A DNA stretch of 64,000 bases from Polytrichum commune (taxonomy: Eukaryota; Streptophyta; Polytrichopsida; Polytrichales; Polytrichaceae). Numbering within the stretch: the first letter of the stretch is position 1; each line of letters begins with the position of its first letter. Made by a program: the position numbers and the translations under genes. The notes under the pieces are model-generated. The model did not search any database. It was not told where the DNA came from and saw nothing but the letters and a program-made list of their open reading frames with translations. The stretch is from NCBI GenBank assembly GCA_950295325.1, contig OX485807.1, positions 20,991,666-21,055,665 on the forward strand, written 5' to 3'. Positions 1 to 64,000 of the stretch are shown piece by piece.

Positions 1-388
1 TCTTCATTCAGAAACTTTGTCATACAGTCTCCCATGAAACTGACACTGGATTAAATGATCTCTCTAAAATATTTAGGTGCAATTGAAGAAGTCCATGATT
101 TGCTTATTTACTCAAGTACTTCGTCCCTGTATCCCATAATCACACTCGTGCTCCTGCTATTTGTTTGTCATCGAATCTTGTCACTCAGGCGGATGAATGT
201 GGTCCACATTACCATATATGCTTTACATTCATGTGGTCCTACTTTGACCCATTTCCGCAACTTTATACGGGACATCATTAGTGTTGATAATATTGCTACT
301 CATACGTCAAGAAAAAATGGCAAATTGATGAACTACTGGTTCACCAAGTATTATTTTAAAAGGATAGAAAGTGAGGAATTAATGGTAC

Positions 389-1796
389 CTCCTTCAGAGA
401 CTCAGCGATAGGAAATACAACTGCAGCAATGCTCTTGTCGGAAGGATACACAAGGCCAACAGGATCCATTTCATTGTCTCTTTCCCCAATTCGTCGTGAC
501 TCCAATTTGTCAGCTGATGGAGAGATGGCCTTGAGCATTCTCCCCACCATTTTTGCACAAGCCATGTACTCTTCTCCAATGCCACATGGATAGTCCCTGC
601 TTTTGGTATTGGAAAGTTTAAGATAGTTAAACTACCTCGTTCCTTGCCTGCACTTAAAGAGTTATTTTGCCTATATTGAGTGGAGGTTCTGGTGGAGGAC
701 AGATTGCCTAAGAAAGTGTTGAAAAAGAGTGCAACTGCTCGGAGTTCAAAGAGGTGATACCTCGGGGTGGGCACTTGGGAAAATTAGGAAACAACGTGAG
801 TTAAAACATAGGGTCCACTTAATTCTTCAGACACCAGCTTATACAAACCTATACTGTTGAATGATTATCTGCAGCTTCACAATATCATGCGCAAGAGGAT
901 GGACTTCGAATTCGGACCTTGGTTCGGTGTCAAGGTAGTTAAATTGGCGTTGATCTACAGGGAGCAAAAGCTGAAGCCGTTGCCGCTTTTTACCGCTTGC
1001 AAGTGCTCTTTGAACTGCTCCACCTGCCTTTTTTAATCAACGCCACTCTTTCAGTATGAGACAAGGAGCTAGGAGGTTGCAATGTAAACAAAGGGTGTAA
1101 GGTTCAAATAACTGTAATGTGACTGATTAAAAGAGCTGGATCTGCAGATATGCATGTTGCTCATTACAGCTGCATGCTTGTGCTACATACATATATTTTA
1201 ACAACTGATTACAAAGAGAGAAAGCTTGAAGATCGGTCAAGCTATCAGTAGTTTGGGCTTGGGATGAAAGCTTGTCATCTCCAAGCATCAAACTCCCAGA
1301 TATTGCAAGTTCAAGCTCTCAACTCGACCTCTGTTGTAAATGGCGACCCCCTTACACTACAAAAGTTGAGAGCACGAAGATTGAGAGCTAGAAGAAATGA
1401 GCCTTCTCATTGGTGAGGAGCCTCTTATGTCTGCTTGTTCAATCAAGTCCACTTTCCACTTGAAAATTGGTCAAGCTCTCATTAGTTTGAGATTTGGATG
1501 AAAGCTTGTGAATTCCAAGTGCGAAACTCCCGAAAATTGCAAGTTCAAGCTCTCAACTCTCAACTGGAGCTCTAGTGTAGAGGGGGCCTCACTAGAACTT
1601 TCTTGAACACAATGTACCTATATCAGGGCAAGGGAAGAGTCAAGGAATGCATCAGGTATGAAGGGAGAGAGAGGAGGAGAGAATTGCAAAGAAGTAGGAG
1701 AAGAGGAAGGAAGGATGGGAGGGAGGAAAGGTAGGTTGTACTTAATTATGTGAGGTTATTTGTAATCATCGTTCCACATCACTGCTGACCTCCATC

Positions 1797-1849
<53 letters not shown>

Positions 1850-2354
1850 GACACACACACACACACAAACACACCTTTAAGACATTTTTAAGGGGGTCCA
1901 CTATATGGGCACCACGGTAGAAGGTTCTTTAGATTTGCGAATAAATACATAAGCAGAGGTTATTAGAATGCGGGCATGATGAGAGGTCCTGACTCCTGAC
2001 CTGGTTGATGGCTTCTTCGATGGTCTGAGGATTCGGCCACTGCGACTGAGAACTTGTTCCATTTCCTTCAATCGCCATCACCTTCCCCACTCCAGCCGTC
2101 GAAGAGTTTTTGGTTGCAAACGTCGACCATCTTTGCCGTCTTAGGTTCAACCCTCTAGCAATATGCGTCCCATGCCACACACTTGGGATTAGGATTTGAT
2201 GAACCTCTCCTACGGAAGAGCTTCCTCGGGGCATGCATTGATGAGAATCTGGAAGGCGGGTTCGACAAATTCTCGTGTACGCTGCAGGATTACAGGCTGC
2301 TTCCATTTGAAGAACACGGTGGACGAGCAAGGCCTGGTTTGCGGCAGTGCGCAA
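389..2354 (-). CDS. DUF1995-family (LPA3-like) plastid protein, three exons, 3' end not found
   Basis: I assemble three exons on the minus strand: 2354-2001, 1027-918 and 596-389. Donors are CAG|GTCAGG and CCAAG|GTCCGA, acceptors AAAAAG|GC and GCAG|GG, and the phases agree. Exon 1 starts at ATG 2354 or at 2306 (MEAACNPAAY) and is rich in Ser, Arg and Ala like a chloroplast transit peptide. It ends in PNPQTIEEAINQ. Exon 2 continues AGGAVQRALASGKKRQRLQL and LLPVDQ, exon 3 DYPCGIGEEYMACAKMVGRM. A helix (T-EEAI-QA--A-----L-SGK-R), then a strand ending LLP, then the rest is the start of DUF1995 proteins such as Arabidopsis LPA3, which assists photosystem II assembly. That assignment is from memory of the family. 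After SLKE at 389 I find no convincing further exon; the end may lie beyond the window or the gene may be broken. The second donor (GTCCGA) is weak. Confidence 0.5.
1235..1590. repeat. Two diverged direct copies of a ~110-bp repeat
   Basis: About 1235-1345 and 1465-1580 share the order GGATGAAAGCTTGT, CCAAG, AAACTCCC, then TTGCAAGTTCAAGCTCTCAA with scattered differences. No coding potential is visible. They lie in intron 1 of the proposed minus-strand DUF1995-like gene. Confidence 0.6.
1799..1866. repeat. Compound microsatellite (CT)n-(AT)n-(AC)n
   Basis: Three dinucleotide tracts run into each other: about 36 bases of CT, 16 of AT and 16 of AC. A purine-rich GGAGAGAGGAGGAG-type stretch (1655-1735) lies just upstream. 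Confidence 0.95.
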
Positions 2355-2906
2355 AGGTCACCAAGAAGTCCTGACGTCATAGCCACGAGAATGTTAGTGC
2401 TAATTGAGCAAGTGTAGAATGCCTTTGTGAGCTTATAATAATGCCACAACATTTTCTAAACTCCCTCTCACTCACCAAAAGAATACATTGATACGAGAAA
2501 GTGCACCGCCGGTCCACACATATGACAAATTAGTTTTATTAGTTCTATTATTTCTATTAGGTTTGAGGCAGTGCGCAAGGGTCACCAAGAAGTCCTGACA
2601 CCATAGCTACGAGCTTGTTCCTGCTCATTGAGCAAGTGTTAAAAGGCTCTGTGAGCTTGTACGAGAGCCAGAACAATCTCTGAACACTCATCAGGGAAAA
2701 ACATATATCTACTTCCAGAAAGTGCACCGGCTGTCCAAAGACATGTCCAATTAGTTCAATTAGTCAAAGACATGTCCACTTAGTCACTTTATGAGCTTCT
2801 AAGAATGCCAGAATACTCTCTGAACTCCCTTCCATTGAGAAACTACTTCGAGAAATTGCACCGGCGGACCAATAACATGACTAACAAGTTCTATTAGCTC
2901 AATTTT
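2331..2906. repeat. Three diverged tandem copies of a ~220-bp repeat
   Basis: Copy 1 (about 2335-2560) and copy 2 (about 2565-2770) share GCAGTGCGCAA, GGTCACCAAGAAGTCCTGAC, CATTGAGCAAGTGT-like and AGAAAGTGCACCG blocks in the same order. Copy 3 (about 2785-2906) keeps only the second half (TATGAGCTT, CTCTGAACTC, GCACCGGCGG). The array starts inside exon 1 of the DUF1995-like gene as drawn, so the 5' end of that exon is less certain. Confidence 0.65.
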
Positions 2907-3719
2907 TTTGCTTCTCACGCTCTCCTGGGCTCATTATTCACGTTCCTTGCTCCACGACACCATGGCTGACGACGACGACGACGACAACTCCTCCTTTCAC
3001 CTCCCTAAGATCCCAATGACCTGTCTTCCAAGCATCACAACGTCTTCCCATAGCACATCCGGAATTCAAAACTCCAATTTACAGCATAGTGAAATGACGC
3101 ATCTGGATTCCAGGATTTCAAAATTCTCTCACACTCCAATGCAGTAGGTACTCGGATAATTCGCAAAGGCGCTCGACGAGAGATGCATATAACCTCACAG
3201 ACTCCAAGAATACCAAACCCAACCTCCAAACTATGCTCAAGCTCAATCCTCTCTCGTACGACATTCCGTGACCCACAATGCCTAGCACACCACTCATCAG
3301 ATTCACTGACCTCCGGATCCACTTCTCTTCCGCAATAACACGGCAATTGGCACCCAAATGTGAGATGCCGAAGCTACACAAGCTGCATCTAGTGCATCCA
3401 AGATTGATGCAAGGTGAGAATCGGTGCCTGCAATTTGTTGCGGAGATGGTTTGAAGAATTCATGTGGGATGAGCTCCATTGTTGTCTGTGGGGAAGGGAG
3501 ATGAAAGCAAGGCCGTGATCTGGAAGGCGACCAATGGGAGGCGCCCCTTGCACACTCGCTGCCATTGGCTTAACCCCTTGTCCTTGTGATTGGAGACTTG
3601 AGGAGGAGCTTTGTATGACAAATCGCACACTCCACACTAATAAGGGCCGGTTTGCACGGGAGGCCAAGTCACTTGTGGTCAATCCGTGCACTCTCATGCC
3701 CCAATCCCATTAACGTTTT
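2907..3719. other. No supported gene; short GC-richer ORFs
   Basis: A plus-strand ORF at 2908-3147 contains MADDDDDDNSSFHLPKIPMT but stops after 79 codons. A minus-strand ORF at 3389-3697 (102 codons) matches nothing I recognise. Splice signals and homology are not evident, so I do not call a gene. Confidence 0.3.
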
Positions 3720-4926
3720 CGTCCGGTTCCAGCCGTGAAATTGTTGGGGATTATGTTGAGAAATAGATGTCGGTCCACCCTTTTTTCATACTATTACAGT
3801 CGAAGATGCTGACGGATGGTGCCAGTAATGGCCAGTGTGATCGGCCCCTCATGCCCCGATCCCATTAATGTTTCCGTCTAGTTCCAGCCGTGAAATTGTT
3901 GGGGATTATGTTGAGAAATAGATGTAGGCCCACCCTTTTTCATACTATTACAACCGAAGATGTTGACGGAGGGTGCCAGCAATGGCCAGTGTGATCAGCC
4001 CCTCATGCCCCGATCCCATTAACGTTTTGTCCGGTTCCAACCGTGAAATTATTGGGGATTATGTTGAGAAATAGATGTTGGCCTACCCTTTTTCATATTG
4101 TTACAGCCGAAGATGATGATGGAGAGTGCCAGCAATGGCCAGTGTGATTGGCCCCTCATGCCCTAATCCCACCAACGTTTCCGTCTAGTTCTAGTTGTGA
4201 AATTGTTGGGGATTATGTTGAGAAATAGATGTTGGCCCACCCTTTTTCATATTGTTACAACCGAAGATGATGACAGATGGTGCCAACAATGGCCAGTGTG
4301 ATCGGCCTCTCATGCCCCAATCCCATTAACATTTCCGTTCAGTTCCAGTCGTGAAATTGTTGGGGATTATGTTGAGAAATAGATGTTGGCCCACCCTTTT
4401 TCATATTGTTATAGCCGAAGATGATGATGGAGGGTGCCAGCAATGGCCAGTGTGATCGGCCCCTCATGCCCTAATCCCACCAACGTTTCCGTCTAGTTCT
4501 AGTTGTGAAATTGTTGGGGATTATGTTGAGAAATAGATGTTGGCCCACCCTTTTTCATATTGTTACAACCGAAGATGATGACAGATGGTGCCAACAATGG
4601 CCAGTGTGATCGGCCTCTCATGCCCCAATCCCATTAACATTTCCGTTCAGTTCCAGTCGTGAAATTGTTGGGGATTATGTTGAGAAATAGATGTTGGCCC
4701 ACCCTTTTTCATATTGTTATAGCCGAAGATGATGATGGAGGGTGCCAGCAATGGCCAGTGTGATCGGCCCCTCATGCCCTAATCCCACCAACGTTTCCGT
4801 ATAGTTCTAGTTGTGAAATTGTTGGGGATTATGTTGAGAAATAGATGTTGGCCCACCCCTTTTCATAATATTATAGTCGAAGATGTTGATGGATGGTGCG
4901 AGCAGTGGCCGGTGTTGATGGGCCCC
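3720..4926. repeat. ~154-bp satellite array, about eight copies, with a 308-bp higher-order repeat
   Basis: The landmark GTGAAATTGTTGGGGATTAT recurs at about 3735, 3890, 4043 (with one change), 4197, 4351, 4505, 4659 and 4812, a period of 153-155 bp. Copies alternate between two variants (CTAATCCCACCAACG versus CCAATCCCATTAACA). The pair 4143-4450 is nearly identical to 4451-4758, so the recent unit of amplification was the dimer. The outer copies are more diverged, as expected for array edges. No ORF. Confidence 0.93.
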
Positions 4927-5040
4927 TCTACCATTGAGAGCATGGAAGTTGGCACTTACTACTTCACACGGAGGACTCTCAAGTCTTAAGTCTCAAGTAT
5001 GACATGGATGCCTACATGGCAACGCTTTTTGGAAGCAAGG

Positions 5041-5107
5041 CTCGGGACTTGTGTTGAGGGTTGGGTCAAGCAAAAAGCTAGACCCAACTCTCAACACAAG
5101 TCCCGAG
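5041..5107. repeat. Near-perfect 27-bp inverted repeat with 13-nt loop
   Basis: Left arm 5041-5067 (CTCGGGACTTGTGTTGAGGG...) and right arm 5081-5107 pair at 26 of 27 positions around a 13-base spacer. It lies between the satellite and the first MITE. It could be a foldback remnant; no target-site duplication was recognised. Confidence 0.85.
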
Positions 5108-5231
5108 AATGTTTTGCATAAAATAATCAAGATTAGACTTTAATGGTGTCTTGAGGCTCAAAAGTTGGTACTTGTTGACATGAGTCGGACTTGGGACTTG
5201 GGACCCCACGTGAATTGGCCCTAAGAGCTTA

Positions 5232-5666
5232 GAGCATGACCACAGTTGTACCACAAGTTGTACACCAGCCGTAAACACAAAGGAGCGCTAAATTGGGTAG
5301 CAACATTTTAGAGGGGAGTAGTCTCATTATATGTCCTACGTGTTCACTCTATATATATGAGCTTCATAAATTGTGGTCCCATTATCATAACTAATATGTA
5401 TCTTACAATACACATGGTTTTACATAGAAATAGTTGAATATAAGATTCCATTTGGTCAAAGATTATGAGGTATTGATAGTTGATTATCTTATAGAGGAGT
5501 TGAAAGTTGGGCCCCAATATAACCAAACTATTCCGGTTGGGGAGGGTATTCCGGGCCACACCAACGATAAAGTAGCGGTTAGGCTTGACACGTGGGTCCA
5601 ACTCATGGGCTAAATTCAACACTATCCCGCTGTGGGGGCTTGTAATGATCACATGTGGTCATGCTC
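5232..5666. mobile_element. MITE, PIF/Harbinger-like (435 bp)
   Basis: The terminal inverted repeats begin GAGCATGACCACA at both ends. TTA flanks the element at 5229-5231 and 5667-5669, the 3-bp TWA-type duplication typical of PIF/Harbinger elements. There is no transposase ORF, so it is non-autonomous. Confidence 0.8.
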
Positions 5667-5669
5667 TTA

Positions 5670-6064
5670 GAGCATCCTCAGTCGGTCTAGGTAAAGCTCA
5701 CTGCAAACCAAAACCTATCTTTTGACTGACCTAAAATTAGAAACTGAAATTACCATCATTAGAAGCACACCTAAATAAACGTGAGATATTTCTCAAGAAA
5801 AAAGAATTGTAAAAATTTGACGTAGGTGAAATCCCTCATTGAAAACACCACATTTTCAAATTTTAGAGGGAGTGCACCAAATCTTGCTTAAAAATGGAAA
5901 GATCCTCCCACACTCCCTCCAAATTTTTGACATTTAGAGGGAGTGTGGGAGGATATGTCCATTTTTAAGCAAGATTTGGTGCACTCCCTCTAAATTTTGA
6001 GCAATTTTAAGCAAGATAGGTCTTGGTTTGCAGTGAGCTTTACCTAGACCGACTGAGGATGCTC
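5670..6064. mobile_element. MITE, PIF/Harbinger-like with ~50-bp TIRs and internal hairpin (395 bp)
   Basis: The ends begin GAGCATCCTCAGTCGGTCTA and stay complementary for about 50 bp. TTA flanks at 5667-5669 and 6065-6067; the left TTA is shared with the neighbouring MITE. Inside, about 5870-5930 and 5936-6001 form a second long inverted repeat (GGGAGTGCACCAAATCTTGC on the left), so most of the element can fold back on itself. Confidence 0.9.
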
Positions 6065-6169
6065 TTAGTGCATTGATTACACCCTTGATTGCACCCTTGA
6101 TTGACTCATGATGTTTAGATGGTATAAACTAATTCATCAAGCGCATTCTCAAATTGCTTGACTATCTTA

Positions 6170-6491
6170 GGGGGTGCTTTAGATGGGGGTCCACGGTCCA
6201 AGAACATAGAAATTGATTTGAAGCAATTTGAGGCAAATTGAACCCTTGAACCAGACTCTACTTTCCAAAATGAGACTCCAAAACATGAGTTCTCCTTTGA
6301 GTTTCAATTCTTGGTTTGGCCTAGTAATATTTTCCTCCAAAATGATGCCATGTAGGAGACACTTCACTTTGCCTCTTCTTGATCTCAGACCCTCATTTAA
6401 AGCATGCCTTTGGTCCAATTTATACCTCTTGGCCAATAGGATTGCTCCATTTTGTTGGACCCTCCCCTTCGATCCGTGTCTAGAGCACCCC
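6170..6491. mobile_element. Probable MITE (322 bp) with GGGGTGCT-type ends
   Basis: The left end is GGGGGTGCTTTAGAT and the right end, read inverted, GGGGTGCTCTAGAC. TA precedes and follows the element (6168-6169, 6492-6493). The inverted repeats are short and imperfect, so this is weaker than its two neighbours. The ORF at 6228-6494 inside it looks accidental. Confidence 0.5.
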
Positions 6492-9400
6492 TAATTTTAT
6501 TAAAGATCATGCCAGTCTTTGAAGATTCATAGAAGGTTCTATAGGTTGAATGGGGTAGTTCTTCTTATTGAAATTACAACTTCAACGGCCAAAACCGCAT
6601 GACTGGAAGTTCCATCACAATTAGTGAGGCTAAGAGGAGGTCAATGGAAACACCTCCCTCTCCTACTTCTTAATGCTCCTCCCCAACTACATGATTTCCA
6701 AAGCCATAGAGCTTGGAAGTCTTCAACACCTCTAGTAGTAGTTTTCCATGTCACTTGTTTGTTTGTTGATTTTATTGTTCACATGACATTTCAAAACTAG
6801 AACCAAACGACTCGGCAAATCCTCGATGCCGCACCATGGCCCTTCTTATCACTTGCTCCAAAACAACCAATTAACTCCATGTATCTTTCTATTTGCAATC
6901 TTCCTATCATGTCTTTTGGTCCTTGGTCCTCATTGCTCAACATTCCTTATTGATATGTCAATTTATGACAAGTGGAAACTTCAAAACCCGTACAAAATAA
7001 GGACAAAGGACACTTTTTGGAACTACGAATGGGATAGAGAAAGGACTAGCCTTGAGTGTGTACGTGTAAGATTGATTCAATTACCTAAGTTTTGAATAAA
7101 CCATATCCGTTATTCCAAATAAGTACAACACATCTCATCCTTAATTACTATGACATCAACATTGGCAACATGCCACATGCACACCGCCACCCTTGACTTG
7201 AACTAATGTTAAGGAGTGCTACGTAAACTTTATAGCTCAACTACACTTAACTACACTAATTATCCCAATTAGTGAGGGAGGGCTAATGGTGCATGTGGGA
7301 AATTAGTGATGGTGATACTAAATTTCTTTACGCTATGAAATTAGTGACATTAAAAGATATACAAAGCATTGTTCATCACAACATTGTTCACTTGTAAATA
7401 CTATACATAACAACATTAATATTTTACTGAAAGTACCGGCATTATTCATGTGTTTGCATGTAATTTAATTTTTTTTCATTCTACAAGCACCGTAGAGCAC
7501 ACATTATTGTCCTACACCATAGTACACCTTTTATGATATTTTGTGTCACATGCATAATGTTGTCACTAAACTTATGTTGAGGCATATGCTAGGTCACACT
7601 AATACTCAACGACTTCATCATTACTATCACCTCATGACACTTGGTGTTCAAGTGCGCTTGCTAATATCTTGGCATGGATATGTTTAGTAGTATTATGAGA
7701 TGTATGCTTATGTTACACAATTGTCTACAAGTTGACTAAAAGTGTACACAAATGACACTTGACATTAGTATGCTCATCCCCTTGCATATTATAATGTAAA
7801 TAAATAGCACTTACCATTAATATCCTTAATAACATTTTCCCCACTGCATACTATTAAAATGCAAACTATCATCTCAAATATCCCAATGTGCTATAGTAAA
7901 AGTCATAATATAATTGTCAGATTACTTATGTTTACGAATTAAATCATGTTGATAATTAGCAACACACTAAATATCTATCATAAATGCTAAAATTGTACTC
8001 AATAATAAAAGAGAAGTGACAATTTTAGCAATGTCGACCTTATCGAGAAGAAGTCTATGGGCGATGAAAGCAACTTCTAGCTTCTGGTGAGGCCATGTTG
8101 CATGTGCTTTCATGATCATCGGATTTGATATTTTTTTCTTGAACCACCGATGTAACCCTCCTCCCCTGATCTCCTCCGAACCTGCCACCACTCGTCCACT
8201 ATGTTTTTGCTATTATTGAGGTTGAAGCACAAAGCTCCGGTTAATTAAGCGCAATCTCTCAATTTCTACTACAGATTTGATAAGCTAAACAATATCTAGG
8301 GAGATTTTTGGACATAATCGTCAAAAACCTATTGTGTTCCATGTTGTGATCTTTTGGATTTCCTTAGTAATTCGAGGTATATTCCATGCATTCCACTACA
8401 AAGATTGGTGATTTTCCTGCAGTCTTGAACTTCTACCAGTCGTTTTTCAAACTCAATGGCATGGGTTCATCTTTAACTAAGGGACGGTTCTTCCCATTCA
8501 TCGATGCTAAACACGGCTCCCAAAGTATGTTGACAATGTTCGAACAAATTGGGCTTGAAAAATGTGCCGGATTCGAATATGCAAACTTGTGCTACGGCAA
8601 CTCTAGCTTGACCGGGACCCATTGAATGACAACTAAGTCCAACATTCAAACCTATGCAAACAAGAGTTGATCGAGTCCATCACTATATTTTATACCTTGC
8701 ATCAAGTATACCTACACTATATATTGACATTCCACACTATTTGAATATTTTTTTTATCACAATATCAAATTTAACATCAAAATTTTTATTGTGGTAAGTT
8801 GATATACATAATAAATAAACAAAGTTATAAGTTTTTGTGATGTTGTTTTGGACCCAAGGTAATTTGCATGGGTAAAGGGGCAACTCATTTGTAAAAGCAA
8901 CTAGTTGCACATGTTTGTGTAGAAATTGTTTAAAGAGTTTTGGTTTATCTCCGAGTTCGAGTTAAATTCTACACAAATGTCAAATATGTGTCCGTGTTTG
9001 AAAAGAAACGACTTTGTTGGTGGAAATGTGTTTGGATTTCTTTGCGTTATGACAACACTGACTAGAGAGGTGGAGTGCTCAAAGATTGAGAGCTTGGGGA
9101 GAGGAGCCTTCTTATTGGCATGGAACCTCTTATGCATGCTAAAATGTTCCTCAGTGTCATGTGTAAAGTGCCATGTAAAAAACACCACATCAAAAAATAT
9201 ATTTGAACTAGAACTCCCCTCTTAATATAATGCACATGTATTGTGCAATGTTATGTGAAAGACATAGGGAGCTGTAGAAGTGGAGAAGGGGGGGGGGGGG
9301 GAAGAGAGCATGTGGTTACATTCATTGTTTCTCATCTTCATGTTGTTTGCTCTCAAGTCTCCTCTTCATTGCTCATGGTTGAGTGGTAGAACTTCTATAG

Positions 9401-10540
9401 ATTTGCAGAATGTAACACTCAACTAGGTGTTTACATTCGCTTTTCCTATAAGGGTTGAACTTTGTCAACTCTTGAGTCATGGCCCACCATGTCAATGTAT
9501 TTGGGAAAAGATCATGTGCTAACTTTAGTGCCAATAACTAAATCAATGGCCAATGTTGTGGCTTTGATATAAACTATATGTCAATGGCCACCTACTTATT
9601 TGTTGTCTCATATATGCCACACCAATTGTTTTTGGCTTGAAATGGGGGTAGTGAATCAAATAAAGTGTGATGGAGGATGGAAGTTGGGGGTTAGGTGCCA
9701 ACCTTACTGAACCCAACCCCCTTGTTTAAAGACGATTATGTCACACTTGAGCTTTAGATTTAGTAAATTCAAGGTTTCACCCGGTTTACAAGGCTTATAC
9801 GATGACTTGATGGATCCCCATGTGAAACAAGTTCAACAACCTCTTGGTCAAAATCTTAAGCTACCTCCATGAGGAGCTTAGCAATGTTTCGAGTTTCGAG
9901 TTCGAGTGTTCTGGTACCCATGCCAGTGGGCTTCCAAGCAATATTTGGTTTGTCATGAATTCTACTTTAGTTAGTATCATTCCCTCTATTCGTATCTCAC
10001 TTTCACAACATTCTTCAACAAAAACTATACATTTGTTTGCTAATCCAAACCAACTACAGACACATCTACTGCTTACAAGAGTAGTGAAAACGGCGAGGAG
10101 AATTTGGTACCGTTCAATTACATTCCTAAGTGAGCAATCATGACACATCACGTGGGTACCTCTCTAGGGTTACCTTCGATGTCAAGGTGGCCAACAAACC
10201 ACTATAGGACCCTTAAAAAAAGAAAAAGAAAAAGAAAAAAGAAGAAGTGCCCAAGCCACTAGTCAATTTCTCCCATCCCCATCTCAAATTTAGATTGAGA
10301 TGGGGAAAATATTCAATTTTTGCTTGAGTGGTGCTAGATTTTGAGGGACTAAGTGCCGACCCCATTGAAGCCAAACCCCAACAAAAGAATGTTATATTGA
10401 GCATGGGCACTATACACTTGCTCAAACATTTGAGAGTTGAAGCTCTTAATAGTTTGCGCTTTAAGTGCAAACTTGTTAAATGCATTACCAAACTCAACAA
10501 AATTGCAATTCGTTGAACTCCAACAATAGTGTAATGTATG
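6492..10540. other. No gene seen; AT-rich spacer with dispersed repeat debris
   Basis: ORFs are short (at most 99 codons) and unrecognised. About 8300-8460 (GATCTTTTGG, GAGGTATATTCC, CTTGAACTTCTACC) resembles 52740-52860, so it is a dispersed repeat. A G10-11 run sits at 9291-9301. Nothing here supports a coding gene. Confidence 0.6.
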
Positions 10541-10544
10541 CAAT

Positions 10545-10605
10545 CCTTATTTGGTTATTATTTGGTCTTATTTGGTCTTATTTGGTCCTTATTTGGTCTT
10601 ACTCA
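10545..10605. repeat. Short tandem array of CTTATTTGGT units
   Basis: TTATTTGGT recurs five times at intervals of 9-11 bp. No function is suggested. Confidence 0.85.
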
Positions 10606-10679
10606 AATATGACATACTTGGGTGATACATGGTTGGGTCAAATTAAAAAACGGAACTCAACACCACTGTGTTAAAAAAT

Positions 10680-10945
10680 GATTGGACCGCATGCTCACAA
10701 GCTCACCAATCATTCTAGACTCAATAATCAACACAATTGGGAGGATCTAAGCATTCAATTGAATAACCAACACACATGCACTTTCGATGATCATAGCTAA
10801 ATCAAGGAAGATCCAATTCTCAATCCGATTTTTTTGGTGATGCTTCACTATAGATTTGCTAATGTAACTCACGTTTTGTTGCGTAAATGTGATTGGTAAA
10901 ACTTGGAGCACATAAAAAACGAATCGAATAACACCCACGTAAGTT
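10680..10945. repeat. Dispersed repeat, related copies at about 19350-19460 and 51180-51260
   Basis: The part at 10840-10945 (CACTATAGATTTGCTA, GTAAATGTGATTGGTA, CGAATAACACCCAC) recurs with substitutions at 19350-19460 in intron 8 of the transporter gene. The part at 10680-10745 (GCATGCTCACAA, TCATTCTAGACTCAATAATC) resembles 51180-51245. No ORF or terminal structure was found. Confidence 0.6.
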
Positions 10946-11079
10946 ACCTTAATGGAGGGAGCTTTAAACCTAAGCCTAGAATGAAGAATAATAAGGCCCA
11001 TAAGATAGAAGCCTTCTTAGGCCTAGACTGGCACATCTGGTACCTAGTCTCCGTCACAAATTGTAACGTTACATTCAAA

Positions 11080-11915
11080 GGCGACATCCGCTGGGTAAAA
11101 GTTCCCCCCTTTGTGGAACTCTACCGACCGCTGGATCTTCCATTCATTTAAGGAAACCACCGGTCCAATCGTCCCATCCTCCGGTCCAAGCTTCCTACCG
11201 ACGGTGAATCCAACCGACCCCCGGGAACCTCTTATTTACCCAGTGAATAATTGTCTTCGGCACGTTCCATGAACGCGGCGGAACTTCCCAAAAATCCAAC
11301 CCCCGCATGCATTGAAGGCCACGATCGGTCGATTCGATGCGATCTTCGTCTCTCTTTCCGTTTCATCCCTCCTCGTCAACCCAACAGCGCAAAAAGCAAC
11401 CTTCCTGGATTTCAATTCCCCTTATCACTTCACAGCTTCATAGTTCTTCCCTTGCAACAAACTCGAGGTTGCAAGCTAATGAGCTAGCGACCGTTGGTTG
11501 CATTGTTGTTGCATTTGTTTCAGCGAAGGTTACAATTTACAGTGCAGCAGGCACGATGGGAGTTGACGCGTTCAAAACCGAGTTTTTTGGTCAACACCTT
11601 TGGAACATAAAGGGTAACTTAAGTTCATTATTTGCAGGTGGAATGGTGGTTTCCGGGAAACCGAGAATGGCTACTTTGGGTACTTGTTGACATGCAACTT
11701 TGTGGTGTGCAACCTAACCTTGGTCGAAACTTCTGCACTTGCATATCCCATGTGGAGTTTGACGATGGTGAGTGCGTGGTTTCTAGTGTTTTTGTGAATG
11801 TGGTTTGTGTGACTCGTCACACTTTCCTCCATTTTGGTCGTTGTTGTCCAAATGTTTTGGTCCTGTCACCGGGAGGAGGAATATTGATCGACACTACTTT
11901 ACTTACTATGTAGTC
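11080..11915 (+). other. CpG-rich, gene-like segment; possible upstream promoter or leader
   Basis: From about 11090 to 11480 the sequence is visibly richer in C, G and CpG than the flanks. ORFs at 11251-11487 and 11337-11690 overlap in different frames. The second reads MRSSSLFPFHPSSSTQQRKK and has a hydrophobic stretch (LATVGCIVVAFVSAKV). I recognise neither. It lies 0.7-1.4 kb upstream of the transporter ATG in the same orientation, so a 5' untranslated exon or promoter of that gene is one explanation; a small independent or decayed gene is another. Confidence 0.3.
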
Positions 11916-12565
11916 TTCTAGATTCAACGTGCACGAATTTGAACCGTCTTTTCTAGAACATGCCACTTCTTCTACTCTCAAAGTTGTGTGTTCATGTTTT
12001 GTTCGAAATTTTTTGGGTATGTTGAGGTTGCTCTACATTAGTATCTCGCAAAATCGAAGCTAGTTGTGTCGACAGGGTGGTAACTAAGTCTAGAATATTG
12101 TCAAACGTTCTTATGACTTGAAGGACTGGGGAGTGGTAAGACTTCACTTTGAGCATGCTGGCAAATCTTAGCAAGGGACAGGCAGCAAGAGCAAGAACAA
12201 GATTTTTGAAGCCAACTTGGGAGATCGATCGTTATCGGATTACAGCCTCCAGATTTCTTCGAGTCCTCCCGAATTTTCTTAACTGTATTAGAATGCAGAC
12301 GCCTAATTAGTTTTTAGTACAGCCTGCTCTACTCTAACAAAGCAAGCATATTCACAAAGCTAGAGTCTCAACATTACAAGAGATTCACTGGGTAACGGCG
12401 CTGCCTTAGTAGGACGTAAGGGAGAACTCTATGCGTAGCACCGAAGGTTTATCAATTGGATGCAACTACAGCATCATCACCACAACAACAAAAAAACCAG
12501 GTTATCCCACAAATCAGAGGGAGGAAGAATTTCCTTGGTTAGGTTTTGGTGAGATTTGAAGAAGA

Positions 12566-15500
12566 ATGGGGCGGAAGAAGTCAAGTAGTGGGCCAACAGG
12601 GGCAATTGTAGGAGGAGGAGGCACCACTCCCTTGTATGGACAGAGCCCTGTGCACAACACCCCTGGCTATGGCAGTCCCAAACCAGGCTATGGGAGTCCT
12701 GATCCCAGAGAGAGAAGTCCCAAACCCTATGTTGGTCCTCCAGCTTACGCACCGGGATCCGGGTATGCACCTAGCGCTCCTCCGGAACCAGGATACCCTG
12801 CTGTTGTCCCGGGCTATGCAGTGTCACCCCAACAGGGTTATGCAATGTCACCACAACAGGGTTATGTGGATCAGGAAGCAGGCCCGCCACCACAGAAGCC
12901 CAGGATCAAGCAGAACAGAAAGTGTAGGGATATTGTTTTCTTGGCTTTGTTCCTGGCTTATGGCATTGGGATTATCATTGAGTCCAGCTTCGGGTTCAAC
13001 AAAGGAGATCCTCGCAGGTAATGCTCCACCTGATCGTCTTCTGTTAACCCTCGGAATTGCTGCGTTGAGTGGTGTGCGTTAATTTGGAAAAGGTGTCATC
13101 TGCAAATGTGGGAGTTTCTGTTTGTTTGATGGTTGTTTCGCTTGAAACTTGATTCATTAGCACTAGGGCCCTTCTCTCATGCTAGGAAGATTTAGTATAA
13201 GGAAAAATGAAAACAAGGGATCTACATGAGGGCAATATGAAAGGTAGTATCCGGTGGATCAAGCAGAATAGGAAGTGCAGGGATATTGTGTTCCTGGCTT
13301 TGTATCTGGCTTATGGTATTGGGTTTATCATTGAGTCCAGCTTTAGGTTGAGATCCTCGCAGCTAATGCTCCACCTGATCATCTTCTGTTAACCGTCGGA
13401 ATTGCTGCGTTGAGTGATGTGCATTTCTGTTTGTTTGTTGGTTGTTTCACTTGAAACTTGATTCATTAGCACTAGTACCCTTCTCCCATGCCAAGAAGAT
13501 TTAGTTCAAGAAATTATCCAACAAGAGATCCATGAGGGCAATTGTATAAATATTTACCGGTGGATCAAGCAGAATAAGTTCAATGATACTCCACCTGATC
13601 ATCTTGTGGGAACCCTTGGAACTGCTGCGTTGAGTGATGTGCATTGATTTGGAAGTGGTGTTAGCTGCAAATGTGGGTGTTGGGCTATTCCTTTGCTGGG
13701 AATTTCATTCTGTTTGTGAGGTGCTTCGTTCTGCTGGATTGTAACTTGTTTCATTTATCATTAGTACCCCTTTTCCATGCCAAAAAGGTTTGGGGTTTAA
13801 TATAAGGGCAAAAGTAAAGGTATTACCCGGCCACATGGCTCAAGTGCAAACCTTTGTGATGATTTCACTAGCGCAAGGGAGAAGTGAAGCCCTCTTGAAG
13901 CTGGTGGATGCCTAATATATGTGCGCACACAACCGCATTCCATTTCTCAAGCATCTAGTGTTGGGTGATTTGTTCTATTTGTTGGGTCCTTTGTTCTATT
14001 TGTTGGGTCCGCTATAGAAACTTGATCGATTCGCACTAGTACCCCTCTTCTATGCCAACTGGAGTTACTGTAAGGAAAAGAAAAACAAGGGTTCTGCGTC
14101 ATGATGATAGTGAAAACTTGATCTTGTGTAACTCTCAGAATTCCATTGAATGATGTGCGTTGTCTGGAAGTGGTGATGATTTGCAAATGTGGCTGTTTGG
14201 CTGTCCTCTGCTGGGAATTTCATTCTGTTTGTTAGGTGCTTCATCCTGTTTGACGGAAACTTGATTCGTTGTGCACTAGTACCCCTCTCCCATGCCAAAA
14301 AGGTTTAGTATAAAGAAGGACAACCAAGGGATCCACATCATGACAAAAATGAAGTATTCCCACCCACGTGGCTCAGTTGCAACCTTGTTATGCACTTTTA
14401 CAAAGGAGAAGTGAAGTGCAAACTTGTGAGGGAACTAGTGCAATGGATAGAGGGGATTTTGAAAACTTATTTTTTCTGGGGTTATCTGATGGAACCTTTA
14501 CAAAAAGGGTTCTGCACCTCTGCATTTGACAGTTCTTTGCTGCAGAATTACTTCATGGTCCTACTTGACTTGCAACGGGCGCTGTTCGAGTTGTTCCTTT
14601 TTAGTACCTGTCCTTCTAGTGCATTTTTCTTGGAGACCCTACGAGGGTTACTGGTGCACTTTGTCTCTAAAAATTAATTGCTTCAAACTGTAGAATCAAC
14701 AAGTGCCAAGGGGGGGGGAGATAGGATGCCGAAAACTTGTTTTTGTCTGGATTCACCCAACGCAGTCTCACAAATTAGGGATTCTGATTGCAATAGCTAA
14801 TCCTTTTAGTACCTGTCCACCGTTGCTCTTGGACACTCTACGAGACCCTAAGAAGTCCTTACGGACACATTAGAGTTAACTCAACATGATTTTTAGTCCG
14901 GAGTTGGGTATTTTGCATACAACACCTTCCATGTTCAGTAAGTTTTCCAGTGCATACTTGGGGGTAGTGTGGTGGTTTGACGAAGAACATTCTATATCGG
15001 TCAAATTTTTTTATGCATGCCAAGAGGTGCTAAAATGAGTTTGGTCCTTAATGAACTGAACTAAGTTGCTCTTCATTTAAATTCACACACTACCTCTGAG
15101 CAAGGCACCATCACAAGTGTAAATGACATTATCGATATTATATACAAAACAACCAATGTGAAATCATGGGGGATTAGCTCCCAACAAAAATTCTCTCTGA
15201 GTTAAAGGGTAACTCTATTTTGGTGTTAAAATTTATTGCTAGAAACATCTGGACCGGTGTTCATAACAAGTTCATCCGTGACGTCTGAGCAGGCTGGTGT
15301 ATGGCCTAGACTACAAAGGCAATGTATGTGGTGATGCGAAAGGCTCTGTCAATCTCAAAGACTTTGACATTCGCTACTGGATGAATCCCAACCAAGTATA
15401 TAAAAGTGGTGTGGCATCCGACCCGTTCAACTTGGCTGATGCCCGAAGCATTTGTTTATCAAGTTGCCCAACCCCAAGTGCCACCAACCTCACCTGGGTT

Positions 15501-18500
15501 TGTGATTACCCAGAAGGAAACATCTCGTTGTCAACATCGGATTGGGCAGCTCGGAATTATGACTATTTCAGCATCCTCACATCTGCACAACAACAATCCT
15601 CATATAATCTGACGGGACCATGTTATCCCGTTCTTTTTGACAGCACTGACTGTAAGCCCTAATCTCCCACTTTGAAATTAACTTGCTCTTCGTGTCTTGG
15701 TAATTCTTAAGAGGACCAAGGGACTCCCGAATTCTTCAAATCTTCAATAATATCAAGGTGTTAAACTGATTTAAAAGGTTAGTACTAGATAGGGTACTTT
15801 CCACACAGTTGGCTAAAAATGGAAGTATGTAGCTCAAATAGACTCTTTTGGGCTCAAATTGGGATCTTTGACACGTAGGGGTTAAGATGTAGGAGACGAG
15901 AATATCCAAAATTCACTTCATGCAGTTGAATGATGAAATCTCAATCCATGGCACTTGCCCTCGGAACACTAATATGGATCAACTTCCATGGAGCGAACTG
16001 GGCACCATGAGATAAAATTCGATTTTGGCTCCATATGGAGGTGCTTGTAAAGGCTCAAAGCCTAAAAAGTTTTACTAGCTCCCCACTTTGCTATGAGACT
16101 CACAGGATAGGAGGTCCTTTGACCATCTCAAAACTCATCATGAATGGAAGAGGCTTGATTGGAAAATAAATTAGAGCTTAAATGAGAAGGCATCTCAACC
16201 TGTTCCCCTGTATCAGGTGGACGTACTCAGCCTGCATCTGAGTTTTTTTAGTGGGCAGTCTGCTATTTGGTGGATCACAGTCAACAAATGTAGGTGCTGA
16301 TTGTGGGTTTTTGAAATCCGGAAACAGATTTTTGGAGCTGTCAATTAGATTCATCACCACAGAATGCAACATTATCTCTTTGGGAGAAGGCAGGTGGTGT
16401 TTCAATCAACTCGGGCAGTGTAATTTCGACCGTGATTCATAAAGCATTGTCAACACCTGCTGCTGTTGTCAAGGTTTATCTTTTCTTTTTTACTCTCACT
16501 TCTCCAGAGTTATTATATACCTCTGGCTTGTATCAATTTTGTTCCCATGACGGAGTGATAGTCATGACTGAATTTCATAAAGGCATCAATCTCTTAGATA
16601 AATACTATCAACACTAATTAGAAAATTCTATGCAACCTTATGCTTGGAATTCACACATTGTCCACATGTGTTTTGTACTTTCACATTTTCGTTCCGCAAA
16701 GACAGCTTTTTTTCTAGGTCATTAATCATGTGGAATGCTGGCACTGGGCTATTTTCTTTCAAAGACTGAACTCTAGAAAATGGGCGTTGTGGCAGAGGTA
16801 TATTGCAGATTTGGGAAGAGCATGGCCCGTTCTGGTGGTGTGTGCTGGCATAGCCCCACTTTGTCTTTCGGTGGCTTATTTAATTCTCGTACGCTACTTT
16901 GTGGGTGTGATGACATGGCTCACTATCATTCTCCTCAATGTCTTTGCACTCCTGGTGGCCCTGTTCTTCTACATTAAAGGTAAACACAAGAAGGCAAAAT
17001 GTTTAATTAATGCTGGTCGATTTGGAGCTATTATAATGGATTAATCTAAGTAGGGGACTGCTCTTCATCTCAAAATGCAAGTGAACAATGTCTTAAGGTA
17101 GGTGGGTCTTAAACAGTTAGTTTTTCTGACTGGCCCACTTCTCCTAGTATATGAAACACACGACTAGGGCCAGATGGTTAGCAAATCCAAATCAAGACCG
17201 TAGCCACTTTCCTCATGATTTTTGGAGCTCATATGAATATCTTATCTTATTATCGAAGTGAAGATCCTTGTGCTCATTAAATGATCATAAAGGTCCCCCA
17301 ATAATGTTCGCTATTGAGCATAGATTGGTTATCGTATATTGAGCATGTAGTTCTATCTCTTCTATACACATGTCTTTTTGATATCCGTTCTTGGAGTCAC
17401 ACCTAACCATGTACCACTCATCAACATTTTGTTCAACATAAGTCATTTAAGATTTTATTCAACTTATAATTCGACCTTTTAGGTCTTGCAACCATAAAAT
17501 ATGGAAACAAAAAACCAGAATTACAACATTATATCTGGTAGGCATTAATTTAATGTTCCATTATGATTTGACTGAATCGATATGAACTTAGTGTTGTAGA
17601 GGTTTGTAATGTTAGTTGCACCAAGTGGCTCTCACCAATTTCAGTGTCCTTGAGCGATATGAACAATTAATGTTCAAGCTGCATCAAAAAATTGCATGTT
17701 TGTGAAATAAAATTTATCTCCAAGAAATTCATGTTTGTTGTGGGGTTATGTATCTACAGCTGGGTGGATTGGCAAGGATGCAGTTACAGCCGTCATTGGT
17801 GATGGTGCAAATAATGTCTTATCGTCTTCCACAAGTGTACGTATAAAATAATGCCTCTACCCTTCACCCTCATAGCATTGTCATTAACTCTCTTCATTAT
17901 ACTTTCTTAATTCAAGTAGCTATTTGCATAGTCTTATGCGTGGAACTGAACCAACGTATTTGGAAAGTGATGTTTTTCCTTTTAAGCATGCATCTTGTGA
18001 GTGCACACCAAATTCTTTATTTTGAAACTTTTTTGAACTTTTTGTACAGGAGGCAAACCATTTGAAAATAGTGGCTGTGCTCATGACAATTGTGTTTCTG
18101 GTCATATTGCTTATCACTCTCGTGTTGCTCAAGCGTGTCGTGATCGCAGTTGCGGTTATCAAGGTATGAGAATCACCCAAGTATACTTTTAGCTCTTCAG
18201 TATGTGCCGAAGATGTTAATTGTAGGACCTGTATCCACAGTTTTGATGAGTCTGACCAAGACTTAAAATCATAATATTTATATTTATGGCTTTGAGAGTT
18301 TATTGTGTACATCGTTTTATGTCAAGGAGAAAATAAGAATATACTCATATGCTACATAGATTAGATTTATTAATTCAACTGCAGATTTGGTTGGGAGTTG
18401 GTTGTTTGCATACAAACCTTTCCTTGCTCGGTAAGTTTTCGGTGCATGCTTGGGGTTGGTGGGGAGTTTTTGAACGAAGAACATTCTATATCGGTTCAAT

Positions 18501-21500
18501 TGGGGGTCAAACTCAGTTTTGGCATGCCAAAAAGGTCCTAAAACGAGCATGACTTCCAACAAACCAACAAGCCTCGACACATTCCAAGCATGCACCGTAA
18601 ACTTTACTGGACATGGAAAACTCCCGATCAAAATATCCGGTTGAATCAATGAATAACTCTATTGGTGATCAAGTTACTAAGTATGTATTGTATTATTTGC
18701 ATCCATGGGCACCCAAGCTGTGTTGCTGAACCCCAAATCTCTCAATAACAGTGACGTATTGAACTGATTTGCAAAGTACACTTGAAGGATGAAGGAATTC
18801 TAGATAGGTCGTCAAAGAAGGCTAATGAAAATTCCACCTGTCTTGGTCTGTTTCAGGTGGCTGCAAAGGCAATTGGGGCTATTCCAAGCCTCATCATATA
18901 CCCTATAATCCCATTCCTTGTGGTCAGCATCTTTCTAATCTACTGGACAGCAGGTTTACTCTACCTGTTTAGTGCAGGAAATATTACGCGCAACAATTGC
19001 AACAACAGCTGCAGCGCATACGATTTGACCCTCGAGCAGGTTACGGATGTCAGCTGTTGTGGTTATACTATGCACCACAGCAAAAATATAGTGTGGGCAA
19101 TTTTGTACCACATATTTGGAGTTTTCTGGACCACCCAGTTCATCAATGCTTGTTGTCTGACTACAATTGCGGGTGCGGTGGCGGCTTATTACTGGGCGAG
19201 GGGTGAATCTGCAGTAAGTTTCAAGCTTCATTGTTGGAAGTCAATTACCTACTCGTTTCAAGTGAATATGTGTGCACTGCTGGTGTATCTAGGAACCTGG
19301 TGAACACCTTAATAACTAGGAGTCTAAAGTAGATAGTGAATGTCTTCGTTATAGTAGATTTGCTATACCTCCATTCAGATGTGGTGAACCTAATATGTGT
19401 AAATGTAGTCAGTAGAAGTTGGAGAACATGAATAACAAACCGAATAACACCCACATCCCTTAGTTTATGTAAAATTGTTGTTGATGGGAGGAGTTTTTTA
19501 AATGGGATGGAAGGGGAGTTTTTCAGGAACTCGGGTGGCTCCCTGTTCTATCTTCTGCGAAAAGGGTGGTGCGGTATAGCTTGGGTTCAATGGCACTGGG
19601 CTCCTTGTTAGTGGCTATTATTGAAATGATACGGTTCCTCCTCGAACTCCTTCGCAAGAAGTTGAAGGCCCTGGAGATGGCACCCGGCGGATGTTGCATC
19701 ACAATTTGCTGTTGTTGTGCTCAATGTTGCTTAGGTTGCATTGAATGGACAGTCAAGTTCATCAATCGGAACGCATACATTGTGGTAAGGTTTTTCCCAC
19801 CACTTGCTCAACCCCTAAATGCCTACAAGGCCCAAAAGTGATTGATGGATGATTAAATGCACTCTTATTGTCCTAAAGGTTCGTTGGACTGCAAAGAATG
19901 TTTTCTTTTGATCACATGGAATTGGTCCCCATCTTGGTACGGTCAAGTATGTGATCACAAGAAATAACACCCCAAGAATGGCACATATTAGATTTATTCT
20001 TCTAATTCATAGATTGAGCGAAGAACTTTCTATATCGGTTTCATTGACATTCACTTGTTTCGGCATGCCAAGAGGTGCTGGAATGAGTTTGGCCCCCAAT
20101 GCATCGATATAGAGCGATCTTTGTTTAAAGCATGCACCCAAAAAACGCACTGAATATGGAAAGTTTTATATGAAAAACAACCAACTCCTGACCAAAACTC
20201 CGGTTGAATTCAAGGATAACTCTATCAGCCATTGTTGTGTATCCTACTAGACATACACAGATTTCGCTAAATTACCACACTTGGTTTAAACCATCTCATA
20301 GAATGAAAGCACGTGGAGGAAATTTGCACATGAAAACCCTATTGATGGAGTCTAAAAACATCTCCAACAACAACTTTGGAGAAGCATAAGACGCCTTTTG
20401 AAACCAAAAAGAACCATTGTATACTAGATCTTATGAAGGTGTGGAACCCTTTGGGCATTCAGGGATTACAAGCCATTTCCAAATCATTCTTCTGATATGG
20501 CCTGTGTTGTTCTCCGAGAAGCAGTACTGTTTCAAAAATTTGTGAGGATGAAAACTTTGGAGTTTTGTTAACCACCAATAGTCACTGAGGTTGATGAAAA
20601 CTTGTGGGTGTGCAGATTGCCATCAATGGGAAGGGTTTCTGCGGTGCAGCAGGAAAGGCGACTGGGTTGATTATCAACAACATTTTGAGAGTAGGGGCGG
20701 TGAACATCATTGGTGATCTGATACTCTTTTTAGGGAAAGTGTGTGTAAGTTTGGCGTGTGCACTTTTTGCCTTCTTGATGCTGGACACCCACAAATATAA
20801 GTCCGGCCACGACAAGGTCTCTTCACCTCTTTTCCCTGTGCTGGTGAGTGGCACTCTCTTCTCTAAACTTGGAATTATTATTCGGACTCTGCTATGGTCT
20901 ATGGCCACCTTTAGGGCGAGTTTCCATGTGGGCTGCTCGCCCACTAGATCCTAGATGGTAGTATGTTGGAGGTGTTCTCGTGTAGATAAGCGCAGCCGCC
21001 ACCCAACCACATTCTGGTGGCCTCCTAGAATGTGGAGGGCCGTGGACTCGGGCCACTAGGCTTTTCATGCATCCACTAAAGCACTTTTTGACCTACAAGT
21101 GCCCGTCACCAAAGGATTCGAAGACGGATGGTTTAGAATTCCATCCTTGGTAACCTGAAGGAGGAGGTTAGTAGGTGAGCCTAGATTTCAGAAGACGATA
21201 GTAGCTAGTTGGCACATGTGAACCCTACCCCACCAGATTCCATCTACATTTGGCGTGTTTGTCCTTATTCCCACTTGAATCTGGTGGGCTAGCGGCCTAC
21301 ATGGAAACTCACCCTTAGTCTACTATTATGTCTCTATGGTATCTTCAAAACCAAGATTGGTCTATGCTTCAGACCTAAATCATCAGATAGTGAAATATAA
21401 TTCTTTGCAGAAATTGAAACGTAATAATGGCCACTGTACACCGTGGGCTAGGGTCCGTGATCATGAAATTGTGAGGGCCCTAAAACTCATCCGAATCCCT

Positions 21501-22289
21501 TACCATGGAAATTTAACTCGAATTTTGTGTGGTCAAAGGGCCTTCAGGTGCAGTATACGCGACCCAGGTCTCCGCTGAATGTTATTTCATTACCATCCTA
21601 GTAATGTAGGTCGGTTACACAATAAGTTTTGATAGATCAAAAGTTTGAGGTGTTAAGTGTCATGGTCTCCAGGTTCTAAGGTGGGCTTGACGCAAAATTT
21701 GGTAGACCATGAAACATTGTTTTGTGCATGTCATGTAGGGTTCTACTAAGGCCCTCAATTTCCAGTGTAAAGTGAAGTGTGACAGTCTCGTTATTTTCCA
21801 CAAACGAGAGGTTCTAGATTTCAATGGTCACAGGCCCTCAAGCTCAAGTGCAGAATGCCCCTAAAGTCCCGCTGAATCAAAGAACAACTCTAATATCATA
21901 GATGAGCTCACTAATTGGAAAAGAAAGTCTGTTATAGGGCCACTGACAGCGGTTCAAATAAAAAAAGTTAAAAAAGAGTTATTTATCAGGTGATGGGTGG
22001 CTCCTCTGATGATATCCTGTGAGATGAATTCCGACTAATAAATTATTTGTGGATCAATGTGCAGTTCTGCTGGGCAGTGGGCTACCTTGCCGCGGGCATT
22101 TTCTTTGCGGTTGTCGAAATGGCGATTGACACCATACTTCTCTCCTTCTGTATCGACTCTGAAGAGCACAATGGGACTCCCATGTTTGCTCCCCCCTTGC
22201 TCATGGACACATTAACCTCTCATACAAAACGAATGGAGGCGGCTGAGGCGGCACGGGCCGCACGGAAACAGCAGAAGATGAACCGGTAA
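12566..22289 (+). CDS. Choline-transporter-like (CTL/SLC44-type) membrane protein, ten exons, complete
   Basis: Ten exons join in phase with GT-AG introns: 12566-13017, 15293-15651, 16328-16473, 16796-16979, 17760-17836, 18050-18163, 18857-19213, 19527-19784, 20616-20843 and 22065-22289. They total 2400 bases, 799 codons plus TAA. The start (GAAGAATGG) is the first in-frame ATG after a stop. Residues 1-115 are a Pro/Gly/Tyr-rich cytosolic tail with YGSPKPGYGSP-like and SPQQGYAM repeats. The first membrane segment follows (DIVFLALFLAYGIGIIIESS), then an extracellular Cys-rich region (NPRRLVYGLDYKGNVCG-like start, N-glycosylation sites, FWSCQ). Several membrane segments come next, including the conserved core IGAIPSLIIYPIIPFLVVS and WTTQFINACCLTTIAGAVAAYYW. 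The family exports or exchanges choline and ethanolamine; in Arabidopsis CTL1 acts at the trans-Golgi network, plasma membrane and sieve plates. Tail and length fit plant members. Family identity is strong; substrate is inferred. Confidence 0.95.
12900..14360 (+). repeat. Degenerate tandem copies of the exon 1 end plus intron start
   Basis: The segment from about 12900 (end of exon 1) through 13250 is repeated at about 13253-13556, 13557-13930 and 13960-14360. Landmarks are GGATCAAGCAGAA, GGAATTGCTGCGTTGAGTG, GAAACTTGATTCATTAGCAC and CCCATGCC. The second copy still encodes a recognisable first membrane segment (RDIVFLALYLAYGIGFIIES), but its donor has changed from GCAGGT to GCAGCT and it has a small deletion, so it is a dead exon copy. 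Confidence 0.85.
14880..15245 (+). repeat. Intron repeat, copy 1 (related copies 18380-18670 and 20010-20240)
   Basis: Shared blocks in order: GTTGG, TTTGCATACAA, CGAAGAACATTCTATATCGG, GGCATGCCAA-like, GAGTTTGG, then GGGTAACTCTATT-like. The same family occupies introns 1, 6 and 8 of the transporter gene, and a weaker end occurs near 21860 in intron 9. No ORF or terminal repeat was found; it may be an unrecognised non-coding transposon. Confidence 0.7.
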
Positions 22290-22600
22290 ATAATGAATGT
22301 CTGCTCAAATGTCACCTTAGTGGTTCCACTGCAACCCATCTTTAAATACTATTACGGGGAGAGAAGATGTGAATACCTACAGCTTCCTTGTTTCTGTGAT
22401 CATGTGGAAAAACGAAGGTGGCGATGTTGAGATTATTTTGTACAGGAAGCTCGGGCCGATTTGATTTCTTTCCACAGAGTGGAGGTCAGAACGAAAGAGG
22501 TGATGTTAGTGTGCAGCCCACTGATGTAGAACCAGTGGTGGCTGTTGTGGTGTGGTCCTTAATCCGGACTGAATTTGTGCAACAACAAATCGATTAGCTT
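22286..22600 (+). other. Possible alternative last exon of the transporter gene
   Basis: The stop codon of the transporter lies in CCG|GTAAAT, itself a plausible donor. At 22436-22445 there is a good acceptor (ATTTTGTACAG). Splicing would extend the C-terminus from MNR to MNRKLGPI before a TGA. This could be an alternative isoform or a 3' untranslated intron. It rests on splice signals alone. Confidence 0.4.
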
Positions 22601-24749
22601 TTTACATGATAAACGAGTCATCAAGAATGGCTTTCCCACATTTTTCCTTGTTGTGTTTCGAGTATTTGTGACAAGTGTATTTTCTGTCATTTTGTCGTCA
22701 CAATTAGAGTAACCAGACCCATTTCTGATACCCTCCCCAACCTCAATCCATAGAGTCCCCTAAAGTCGTGAAGTTCCACACATGTTGCCGTTGTTTACTA
22801 ACATGATGGAAGGAGCCATGAGAATCACACATGTAAGAGAGCTGTCACATTCAGTGTGATGGAGAAAGTAAGCTAGAAGGGGGCGCGGGTTTGGGCTCCT
22901 TGAAAATGGCGCTCGTTGTATTCAAGCTTTTGTCTCCTAGTTACCGGAAATAGGTGAACCTATGCTGTGAATGTGGGTTGGGAGAGAATCGTTCTGTTGA
23001 GAATTTTCAGTAATTTCAAAACTTGGAAATAAATTCTGATTTCCTTTGTTGAACGTTGTGATATCAGTTTCCAAACATGTGAAAAACGTGTGATATTATG
23101 TTGGGGAGCTCATGTGAGGGTGTTGACTCCAATTAATGCTTGCCACTACAAAGCAAACTTTGCATGAATATTAATGATGTTTACTTTGGTAAGAGTGATA
23201 TATTTTTTTGACGTTCATGTAAAAACGGCCTTTGTCCTCACATTGATTGGTCAGTTTAACCTTTAGACACTCTTTGATGTTTAGAAAATTATTTACATAT
23301 ATGTGGATAGAAATATGGGACAGTTTACATACTCCAAATGCAAGGTGGCTAGCCTATTGTGGTTTGCACATTTTGGCATGAGAATTTGTGGAGGTGCTAA
23401 TCTATTGAGTTTTTCTCATTTTGTGCGATCACACAAGCATTCCACTCACTTTCCAGGTGGATTTGATTGGTGAAAAGTCTTTTGGGGGGATAAAACATGG
23501 CATTTTCTTGTGCATCCCTTCCTTCACTTGTTATAATCTAAAAATCGAAGAGATTATTCATGCCCATACTTTGAGTTGGGTTTGTGAGATTTAAATGAGA
23601 TTCATGTGGAAAAAATCTTAAAGTAGGATTTGGTCATTTGGCATGAAATGTTTTTCCTATCTAGAGGAATTGAATTTAGTTTATTATTTTTGAGCTTTTT
23701 GAAGTATTTTGCTAGAGTGTGCTATGATAGATTTCAAAGGTCTTGTTTTAGAATTAAACAACTCCAGTCATAGAATCACAACTTGTCTATTTAATACCTC
23801 TAGGGTTACCTTTACACACTCACACTACCTTGGCTCTAAATACCTTCACCATGTGCCCTATATTTGACACCCTAGCCAAACAATCATAGGAATAGGAAGG
23901 AATTATCTTGGCTATGAAACCATGCTTACTTTGTCAAAATTGAAGATATTGTGTTCTCATTTTGCAGTACGTGCTTCTCCCATGTAAGTGCTTCTAAATT
24001 TCCTTCATGGAGATGGGCCCCACCTAACTTTGACACCTCTCCTCAGATGACACTTCTATGTGAGCGGACATAAAGTAAAAATAGTAAAGTATTTTGACTA
24101 ATATGAGATTTTTTTACCACAAGATTCAAATATGTTAGGAATATTCAAGATTCTTACTAAAAATACTGAAATTTTGTGACCTATTACTGTGGAGTGCTGA
24201 GACCAAAAAAACAAAGGAATCCTCAATTTGAAAAGTTTTGATTCAATTTGGGAACCGGGAAATGCTCAAATGATAGAAAATTTATAAAATAATAGATAAG
24301 TATAGAATTGAAAAGGAGGATGATGTCAAGAAAGAATTAATGAGAATATCGTTTTTGAGATTGATGTGATTGAAGATGGAGTCAATCAAAATATAAAGGG
24401 CGACCAACTTGCTTTCGTTTTTATTCCATCACTTTTGTCCTTGTCCTAGGGTTTAAGCTCAACTCTACATCTTGGATTACAACAATTATTATTTGTGTTG
24501 GAGGAAGTTGTCTTCAGCTGAATAGATATGAAGACAAATTTTGGACTCATACACAATATAAAGGTAGAGATGCATGAATACGATAGGAGAGGAGAGAGAC
24601 ATGTTTGCTAGCCTAGGATGGGAGAAGGAGATTAGAAGTATAGGAGATCCGCATATTCCCTTTAATCCATCGCCGGAATGTGACAGAATTGTTGTGAAGC
24701 GATATGGTGATGACTGCAAGATGACTCGGTTTTCGCAGTTCATACAAGC
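22600..24749. other. No gene seen
   Basis: Mostly AT-rich sequence downstream of the transporter; no ORF worth reporting, no terminal repeats and no RNA gene recognised. Confidence 0.6.
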
Positions 24750-25037
24750 ATGAAAATGGAAGGTGGAGGAGGAGGAGTGGCAACGATATGCAAAAAGAGA
24801 CAAATGCGGGTGGATGTGATGGAGAAGGATTCAACAAGTTGCGTGGATAGTAAGGCAAATGATGTAGTTAATTTGAGTGTTGACAAGTCAATCGATGTGA
24901 AGGAGGAGGTCAAGGTAGTAGTAGAATCATCGAGACCTTTGTCATTTTGCGAGAGGATGAAAAGATTATTGCCGCATCGCCATTCGTTGAAGGAGCGGAT
25001 GAAGGACCGAATGGTTTGCTATGTTTATTTGTTTTGA
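24750..25037 (+). CDS. Unrecognised small ORF, 95 codons
   Basis: The ORF begins MKMEGGGGGVATICKKRQMR, is charged (KEEVKVVVESS, CERMKRLLPHRHSLKERMKD) and has no membrane segment or motif I recognise. An acceptor-like GAGCAG at about 25040 is followed by a further open stretch (PPPSRTDDRLKPKVSRRLAQ), but the implied intron would be under 30 bases, which is unlikely. It could be an exon of a gene I cannot complete, or chance. It lies next to a decayed SWIM-family fragment on the other strand. Confidence 0.25.
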   Translation: MKMEGGGGGVATICKKRQMRVDVMEKDSTSCVDSKANDVVNLSVDKSIDVKEEVKVVVESSRPLSFCERMKRLLPHRHSLKERMKDRMVCYVYLF

Positions 25038-25322
25038 GCAGGTCCACCTCCATCAAGAACGGACGATAGGTTGAAGCCAAAAGTATCTAGGAGGTTGGCA
25101 CAATGGAAGTCGAGTTGAAAGAATGAGAAGGCAATTAGATTGAACATGTAGTGTTCAATGATATGTTCAATGATACGAGAAACACATGGCATAGTTGAAT
25201 ATTGTAATGCAAAGTTTTTAAGGGAATAAAGATCATTCATGAGATTATATTTCTTATAGTAAACAAATGTGAGTACACATGAGGTCCACAAATGGCCACA
25301 TCCATGAAGAAACAATGTAGTC

Positions 25323-25934
25323 CTAGGCCGACATAAAATCTAGAAAGTAGATTGTGTCAAAAGCCCCTCCCTTGAGAATGAGTTTGACCTCATTGAAGCT
25401 AAATGTCGGGGCATGAATGAACAAGTCAACATTATGATCTATATTAAAAACCTTGAAAAAGATGAAGTTGAGGTGCTTACAATGCAGAATCGAATTTCGC
25501 TTGTGGCCGAACTTGGATATCATTTATTTGAAGGCCGGGTAATTGCATTCAGCTAGAGAGCTTACTGTGAGTTGGTAAATTGATTGTGTAGGTACAAGTT
25601 TGGACTGCAACATGATAACGCAATCAAATCCAGGGCGGGAAATCATGGTTACCTTCAAGATGGTCTCGTCCATAGCTTGTGCGGACGTGAGCATCTGCAT
25701 TTGTTTTGCTGATGATGTGGTGCTGGACCGTCACGTAGACTTGGACTGCCTAGAAGTATGGTAAGAGTCCGGGTTGGCTCGAATGTCCACACCGGAGAGG
25801 TCGAGGGGAGGAACGGAAGTGTTGAAGAGGCGAGTTGGAGTGATGCGCTCTTTTTGCGGGGGTTGAAAGCCGACGCTTTCGAGATTAAGGATCTCTAGAC
25901 GAGTGAGGATCTCCAGATGATTGAGGCCCCACAA
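25323..25934 (-). pseudogene. Fragment of SWIM/MULE-like transposon-derived gene
   Basis: Reading the minus strand, 25523-25323 gives HCKHLNFIFFKVFNIDHNVD then LFIHAPTFSFNEVKLIL, the last part of a SWIM-type zinc finger (C-x-H) and the C-terminal helix of the family whose larger copy lies at 33844-46345 (there HAPTFSYNEVMRLLEL). The stretch 25934-25731 (PPLDLSGVDIRANPDSYHTS) probably belongs to the same copy. Frames are broken and the N-terminal two thirds are missing. The family assignment comes from matching the two copies to each other and from memory of similar non-seed-plant proteins. Confidence 0.6.
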
Positions 25935-26399
25935 AAGATTAATTTATATAATTATATCATACAATGTCATGAAGACACTATAAATTGAATCAAATTTCTA
26001 CAAAAACTTGTCCAATTGATTAACCTGGGGGTGGACTCTTCATTGGAAACCTTAATGATGTGCATGGGTTAGGGGGGTGCTATTATGTGAGTGATGAGTA
26101 ATGAGCGGTTAGTTGTGAGCAGTGAGGGACAAAAAATATTTGGAATTACACCCAATGTTATCTTACAACCCTGGTATTTTGGCAAAATTAGTTGCATATT
26201 TTTTTGTAATAATGATAGTGGGGAGTGCAAACAAAATGCAATGAATCGAATGAATCTCTTACAGTTCTACTTTCAAAATCAATAACCACAAGATTGGCAT
26301 GAGGGTTTCATGATGAATCTTAATGTTGTTGCTAGATTCAACAAAACAAATACAAACACAAATTCCAAGCATTGAGAAATGAATTGATGGAGGCGTTTG

Positions 26400-26416
26400 G
26401 GGGGGGGGGGGGGGGG
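26400..26416. repeat. Poly(G) run
   Basis: About 17 consecutive G residues; similar runs at 9291-9301 and 31789-31801. Length is error-prone in assembly. Confidence 0.9.
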
Positions 26417-26585
26417 AGAAACTAACTTATTTGGGCATATCATTTATGAATAAGAGGAACTTGCTCACATAAAATCAATGTCCACTAGTTGTAGTAATTA
26501 AAAAACAACGCAAAGCAAAGGCCTTAATTTTTTAGTTTTACTATAATACCAAATCCAATGTTGTTCATGTTCCAAACCAACCATA

Positions 26586-26641
26586 TCCAATCCAATCCAA
26601 TCCAATCCAATCCAATCCAATCCAATCCAATCCAATCCAAT
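26586..26641. repeat. Pentanucleotide microsatellite (TCCAA)n, about 11 units
   Basis: Perfect tandem TCCAA units. It is not a telomeric motif (TTTAGGG). Confidence 0.97.
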
Positions 26642-26951
26642 CAAACATATGGTGGATGGTATTGTCAACTATCTAAATGCTCCCATTGTCCTCCGATGCT
26701 TCTAACTGGAATAACATCTGCACATTGGGATTAAACTTGCAAGACTTTGGGCAACATGTAGGTGTTGATATAGTTGCTTGTGCAAGAGCAATGCTCTCTG
26801 CATATATGGGAAGCAACATTGACCTAGGAGGGGATGATAGTTGCTCCATCATCTTGCCAACATTGTATTTAGATATACATAATGAGGATTAGTTACTTTG
26901 ACGATATACAAGTTCACAAAAATCAATAAATTCAAATAGGTTGGGCAAAAC

Positions 26952-29275
26952 TCACGTACTCAAACGTGATTTCCTTGCTACTTTGTGAGGAGGTTCATCA
27001 TCATCCTTTAATGAAGGTGGTTGTGATGATGGACCAACTACAGGGTTCTGAGTTGAAAATTCGCAAAGCGGTTGAAGTATGTTATTGAAGATAAGATCAT
27101 CTGCCTCATAAGCAACAAGATGGCGTCTACTCTTACGACATGCGTGGACAAAGACACATGAAATGAATATTTTAAAAATAAAATATTTAATATATGTTCT
27201 ATAAGCATTACAATGGATGGTAGAAAATCTATTGAAACAGTAAGGTAGACCTCCTGAATGTCGATGGTAGACATTAAGATTGTAAACCCACCAGTAGAAG
27301 TTGTGATGTCAATGACCACTGTTCCAAGCTTACATAAAGCATCAATAAATATTTGTATTAAGATAGGGTGTTTTTTACGAACACCTCGCCAAGGCACAAA
27401 ATCATTCATTATTTTATTTTTCTTAGTTGTATAGTTAAAATAGACATCATCTTTGCCAATACATACACCTTGTTTTTTGAACTCAATATTTTTGTTAAAT
27501 AATACATTCACATGTGCATTCTTCTCATGGCAATATAATAAGAATCAAAATTTGCTTAACTGCCACAAATAAACAATGTACACATGTTAGCAAAAACTAC
27601 ATAATTTATTTTTGCATAAATTCAAATTGCATTGAAAATGTTGAAGGAAAAAGAACTATACTTACTGTGGCAGGAACATCGATACTAGAGCACAATTTCA
27701 TGCCATTCACACTCCACCAATCTCTCAATAAAAGAAAGCCGTAAGTAGCCGAATATATACGAACATCTTGATGTACATCTTTGCATTCTGAAATGAACAA
27801 AAGTAATGAATGTATCGTCATGAAGAAATGAAAATGAAAAATCAAATATTGATTTAGGCTTATTCAATTCTCAAACAACCAAGGGAAAAGAAAAAATATA
27901 CGGGAGATGGAAACCTTTAAGCGGTTTGTGATCAACAAACCAAAACCTTGGTGGGGACATGTGTTGCTGGACACATATGTGGATCTCACACTATCAAACG
28001 GTTGTATATAACAACAAACAATCAATATCGCTTACAAACAATCAAACTTCAATTCAAACTTTTTCGAGAAAGACATTATGAAAAAAAATGTAAATGTTAT
28101 AAAATGCTTACTTCCTTGACAAATTCGTTTGTCTTCAACAACAATGCATGAGCTGTTCCAGTGATGACGTTAGAAACGGCAGTATTCTCTAACAAAATTT
28201 GAACAGAGGTATGAAGCAATACTTCCTTTATGCATATTTCAATCATTTTCACACAATTATCATGTTGAGCAAGGTCCACATGATCTTCAGTTGCACATGT
28301 TCTTGAAATCACCAATTCTTGTCGTAAATATATACAATTAATTCCAAATTAAAAAATTAAAAAACATTTAAAATAAATAATCACAAACAAAATAAAAGAA
28401 TTTACATTATTAAAAAATACCAAGAATAAAATATTGCGATGAACATAATAACAACCAAACTCAACTTATAAGAAACATGCTTAATGACTGAATTTGCTTC
28501 ATGATTTTTTATAAGCTTAGTAGATGTTATAAATGAAGGATTTTCTTTCATTATTATTAAAAAAATCCCATAACAAAATTCTTCACTTTTCAATGCAATT
28601 TGGAAATAATAACATACCAGTGTTCAATGCAATAATTCCCCTTTCATCTTTCATTGATTCACAATTACTAACAATGGTTTTTTCCACTTACACAAAAACA
28701 CATCAATTCATGCACACATGAACACATCAATGCATGTAAAAAAATGATTACATGCTATTAATGAATAAAAAGTATCTTAGTCCAAAATGATGCTTTTGAC
28801 AATCATGAATCTATTTCAAAGTCTTTGATATCATTTAAAGTTAAATGTAGAGAAACCCGAGACATAAGATTAAAATTCCACCATTTAAGCCATCTGGCTT
28901 TGAATTGGCCAGCTACACTAGTTGTGGCTTTTAATTTGAAGCTTCTCTAATATGAGTTATGGTTTAGAGTTGGATATCCAATGTTTATTAATCTGCACTA
29001 AAAAATAATCATAAAAAAACACATTACAATGATTTTAAAAATGTTTGTATAATAACATACCTCCATCATAGAATCATCTTCATTTACGGGATTTGATACT
29101 ATGAGCAACTTATCAAATTCTTTTTTCCTAACCAATTTTACAATCGTGGTTGTAGGTTTGGTCATTTCTTCTTATTCTCCTTTCATAGATTGTTTTTTGA
29201 TTGGAGTATTTCCTTTATACAACCTAGATGCATTATCCGCAGTAGCCACTACTTCTTTTTATAGATAAAAATCTT
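26952..29275 (-). pseudogene. Intron-containing gene with N6/N4-methyltransferase-like C-terminus, probably decayed
   Basis: Minus-strand exons with splice signals: about 29275-29062, 28317-28112, 27984-27915, 27787-27666, 27523-27288 and 27143-26952. The last four keep phase where I can check. The C-terminal part reads PWRGVRKKHPILIQIFIDAL, then GTVVIDITTSTGG, then after an intron ACRKSRRHLVAYEADDLIFN. This follows the N6/N4 DNA-methyltransferase plan (K-P--L---LI, PG--V-D---GTG, ACR--GRH---E-D). The preceding exon has IYSATYGFLLLRDWW where a DPPY-type catalytic motif might lie; if aligned, the catalytic Asp and Pro residues are lost. The 29275-29062 exon and a candidate at about 28985-28800 each contain a stop, and the acceptor before 27143 is not AG. 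It may be transposon-derived or a decayed host gene. Stop TGA 26954-26952. Confidence 0.4.
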
Positions 29276-29441
29276 AAAACAATAATAATTACATACTAAA
29301 AATTTCCTTGAATAAAAAATAAAAGAAAAAAAATTTAAAACTTGTACCTTATAAACCAAGGTAGCAAACATATTGACCGTCAAAGGGTTATACATAGTCC
29401 TTAATTTTTTTTCTACACAATTTGCGTAGTTTTAAGAGGAA

Positions 29442-29835
29442 ACAAACTCTTTAAATTCAATAAGCTTCAAAATTCCTATATTGCATATACAATGGATCTT
29501 ATAAGGTAGATTGGTTTTCACATGATTGTGCTCAGTGGATTTAGATTGCATACAACACACAAAACATCAAAAACAAAATAAAATTGAAAAAAATGTCAAA
29601 TAAGAATATGAAGAATGGTGGTTCATAGCATTGATGTCACAAACTCTTTAAATTCAATAAGCTTCAAAATTCCTATATTGCATATACAATGAATCTTATA
29701 AGGTAGATTGGTTTTCACATGATTGTGCTCAGTGGATTTAGATTGCATACAACACGCAAAACATCAAAAACAAAATAAAATTGAAAAAAATGTCAAATAA
29801 GAATATGAAGAATGGTGGTTCATAGCATTGATGTC
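29442..29835. repeat. Tandem duplication of a 197-bp unit
   Basis: 29442-29638 and 29639-29835 are almost identical (for example GGATCTTATA versus GAATCTTATA, ACACACAAAA versus ACACGCAAAA). The unit starts ACAAACTCTTTAAATTCAAT. Recent and non-coding. Confidence 0.95.
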
Positions 29836-29839
29836 ACAA

Positions 29840-30760
29840 CTCTTGCTAACGCCCCTTAACTTGTCTTGATCACTTTCCAACTCTATCCAGTGTCACAAAC
29901 ACCAACTTGTACATCCCACACACGTGCATGGTTAACTCCCTATGCCGCGGACCTCCAAGCTCATGGCTTAGTCACCCAACCCTCCTACACATGCATTTGG
30001 GACTCTTCCCTTACTAAGTATCCAATGGTTAGATGTGGACTTCCATCCATGAAAGTCCATTATTGTGTTAATCATCGTGTTGCTAAAGCAACACTACAAC
30101 AACCCGAAACATAATTATCAATTATGCTCCGGGTGGGATCGGTCGGCAACGCCGTCTCACTCATATAAGCCTCTAGGACTTAGGGCATGGCCCCTACCCC
30201 ACCGTCAAGGAACATCTTGTCTCTCTCCTAAGGATTGGGACCAAGTAGAAATTTTCCCTTAGCCGCGGGGTTGGAAGCCTCTAGCAGCTTCAAACGATCA
30301 TAATTTCTTCCTATGATCTCTAGTGCTATCAAGCAACCACTTTATCGGCATCCACTCCTTGCATAAATATTAATGGACCCATTACTCGCCCTATTCAGGA
30401 AAATATCAAGAAACATGTGGTTGTTCACTATTGTCCCAGGGCGTTGTCCTTAGGCAATGTCCCATCAAATTGCAAAATTTCCTAGCTCACACCTCCGATT
30501 GAGGTGTTATTGAGCATTCTAGAATCTGGACACCATAAGCTATTCAATGTTCATGGCCTCACCCTCATGACTCCTAATCCTCGTAGGTGGGAGGCATTCT
30601 CAACACCTGGGGCCCTGACCCACACTAGGATCACTTGGGCCCTCTATCCTGTGGCGCCACAAGTCTCAGGTGTCACTTCAGAGTCCCCCTTATGTCCATG
30701 GTGTTTCGGGCACTCTTCATGGAGAGGTACGCAACAATCAAGAAGCACTTCGACTTAACC
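29840..30760 (-). mobile_element. LTR-retrotransposon debris (leader/LTR-like), no intact ORF
   Basis: Read on the minus strand, 30540-30420 contains AGATTCTAGAATGCT, GGTGTGAGCTAGGA and GGGACATTGCCTAAGGACAA. The same blocks occur on the plus strand at about 60320-60425, just before a gypsy integrase remnant. The GC-richer segment at 30260-29900 includes GGCTTATATGAGTGAGACGG, which looks like a transcribed leader. No terminal repeats or boundaries could be fixed. Confidence 0.45.
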
Positions 30761-31199
30761 TTTTGGATCCAAAAAAATACAATTCACTGAATAATGCCAA
30801 CGCTTTTCATTCGAGTGATAACGTTCAATGTAACATAGCCATGTTGTACTTGATGATTACCCTCCGAAACATAAAACATTTTTTCTTTAAATTTAAGAAA
30901 TTTTTTATCCTTATCGAATTCTTCTTCAAAACAATGATTTGCACGATGCTAATGTTGGTTTCAAGAACTAACTGTCTCATCTGTAACATCAAGACAACAA
31001 CCATTATTTTTGGCAATTGACACATACAACACACGATATCCTTCTCTAAAGCCATTGGAAAATTCAGTTTCCAATTATTGAACATCACCCTCAAGGATTG
31101 GGCTAACCAATGGTAAAACCACAAGACGACACAATGACGCAAAAAAATCGTGATTTCGCATGTAGGGTCACGCATAGCTGGTTAATGGTAGAATTATTA

Positions 31200-31216
31200 T
31201 TATTATTATTATTATT
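31200..31216. repeat. (TTA)n microsatellite
   Basis: Five to six TTA units at about 31200-31216. Confidence 0.85.
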
Positions 31217-31544
31217 TTTAGCCTATGGGCATGACAATCCTTGTCTTCTAGAACTTTAAAATCAACATCCACATAACATTGAAATTTTATAAGAAACCCA
31301 TAGAAAAAACTTTGTTGAACTCACATAAAAAAAATTGGACAACATGTTCAAAATATGTTGAACTTTAAATGAAGAAGGAGGGCGGATCACCCCCTTCCCC
31401 CTTCCAAACATGAAGCTCTTGCAAATCCTACAAGTGTAGAATTCTAGCAATTGTACCTTCAACAACGAAAGTATAACGCACAAAATTTTGCACTTGTAGA
31501 TTCTGTCACATTAGGATCGGGACCGATTTAGTCCCAAAATCTAC

Positions 31545-32060
31545 CGGTTGAATTTGAAAAATAACAGGTTGAAGTTCAAGGTTTTAGATGAATTACCAAT
31601 TATTTTAGAGGAATCTAGAGAATATACCTAAAAACTACAACAAGTAAGACTTGCAAGATGTCAACATGTCACCACGGTTGGCCTTGGAAACTTTCCAGGC
31701 ACTGGTCAGAGGGTTGATCACCTTTTTCCCTCTACCAACCACCAAAAACCTGACAATTTTGCCAAGTTTTTGTTGGTTGGGGGCACCGGGGGGGGGGGGG
31801 GGAGAGAGAGAATCAATCCCATCCTTCAAGTGAAATAGAAAGTTGAAGTTCAAGACTTCAAGAAGACTACGGATAGTTTTAGATGAATCTAGAAGACTAC
31901 ACCTCAAGTTATTAAAGATCAAAAAATCAAATGATCACACAACTTGTAACTGGTTGGGCTTGGAAACATTGGGATTTTAACCGATTGTGCCCAAAATTCT
32001 CCTTGGACACTGTAACCTGTTGGACTTGGAAACACTAGGATCTCATCACATGAATAAAGG
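31545..32060. repeat. Two diverged copies of a dispersed ~250-bp repeat
   Basis: About 31545-31710 and 31840-32000 share GTTGAAGTTCAAG, TTTTAGATGAAT, AATCTAGA and a TTGG-CTTGGAAAC block. A third copy is at 56205-56386 and a shorter piece at 53855-53925. No terminal repeats recognised; a C-rich/G-rich tract interrupts at 31780-31810. Confidence 0.6.
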
Positions 32061-32159
32061 TTTAGGGTTTGGGGAGAAAACCTGGACTGGAGAGGTTTTG
32101 TCCGTTTTTCCATCATCCCCTTCTCTCTTGCCATCCTCCTCTTCTTCCTCCCCCCCTTG

Positions 32160-32960
32160 ATCATTTTTTTTTTGTTTGGGTCAATTTCCTCGCCCTCTCC
32201 CCCACTTTTTTCTTCTTCTCCTTCTCCTCCTCCCTCAGTTGGCTAGCCTCATTGTCGTCTTTGTCTTCATCTTCTTTCTCCTCATCCTCTCCCATCTGGC
32301 CATCCTCCATTGCCTCCAATGCCGCCTCATGGATATTCCCGAGTTGCTGCTCTTCGGCCACTGCAATGGATCTCCGCATTGATTTGCAACATGGCAACAT
32401 TGGTGGTCGGGGAGAAGTGGCGGGGAGAGGCATTGTGGCGCCCCCCCCCCCTCCCATTAGCCTTCTTTGCCATCGAGTGAGGCTGTACGGAATGAGAACT
32501 TGCCCTCTCCTTCCCCACACCCCATTCCAAACCCTAAATTCCATAATCAATGAGTTTCTACTTCCACTCTTGGCAATGACTAGGAAATTAACATTCAATA
32601 GATAATAGGTCAAATTCTTACTTCTAGTGTATTTTGAGACTCAACTTCCTCTTCAATGTCTTGGATATCAAGCCTCGTCTCATTAATGATTTCTACATCC
32701 TCTTTCTCATAGATGTCAGGTTGTTCCATATCAATCCCATCTTTGAGGAGTTCTGCATCTTCCATTATTTTTTCAAATGTTAGAGTTCGTGCAGTCTCAC
32801 TTATACTGCACTTTGTAATTCTAGTCAAATTCTTCCCCATCCTTGACCACTCTAATGCTTTCCTTGTTGAATACTTGGAGGATCCCTTCCAACTGAGTTT
32901 CTTCAAGGGAGTTGAGAATTGTGAATGTGCGGACACATCTTTGTTGAGCATTTGCACAAA
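32160..32960 (-). CDS. Unrecognised charged protein, two possible exons
   Basis: Minus-strand ORF 32957-32610 (115 codons, MQMLNKDVSAHSQFSTPLKK...DIEEEVESQNTLE) ends at a donor-like GAA|GTAAGAAT. The next open stretch (from about 32580 to 32161) carries KSMRRSIAVAEEQQLGNIHE and an acidic-then-basic run (EDEEKEDEDKDDNE, EEEKEKKKKVGERARK) likely to be a coiled coil or disordered linker. The intron would be only about 42 bases, so the junction is doubtful. I recognise no family. It could belong to the decayed gene further along the same strand (29275-26952). The opposite-strand ORF of 178 codons is the low-complexity shadow. Confidence 0.3.
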
Positions 32961-33357
32961 TCAAATAGCTAATTAATTAGCAAAGCAAATAGAAATTGAA
33001 CATCTTATGTGTGATTGTTGTTTTTCTTCAAGAATGAATTGTCCATCCTCCACATCCATGTGTATTTAATGTCATCATGTAACACAACAACAACAACAAC
33101 ATGCCTTTGACCATTAGAATCTTAGGGTTTCACATTTCCATACGTCATAGCCAATTATTGGCCATTAATTTTTAAAATTTTGTGTGCAAATATATCGTAT
33201 GTGGTGGCGTTCCTATTTAAGGTACATAACACCCTTGCATTATTTCACACCTTACTCGAGCTGTTATTGCAATATTTTGAAGTTTTTCTAAATGTATGTC
33301 ACATGAATTCTAATAATGAAACCATTACCACTATCTAAATTGTAGTTTCAGTATACA

Positions 33358-33723
33358 GGCACCACGGGCCTTGGCTTGGTGGTTAGGGCTCATGGCTCCC
33401 AATGAGGAGGTTGTGGGTTCTATTCCCCATGCCGGCGTGGTGCTCACCACCTTTGTCCACCCAACTATGGTGGGGGGTCCTTGGACCTTGTTGTATGGGT
33501 ACCTCAAAGCCCTTTGGGGGGATACCATGTCCGGTATCTTCAAGGCACTATTGGCTAGCTAGGAATTAATATAGTGTGTCACTATAGTGTCCATCCTCAA
33601 AAGGGGAGAGTAGTATTGTCCCAATGTCCCCTTGTCCAGTGGGCATCGGGTCATTGGCATTACGAACGGACACTTTATTCACGCCGGCCCCTTGCTTGAA
33701 AGGGGTTGGAGTTTCTATCTATC
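33358..33723 (+). mobile_element. tRNA-derived SINE (366 bp) with 12-bp target-site duplications
   Basis: TTTCAGTATACA flanks the element exactly at 33346-33357 and 33724-33735. The 5' part contains an A-box-like TGGCTTGGTGG (about 33370) and a B-box-like GGTTCTATTCC (about 33416-33426, one change from GGTTCRANNCC), spaced as in a tRNA-derived Pol III promoter. The 3' end is a short TATC-type repeat (TTTCTATCTATC). No ORF. It sits about 120 bp upstream of the SWIM/MULE-like gene start. Confidence 0.85.
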
Positions 33724-33843
33724 TTTCAGTATACAAATTGTAGTATCAATGTTGTTTGTGTCTACATTATTTGATATCTATGTCATGCATCATTTCCATT
33801 CTTCATTCTTGTGAGTTTGCATTGAATTTGTTTTTTTTTTCCA

Positions 33844-35525
33844 ATGGCATCTCTTCGAGCGGGAGGTTGCTCTATTCCTTTCACTTTTCCCTTGGATGTA
33901 GATGGTTTTGTAGTGGTCCGCAAGAATTTGCTTAGTCTAAAGTTCAACTTTAGCCTTGGTACCATGTATGTGGAACAAGAATTATTCCAAGAGACTGGTG
34001 AGTTGTACAAGACAATTTTGATTCAAAACTCAAGAGTGGACAATGGTTTTTTGTCATTGGGCGCATGCTCGTACAAAGTGATAGGATTGTTTGAATTGGA
34101 GATGGATGCATCCATAGTGTTGTTGACAAATGAGTCCATCACAACCGCACCGCAAAACCATCCTTTTCGTAAGGTTAAAATGGAGGTAGAGTGGTGGACA
34201 TTAGATATAGGTGACGTAGGATGAACATGAGGTTTTGTGGAGGATGTGTGATGTTAAAAAATACTCAAATTCAGTGGTTTGTAAGGGGAGGGATCGTTGC
34301 TAGACAGAGCTTGTACAGAAGATGTCGAAGTAAAAATCCATGGAGATTGAAATGGATAAGATGAAGTCCCTGCAATGTCCACCACTTGGATGCTACGGTC
34401 AAGGCTGGATTTCCAGATGTTTCTGGGAAAGTGATGGATGGCATGGACAAAATTTACGACAGACATGTCTGGTGCAAAACCAAAACAACACACATTCAAA
34501 ATGAATTTGGTTTGACTTTTCGGAGGTCTTCATGCGTTGGTCATCTCCAATGCTCTAACGACTCATGTGAGTATCTTTCACGAAATGGTGGAGTTCGCAA
34601 CCCTACCAAATGGATCGGTATTACACCCACTCTTTTCATAGTTGGTGTAGACCCATCAAAGAAATCTAAGGTTCAATGCAAGGTTTGTCATGCCGCTCCC
34701 ATATGTCTTGATGCTTGCTATGCAAACATTATATATATCCATTTACAATCGTCAAACATGTCTCGTGCTTGTATCCACTTGGGTGTTCACAACCACCTTA
34801 TATGTATTGGAGTGTGCCGTGAGTCATTAGACATGGCTTACCAATGTGTTGCAAATGAGGTGTTTAAAATCCCAACTGCAAAGAATTGAGCCATTGTTAT
34901 GACTGCCAGTAAACAATTTTTGGCAAATCACATCCTCAAATTCCCTCTCTTAGGAGAAAAAAACCATCTTCATAGAGGATCCTTGGAGGTGGTAATAGAT
35001 AAATTCTCCATTTTGGCATCCCCTAATTGTAGGCACTTCGTGGCGGGTTTGAAGCGTTTCATTCATAGTGGGATGGGTTCCTTGGATAGCACCATGACAC
35101 TAAAAAAACCACTCTAGGCTCAAATATGTGCATGATAGTTGGTTTCCAGGGCCATCCAAAGATAAGGTCTTTATGTTTAAAATGTCGGTGGATCTTGTTG
35201 GAAATGGAGTCGATTTGGTGAAGTGTATGCAATGTGGAGGAGACATGGAAAATTTATGGATCATGTTTGACATTGTGAAGCATTTGCAAGGCCTGACTAC
35301 AATGGGATGTCACGTCTACGACAACAAACATTGCAAGATTTTTATAATGGCATGTTGTGATATCCAATCAGAGATGTTTGGGCCCAAACTATTTTCTAGG
35401 AAAATTTAAATGTTTACATGCTGGAGAATGATGTCTCCAATGTCAACTTTGAAGGATTCATAATGGACAACGCCCAAGCAAATTGAATTGTTGTGAGAAA
35501 GATTTACGGTGATGGTGACCCATCC
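33844..35525 (+). pseudogene. SWIM/MULE-like transposon-derived gene, 5' part (interrupted by the gypsy element)
   Basis: Begins MASLRAGGCSIPFTFPLDVD at 33844. After a frame break it continues at 34386 with MDGMDKIYDRHVWCKTKTTH and FRRSSCVGHLQCSNDSCEYL, a Cys/His cluster resembling FLYWCH/WRKY-GCM1-type fingers. It goes on through SPNCRHFVAGLKRF and, in a further frame, NVNFEGFIMDNAQAN and KIYGDGDPS, where the gypsy element begins. From memory this is a large repetitive family in mosses, lycophytes and charophytes with a MULE-like DDE core and a C-terminal SWIM finger. Several frameshifts and stops (for example after KIPTAKN at 34889 and a TGA in AQAN) show it is dead. The 3' half lies beyond the insertion at 44759-46345. 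Confidence 0.7.
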
Positions 35526-35957
35526 TGTCACGTGAGTTGACATCGGGGGCTAAGTCGCGTCAAATTAGGAGTAAATGGACTCCATCAGGAGTCCATGTGT
35601 GTTTGGATGAGTGATGGACTCCATTGGGAGTCCTAGTTAGTTGTTCATCCACTCCATAGATGAAATCCACATAGGCGGGAGGTTATGTGGAGAGGAAGGC
35701 ATCTTGACTTGCCATTGTTGTCAAGTCAAGTCTTGTGAGTGTGTTTTGAGAGAGAGAGAGCTTGTTGTTGCTATCTTATGGCTATGGTGTAGTAGATCAC
35801 GAGTAAAGCCTTTGCATTCTTTCTCCATTACTTGCACTCTTGGATTCTCCCTTTGTGGAGTGAGAGATAGCTTGACTCTTGTGTGTGAATTTCAAAGTTT
35901 CTTAAGCTTTGTAAGGAGACTTCTTAGTTTCTTGAGCTTGGAGAGAGAAACCCTCAT
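35526..35957 (+). repeat. 5' LTR, lacking the first ~110 bp of the full repeat
   Basis: Identical to 44213-44646 apart from (AG)6 versus (AG)7 near 35750. It contains a self-complementary GGACTCCATCAGGAGTCC-type hairpin (repeated as GGACTCCATTGGGAGTCC). The 108-bp block that precedes this core at the 3' end is absent here. Confidence 0.93.
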
Positions 35958-37018
35958 ACTTGACAACAATGGGCTTATTTTTCATTTGTGGTTGTATTTC
36001 TGAGCTAGAATGGTCCAGTAGTGGGAGCAAATGAGTGATACAAGTGTATGAAAGCTTAGTTTGCAATTCCTTGCAACCCTCAAGAAGATTTTGAGAAAAA
36101 TCTCCACATTTATCTTTTGGTGTCTCTTTGTGTTTTCTTGAATTGTTGATGGTTGAATCTTGAGACCAAATGGAATCTCAAGTCACATCTTTCTTGCTTG
36201 CAAATTGTGGAAGCAAAGTTTAATTTTTTTTTAAACAAATACAACAAAAACAATCCGATTTGTTTTTAATTTTTTTTGTTGAGCTCCGGACGGATCCAGA
36301 GCTCACCGGACCCTCCTGGAGCTCCTGCTCTGCAGGCCGGGCCGGGGGCGGGCGGGCGTCAGCCGGGTCCCACGGGCGGGTGGGCGGGCGCCAGCCAGGC
36401 CCTGGTAGGGGCCCAGGTAAGCCTTTTTTTTTCTTTTTGTTTTCCAACCTTACTTTTACCAAATTTGTTTTACAATTACTTTTCACTTTTTTTGCATTTT
36501 TTTTTAAATTTTTACATTTTTACTTTCACCTTTCAAACTTGGCATTTAATTCTCACAAACTTTGAGGTTCAAATTTGGGGGCATACTAGCTCCGATTGGA
36601 GTGAAATTTGAGCCAATCTTGTGTGAAATTTGCCAAGGAATCCAATGGTGTAATTGGATTGTTGATTGGAATTCAAAATCATTGCTGAAATTATTAATTT
36701 CAACGCTGATTTTTGTTTTTGGGAGCAAATTAACTCCGAACGGAGTGAAATTTGAGCCTAATTTGTGTGAAATCTTCCTAGGAGTCCATTGGTGCAATTA
36801 GTTTGCTGATTGGAGTCCATAATCACCTTGGAAATTAACATTTTCAACGCTGATTTTTTAATTTTAATTACCAATCTCAAACCTTTGCACAATTTTGGAA
36901 TTCTGGGGGCCTAAATAAACACTTGGCATTTGGCAAGGGATTGCCATTTAGATAGCCCGCAACAGGTGCAGGTTGCCATTACCTTGTAGATAGTTGCCGG
37001 TACTCAAGTGATTATTTT
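35958..37018 (+). other. Retrotransposon leader with GC-rich island and a 140-bp tandem repeat
   Basis: About 36282-36418 is strikingly GC-rich (GGGCCGGGGGCGGGCGGGCG) in AT-rich surroundings and ends at a donor-like CAGGTAAGCC (36414-36423). 36577-36718 and 36719-36858 are two diverged tandem copies (CTCCGA-GGAGTGAAATTTGAGCC, TTTCAACGCTGATTTTT). No ORF is expected; a structured 5' leader or spliced leader intron is possible. Confidence 0.8.
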
Positions 37019-38123
37019 ATGGTGCAAACTAGGAGCCGATATTATCGATCTCCATCACCAAATTACTTGGAGGACGTGCATACCACAAATTTTGAGCCAG
37101 AGGTAGATACCAATGAGGCTTTTGAGCCTATTTCGGCGTTGGACACTACTAGTAGGCTTCGGATTTGGAGTGTTGGCACGTTCGACGAAATGGAGGACGA
37201 TCACCACGGTTTTTCGGTGAGACCAGATGCAGCGCATTCAGGATTTCCGCCGAGAGAAGGATGACACTCCATGGACCATGTATACGCGACTCGCACGCTT
37301 TGCTGTTGAGTCGGGAGGTGTTTTTGCTGAGAGTTAGCTTGTCAAAATCTTTTTGTCTAAGATTGACAAGCGGCTACTTGAGTTGGCATCACCTCGGATT
37401 ATCCTCGACTACGAAGGCAAAGCTACGCTTGCACAAGCATTTGCCGTGGTTGAGAGATGTGATCGGGCTCTCTGTCAACACGATGCCACAGACATGGTAT
37501 CTTGGATGACAAAGAGTACGAAATCAAGAAGAATTGTCACAGCTACTAGTAGTTTAGCTGAGACTCAAACCGTTAAGGAGCAAAAGATTTTGTATTGTTG
37601 GGGTTGTGGAGAAGCTGGTCATTCGAAGAATGATCCCAATTGTCCTAAGAAGAAGAAAACCCAGCCTTTGGGAAAATTAAAACAAAAGATAGAACCAGTA
37701 AAGGCAGGGGACAATTCTAAGAAGAGACAATTGAAATGTAACCATTGTGGTGGCACTAATCACGATGTGGATCATTGTTTCCAACTTCATCCTCAGATGC
37801 GGCTTGCCAGTTATGTCACTGGCAAATCTCCAAGGGAGCAGAGTCTTGAGGCCAAGGTGGCAGAGCTTGAGAAAAATCTCAAATCTTCTGCATCTTTTGC
37901 TCAAATTTCTGAGCCGCATGCGGGTGGTGGCACCTCGGGTTCGGACATGTATATGTTTGGGGCATCTGGAGAGGTGGTGGCTGCGGCTTCTACTCGATCA
38001 CAAACATTGGCAAATGCGGTGGCTTCTACAAGTGGTGGAAGCAACGAGGTGTCACATCCTCGCCAGCTGGACCAGCGGATCAAGTTGGTCAAGCACGTTT
38101 ACCTCTCTCATTTCGATTGGTAG
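37019..38123 (+). pseudogene. Retrotransposon Gag with two CCHC zinc knuckles
   Basis: The N-terminal ORF starts MVQTRSRYYRSPSPNYLEDV at 37019. A frame change near 37200-37230 leads into IQDFRREKDDTPWTMYTRLA and, after an in-frame TAG at 37335-37337, SKIDKRLLELASPRIILDYE. The nucleocapsid has CWGCGEAGHSKNDPNC (CX2CX4HX6C, unusual last spacing) and CNHCGGTNHDVDHC (canonical CX2CX4HX4C), followed by a Lys-poor coiled segment (SLEAKVAELEKNLKS). The TAG stands where CAG (Gln) would be expected. Gag packages the element RNA; this copy would need readthrough or help in trans. Confidence 0.8.
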
Positions 38124-39320
38124 ACACCACTGTTGTTGGGGCTTAAAACCCTGTACCTTTGAGAGATGGGGATTCCATCTCGAAGGATGTTACGCAGGCC
38201 TTGGCATATAAAATTCTCCATATGCCAATTTTCTCGGGTTCGGAATTGATGGCTCTGGATTTCAAGCCTGCTGGAGTTTTCTATTTAGCTGGAAAAATAT
38301 TAGAAGGTAAGGCGGATTTGCCATCCCTTCAAGTATCCCAAGTTGTTGTTGACGTACCTGTGGCTGAGGAGGTGGAGGACTTAGCCAATTTGCGAGCGAG
38401 CCTTGCGGATGCGGCCATCATTGCTTTTGGTAAGCACACTGATATTCCTCCATCAACAATTTTAGCAGTGGACATGTCATTTTCGAATTACGCAGCGGGA
38501 GCGGCATATATATCTTGCAGATATTTATGCAAGGCCTGCTCGCGAGCGGCATAATTTGCAACTTGGAGTTGTACGGCTGATGAACGACAAATCTTTGTTT
38601 GTCGTTTCACGCGCGGATATTCCTACTATTCGTGCTACACCACTGAGAGTTATGATGGATTCCGGTGCTCAACCGGTTATGATTGGCAAAGGACTTGCTG
38701 ATAGTCTTGGATTGATGCCAGCAAACTTAGATCCTTGTCCATTTACAATTGTGACTTCAGTAGGGGGCACTGAACGTGCAACAGGTTACACCAAGGCACC
38801 TCTACGTTTGATTTTTAATGTGGGGGCAGGACCTACCTACACTCATTTGTTAATGAAGTGTGTTGTTACTAATGCTACCAACTATGATATACTTGTTGGT
38901 CAGCAAGTTCTTTATCCACTTGGCTTTGGTTTGGATAATTGGACTGAAGATGCATGGATTAGACCGGGATGGTCTTCTGGAGATGGCAGGAAGGTATTTA
39001 TTCCTGTAGCATTTGCAGCTACTTCTGTGACTATGGTTGCGGAGGCAATGTTTGGTTGTAGCGGTTCAGTTGCGGATTTGCCTTGTGCTCCAGTTTTGTT
39101 GGAGGAAACATTGAACTACGCTTGTAATGCAGCAGAACAACAAATCTTTCCATCTTTACAAATTCATGCTCGACATTTCAAGGATCCACCTCCACCATGG
39201 CGTACCCCTAAGGAGTTATCCGACCATTGTCGACACATTGTAGCGGATTTGGGGCTTGGAGAGACACTTCCAACGTCATCCTCAATTTCTTTTGCTCAAC
39301 CCATTCGTTGGCAACCACCA
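38124..39320 (+). pseudogene. Retropepsin-like aspartic protease and flanking linker
   Basis: An upstream segment (38159-38554, RDGDSISKDVTQALAYKILH) is open in the same frame as the later polyprotein, after a TAA at 38144-38146 where CAA is plausible. Near 38500 the reading changes frame into HIYLADIYARPARERHNLQL, then LRVMMDSGAQPVMIGKGLAD. DSGA at about 38658-38669 is the retropepsin active site. DILVGQQVLYPLGFGLDNW lies downstream of it. It would cleave the Gag-Pol polyprotein. A ~100-residue linker of unknown role follows (ARHFKDPPPPWRTPKELSDH) before the methyltransferase. Confidence 0.75.
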
Positions 39321-40633
39321 CCTGAAGGTATTATCCTTGTGGAAATCTTTGGGGGCATTGGCATAGGTTTGGCGGCAGTGTTGGAGGCTGGGATTACAGT
39401 TAGGCGATATATTCATGTGGATATTGATATGCAGCCAACAGAACCGTCCGACACCACATCCAACAATTGTTGTTGAGGTACCCCGCACAATTGTCAGCCT
39501 CTACCATTCTTGGATGTTGTGGTCAACTTCCTCAAGATGTCACTATGATTAGTGATGAGGATTTGAGAAGATTGGACCACGTGGATTTAATTATTGCAGG
39601 ATGGCCTTGTCAAGGCCATTCACGGGCAGGAACTGGCCAGGGTTTGGATGATCTTAGGTCTAGTTTATTCACGGATTTTATGCGATTGACACAATGGTGG
39701 TTTATCCACCAATCAACTCCGCCAGGGTACATTTTTGAAAATGTGCCATTATTGGGTGATACACGGTACAAAGTGGTGAAGGATGGTGAGTACTTTAACC
39801 AAATTCTGGGTACTCCAATATTTCTGGATGCTGCATCCTTGGGATCCTTTGCTCATCGGCCTCGTTGGTTTTGGACCAATTTGGTATCACCTCAAGTGCT
39901 TTCAGCGGCGATTGCCCGCATTCCCCGCCTTATGAATCGCAAGGTGGATGACATTTTAGATGATCATCGTGTTTCCTTGGCAGTTACCAAGGATGACACC
40001 TTGCCATTTGCATTAATTAACAAGGTGGGAATTCCGAGAGGTGTACTACCTACTTTTGTGACATATCCACGGTCTTTTGCATTTCGATCTCGTGGACCAA
40101 GCATGGTTTGGGATTCAAAATTCCAAACTCATGATGAGCCTACGGCAGATGAGCGGGAACGCGCCATGGGTTTTCCTACAGGCACTACGGCTGCTTATGG
40201 GCTTCAGGAAGGTCAGAGACGTTTCCTATTGGGATAAGCTATGGATCTCAATAGCATGGTGTGGATAATTGGAATTTGTCTTGCTGCTCAACAACATATG
40301 GATGACCAATTGCTTCCTCTGAGGGTAGAGAACAATAATCAGGGGGCAATGAAGCCGCAATCCAAGGATCACATGAAGGTCAATGACACCGAGGGATTAT
40401 TTTCTTTAAAACAACATGTTGCAGAAGAAATTCGAGCCCAACGTATTTTTTCGGCTTTGGCCCAAGATTTTGGCAAGTTGGAGGCCCATAAAATGTTTCC
40501 ACTTCTATTTCTTGGTGACACTTCATATGTGGGTAGCTATTTAGCTATACAAATTGATTGTAGTGGAGAGGATACGCATTTGAATTCAAGTGTAGATGAT
40601 GGGGGCAAAGGTGTTGCCCTCTACACGGACTAG
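39321..40633 (+). pseudogene. C5-cytosine DNA methyltransferase domain carried by the retrotransposon
   Basis: Motifs appear in family order. Motif I is VEIFGGIGIGLAAVLEAGI (about 39340) and II is YIHVDID. After a one-base frame change near 39440 comes motif IV, AGWPCQGHSRAGTG, with the catalytic Cys codon at 39608-39610. Motif VI is FENVP, VIII AHRPRWFWTNL, IX TADERERAMGFPTG and X RRFLLG-stop-AMDLNSMV. The stop (TAA 40235-40237) falls where CAA would give LLGQAMDL. The enzyme would transfer methyl from SAM to cytosine C5. The PCQ form of motif IV is that of classical bacterial and Dnmt1/CMT-type enzymes rather than DRM/Dnmt3. A ~130-residue linker to RT (QHMDDQLLPLRVENNNQGAM onward) has no known motif. 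Both lesions would inactivate this copy unless recoded. Confidence 0.92.
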
Positions 40634-42385
40634 CAATCACAGGCTGTGCTGGCACCAAGTGGCAATCCTTCTATGAAGAAGGAAACCACGGAGTTTAATG
40701 ATTGGCCAATTGAAGTGGGGCCAAAATTTACTGGTATTGAAGCACGAAAGGTACGGGCATTTATTCGCTCTTACCGTAATTGTTTTGCCTGTAGTCTTCA
40801 TGATCTTGAAGGATATAAAGGTAAACTTGTTCGTATTCAACTCGAGGACGACCATCCTATTTTTAGACGGCCGTACAGATTTAGTACATCTAAAAAATTG
40901 GGTGTTCAAACTCGATGTCAAGAATTATTGGCAGCGGAATTAATTGAACACTCCAATGGAGAGTATGCTTGTGCCACGGTTATGCCTTCAAAGAAATATA
41001 TCTCTGGCAACTGGACGGAAAAACGGATGTGTGGTGATTATAGTCCAGTCAACCGCAAGACCAAGTCGGATCGATATCCAATGCCGATGCCAGAGGAGTT
41101 GTTTGATGCACTAGGATTTGCTAGAATCTTCGGCACTCTGGATTTGAGGTCTGGTTATCATCAATTACCTTTGTTGTTAGGTGATCGGGTGAAGATTGCA
41201 TTTTGGAGAATTGATAAAGATGGCAAGGATCAACTTTATCATTGGAAATTTTTGCCATTTGGTCTCAAGAATGTACCAGCTGAATTTCAGCGGGTGATGG
41301 ATCAATTATTGGCTGGTTTACCGTTTGCTAGATGTTACATTGATGATGTTATCATCTTTAGTAATAGTCCACATGATCATGTGAGACATTTGCAAGCAGT
41401 ATTTGAACGACTACAACGGTGGGGACTCCGTTTACATCATGGCAAATGTAAGTTTTTCCATGATCAATTGCCCTATTTAGGCCACATGATTGTTCCTGGC
41501 GGTCTTGGTGTGCAACAGGCGAAGGTGGATGCTTTGCACAAAATTCCCGCACCTAGTGATGTACCACGACTTCGGGCATTTCTAGGATTGGCAAATTATT
41601 ATAGAAGTTTTGTCAAAAACTTTAGTTTGATTGCCAAACCTCTCACCATTCTCACGGGGAAAGACCAACCATGGATTTGGAGTCGGGAACAACAACAGGC
41701 ATTAGATACATTGAAGCAGAGGTTCGGTTCAGCGCCAGTGCTTCGGCGCCCGCATGTGTCTAGAGCTTTTCAATTGCACACGGATTGGAATGCAGTGGGA
41801 TTGGGAGCGGTACTGGCACAGAAAGATGAAGAGGGAAAGGAATATGTGGTGGCTTATGCATCTAGAAGCAATAATAATGTTGAATCTAATTATTCTTCTT
41901 ATGAAGGCGAGGCTTTGGCGGCCGTTTGGGCCATTGCACATTTTCAACCTTATTTGTATGGGCAAAAATTTACTTTGGTGACTGATCATCAACCTTTAAA
42001 ATGACTTATGGAATCAGATAAACTCATCGGGAAACTTGCTAGGTGGGCATTGTTACTTCAAGAATATGACTTTGAAGTTGTTCACCGAGCAGGAATTGCC
42101 AACTTGGATGCAGACGGATTGTCTCGCAATCCAAGTCCTTCAGATAAGGATTTAACTGGAGCCAGGTGGCATGGAGATTGTGATCGTGAGGCAGTGTCGG
42201 GTTGGCATGCTGCCACATATCTCACAATGATGTCGGGATTGGCTGCTGAGATCCTTATGGAAGAACAAGATGAGGAGGTTGATAAATCTCTCGTTGTTAG
42301 TGATGTGTGGGAAGACCAGGCGGTCTTCCACAAACTTCAACAAGGGATATTTCCTCTTGGACTATCTGCTATGGAGCGAGATTGA
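40634..42385 (+). pseudogene. Reverse transcriptase and RNase H (Ty3/gypsy)
   Basis: Open from 40646 to 42001 in the methyltransferase frame after a TAG at 40631-40633. RT motifs: YPMPMPEELFDALGFARIFG, TLDLRSGYHQLPL, FGLKNVPAEFQRVMDQLL and the catalytic YIDDVIIFSN (about 41336), then GKCKFFHDQLPYLGHMI. RNase H follows: FQLHTDWNAVGLGAVLAQKD, SSYEGEALAAVWA, TDHQPLK, and after a TGA at 42002-42004 (TGG or CGA expected) [20 protein letters not shown] and [15 protein letters not shown]. Another TGA at 42383-42385 precedes the integrase. The clear DxN-type/YIDD signatures and the RT-RH-IN order are those of gypsy elements. Confidence 0.93.
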
Positions 42386-43600
42386 ATTAGCCATCGAATA
42401 ACAAGGTTTCGTTGGGCAAACGGCTTGTTATTTCGTGTGTGGCCGAACGGAACGAGGCGCATCGTTCTAAGGCCAGATCAAAGAGCTTCTTTAATGCGGC
42501 AAGTGTACGAGGAGCTTGGACATTTTGGAGTGCGAAAGACACACTCTATGTTGCGTAACTAATATTGGTGGACTGGTATGTATCAACAGGTTGCCACTTA
42601 TGTTTCTAGGTGTGAAGTGTGTGACTGGGTCAGGTCAAGTTTTAATATTTTATCACCTCAATTTCAGCCTTTACCTATTATAGGCTTGGGATATCGTTGG
42701 TTTTTGGATTTTGCCGGACCGCTTACTATCACTCCACGTGGGGCAAAGTATGTACTTGTGATGGTGGAGCATTTTAGTAAGTGGATTGAACTCGTGGCTC
42801 TTCCCCAAAATTCCTCAGAATTGGCGGCTATGGCATTTCTTGATCGAGTTTTGGCACGGTTTGGAGCACCTGCAGAGGTGTTGACGGATCAAGGGAGAGA
42901 ATTTCTTGGATCTTTCGAGGCTTTGTGTACTAAGGCTTTGATTGATCATCGAACAACTTCCAGAGATCACCCTGAGGCAGATGGCTTAGCTGAACGAGTT
43001 GTTCAGACTGTCAAGCGCGGTTTGCAGAAGTATGGGTTGTTTCATGGCAACCATTGCGATTGGGACTTGATGTTACCATGGATAGCAATGGGTTACCGTT
43101 TCAGCAGGCAAGCATCTTTAGCATCCTATAGTTCTTACCAACTCTTGTATGGACTGGAACCAATTTTACCTAGCTTTGTGCGAGAGAAATTGGCTCATGT
43201 GGTAGACTTGGATGATCCAGATGTTTGGGCTCAATATCTTCATAACCAAGAAAAATTCTTTCAAAAGGCCATGCCTATGGCCATGGAGAACTTAAATATA
43301 GCTCAACATCGTGATACATTACGGTATGCCCGGATCCGCAGTGGAGCTTATCGACCTCATGTTCGTAGATTTTCCAAGGGGGATTATGTTTACTTGCAAC
43401 GGGAGGGGCCTACGACATTGGATATCAAGGCTGGGCGCATAATTTTGCGAGTAAAAGATGTTTTACCAAGTGGTATATTATTGCTTGAAGGCAAGGATGG
43501 ACGGAAATGTCGTGAGCATTCAAAGAATTGTGCTCCATGTCACCTTCCCATCGACGGCTCTGTGCATCCCGAGTTGGCGGTTGTACCACAGGGTCTGCCT
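42386..43600 (+). pseudogene. Retrotransposon integrase
   Basis: Same frame as RT. The zinc-binding region is GHFGVRKTH followed by YVSRCEVC (HHCC), interrupted by a TAA at 42560-42562 where CAA fits (LRN-Q-YWW). The catalytic core has FLDFAGPLTITPRGAKYVLV (first Asp), VLTDQGREFLG (second Asp) and HPEADGLAERVVQTVKRG with the Glu about 35 residues on, a DDE arrangement. The C-terminal part, RRFSKGDYVYLQREG and GRIILRVKDVLPSGILLLEG, resembles the GPY/F-type tail. It would insert the cDNA into the genome. Confidence 0.92.
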
Positions 43601-43777
43601 TGTTATGTGTGTGGAGAGAAGAAATGAGCTGCAATAATGTTATTGTGCGACCATTGTCAACATGGATGGCACATGGCATGTTTGACACCTCTCCTTTTGA
43701 CTCTTCTTTCTGGCAATTGGGTTTGTCCTCGTTGTCGGAAAGCCTCCCACTCCATGGCCGTTAATGGTCATGATTGA
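43601..43777 (+). pseudogene. PHD finger at the integrase C-terminus
   Basis: In the same frame, CYVCGEKK-stop-AAIMLLCDHC is followed by QHGWHMACLTP and, fourteen residues after the HMAC cysteine, CPRC. This is a full Cys4-His-Cys3 PHD finger: CX2C, 11 residues, CX2C, X4 H X2 C, 14 residues, CX2C, with the usual Trp before the His (GWH) and Trp two before CPRC (NWVCPRC). A TGA at 43625-43627 interrupts it where CGA (Arg) fits. PHD fingers bind histone H3 tails, reading K4 methylation state. Chromodomains are the usual targeting modules on gypsy integrases; a PHD finger in that place would be an alternative chromatin-reading tail. The frame ends at TGA 43775-43777. Confidence 0.88.
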
Positions 43778-44102
43778 GGACTTTGTGGATGTTTGCCACA
43801 TGTTTTAGTGGTGAAGTTGTTATCTAGTTGGTCGGGAGTTTTATGGGATTGAAAATCACATTGGGAGAGTTATTAAAGAATTCAACATAAATTGTTGCAG
43901 GCGATTAAGGATGGGGCTCACATTGCACCCAACCTACAGTTCTTGGGTTACTTCCTCAACCATGAATTTAATTCCTTAGATTACCACTACCCAATTGGAT
44001 ATGTACAGATGTAGCAACAACTTCATCATGTTCAACATCTCTACCGATGAGTGTGTTTGTTTCTAGCCGATTGGAAGGGCTCCTTATCTGCTAGGGGGGG
44101 CA
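43778..44102 (+). other. Retrotransposon 3' untranslated region with polypurine run
   Basis: Non-coding up to CTAGGGGGGG (G run 44094-44100), the likely polypurine tract for plus-strand priming. It is immediately followed by CACTTGAAGAGG, the start of the 3' LTR in the reading favoured here. Confidence 0.75.
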
Positions 44103-44754
44103 CTTGAAGAGGTGGTTGTTTAGCATATTAGTTTGCTATGTTTATTTTGCTAATTGATGTTGATGACAACACTCGATCTGTTGTGTTTAACGATCTTAGT
44201 TTACACGACAGCTGTCACGTGAGTTGACATCGGGGGCTAAGTCGCGTCAAATTAGGAGTAAATGGACTCCATCAGGAGTCCATGTGTGTTTGGATGAGTG
44301 ATGGACTCCATTGGGAGTCCTAGTTAGTTGTTCATCCACTCCATAGATGAAATCCACATAGGCGGGAGGTTATGTGGAGAGGAAGGCATCTTGACTTGCC
44401 ATTGTTGTCAAGTCAAGTCTTGTGAGTGTGTTTTGAGAGAGAGAGAGAGCTTGTTGTTGCTATCTTATGGCTATGGTGTAGTAGATCACGAGTAAAGCCT
44501 TTGCATTCTTTCTCCATTACTTGCACTCTTGGATTCTCCCTTTGTGGAGTGAGAGATAGCTTGACTCTTGTGTGTGAATTTCAAAGTTTCTTAAGCTTTG
44601 TAAGGAGACTTCTTAGTTTCTTGAGCTTGGAGAGAGAAACCCTCATCTTGAAGAGGTGGTTGTTTAGCATATTAGTTTGCTATGTTTATTTTGCTAATTG
44701 ATGTTGATGACAACACTCGATCTGTTGTGTTTAACGATCTTAGTTTACACGACA
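44103..44754 (+). repeat. 3' LTR plus a second copy of its first 108 bp
   Basis: Structure: block X (44103-44210), GC, core (44213-44646, matching the 5' LTR), then an identical second X (44647-44754). X starts CTTGAAGAGGTGGTTGTTTA and ends TTTACACGACA. X-GC-core placed directly after the polypurine run gives an LTR of about 540 bp with TG...CA ends (44106-44645). The second X then reads as the start of another LTR, as in a two-LTR junction (CCCTCAT joined to CTTGAAGAGG). Confidence 0.85.
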
Positions 44755-44758
44755 ATCC

Positions 44759-46345
44759 GTACATTTAAATGTTTACATGGTGGTTGTGATTAGGGGCAAC
44801 CACTAAGGAGAGCATGTACAGCTTATCAGAATGGTTGGATTTTGGCATTATCGATATAGACAATGGGGAGGTCACATGCTCATTGTAAGTTTCTTCCTTA
44901 ACACAAATGCCTTTCCTCTATTATTGATGAAATTGTTGTGTCATTTCATTTTTTTTAAACTAATAGCATCTCGAACATGTACTACAGGATCTGACTTTGG
45001 ATCAACGTGCTGAGATGCCAACTTGCAACCTACCAGAAATAATACATAACAAGTGACTGCAACATATGAGAACAAAATGACATGCTTGTATGAGGGAACT
45101 GTGGATGACATGATCCACACATTCATGCAAATTGCAAATTATCGTTCTTGGCTTAAAGGGGGTTCTTTAGGGAAAGGGCTAGATCAAGCATCATTGAAGC
45201 TTAAAGCTGCAACACACACCGGTGATCCCAAGCTCCTTGCAGAGGCAATGAGGTCATACCATGGGGTAGAGGATATTAATACAAGGAATTGTGCACTAGA
45301 GGGCTCTGAGTTGTTTGGATCAACCACGAGGAAACAATAATTACCGCCTAGATCTGAGTATGATTCTCATCGTCCCAGAAAAATGAACCACTGCATCCCT
45401 CACCCTAATACAAGGTCAACAAGGGCACGCATAGATGAGTCCTTAAAGTATGATGAGAGTGTCTCACACCACGAATGTGTTGGAGTTAGAGTGTCCTAAA
45501 TCCCAGTGGTATATTTCACGATTGCCTTATCCGTCCAAGAAAGAATGTCAGGCATTGTAGGTAAATACTAGACATCCATGTAGGGCTAAAGTTGGGAATA
45601 GTACACATGGCACACTTGCGCCGACTTACACATGCATGAAGGAATACCATTCCAACAACCACGTTCCTTCAAATTTTTGGTTTTGTGTAGATGACATTAA
45701 TTGATGCGTGAAGGGGAGCAAGAAAAAATGGGTGTTTGATTGGCCAAATCTCCCTAAGGTGTGCCTGGTGAAGGTTGGTAGAAACCTTACATAGGAGGAG
45801 TTGTTTGCATTGGAAGATGTTGGGTTTCAACTGCAACAGAACGAGGCACTGTCACCACGTCGTCGATCGAGAACAATGACAAACCTCCCCATCCCTTGCT
45901 CATATTTTTGTGTTTTTCCAAACCGAGATGCGCACCCAAACACACGCTTTTCCAAAGCAGTTCGACAGAACATGACAAAGCCATTATCAGAGCATAGGAA
46001 TAAATGGGAGAGCGCATTACAAATGGATGGGTATTATGTGGTTGGTGTGACTCCCATTCCATACCATGGATACGGATGCGTAATTACCATATTTTCCAAA
46101 GAGGAGAAGACATTCCTTGTCTCCATTGCAGATTTTCCGCAATGTACTTGTCGAATTTTGCGAAAATCTTGTCTTTGGCAGTGAGAAAGAGAAGTTAGTG
46201 GGTTTCATGCAAGCACTTGTATTATGTGTTCAGGTATTTGTGCAAGGTTGACTACACCACTAACAAGTTCATTCATGCACCGACATTTAGCTACAATGAG
46301 GTGATGCGTCTTCTTGAGCTTGCAGGTGTTGCAAAAAAAGCGTAG
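44759..46345 (+). pseudogene. SWIM/MULE-like transposon-derived gene, 3' part
   Basis: Continues the gene interrupted at 35525. MVGFWHYRYRQWGGHMLIVS (about 44831) is the conserved block after the DDE-like core, followed by YRSWLKGGSLGKGLDQASLK and SYHGVEDINTRNCALEGSEL (45053-45340). A broken stretch leads to 45801-46180: CVFPNRDAHPNTRFSKAVRQ, WESALQMDGYYVVGVTPIPY and FLVSIADFPQCTCRI. CTC is the first half of a SWIM finger; the C-x-H half and VDYTTDKFIHAPTFSYNEVM follow in other frames to about 46345. Roughly 60 residues expected between GDGDPS and this part appear to be missing, so the retrotransposon insertion may have removed target DNA. Frameshifts throughout show a pseudogene. Confidence 0.7.
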
Positions 46346-47185
46346 TGGCATAAGACACAATTATTCCTCATTTTTACATATATAGAAATATATGTGTATG
46401 TCCATATGAAATGTACATAGTGAAAACTGATGGTGCAACTAACTAGTTGTTTGTCACAATAAAATGCTTGACATTTCTTGACATTTCAATAAAATGCCCA
46501 ACATTGTGGATTGGCAAACTTCCTAAAATCCATGGCAATAGGGCTCTGTTCAATATTTTGTTTTCCCACAATGTTATTTTCATAATATGTAATCCAACTA
46601 TATTGGAATGTTTTCTTTTAAAATTCTATTATTGGTCATTTTGTTGTTCATTGCTCACATGTTACCACTCATTGCTCCTTGTTCACCACTCAATGCTCAC
46701 ATGCTAGCTTCCCTCTGTAGCATGTAATTCAATGATTACATCAAACAAACAAAGACAAGAGCACAATAACTAGTACACAATCTGTAAAGCAAAACTCAAG
46801 GGAGCCCATGAGTGCTCCAAGAACCTGCAGTTTGTAAACACCTAGAATTCAAATGCAAATCCTAACAAAACTGCACATGGTAGTCATTGAGGACTATCAC
46901 ATGTCAACAAGAGATGAAAACATGAATTGGATAAAACTAATACATTTAATGTAATTTTTCCCTCTAAACCTTTGTACATCTACCTTCACTTCAATATTCT
47001 TAATAGTTTTCGGAAACCTACACACTAGAGAAAACCAATACCTCCCCTATATATGTTATATACACTAATGCCTCAAATATTACCCCTTCTTTCATTCACA
47101 TCAACTTTTGTACGTGGCATGAAGAGTCCATCCCCTAGATGATTAATTAGTTGAATGCATGAACTAAATTTGCGAATATACTAAA
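46346..47185. other. No gene seen; 3' side of the NLR gene
   Basis: AT-rich, with short ORFs only. Because the NLR gene is transcribed leftwards, its 3' untranslated region and polyadenylation signal should lie just left of 47186. Confidence 0.6.
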
Positions 47186-50167
47186 TTAAAGTAAAATTTG
47201 AAGTCGGGAATTGTTTGTGAAGTTTGGAAGTACTTTCAACGCCTCACAGTTCCTCATATCAAGCAATTCAAGCGACCCCAATGCTCCAATGGCATCCGGA
47301 AGCTCAAGGAGTGCCACACATGCACCAAGATAGAGGCGTTGAAGGGATCCCAATCCTCCGATGCTATTCGGAAGCTCTTCCAACACCCTACAATTGCTCA
47401 TATCGAGGTGTTGAAGGCACCTCAATCCTCCGATGCTTTCCGGAAGTTCTTTCAATGCATCACAAAATAACAAATTGAGGTGTTGAAGGGACCCCAATCC
47501 TCCGATGCTCTCTGGAAGTTTTTTCAACGTCATACACTCACACATATCGAGGTGTTGAAGGGACCCTAATCCTCCGATGCTCTCTGGAAGTTCTTCCAAT
47601 GACACACAACCACTCATATTAAGGTGTTGAAGGGACCCCAATCCTCCGATGCTCTCCGGAAGCTTTTCCAACAACACACAATCACTCATATTGAGGTGTT
47701 GAAGGGACCCCAATCCTCCAATAATCTTTGGAAGTTTTTCCAACGCTTGACAAAATCTCAGATCGAGATGTTGAAGGGATCCCAATCCTCCAATGCTCTC
47801 CGGAAGCTTTGCCAACACTTGACAAAAGCTCATATCGAGGTGTTGAAGGGATCTCAATCCTCCGATGTTCTCCGGAAGTTTTTCCAACACCACACAATCA
47901 CTGATATTGAGGTGTTGAAGGGACCCCAATCCTCCGATGCTATTTGGGAGCTCTTTCAATGCCACACAATACCTCATATCGAGGTGTTGAAGGGACCCCA
48001 ATCCTCCGATGCTCTCTGGAAGCTCTGTCAACGCCCCACAACCATTCATATCGAGGTGTTGAAGGGACTCCAATCTTCCGATGCTTTCCGAAAGCTTTTT
48101 CAACGCCCGACAAAATCTCAAATCGAGAGATTGAAGGGACCCCAATCCTCCGATGCTCTCCGGAAGCTCTTCCAATGCATCACAAAATATCAAAACAAGG
48201 TGTTGAAGGGACCCCAATTCTCCGATGCTCTCCGGAAGTTTTTTCAATGTTTGGCAATAGCTCATATCGAGGTGTTGAAGGGACCCCAATCCTCTTATGC
48301 TCTCTGGAAGCTCTTCCAACGCCCGACAATAGCTCATATCAAGGTGTTGAAGTAACCTTAGTGTCCCAATGGTGGTAGGTACATTTTTCAAATTTTCATT
48401 TGAACGTAGTTGCATGTATTTAATGTTGGCCATATTTTCAAAGAAACCCTCTTCTATGACACATTCTTGTTCGCTTGAGGGTAATAATGATGAGGGTGGA
48501 GATGTACCTATCATGCATATTTCCAATTGAGGAGCTATGAAGTTGCTAGGAAATCTATTGATATTTTGGCTACCTAATGACATCCTCTTCACCTCCAATG
48601 GTTTCCCTAACCAAGAAATTGGGAATTGCTTAGGATTTTTCATTATGGGCTTGAACAAGTTTTCGCGTACAACCTCGTCACCTTTTCTTGTCATGTGCAT
48701 TGCAAGATCACGTAAAATGTCATGCATTTTGACACACTCCCCACGACCATAATCAACGCAATCATCAACTAATGATCGCTTCCTAAGCTCATTCAAAATA
48801 CAACGCGCTTTATCCAAAGCATCCTCCGCATCAAGGTCGTCGCCAAATAAATCTTCAATAGCCCACATGTAAAATAAGTCCTTTGTTCGTATTTCCAAAT
48901 CTTCGGGATAGGCTGCAAAATATAAGAAACATGTTTTTGTGGATTCTTCCAATTGGTCATAGCTGATTCGGAGGCGATTGAAAAGTTGTTGTTCAACGTT
49001 TTTGTCAACCGTTGCATTGGACTTCCGTAGATCTTGCAATGTTGATCTCCATTCCACACAATCATCCTTACTCTTCATTGCCGCCCCAATGACTTTCAAA
49101 GCCAACGGCAAGCCTTTGCATTCATTGCACACATCTCTAGCCAATTTCATCAATTCTTGGTTTGATGGAAGCCCATTGGTACCAAATGCATGTATACAAA
49201 ACAATACCCAACTGTGCTCCTCTGAAAGTAATGAAAGAACCTCCACACTTGCATTAATGCGACGCGCGATCGACAAATTTCTTGTAGTGAGCAATGTCAC
49301 ACTCCCAAATCCTTTTGCAATGTTCAACCATTCTACCATCTCTCTATATTCGTGCACATTATCCCACACGTCATCCAATATTAACAAAACTCTCCGCCTT
49401 GAAAACACATTCATCAAATGTGTACGTTGGTCTTCAAGAGGTGTTTCGCATTTCATCTCAACATGTAGATACTCCCTCATTCGTACGTAAAGGGAGGAAA
49501 TAGATGCATCACGTCCAACCGTGACCCAAAAGATGAAGTCTTTCCCAAAAAATTCTTGGATTTCTTCATTGTTGTTCACCATTTGTGCCAGCAAGGTTTT
49601 CCCACATCCACCCATGCCTTGGATGCCAATGCATCTACCACTTTCACTCACACTTTGCCTTTCCATGATTTTTGATTTCACTCTTTTGAAGAGATCCCCC
49701 ATTCCAAGAATCTCTTGAGGAACCTCTTGGATCATCACGCAAGTGCCCACATCAGACTTGCTAATACTCTCATGCGTCAAAAGTGCCATGGGTGATATAT
49801 TCACATTTTCCTTGATTTCTTCTTTTAGCTTCAATATTCGAAGCCCATATCTCACCTCACGGATCCGCTCCCAATTAGAGCCATCCCTACAAATTTCCAA
49901 AATCTCGTTGGCATCTTCAACACATTTTTGAAACGCACCCAACCAATTTTCCAATGCTTCCTCTGATTGACATTGATTGGATATCTTTAACAACATGGGT
50001 TTGATCTTCTCCAAATATTCTCCCAAAGATATGCATTGCTCTTGGCAATGGCAAACAAACTTCAATCCTTCAATCACCTTCCCAAACAAGGTCCAAACGC
50101 CTCCAAAAGCAACACCAAATGCAGCACCTAGAGTTGCGTTCACAACATCTGGCCCCGAGTTTGCCAT
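47186..50167 (-). CDS. NB-ARC-LRR disease-resistance-type protein with RPW8-like N-terminus, single exon
   Basis: One uninterrupted ORF of 993 residues. Residues 1-130 form a helical, RPW8/CC-R-like region whose start is hydrophobic and Gly-rich (NATLGAAFGVAFGGVWTLFG), then KPMLLKISNQCQSEEALENW. NB-ARC: Walker A GMGGCGKT (184-191), kinase-2 LLILDDVW (261-268), RNBS-B TLLTTRN (291-297), GLPLAL (352-357), RNBS-D CFLYFAAYPED (413-423) and MHD (481-483). From residue 596, sixteen consecutive 24-residue LRRs (consensus LPESIGGLGSLQHLDMS-C--L) run to a short C-cap. All switch motifs are intact, so it is probably functional. Such proteins sense pathogens in the cytosol and, if helper-like, form membrane pores on activation; which role applies here is inference. 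No introns and no neighbouring NLR in the window. Confidence 0.97.
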   Translation of the reverse strand: MANSGPDVVNATLGAAFGVAFGGVWTLFGKVIEGLKFVCHCQEQCISLGEYLEKIKPMLLKISNQCQSEEALENWLGAFQKCVEDANEILEICRDGSNWERIREVRYGLRILKLKEEIKENVNISPMALLTHESISKSDVGTCVMIQEVPQEILGMGDLFKRVKSKIMERQSVSESGRCIGIQGMGGCGKTLLAQMVNNNEEIQEFFGKDFIFWVTVGRDASISSLYVRMREYLHVEMKCETPLEDQRTHLMNVFSRRRVLLILDDVWDNVHEYREMVEWLNIAKGFGSVTLLTTRNLSIARRINASVEVLSLLSEEHSWVLFCIHAFGTNGLPSNQELMKLARDVCNECKGLPLALKVIGAAMKSKDDCVEWRSTLQDLRKSNATVDKNVEQQLFNRLRISYDQLEESTKTCFLYFAAYPEDLEIRTKDLFYMWAIEDLFGDDLDAEDALDKARCILNELRKRSLVDDCVDYGRGECVKMHDILRDLAMHMTRKGDEVVRENLFKPIMKNPKQFPISWLGKPLEVKRMSLGSQNINRFPSNFIAPQLEICMIGTSPPSSLLPSSEQECVIEEGFFENMANIKYMQLRSNENLKNVPTTIGTLRLLQHLDMSYCRALEELPESIRGLGSLQHLDMSYCQTLKKLPESIGELGSLQHLVLIFCDALEELPESIGGLGSLQSLDLRFCRALKKLSESIGRLESLQHLDMNGCGALTELPESIGGLGSLQHLDMRYCVALKELPNSIGGLGSLQHLNISDCVVLEKLPENIGGLRSLQHLDMSFCQVLAKLPESIGGLGSLQHLDLRFCQALEKLPKIIGGLGSLQHLNMSDCVLLEKLPESIGGLGSLQHLNMSGCVSLEELPESIGGLGSLQHLDMCECMTLKKLPESIGGLGSLQHLNLLFCDALKELPESIGGLRCLQHLDMSNCRVLEELPNSIGGLGSLQRLYLGACVALLELPDAIGALGSLELLDMRNCEALKVLPNFTNNSRLQILL

Positions 50168-51296
50168 CTAGCATGCAAACAAATATTACCGAGGTTGGAC
50201 ATCAATTCAAATAATAACATCAATATGTGTATTGCATTATAATATTGATGGAATTTGAGATTTGAACACTGCCAAAATACATTTACCATGCTAATAGACA
50301 TTGAGTTTGCAAAATATTATAATAACGTACAAACTCAACAAACCCTCCAAACGCAACGAACAATATTCAAATTTTGTCCAAATCTAAACCTTCAAGACCC
50401 AATAACCTACCTAATGATTCATAGTCCTAGCACACCACATGCATCCGCCTAAGAATTCGAAAGGAATTTTTCCAACTTTGAGCAATGCGTCTCTATCAAA
50501 CACTTGAGCATAGTAGCACATTCTAATCCAACACTCTCTAACGTGCTTCATAAAACCACATATGTTATGTTAATACTATACATCAAGCGCTATACAATCC
50601 AAATTGAGCAATCATTTCAATCATTAGTTGATTTTTAACGCTCAAAGTTCAAGAAACCCAGTGCTTTTCCACCATCTATTATATATATATGCATGACATG
50701 TAGGGCTGGAAGATCCAAGATCTTGCATCCACTATACTCTACATTGACCATGATATTGCGCAATCCACATCGTCTTAGAGATCAAATATAGCTATACCAA
50801 TCCTATGGCATATTAATCCCAATGGTGAAGAGCCAAGGTATCAAAAAAACCATACATTCATGTGACCCAACTTGCACCATAACCCTCTAATATACTACTA
50901 TGAAATGCCATATTGGCTCAATATGTTTCATGAAGGGATGTTTGGCATCTATCAAGGACCGAATACCTTTGGTAAGGTATAGTATACAACTTTGACAGAG
51001 CTCAAAAAGCTATTCATGTGCCAGTTCGAGTACTTCACAATTCCACGTGTCCCAAGTAAAATAAAGATAAACTTGCTCAATTCCGTCACTTGACTTAATG
51101 AGTCACCTATATTTGCGTGGTGTGTGGTTGCGCATGAATCTAAGATGGATATCAAAAAGCCACTTGCTTAAAAGAGATTAGACTACGTGCTCAGAATATG
51201 GTGAACATTCTAGGCTCAATAGTCAACATAATTGGGGGTCCTATATGCCTACTCAATGAGCATGGGAATCTTGACTATCTTATTGATGAATAAGAT
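50168..51296. other. 5' side of the NLR gene; no other gene seen
   Basis: AT-rich spacer that should contain the NLR promoter (minus orientation). Short ORFs at 50255-50452 and 50952-51155 have no recognisable features. About 51180-51260 is a dispersed repeat related to 10680-10745. Confidence 0.5.
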
Positions 51297-51530
51297 ATGT
51301 CGGTAAAAAAAGTTATAGCAACATGTCATTCCGAATGGTAACCCACACTAATTAGACAAAATAATGCAACAATAGGTTTTTCTCCGTTCATTGGAGGGCC
51401 TCAAATGACAAAATTGTAAACAAAGGGCAAAAGGGATCAATTATTACATATGATGTTGAATAAAAATGTAATTTAATTGTGTGGCGCTCTTCCTGCTCAT
51501 GCGGAACCTGCACTCAAGGCTCTCTGTTGC
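51297..51530. repeat. Dispersed repeat, inverted copies at 55026-55130 and 55911-56032
   Basis: 51297-51421 (GTCGGTAAAAAAAGTTATAG, CCCACACTAATTAGACAAAA, CATTGGAGGGCCTCA) matches 55911-56032 inverted. 51425-51530 (GGGATCA, TGTGGCGCTCTTCCTGCTC, AACCTGCACTCAAGGC) matches 55026-55130 inverted. The right arm is therefore the same repeat split by about 780 bp of inserted DNA. Further diverged pieces lie at 51906-51990, 52580-52650 and 56157-56190. Confidence 0.75.
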
Positions 51531-52193
51531 CATTCCCAAGACCAACACCCAAAATTCTCGCGCAAGTAACATATATTGATGATGGGAATGTTCACCTACT
51601 TAACATTGTAGTTTTCATGTTGGTTTTAGGACATCTACCAATAAAACTTTGAACCCTTATAACATTTGCATATATTTGAACGGAGTTCAAAATTGGCATG
51701 CTTTGGTGCATTGGAATCCCTTCCAGTTACTAATGAGTTATATCTAGACCTTTTGTAAAATAATAATTTTGATTGCACACAATTGGTCACACAATTGGCC
51801 ACTTCCATTGCAAACTCCAAGGAGAAGGACCCACTCAACATCTCCAAAATGTATCTTGCATTGATCGCCAGTGTAAAATGGTCAAAATATTATTGGTAAG
51901 TTCCTTCTAAGTCCCTGAGACAAAAGACTGCCGAGGGCCTAATATGACAACACTATAAACAAAGGGTGAAAGGGGATCAACTATGAGGAATGTTAAAGTT
52001 CCCCCCCACAAACTTATAGGGGAGGTAGATTTGGGCAAGGGCAGCTGCCAGACTAGAAAATCAAGATTTTCTGGATTCGACTGAAAACTGTTGCTTGCCC
52101 ACCCGACTTCAAAAAAAACCATTTCCCTTGCATTCTTGAAGGCCACTTATCCACAAATCCAATATATATGTTCACTTCCATTTAGTAAATAAG

Positions 52194-52383
52194 AAAAAAA
52201 AAAATTATTGAGACAGAAGGCCGACATGCCAGCGCCAAAGCACAAGAGGCAGTTGACCACCTGACAAGTTTTCCGTCAAGTAGAGAGGAGATTTCACAGC
52301 CGGGAGTCGAACCGCCAACCTCTTCCTTGAGATTTAGGTATCTCTCCACCATCACCCGGTAGTTTAAGGTCATCTCGGACCGT
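52194..52383 (-). mobile_element. tRNA-derived SINE (190 bp), minus strand, with 9-bp target-site duplications
   Basis: GTAAATAAG flanks it exactly (52185-52193 and 52384-52392). On the minus strand a perfect B box GGTTCGACTCC lies in GGCGGTTCGACTCCCGGC (around 52300), with an A-box-like TGATGGTGGAG about 45 bp upstream. The element ends in an A-run on the plus strand (T-run on the minus strand), as a Pol III terminator or tail. It differs from the SINE at 33358. Confidence 0.85.
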
Positions 52384-52540
52384 GTAAATAAGCAATTGAT
52401 TGGGAGTTCATTTTCAAAGTGAAACCGTCAGTAAAGCATGTAATTAACTTGGAAGTCAAAAATATTACAAAACCATCATTAACTTGGAACACAATTATAT
52501 TCAAATTCAAAATAAAATTTGAATCATAGCACTGAGGTTA

Positions 52541-52649
52541 TGTCGAATAGAAATGTAATTTAATCATAGCACTGAGGTCATAGCCTTGGGTGCAGATTCT
52601 GCACGAGCAGGAGGAGAACCACACAATTAAATTACATTTCTATTCGACA
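52541..52649. repeat. Perfect 22-bp inverted repeat with 65-nt spacer
   Basis: 52541-52562 (TGTCGAATAGAAATGTAATT...) and 52628-52649 are exact reverse complements. The spacer carries GGGTGCAGATTCTGCACGAG, also found at 55029. It belongs to the surrounding dispersed repeat family. Confidence 0.9.
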
Positions 52650-52679
52650 AATTTAAGACACGTTACTAGAAAAATGGGC

Positions 52680-53850
52680 AAAATATCATTGGTAAGTTCC
52701 TTCTCCCCGAGACTGAAGAACATTGACAGCCTCAATCTTTGAGGAAATTTTTGGGCATGATCGATGATCTTTCAGGTTTTCTTCGTGAATTTGAGGCATA
52801 TTCCTAGATACTTATAAAGTGAAGGCTAATTTTCATGAAGTTTTGAACTTCAACCGGTTCATTTGCGAATACGGAAACCACGAGCACGATTGCCAATCCA
52901 CCCAATCACTCCCCCGCAGTTCCCAACAAGCCGAGCAATAATACAACGAACAAGAAGAAGAAGTGGAATGCAATTATTCATTTTCCTAAAGCCCGAGCTT
53001 CACCAGGGGCTCACCTTCCCGTCGATGCAGAGGAGCCAAGAGTATCCGTTGCTCCTTTACCCTAAAACAGTAGAAACATAGATCTAGTTATAATGTGATT
53101 GAACAAAGGAATTGCACACGAAAGAGACGAGACAAAAGACGACGGGAACAGAGGTTTAACCCTGCATTCATCCCCACCCCTTTGCACTCCAAAACTGATG
53201 CAGCACTCTGCAATTAGGCCCACAAACAACTACCAAGTTCGTTAGCTGCTGATCCAGTCACAGGCCATCCACCTCGTCTTTGGCATCCGTTCTAGGGTGA
53301 TAGCGCACATCAGAGCTTCGGAAGAAACCTCCGCTAGTGCAAGCACTCGAACTAAATTCCCTTCATGCAGTTTCTTCCACTGAGATCCGGAGCGAACGAA
53401 ACTACTTGGCACTGGTCTAGCAGGGGGGACGATCTCCGAGATGAAGCACGCGCCTGTAACGGTGAGTGGATTGTTGTGTGAGCATGTGTGCAGCTGGCGA
53501 TGGCGTTGCCCTCTCTCTCAGGAACTCCACGAGGAACAGTCTACGGCGTTGCTCTTTTCTCAGAAACTCAGACAGGAAAGAGGAAACCGACACAAGCCAA
53601 GTGAAAATATGGTACCTTCCAGTCAGGGTGAGGTTGAAAGCTTGGAATGTTGCGCCTTGCAGAATCCCTGCACGCCACTGTGCACCTGCGGCATCGAAAA
53701 CGGTGCAGCGATGGAGAGGGAAACTGGATTCTATTGCGGGTAGAATTCGGAGATGCACAGCCTTATGCACAGGGAAATCCCACTGCTAGTTACAGATGGG
53801 CCGGCCGGCGGCGTTTGAGAAATTCCCGGTTCCAAGTTCACCAGTCTAGG
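52680..53850. other. Repeat copy followed by CpG-richer, ORF-rich segment; no gene recognised
   Basis: 52740-52860 resembles 8300-8460. A stretch at about 52862-53065 is open as FANTETTSTIANPPNHSPAV and NKKKKWNAIIHFPKARASPG before a stop. 53417-53850 has overlapping ORFs on both strands (the largest 117 codons). Composition suggests an old coding or CpG-rich promoter fragment, but I recognise no family and no consistent exons. Confidence 0.35.
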
Positions 53851-55274
53851 TGAATAGCCCATGATTTTAGAGGAATCTATGCAATATATGTTGAATTCAT
53901 GAACGGAAATCGAAAGATATCAACACAAGGTAACGTGTCTTACCCCTTCACCTCCCAAGGTTATGAAAGGGTTGTTTTGAGTGCATTTCACTCAATGTTG
54001 GTTGTGGAATTTTTGTGGACAAGTTTTGAGGTTCAACTGTCGGATATTTCTTACCACATTTCTGCAAAGAATTCCTTGAAATTTCGCGAGTGTCCAAATG
54101 TTGAATTGAACGACTGATGTGAGCACGCAGACCATTTTTACATAAACATCAAAAAACATTTTAGTTTGATGAAAATATACATCTTTGATGTTCATGCAAA
54201 AGAGTGCATTGACGTGACAATTATTGATTGGAGTCAACACCCTCGCATGAGCTCCTAACACAATGAGAACATGACCACTTCCCACTTGGACATATTTTTA
54301 CTCATTCGAATCATCTATAAATTGCATGGCTCATATGTTTATGCCTAGATATCCATGTTGACTTGATGTTTAAGGTTATTTTGATTATGGACGAATGAAT
54401 TAGATGGAATTAATACAGGGAAGAAGTCATTCATCAACTAGAAATGAGCTCCTTGGAAAGGTAGGGGTGAAATACTTTTTATTTGTTGTTTGCCACAATT
54501 CTCAATTTGGATTTCAAAAGTTAGGGATTTCCTTAGATCCTCAAATGTGATACGAGACTACAGTAACAATCTATGGATTGTACCAATCTCTCATGTTGAT
54601 GTAATGAGCTATCAAAGTCCAAATAACTAGAGCCACATGACAATCACCTAGACCCCAAATTGTGATGACTATTGACCCTAGAATATCTTAACAAATTCAA
54701 GCACATAATCCAATCGCTTTCAAACACATGTCTTTATGGTATCCACTCTTGGATCCACACCTAACCGCATACCACTCAAATATAGGTGGCCGAGGAAGAT
54801 AAGGAACCGAATAAGGCACATTCACCTTATCAACGGTTAAATGTGGAACACTTGGGCCTCCATCGGTTTTGCCCAGAATCTACCAGGACACTGATGGCTG
54901 AGAAAGTAAGCAAGTGTCTGTAAGTTATGCACAAATGTTGAAAGAGTCTTGAGCCATCATGATCAGCCAAAAGTAAGCTGCCTTATTTCTGGAGGGTTTT
55001 AGAGGTTTTGGGAATGGCATCAGAGAGCCTTGGGTGCAGATTCTGCACGAGCAGGAGGAGAGCCACACAATTCAATTCCGTTTTTATTCAACATCATCTG
55101 TAAAAACTGATCCCTTTCGCCCTTTGTTGGCTCTGTCTGTAGGACAGAGACTATGCATCAACTTTTATGTTTCAAGAGCAAATTTCCTAACCACTTTGCG
55201 TTCACACTTGGACGTTACATGTTCCTATTATTTTTGGTCCAGTCTATTTAATGTGGATGATGAAAGTTTGCATA

Positions 55275-55636
55275 CCGTAACACCATAGTAGGTTCGTTCA
55301 TAAATAATTCCCCCCAAAAAAATGTAAAAAAACAGAAATTACAGGCAAAGAGAAACGAAGAACTCTCAAATTATGCTGTGATAAAAACGAAAAGACAAAA
55401 AAATCAAGATTAGGGTAATGACTTAGGTTTAAACAAGTTGGGCCGCCATAAATGGATGAAAAACGCAATTAGGATGAAATTTCTGCACATCTTTCCCACC
55501 CTAAACACGAATGATTTTTAATCCAATAAATGAGAAGACGAATTTCAAAAAAATCTATTTTTGGAACGCGAACCTTATTTTTTCAAAAAAATTAAATATT
55601 CGTGCGGCAGGTGGCGAACCTGCTATGGTGTTACGG
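55275..55636. mobile_element. MITE, Tc1/mariner-type TA duplication (362 bp)
   Basis: Both ends begin CCGTAACACCATAG and continue complementary for over 20 bp (AGGTTCG). TA flanks at 55273-55274 and 55637-55638. There is no transposase. It lies inside the insert that splits the right arm of the 51297/55911 repeat, so it is at least second-level nested. Confidence 0.8.
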
Positions 55637-56385
55637 TACCTTGGACAACTAACCAACTACTTCATCTATTAGTTAATTAGTTGTCTTTCGTAACTATAGT
55701 TATTCGCGCCAAAAAATGTAGTTAACTATAGTTATATACATCTAGTTTACTATAGTTGTTCCCTAAAATGTATTGAAAAAAATATGATTGGTTATAGTTT
55801 GTTATAAGTATAGTAAATAGCCATGGATTGGCATGAGCAAAGTATACAACTACACTTGTAGTCTTTCATAAGAAAGGACAGAGCCTCACGGTTCTACCGT
55901 TTTCTTGTTTTACAATTTTGCCATATGAGGCCCTCCAATGAGCGGAGGAGAACCGACCGCTGCACTGTTTTGTCTAATTAGTGTGGGTTGCCATTGGGAA
56001 TGACGTGTTGCTATAATTTTTTTACCGACATTATCATTTTTTACCAATTAAGTTGTATCATATTCTTGGACATGCATACGGACAACTTATGTTATTTGGG
56101 TAGAAAATGATACACTTAGTAGAAATGCTTTTGCAATGCATAACTTTGAAAGGTGACTCACACTAATTAGACAAAAGAGTGTAGTCACAAATGAACCCGA
56201 TGAGTTTGAGGAATATCTTGTTGAAGTTCAAGACTTCATGAAAATTACCGATCACATTAGTGGAAATCTATGGAATATACCTTGATGTTATAAAGAAAAC
56301 CCAAAAGATCACAACATACAACTGGTTGGACTTGGGAATAGTAGGATCTTCACTGATTATGCCCAAAAATCTCCTCAAAGACTAA

Positions 56386-57291
56386 GAGCATCCCCACCAG
56401 ATCGGGTACACGCCAAATAGAGAATATAATATTTTATACCTTTGGGGAGCCCTTCATCTTGGGCGGGCCAGCTCATCTTGAGTCAAAGCCCACCAAAGCC
56501 TAGGCATACCCCCAGTATAATTAAGAAGCAATCAATAAGACAACGACACCTATTATCTAATATGGGATAAAGTAGGATATCAGAGTATCTGAAATTAAAG
56601 TAATCTCTTGGCGGGCCGGAGGAGGGCCGTTATATGCACCATTTATGGCGGGAGAAGGTCTTTACTATACCCGGGCCGTTCTAAATTACAGTCCACCCTC
56701 TATAAATGTTAGGCTCTGGAGTAGAATTTTCCTAACATTTATAGTGAGTTAGCATTGTAACAATTATAAAGGGAGCTTTTTGAATGCTTAACAAATATAA
56801 ATTCATTACAATTATGGAGGGAGAGTTTTGCAAAATTATCATATATAAAATATGTGTATCAAATCAATCTTTTATTTTTATGAAACAAAATAAGAATCAA
56901 TATAGTCCAAATGAATAATTTGATCACAAAAGTCAAATTTGGTGGCTTTTGCCACTTTGAAAGGTTGTGAGTCAATGTAATGGATGTCATCACACAATAT
57001 TGGATGTATTTCGTAGGTTAACATTTATAAGTGGCAAATTAACAAAGAGGGGAGTAAATTATTGTTAACATTTAACATAGTTAACATTCTAGTTAACAAT
57101 ATGAGGGGAGTACGATTTTGTTAAAAAATATAATGAGTTAACGTTTATAAGTGTAACATTTATCAAGGGTGGACTGTATGGGGGACCGGACACTGGTGGG
57201 GCTCAATTCATGCCGGTACCGCCACCTAAGAACCTGGGACACCCCATTTTTGGCGTTGGCATGCCCCATACCCGGTCTGGTGGGGACGCTC
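56386..57291. mobile_element. MITE, PIF/Harbinger-like, containing a nested element
   Basis: Ends are GAGCATCCCCACCAGATCGG and, inverted, GAGCGTCCCCACCAGACCGG. TAA flanks at 56383-56385 and 57292-57294. Subtracting the nested insert leaves about 418 bp, similar in size to the two MITEs at 5.2-6.1 kb, whose ends also start GAGCAT. Confidence 0.88.
56689..57176. mobile_element. MITE, Tc1/mariner-type (488 bp), inserted in the Harbinger MITE
   Basis: Ends CAGTCCACCC followed by ATAAATGTTA are inverted at 57150-57176. TA flanks at 56687-56688 and 57177-57178. No ORF. Confidence 0.82.
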
Positions 57292-57294
57292 TAA

Positions 57295-60290
57295 CCCTCA
57301 GTGGTCTTCATTCTCGGGGAGAAGGAACTTACCAATGATATCTTGCCCATTTTTCTGGTGATGCTCGGTGCAAGTTGAATTATGGGGATCTTGGGTGGGT
57401 CCTCTTCCTTGGAGTGTGGAATGAAAAGGTAGATTGCGTGCATGTTGTGTAGGGTAGATGGTGGTAAATTGTCACTTTATGTGCTCAGTGTAAGTACCAT
57501 TATTATCTTACAAAATATCTAGATATTTCTTGTTGATAATTGAAAGGGATTTTACACACCAATGTATGCCTTATTTGAACATTGTATGCAAAAGTTATAA
57601 GAGTTCAAAGTTTTATGGGTAGATGGCCCAAAACCAACATGTATCCCTGATATTAAGTTGGTGGGCACTCTCATAATCAACATGTACCACTTATGTGAGA
57701 TATTTGGGTGTTGGTTTTGGGTGGGGAGATTTGTTGTAGCATGTTGTATCATAGAGATGTTTTGGGGCTTCGCGTTCAGTATTTAAGGTATAGCCAAAAC
57801 CAACGCATGACCTCAAACCAACACCTAGAAATCTAACACAATATGTGAGTTTTGATGGTGAGGATGTGTAACGTTGTCTGAGCATCCAACATAGGTGTTA
57901 ATTTTAGGTCGCCTATAATCGAACCTTTTAAACCCTTATCACTTTTGTGGAAGACGTCCGAACGATATGCTCTTTAGTGCATTTGAACCCTCTTGATCAT
58001 GCAAAACATAAAATATACAAAATCAACAAGCATGATAACAAAGACTATGCTCATCATTTATTCTATCGGTTTTGAACATACTTAGCTCATCTACAAATGT
58101 GCTTATATTAGTGCCACGGGGAGGTGACTATTGAAATTTTAGAAACCACGTGAGATAAAAAATAAGGTCAATTTAATTCATCGAGGGTAAATTTTACAAA
58201 TTCGTTAGATCTACCATAGCATTGGAATCATGTCCTCTACATGATTATTTGTAAAATAGGATGGTGAATAATTCCTCCATTTTAGTAATCAGTAGAAGAA
58301 AAAAAATAGGGTATTAGATATTGGATCCCCCCAAATGTGTGTAGTAGGATCAATAGAATAATTATGGTTTGACTACTTGGATGAAGAATTGTGTAAATTT
58401 TGTCCAAATTTGAATGAAACGCATTAGTATGGAGGGAAATGTTGTGGATTCTTTTGGGGGAAGGAATGTTGTGACTTCTCAATGGCCCTTAGCTTGCTTA
58501 GGGTTGGACAAGCACAGTGGCGTGAAGGCGGTGAAGCGTTCGAGTAGGAGGTCTTGCGTTGGTGAAGTGTGGCACATAGGCGGTAGGTAAGACACATTTT
58601 TTGGAGTTTTCTTATTTGCTTCATAACGTTCACACAAGGTGTTTCATGAGCGCCAAAAATTCAGCTTGCTCCGCTTGCATGCGATAAGAATTGATTTCAA
58701 ACTCCAACTCCTTGATTTTTCCCTTCCACTGTAAATTTTTTGACGACATGCTATTGATTTCCGACGCCCTCCTAAATGTGAGATGTAGAAGAATGAAGAG
58801 TTACAAAACCTGAATGTGAGCGTAGAAAGATGAGATGTTTTCCAGGTTATTATATACTTGTATCTTGTTCTTTGAGACATCTACCTCAAATGGGATGTTC
58901 TGATGTCGCTACCAATAGTTGTAAAAATGTGTACATTTTGATGAGATGTGTCATTTGGATTTTGTGTAACAGGTGGTTTCGGAGTCAAAGGACGAGGTCC
59001 TACTGGAGATTGCAGTGTCATTCCATGAGAGGCCAATTTTGTCATAGAACTGGAACTAATGTCATGGAAACTAGGAGATTACTCAGATGAAAAAGAAATT
59101 AAGAAATTTCGTGAGGTTAGAATTGGGTTCTAGAAAGGCCGATATTGGGATCATCTCGGAAATATGAGCCAACTTTTCTCATATGACCATTTTCAACCCT
59201 AGAATTATAGGTTTCTTTCGAAGATTTCAAACATAAAATTACAAACTTCATTATGTAATCCTAGTAATGCTAGTAGTGTCCAATATGCCAACATTCTATT
59301 GATTGTATTTTTGCTACAACAATCTTTTGGAGATGATCGATGATGCGCTACAACATTTGGCAACGTCACCGTGGTAGACGTAGAGGATTGCGCTTTGCCT
59401 TGCACTCTGCCTTGGAGGAAGACTTGGTGGAGTGGTTGGAGACTTCAAAGGTTACCCGCCTCATGCCATCAATTAGTTTTAGTTATTCGTCATCATTGGT
59501 GTTAAGCAAATCTCTCCAAATTTTTTAGTCTTATCATGACATTGTAGAGGATATTAACATGTATTGGAGGGTGCATAGTTATATCCTAACCCTTCACATT
59601 GTAAATATTTGGTACAAGGTTGAATGTGTTTGTGAACACAATTGAAGTAAATGTTTTCAATTTGTGTATTTAGCTTTCTTTCATTTGAATGCAATCTTTT
59701 GTTTTTGGAGTACATAGTTGTGCAAAAAATTATGTTTTGTGATAATTGATTGTGTTTCTTGTTTTGTTCTATCCGTGTTTACAACTTGTCTATGTTAGCT
59801 TGTACATTTTGTTATCTCCATGTTTATTGGTAACCTTTTAAATAATATCCAAGTGTTATTGATTGTGTTTTGAACGGCATATTGAACGGTTTAGCATTGG
59901 CAAAACTAATTGAAACCGATTGAATGACAAGATGAATGCTATGGAACGTTTGTTGCTCACATAGTCAATTTTGCAATGCTATAGTTTTCCGTCTACTATT
60001 TGGTACTTGTACGATTTATAAAAAAAATGATGCCAAAAATTAGCCTTTCTAAACAATTACAAATAAATATAGGGTGTTAAAAAATACGTCAAAGTAGCTT
60101 TATATCTACATATAGGGAGGGTAAAAATATTGAGAGGTGCATAAATATCCCCCCATTAAATACCCCATTATCGCACGTGGTTACAAAATGTAAGGGGGTG
60201 TGATCCCCCCGTGATTAGTGCATTGCATCTAGAGAGTTATTTAACCTTATTGTGTAGTGGAATTTCCACAATAGATGATCCACAAACGGC
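57295..60290. other. No confident gene; one possible coiled-coil exon
   Basis: On the minus strand 58771-58630, after an acceptor-like ATTTAG, reads RASEINSMSSKNLQWKGKIK then ELEFEINSYRMQAEQAEFLA to a TGA, a heptad-like coiled coil reminiscent of the end of transposon accessory proteins. I could not join it to other exons. Plus-strand ORFs at 58830-59528 are not recognised. Confidence 0.3.
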
Positions 60291-61384
60291 ATAGGGATGA
60301 GCATTAAGTACCTTATGACGTTTGGATTCTAGAACGCTTAAAAACTCCCCAATCCAAGGTGTGAGCTAGGAGATATGACAATTTTGTGGGGCACTGCCTA
60401 GGGACAATGCCATGGGACAATAGAGGTCCAAGGTATGGGGAGCTAATCATGTGCGGTGTGGAATGCACAAAATTAGCACTCGTGATACTTGCTAGAGTTG
60501 AGGAACGGTGAAGATAAGTTAAGGGCAGCTAGCAAGGGTTGCGACAGCTATGACATAGGATGTCCATGGATTTCATCACGAGTTTGGCGGAGTCACGAGG
60601 GTATGATGCCATCTACATGATGGTAAACCGGTTGATCAAGTTGGCACATATGGTGCCCACTATGGGGACTGCAATCGCGTTGAAGACCGCAAAGTTTTTT
60701 TTCTATGCATAATGGAGGCACCACGGGTTGCCAAGAGTGATTGTGTCGGATCCAGATCCAAAGTCTATAAGTGCATTTTGGAAGCATTTTGTTAGGAAGG
60801 TCGGAACAAAACTAACATTTAGCACGGCCTTCCATCCCCAAACGGTACGTGTAAACGGAGTCTTGAGCTCATACTTGAGGAACTTTATGAGTACAGACCA
60901 ACGAGATTGGGCATATTATGTGGGTCTAGCGAAAGTTTAATTACAATGCACTCGGCGACTAAGCAGTTTCCTTCCAAGGTGGCTTATGGAGTGGATCCGC
61001 TCCAACATGCTGACCTAGCTCTCAAGGGGGCACATTCAACACTAGGGTTCAACCAAGATGGCGAGGACTTGGCCAAAAAGCGTGATCAAGTCTTGGAGAA
61101 GACCAAGATGTTGTTGGAGAAAGCCCAAAAGCACTACGAAAAGCAAGTCAATGTTAGAAGATGCGAAGCAGAGTATGAGGTGGGCCAAAAGGTGTTGTTG
61201 AATGTGAAGAACTTCACTATGCCTGAAGGCCTCACTCCAAAGTTCATGTTCAAATTTGCAGGTTCGTTCCCCCTCGTGGAATGAGTGTTCAAGGGTGTGT
61301 ATAATTTGGAGTCACCACCCGAGATCAAAGTTCATCTGACATTCCATGTCTCACTACTGAAGCCATTCAAGGAAGGCACCTTGT
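60290..61384 (+). pseudogene. Ty3/gypsy integrase remnant with LTR-like upstream piece
   Basis: From about 60565: SMDFITSLAESRGYDAIYMM (first catalytic Asp), PRVIVSDPDPKSISAFWKHF (second Asp), then FHPQTVRVNGVLSSYLRNFM, where the usual TDGQTERVN has lost several residues including the catalytic Glu. After a frame break come KVAYGVDPLQHADLALKG, VGQKVLLNVKNFTMPEGL and LTFHVSLLKPF, the conserved gypsy tail. RT and the rest of Pol are absent. 60320-60425 matches the minus strand of 30420-30540. It is a different, older lineage than the element at 35.5 kb. Confidence 0.85.
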
Positions 61385-62304
61385 GACTTGGACATGCTTT
61401 CAAAATAATTATGGGCCTAGTATACATCTCTTTCGTCAAATGATTTAGCTAAAGAAAATATTAAGGTGAATTGTTGATGGGTTTTCGTAGTGCATTCATA
61501 TTAAGACAAAGAAGAGATTCCTTATTGCCTCTTGAAAATTCAATAGGGAAGTTGTCATCATTTTTCACTCCAAATAAGAGATGCCATCGTATCATACCAC
61601 TGCAACATTGCCTATACAATTATTATAATCTACCTAAGATTTACACCTACACAGTCACAAAAGAAATTGAGAATTTTATAACTACAAACAACCCACATTT
61701 GTACAATTACATGTCATTTAATATGCACCGATCTCCATCACAAAACTTCTAAACCCAAGTCACATGTTTCCACGCCAAAATGTAATTAGAGATTTAGGCA
61801 GGTTACCAAATCTAAATTGATGGCCGGTTCCGGTATCCCTTGGCCCTTTGCTTTAATGAGTATCATTGTGTAGTGAGTTAAACATTCACTTAAACCGTGT
61901 CCATCAAACTTCTCTTCTACAACATAGCATACCATTCTTGTTTTCATGGCCTTTGGGTCAAATCCTAGCCTTTCAGTGGTGCTATTTTAGATATTCTGCT
62001 CAAGCGTCAAGTCGTGTACTCTTTAAAATCCCACACGCGACATTCAGGAGAGGGAGCAGATGTTGGATGCAAAATGGAGAAACATAAAGACACAAGCATT
62101 GACAGGTCACAATAAGCAAAATCTTCAAATGGACACATCGGTAGCCAGTATAGGTGAATGGTCAAAGGATCATCTAATCCACATTTCTTCTGATTACACG
62201 CCAGGCTCTATGTTCAGGGTGCCAGGAATGAGAGTCCTGACCTCTGAATTTCTTTCAAAACTGTCAAGTGCTGCTACCTAAGTTGTTCTCCTCAAGATCC
62301 ATCC
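61385..62304. other. No gene recognised; downstream side of the helicase gene
   Basis: A plus-strand ORF at 62060-62281 (MLDAKWRNIKTQALTGHNKQ) lies antisense to what should be the 3' untranslated region of the minus-strand helicase. I recognise no domain. Confidence 0.4.
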
Positions 62305-63999
<1,695 letters not shown>

Positions 64000-64000
64000 A

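Follow-up and report, generated by a model that had tools for sequence, protein, structure and literature searches.

The window, by which we mean the whole 64,000-nucleotide stretch of Polytrichum commune DNA analysed here, carries at 35526-44754 a Ty3/gypsy-type element that codes for gag, protease, a Dnmt3-type C5 methyltransferase (MTase), reverse transcriptase (RT), RNase H (RH), a DDE integrase (IN) and a C4HC3 PHD finger. It is a decayed member of a Ty3/gypsy-type retrotransposon family that is abundant in this land plant. Its features are as follows, L001 being a contig from elsewhere that holds a foreign relative:

35522..35525, no strand: left target-site duplication ATCC, equal to 44755-44758
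35526..35957, +: terminal repeat A1, beginning TGTCACG, 99.3% identical to A2 over 441 bases
37019..37264, +: start of gag, MVQTRSRYYRSPSP, truncated here, resembling the N-terminal end of the gag in L001, MVNTRSRYYRSPSP
37596..37778, +: pair of gag zinc knuckles (CCHC), read from the translation and present in L001 too
38628..38912, +: aspartic protease (DSGAQ), a weak PF13975 match (E 2e-4) below its cut-off
39321..40260, +: Dnmt3-type C5 methyltransferase, motif I in the frame of ORF 38466-39476, motifs IV-X in the 39428-40237 frame
40235..40237, +: in-frame stop within the MTase, due to decay
40631..40639, +: TAG-CAA-TCA, presumptive leaky stop at the MTase/RT boundary, conserved across copies
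40634..42382, +: RT and RNase H (PF00078, E 5e-27; PF17919, E 3e-32), with one stop at 42002 and another at 42383
42490..43600, +: DDE integrase with zinc-binding N-terminus (PF17921, E 3e-4, below cut-off; PF00665, E 7e-14), CAPCH motif and a stop at 42560
43601..43735, +: C4HC3 PHD finger with a stop at 43625 inside (PF00628, E 3e-8 on 43628-43774; intact in L001, E 4e-10)
43775..43777, +: stop codon closing the RT-RH-IN-PHD frame
44093..44100, +: polypurine tract AGGGGGGG, the same in L001, the run slightly different in copies a, b and d
44103..44210, +: terminal repeat B1, 100% identical to B2
44207..44216, no strand: palindrome GACAGCTGTC at the B1/A2 junction, found in L001 too
44213..44646, +: terminal repeat A2, pairing with A1
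44647..44754, +: terminal repeat B2, ending ACGACA, pairing with B1
44755..44758, no strand: right target-site duplication ATCC, equal to the left copy

Pfam places the C5 MTase (PF00145, E 2e-12), RVT_1, RNase H, rve and PHD in that order, the PHD being scored on the part downstream of its inner stop. A first-pass annotation of this DNA had put MTase, RT, integrase and PHD finger in one element, with a single frame spanning 39467 to 43777. The domains and their order hold up, but the frame is a register only, with six inner stops (40235, 40631, 42002, 42383, 42560 and 43625) ahead of the terminal stop at 43775. Likewise, the C5 MTase does lie between protease and RT, but its motif I, at about 39336-39375, is in a different frame from motifs IV-X (in the usual numbering of C5-MTase motifs), and the full Cys4-His-Cys3 pattern read behind the integrase is there but for the stop inside it. 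The stops at 40235, 42002, 42383 and 42560 occur in 1, 1, 0 and 2 of the 43 fetched copies, respectively, and that at 43625 in 4 of 38; these five, each in at most 4 other copies, are decay of the window copy, from which the element proteins cannot be made. Decay as an account of all six was ruled out for 40631 only, which is family-wide. An Rfam scan of the window gave no match. Pfam matched neither a tyrosine recombinase nor a chromodomain (the latter looked for in the window pieces at E<=1 and in the L001 ORFs at <=0.01), and the PHD finger is present in place of a chromodomain.

In 408 Mb of genome the MTase is found at no fewer than 123 places, several of which have long open frames (123 were scored of 353 candidates, and the PHD list holds the best 150 of 514 candidates). 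We fetched 43 of the 123, namely the 40 that scored highest and the 3 that scored lowest, the window copy being among the other 80; L034-L036 duplicate parts of L037-L039 and are left out of the counts. All six tested parts, in the order MTase-RT-RH-IN-PHD, are present in 36 of these 43 copies. At no fewer than 61 of the 123 places a listed PHD follows on the MTase strand, 2.5-10 kb downstream, with none upstream at that distance among the matches listed, and the spacing is fixed, 51 of the 61 pairs falling at 4,012-4,080 bases. For ten full-length PHD ORFs with no listed MTase, one was found upstream in nine; the stretch fetched for L100, a full-length PHD ORF, has none. Since the layout is genome-wide and also occurs in L001, an artefact or misjoined genes can be ruled out, and the MTase-PHD combination claimed from the window copy thus recurs, both in this genome and outside it; the outcome that would have refuted that claim, the want of any second copy bearing both domains, did not occur. 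Repeat identities of 99.3-100% in five complete copies show that the family includes young members.

Two diverged subfamilies occur in the genome. Between them dN/dS is 0.11 for the MTase, 0.095 for the PHD, 0.031 for RT and 0.027 for the integrase, with dS near saturation, and both MTase and PHD are under purifying selection. Within subfamilies the values are much higher (MTase 0.40 and 0.22, PHD 0.58 and 0.29), as expected because copies drift. For each domain, copies that had a stop inside it or covered less than 85% of it were set aside, leaving 24-29 of the 43; pairs whose dS was zero or saturated were dropped too.

The claim that MTase and PHD share one Pol frame has to be abandoned for this family, as a conserved TAG splits Gag-PR-MTase from RT-RH-IN-PHD. 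A stop stands at the position of 40631 in all 43 fetched copies. Of the 52 copies inspected besides that of the window, 51 have TAG there and 50 have TAG-CAR-YYA, which is also found in the window and L001 and spans both subfamilies. CAR-YYA is retained while the flanking bases vary, although TCA/TTA alters the amino acid. The family context fits the type I readthrough signal as defined in plant viruses, UAG then CARYYA (PMC5382211), and ORF2 continues in frame after the TAG. Judged by this context, the TAG is probably a leaky stop with the MTase on its Gag side and RT-RH-IN-PHD behind it. UAG-CAR-YYA would halt most ribosomes and give an excess of Gag-PR-MTase, a minority reading through to Gag-PR-MTase-RT-RH-IN-PHD, so that the MTase would be a Gag-level component of the particle. 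Reinitiation or an internal promoter could instead produce the RT-RH-IN-PHD ORF, with the TAG as the plain end of ORF1, and Tca2 offers a precedent, where the context of the in-frame stop was not enough to give readthrough in yeast and an internal promoter was identified (PMC2194720). In the same direction point the want of a clear stimulatory RNA structure after the TAG (rank 4 of 93 folding windows by energy, 69 of 93 equal or better on covariation, with 11 rows folded and 32 aligned; single-sequence z of -1.07 for the window and -4.42 for L001) and a Met 14 codons past the stop, which the window has in common with 21 of the 25 copies in its subfamily; this makes reinitiation possible there and slightly raises the odds of this route. 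However, in L001, as in 10 of 18 copies from the second subfamily, ORF2 has its first Met at residue 117, already within RT, and with the exact in-frame continuation and the CAR-YYA kept between differing flanks we regard this route as rather unlikely. The terminal repeats raise a similar choice. The split arrangement A-coding-B-A-B, seen in the window and four of six other copies, is also that of DIRS/PAT tyrosine-recombinase retrotransposons. DIRS elements have a tyrosine recombinase and make no target duplication, whereas this family has a DDE integrase, no tyrosine recombinase and 4-bp target duplications in all five complete copies, from two subfamilies, so that such repeats are less tightly linked to tyrosine recombinases. 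Because joining the two ends of the element gives the sequence of its internal B1-A2 junction, the element DNA probably goes through a circular form, and the DDE integrase would act on the palindromic junction. The same pattern could also arise incidentally, through two-LTR circles or by tandem recombination, from an ordinary LTR element with B-A as its LTR, and the polypurine tract upstream of B1 and the L001 assembly, a circle with a single B-A, would suit this; that the pattern recurs with its 4-bp duplications in all the complete copies, and that DIRS-like repeats are reported for KnitGypsy-Dnmt3 of Klebsormidium nitens (PMC5890265), makes this origin doubtful.

The integrase and MTase lend themselves to two readings each as well. 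In the L001 integrase model, the core resembles that of foamy-virus integrase; the fold comparison covered residues 1-359 of 437 well and barely tested the PHD part. PHD fingers share a general C4HC3 spacing, and here each of the eight zinc ligands is invariant or almost invariant. By sequence, the closest PHDs include those of CHD4, PHF12, UHRF1, KDM5 and ATXR5, several of which read unmodified H3 with a preference for H3K4me0, and the best PDB matches are chromatin PHDs. The finger is thus likely a histone reader, predicted to bind H3. From its place behind the integrase C-terminal domain it may dock the pre-integration complex on nucleosomes, most likely via the unmodified H3 tail, and copies would then land in chromatin that tolerates a methylated newcomer. 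It might alternatively serve the integrase tail as a structural zinc-binding module, for assembly or DNA contact: the CAPCH motif just before it (C356 and C359 nearly invariant, H360 invariant; alignment A3) suggests a larger zinc-bound tail, and the scant coverage of the PHD in the fold comparison leaves room for this; the conserved ligands, the chromatin matches and a PTM/DIR17-like Tudor domain behind the PHD of a distant member, P0227, nevertheless render it improbable. The MTase is nearest DNMT3 by sequence and fold, with motif order unrearranged; DNMT3 being the best profile and fold match, a bacterial-type enzyme was ruled out. A single-sequence scan of viral contigs gave no relative; 28 viral-contig loci (alignment A1, 28-53% identity over short stretches) look like phage MTases and were set aside, as were four Streptomyces loci. 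The family enzyme is presumably catalytic. De novo CG methylation is reported for retrotransposon DNMTs, and the SymbioLINE DNMT gave no DNA methylation in yeast (PMC5890265). Among 25 copies, C/T differences per site, taken as a possible methylation footprint, are 0.065 for CG, 0.072 for CHG and 0.045 for CHH, too slight a contrast to tell either way. The MTase would methylate the DNA of the element itself, either once the second strand has been made or when the element inserts. That it chiefly targets host or rival-element DNA, with the element gaining by remodelling the host methylome instead of marking its own cDNA, seems less likely still than the alternatives above: a higher dose could come from the many MTase places, several of which have long open frames, and a methylome effect has been suggested in dinoflagellates, but the Klebsormidium methylome stays plant-like despite such elements, with fewer copies there, as the authors note (PMC5890265), and a particle-borne enzyme at Gag level would presumably meet the element's own cDNA first.

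The best explanation of the whole, to which we give a probability of about 0.5, is a decayed copy of a family with a leaky UAG, self-methylation, PHD docking and passage through a circle. We think it unlikely that the family goes so far as to form a DDE-integrase lineage with DIRS-like circles and a Gag-level MTase made via the leaky UAG, delivering itself methylated and steered by its PHD to chromatin with unmodified H3K4. Elements carrying the host's silencing mark are a paradox, and because this family is abundant, includes young copies and keeps a writer and a likely reader, a gain from self-methylation becomes testable in a land plant; if the reading is true, writer and reader are united in one mobile element. 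The conserved stop, for its part, predicts protein stoichiometry.

A known algal element type is here extended to land plants, with new parts added. KnitGypsy-Dnmt3 is described with the same Gypsy domain set, a Dnmt3-type MTase in the polyprotein, a DIRS-like repeat arrangement and purifying selection on the MTase; its MTase lies inside the Pol ORF (PMC5890265), whereas in the moss family the conserved TAG parts MTase from RT. The main text of that paper has no occurrence of PHD, and neither a leaky stop nor a land-plant element was seen there; in the literature searched, we found no description of a PHD, a leaky stop or land-plant hosts in DNMT-bearing Gypsy elements. No K. nitens-labelled MTase is among the family MTase matches listed, most of which carry no organism label. 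DNA-methylase-coding transposons have been stated to be absent from land plants (PMC6338049), against which Mp_4g09160 of the liverwort Marchantia speaks, a Gypsy-like protein of CCHC gag and an MTase 49% identical to that of L001; Mp_7g09570 combines an MTase remnant, integrase and PHD, both proteins being known from database annotation only. By annotation only, too, P0214, P0089 and P0096 of a second liverwort, Calypogeia fissa, have an MTase and/or PHD-tailed integrase homologous to the family (P0214 MTase 51% to L001), and the charophyte Closterium P0235 an MTase 40% identical to L001 over 31% of the query. In P0227, P0228, P0230, P0231, P0233 and P0234 a single protein carries an MTase (35-42% identical to that of L001) together with an integrase and a PHD; in contrast to the window family they have a single ORF, and in 4 of the 6, where both flanks are seen, the MTase sits between RNase H and integrase. 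The MTase of P0233 goes unreported by Pfam at E<=0.01. Chromoviruses carry a chromodomain behind the integrase, where this family has its PHD. Ginger1 transposons have a PHD on a Gypsy-type integrase in one family; they are DNA transposons, and no MTase was seen in that account (PMC2836005). CR1 PHD is, going by the title of its report, a PHD on a retroelement protein, here of a non-LTR element, with no MTase seen in that title. In K. nitens, integrase and PHD occur together in two proteins, P0080 and P0119.

The methyltransferase and PHD finger assigned to one Pol by the first-pass annotation fall within a Ty3/gypsy-type retrotransposon spanning positions 35526-44754 of the window, where Pfam matches begin with a weak protease and continue with DNA_methylase, RVT_1, RNase H, integrase and finally PHD, in agreement with the annotated placing of the methyltransferase between protease and reverse transcriptase (RT) and of the PHD finger behind the integrase. 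Searching the genome (407.8 Mb, 64 contigs; best candidates scored) yielded at least 123 places with a methyltransferase and at least 150 with a PHD finger. Among the matches listed, 61 of 123 methyltransferase places are followed on their own strand by a PHD finger 2.5-10 kb further downstream, in 51 of those 61 at a distance of 4,012-4,080 bases; no PHD finger lies 2.5-10 kb upstream, and an opposite-strand PHD finger occurs within 10 kb at a single place. We fetched 43 copies from the at least 123 places (the 40 best and 3 weakest scores), and 36 carry both domains, with methyltransferase, tail, RT, RNase H, integrase and PHD present in order; in the other seven, the PHD finger is undetectable within 4.85 kb. 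Ten full-length PHD ORFs had no listed methyltransferase; nine have one upstream, and at the tenth (locus L100) none was found upstream in the stretch fetched.

The methyltransferase alignment, run against genome contigs of bacteria and archaea, recovered a related element, L001. This 9,285-base contig, whose ends overlap by 127 bases, belongs to a cyanobacterial metagenome bin, where it is presumably plant contamination. In L001, ORF1 (at least 1,162 codons) encodes gag, zinc knuckles, protease and methyltransferase and is followed by a TAG; past this, ORF2 (1,047 codons, in frame with ORF1) encodes RT, RNase H, H2C2-integrase and PHD. A CAPCH motif before the PHD finger (L001:6387-6401) is nearly invariant (C356, A357, P358, C359; H360 invariant in A3), possibly a further zinc site. 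P0001 and L001, which are related to this plant element, carry bacterial bin labels (Obscuribacterales, Synechococcales MAG81), which probably reflects contamination of public metagenome-assembled genomes.

The Polytrichum copies form two diverged subfamilies, the window's own and a second. Median dN/dS between them is 0.11 for the methyltransferase (96 of 162 pairs measurable), 0.031 for RT (115/133), 0.055 for RNase H (135/152), 0.027 for the integrase (91/128) and 0.095 for PHD (153/154), all rough values because dS is near saturation. Against L001, the methyltransferase gives 0.11 (7/27) and PHD 0.05 (5/29). Within subfamilies the ratios are higher (methyltransferase 0.40 and 0.22; PHD 0.58 and 0.29), as for copies drifting once inserted.

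The terminal repeats of the window copy are split into parts A and B.

Split terminal repeats of the window copy
35526-35957, repeat A1
44103-44210, repeat B1
44213-44646, repeat A2
44647-44754, repeat B2

The resulting order is A-coding-B-A-B. Among six further copies with fetched ends, four share it; the left A of one and the right A-B of another did not turn up within the fetched stretch. The internal B1-A2 junction, GACAGCTGTC, consists of both element ends joined, plus two extra bases. The window copy (ATCC) and the four copies sharing its order (GAAG, TTAT, GAAG, GATG) are each flanked by a perfect 4-bp duplication. KnitGypsy-Dnmt3, a methyltransferase-bearing Gypsy element of Klebsormidium nitens, likewise has A-coding-B-A-B repeats, a layout described as the "same as that of a DIRS" (PMC5890265); the available part of that paper makes no statement on its target duplications.

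The window copy itself is broken. The single frame reported for 39467-43777 does correspond to one register (39428-43777), but this is interrupted by stops at 40235, 40631, 42002, 42383, 42560 and 43625, methyltransferase motif I lies upstream in a different frame, and gag is also interrupted relative to that of L001. Five of the stops recur in no more than 4 of the 43 copies, despite 99.3% identity between A1 and A2. The nearest of the 43 is only 95.0% identical, and the window copy may already have been defective at insertion, mobilised by proteins of other copies. It seems to have inserted into another repeat; by eye, the flanks (34900-35525 and 44760-46300) look like remnants of an earlier coding element, now broken.

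The stop at 40631, between methyltransferase and RT, is TAG in all 43 fetched copies, and in 11 no other in-frame stop occurs between the beginning of the stretch and the PHD. CAR-YYA follows directly in 42 (24 CAATCA, 12 CAATTA, 5 CAGTTA, 1 CAACCA), the remaining copy having CACTTA; TCA versus TTA at the second codon alters the amino acid and keeps the nucleotide rule. With nine further copies, TAG stands at 51/52 and TAG-CAR-YYA at 50/52, locus L099 having TAA-CAATCA instead. The L001 junction is TAG-CAA-TCA, and among 76 protein relatives found through the methyltransferase, 21 stop at the homologous place, the rest being fragments or different there. Tobamoviruses, among others, are described as having UAG-CARYYA as their type I readthrough signal (PMC5382211), and we infer that the UAG is read through.

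Reinitiation behind the TAG, rather than plain readthrough, is possible in the window's subfamily, since a Met stands 14 codons past the stop in 21 of 25 copies and in the window copy. For Tca2, a retrotransposon with an in-frame stop, the surrounding sequence is described as insufficient for readthrough (PMC2194720, in part). In the second subfamily, however, the first Met is residue 117, within RT, in 10 of 18 copies and likewise in L001; seven of the 18 reach a stop before any Met, and one has a Met at 8. As to readthrough, the RNA downstream of the TAG holds a candidate long stem, but this ranks only 4 of 93 windows by energy and 11 of 93 by energy ratio, with 69 of 93 windows equal or better on the covariation term.

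Integrase searches gave 423 relatives (120 listed), and a set of 39 long methyltransferase relatives was also found; 48 of 159 proteins (P0077-P0235) match the strict C4HC3 pattern. Named relatives include Marchantia polymorpha, in which Mp_7g09570 combines a methyltransferase remnant with integrase and PHD, Calypogeia fissa, Riccia sorocarpa, Klebsormidium nitens and Closterium. Six relative proteins carry methyltransferase, integrase and PHD in a single ORF, and in the four with both flanks visible the methyltransferase lies between RNase H and integrase. The methyltransferase-PHD partnership thus seems to be old, and the methyltransferase has presumably either changed its position or entered such elements on several occasions. 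One single-ORF relative, P0227, has a PTM/DIR17-like Tudor domain (PF21743, 6e-8) behind its PHD finger, so some members may have two chromatin-reading modules.

Around the observed architecture, conserved stop, between-subfamily selection, ends and target duplications, a cycle can be proposed in which ribosomes would read through the UAG between methyltransferase and RT, the methyltransferase would be packaged at Gag level and, by analogy with retrotransposon DNMTs, might methylate the element's own DNA, PHD would guide integration, and a circular intermediate would be cut at its joined ends. Retrotransposon DNMTs are described as methylating CG de novo, the SymbioLINE enzyme giving no DNA methylation in yeast (PMC5890265, in part). 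A DNMT-bearing Gypsy element with DIRS-like repeats was already known from one charophyte; as far as full-text searches of open papers show, the integrase PHD beside a methyltransferase, the conserved UAG-CARYYA between methyltransferase and RT, land-plant hosts, 4-bp duplications and the second architecture are new.

Three further features lie in the window, the choline-transporter ORF being probably a piece of a host gene. The RPW8/NB-ARC/LRR gene, taken together with the liverwort relatives of the element, points to a land-plant host, probably a bryophyte.

Neighbouring features
47186-50167, minus strand, 993-codon ORF of a plant immune receptor, matching RPW8-like, NB-ARC, winged-helix and LRR domains
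47333-48352, within the LRR part of that ORF, 72-base tandem array of 14 units (80% match)
18782-19303, plus strand, 173-codon ORF with a plasma-membrane choline transporter match (PF04515, 1.5e-25)
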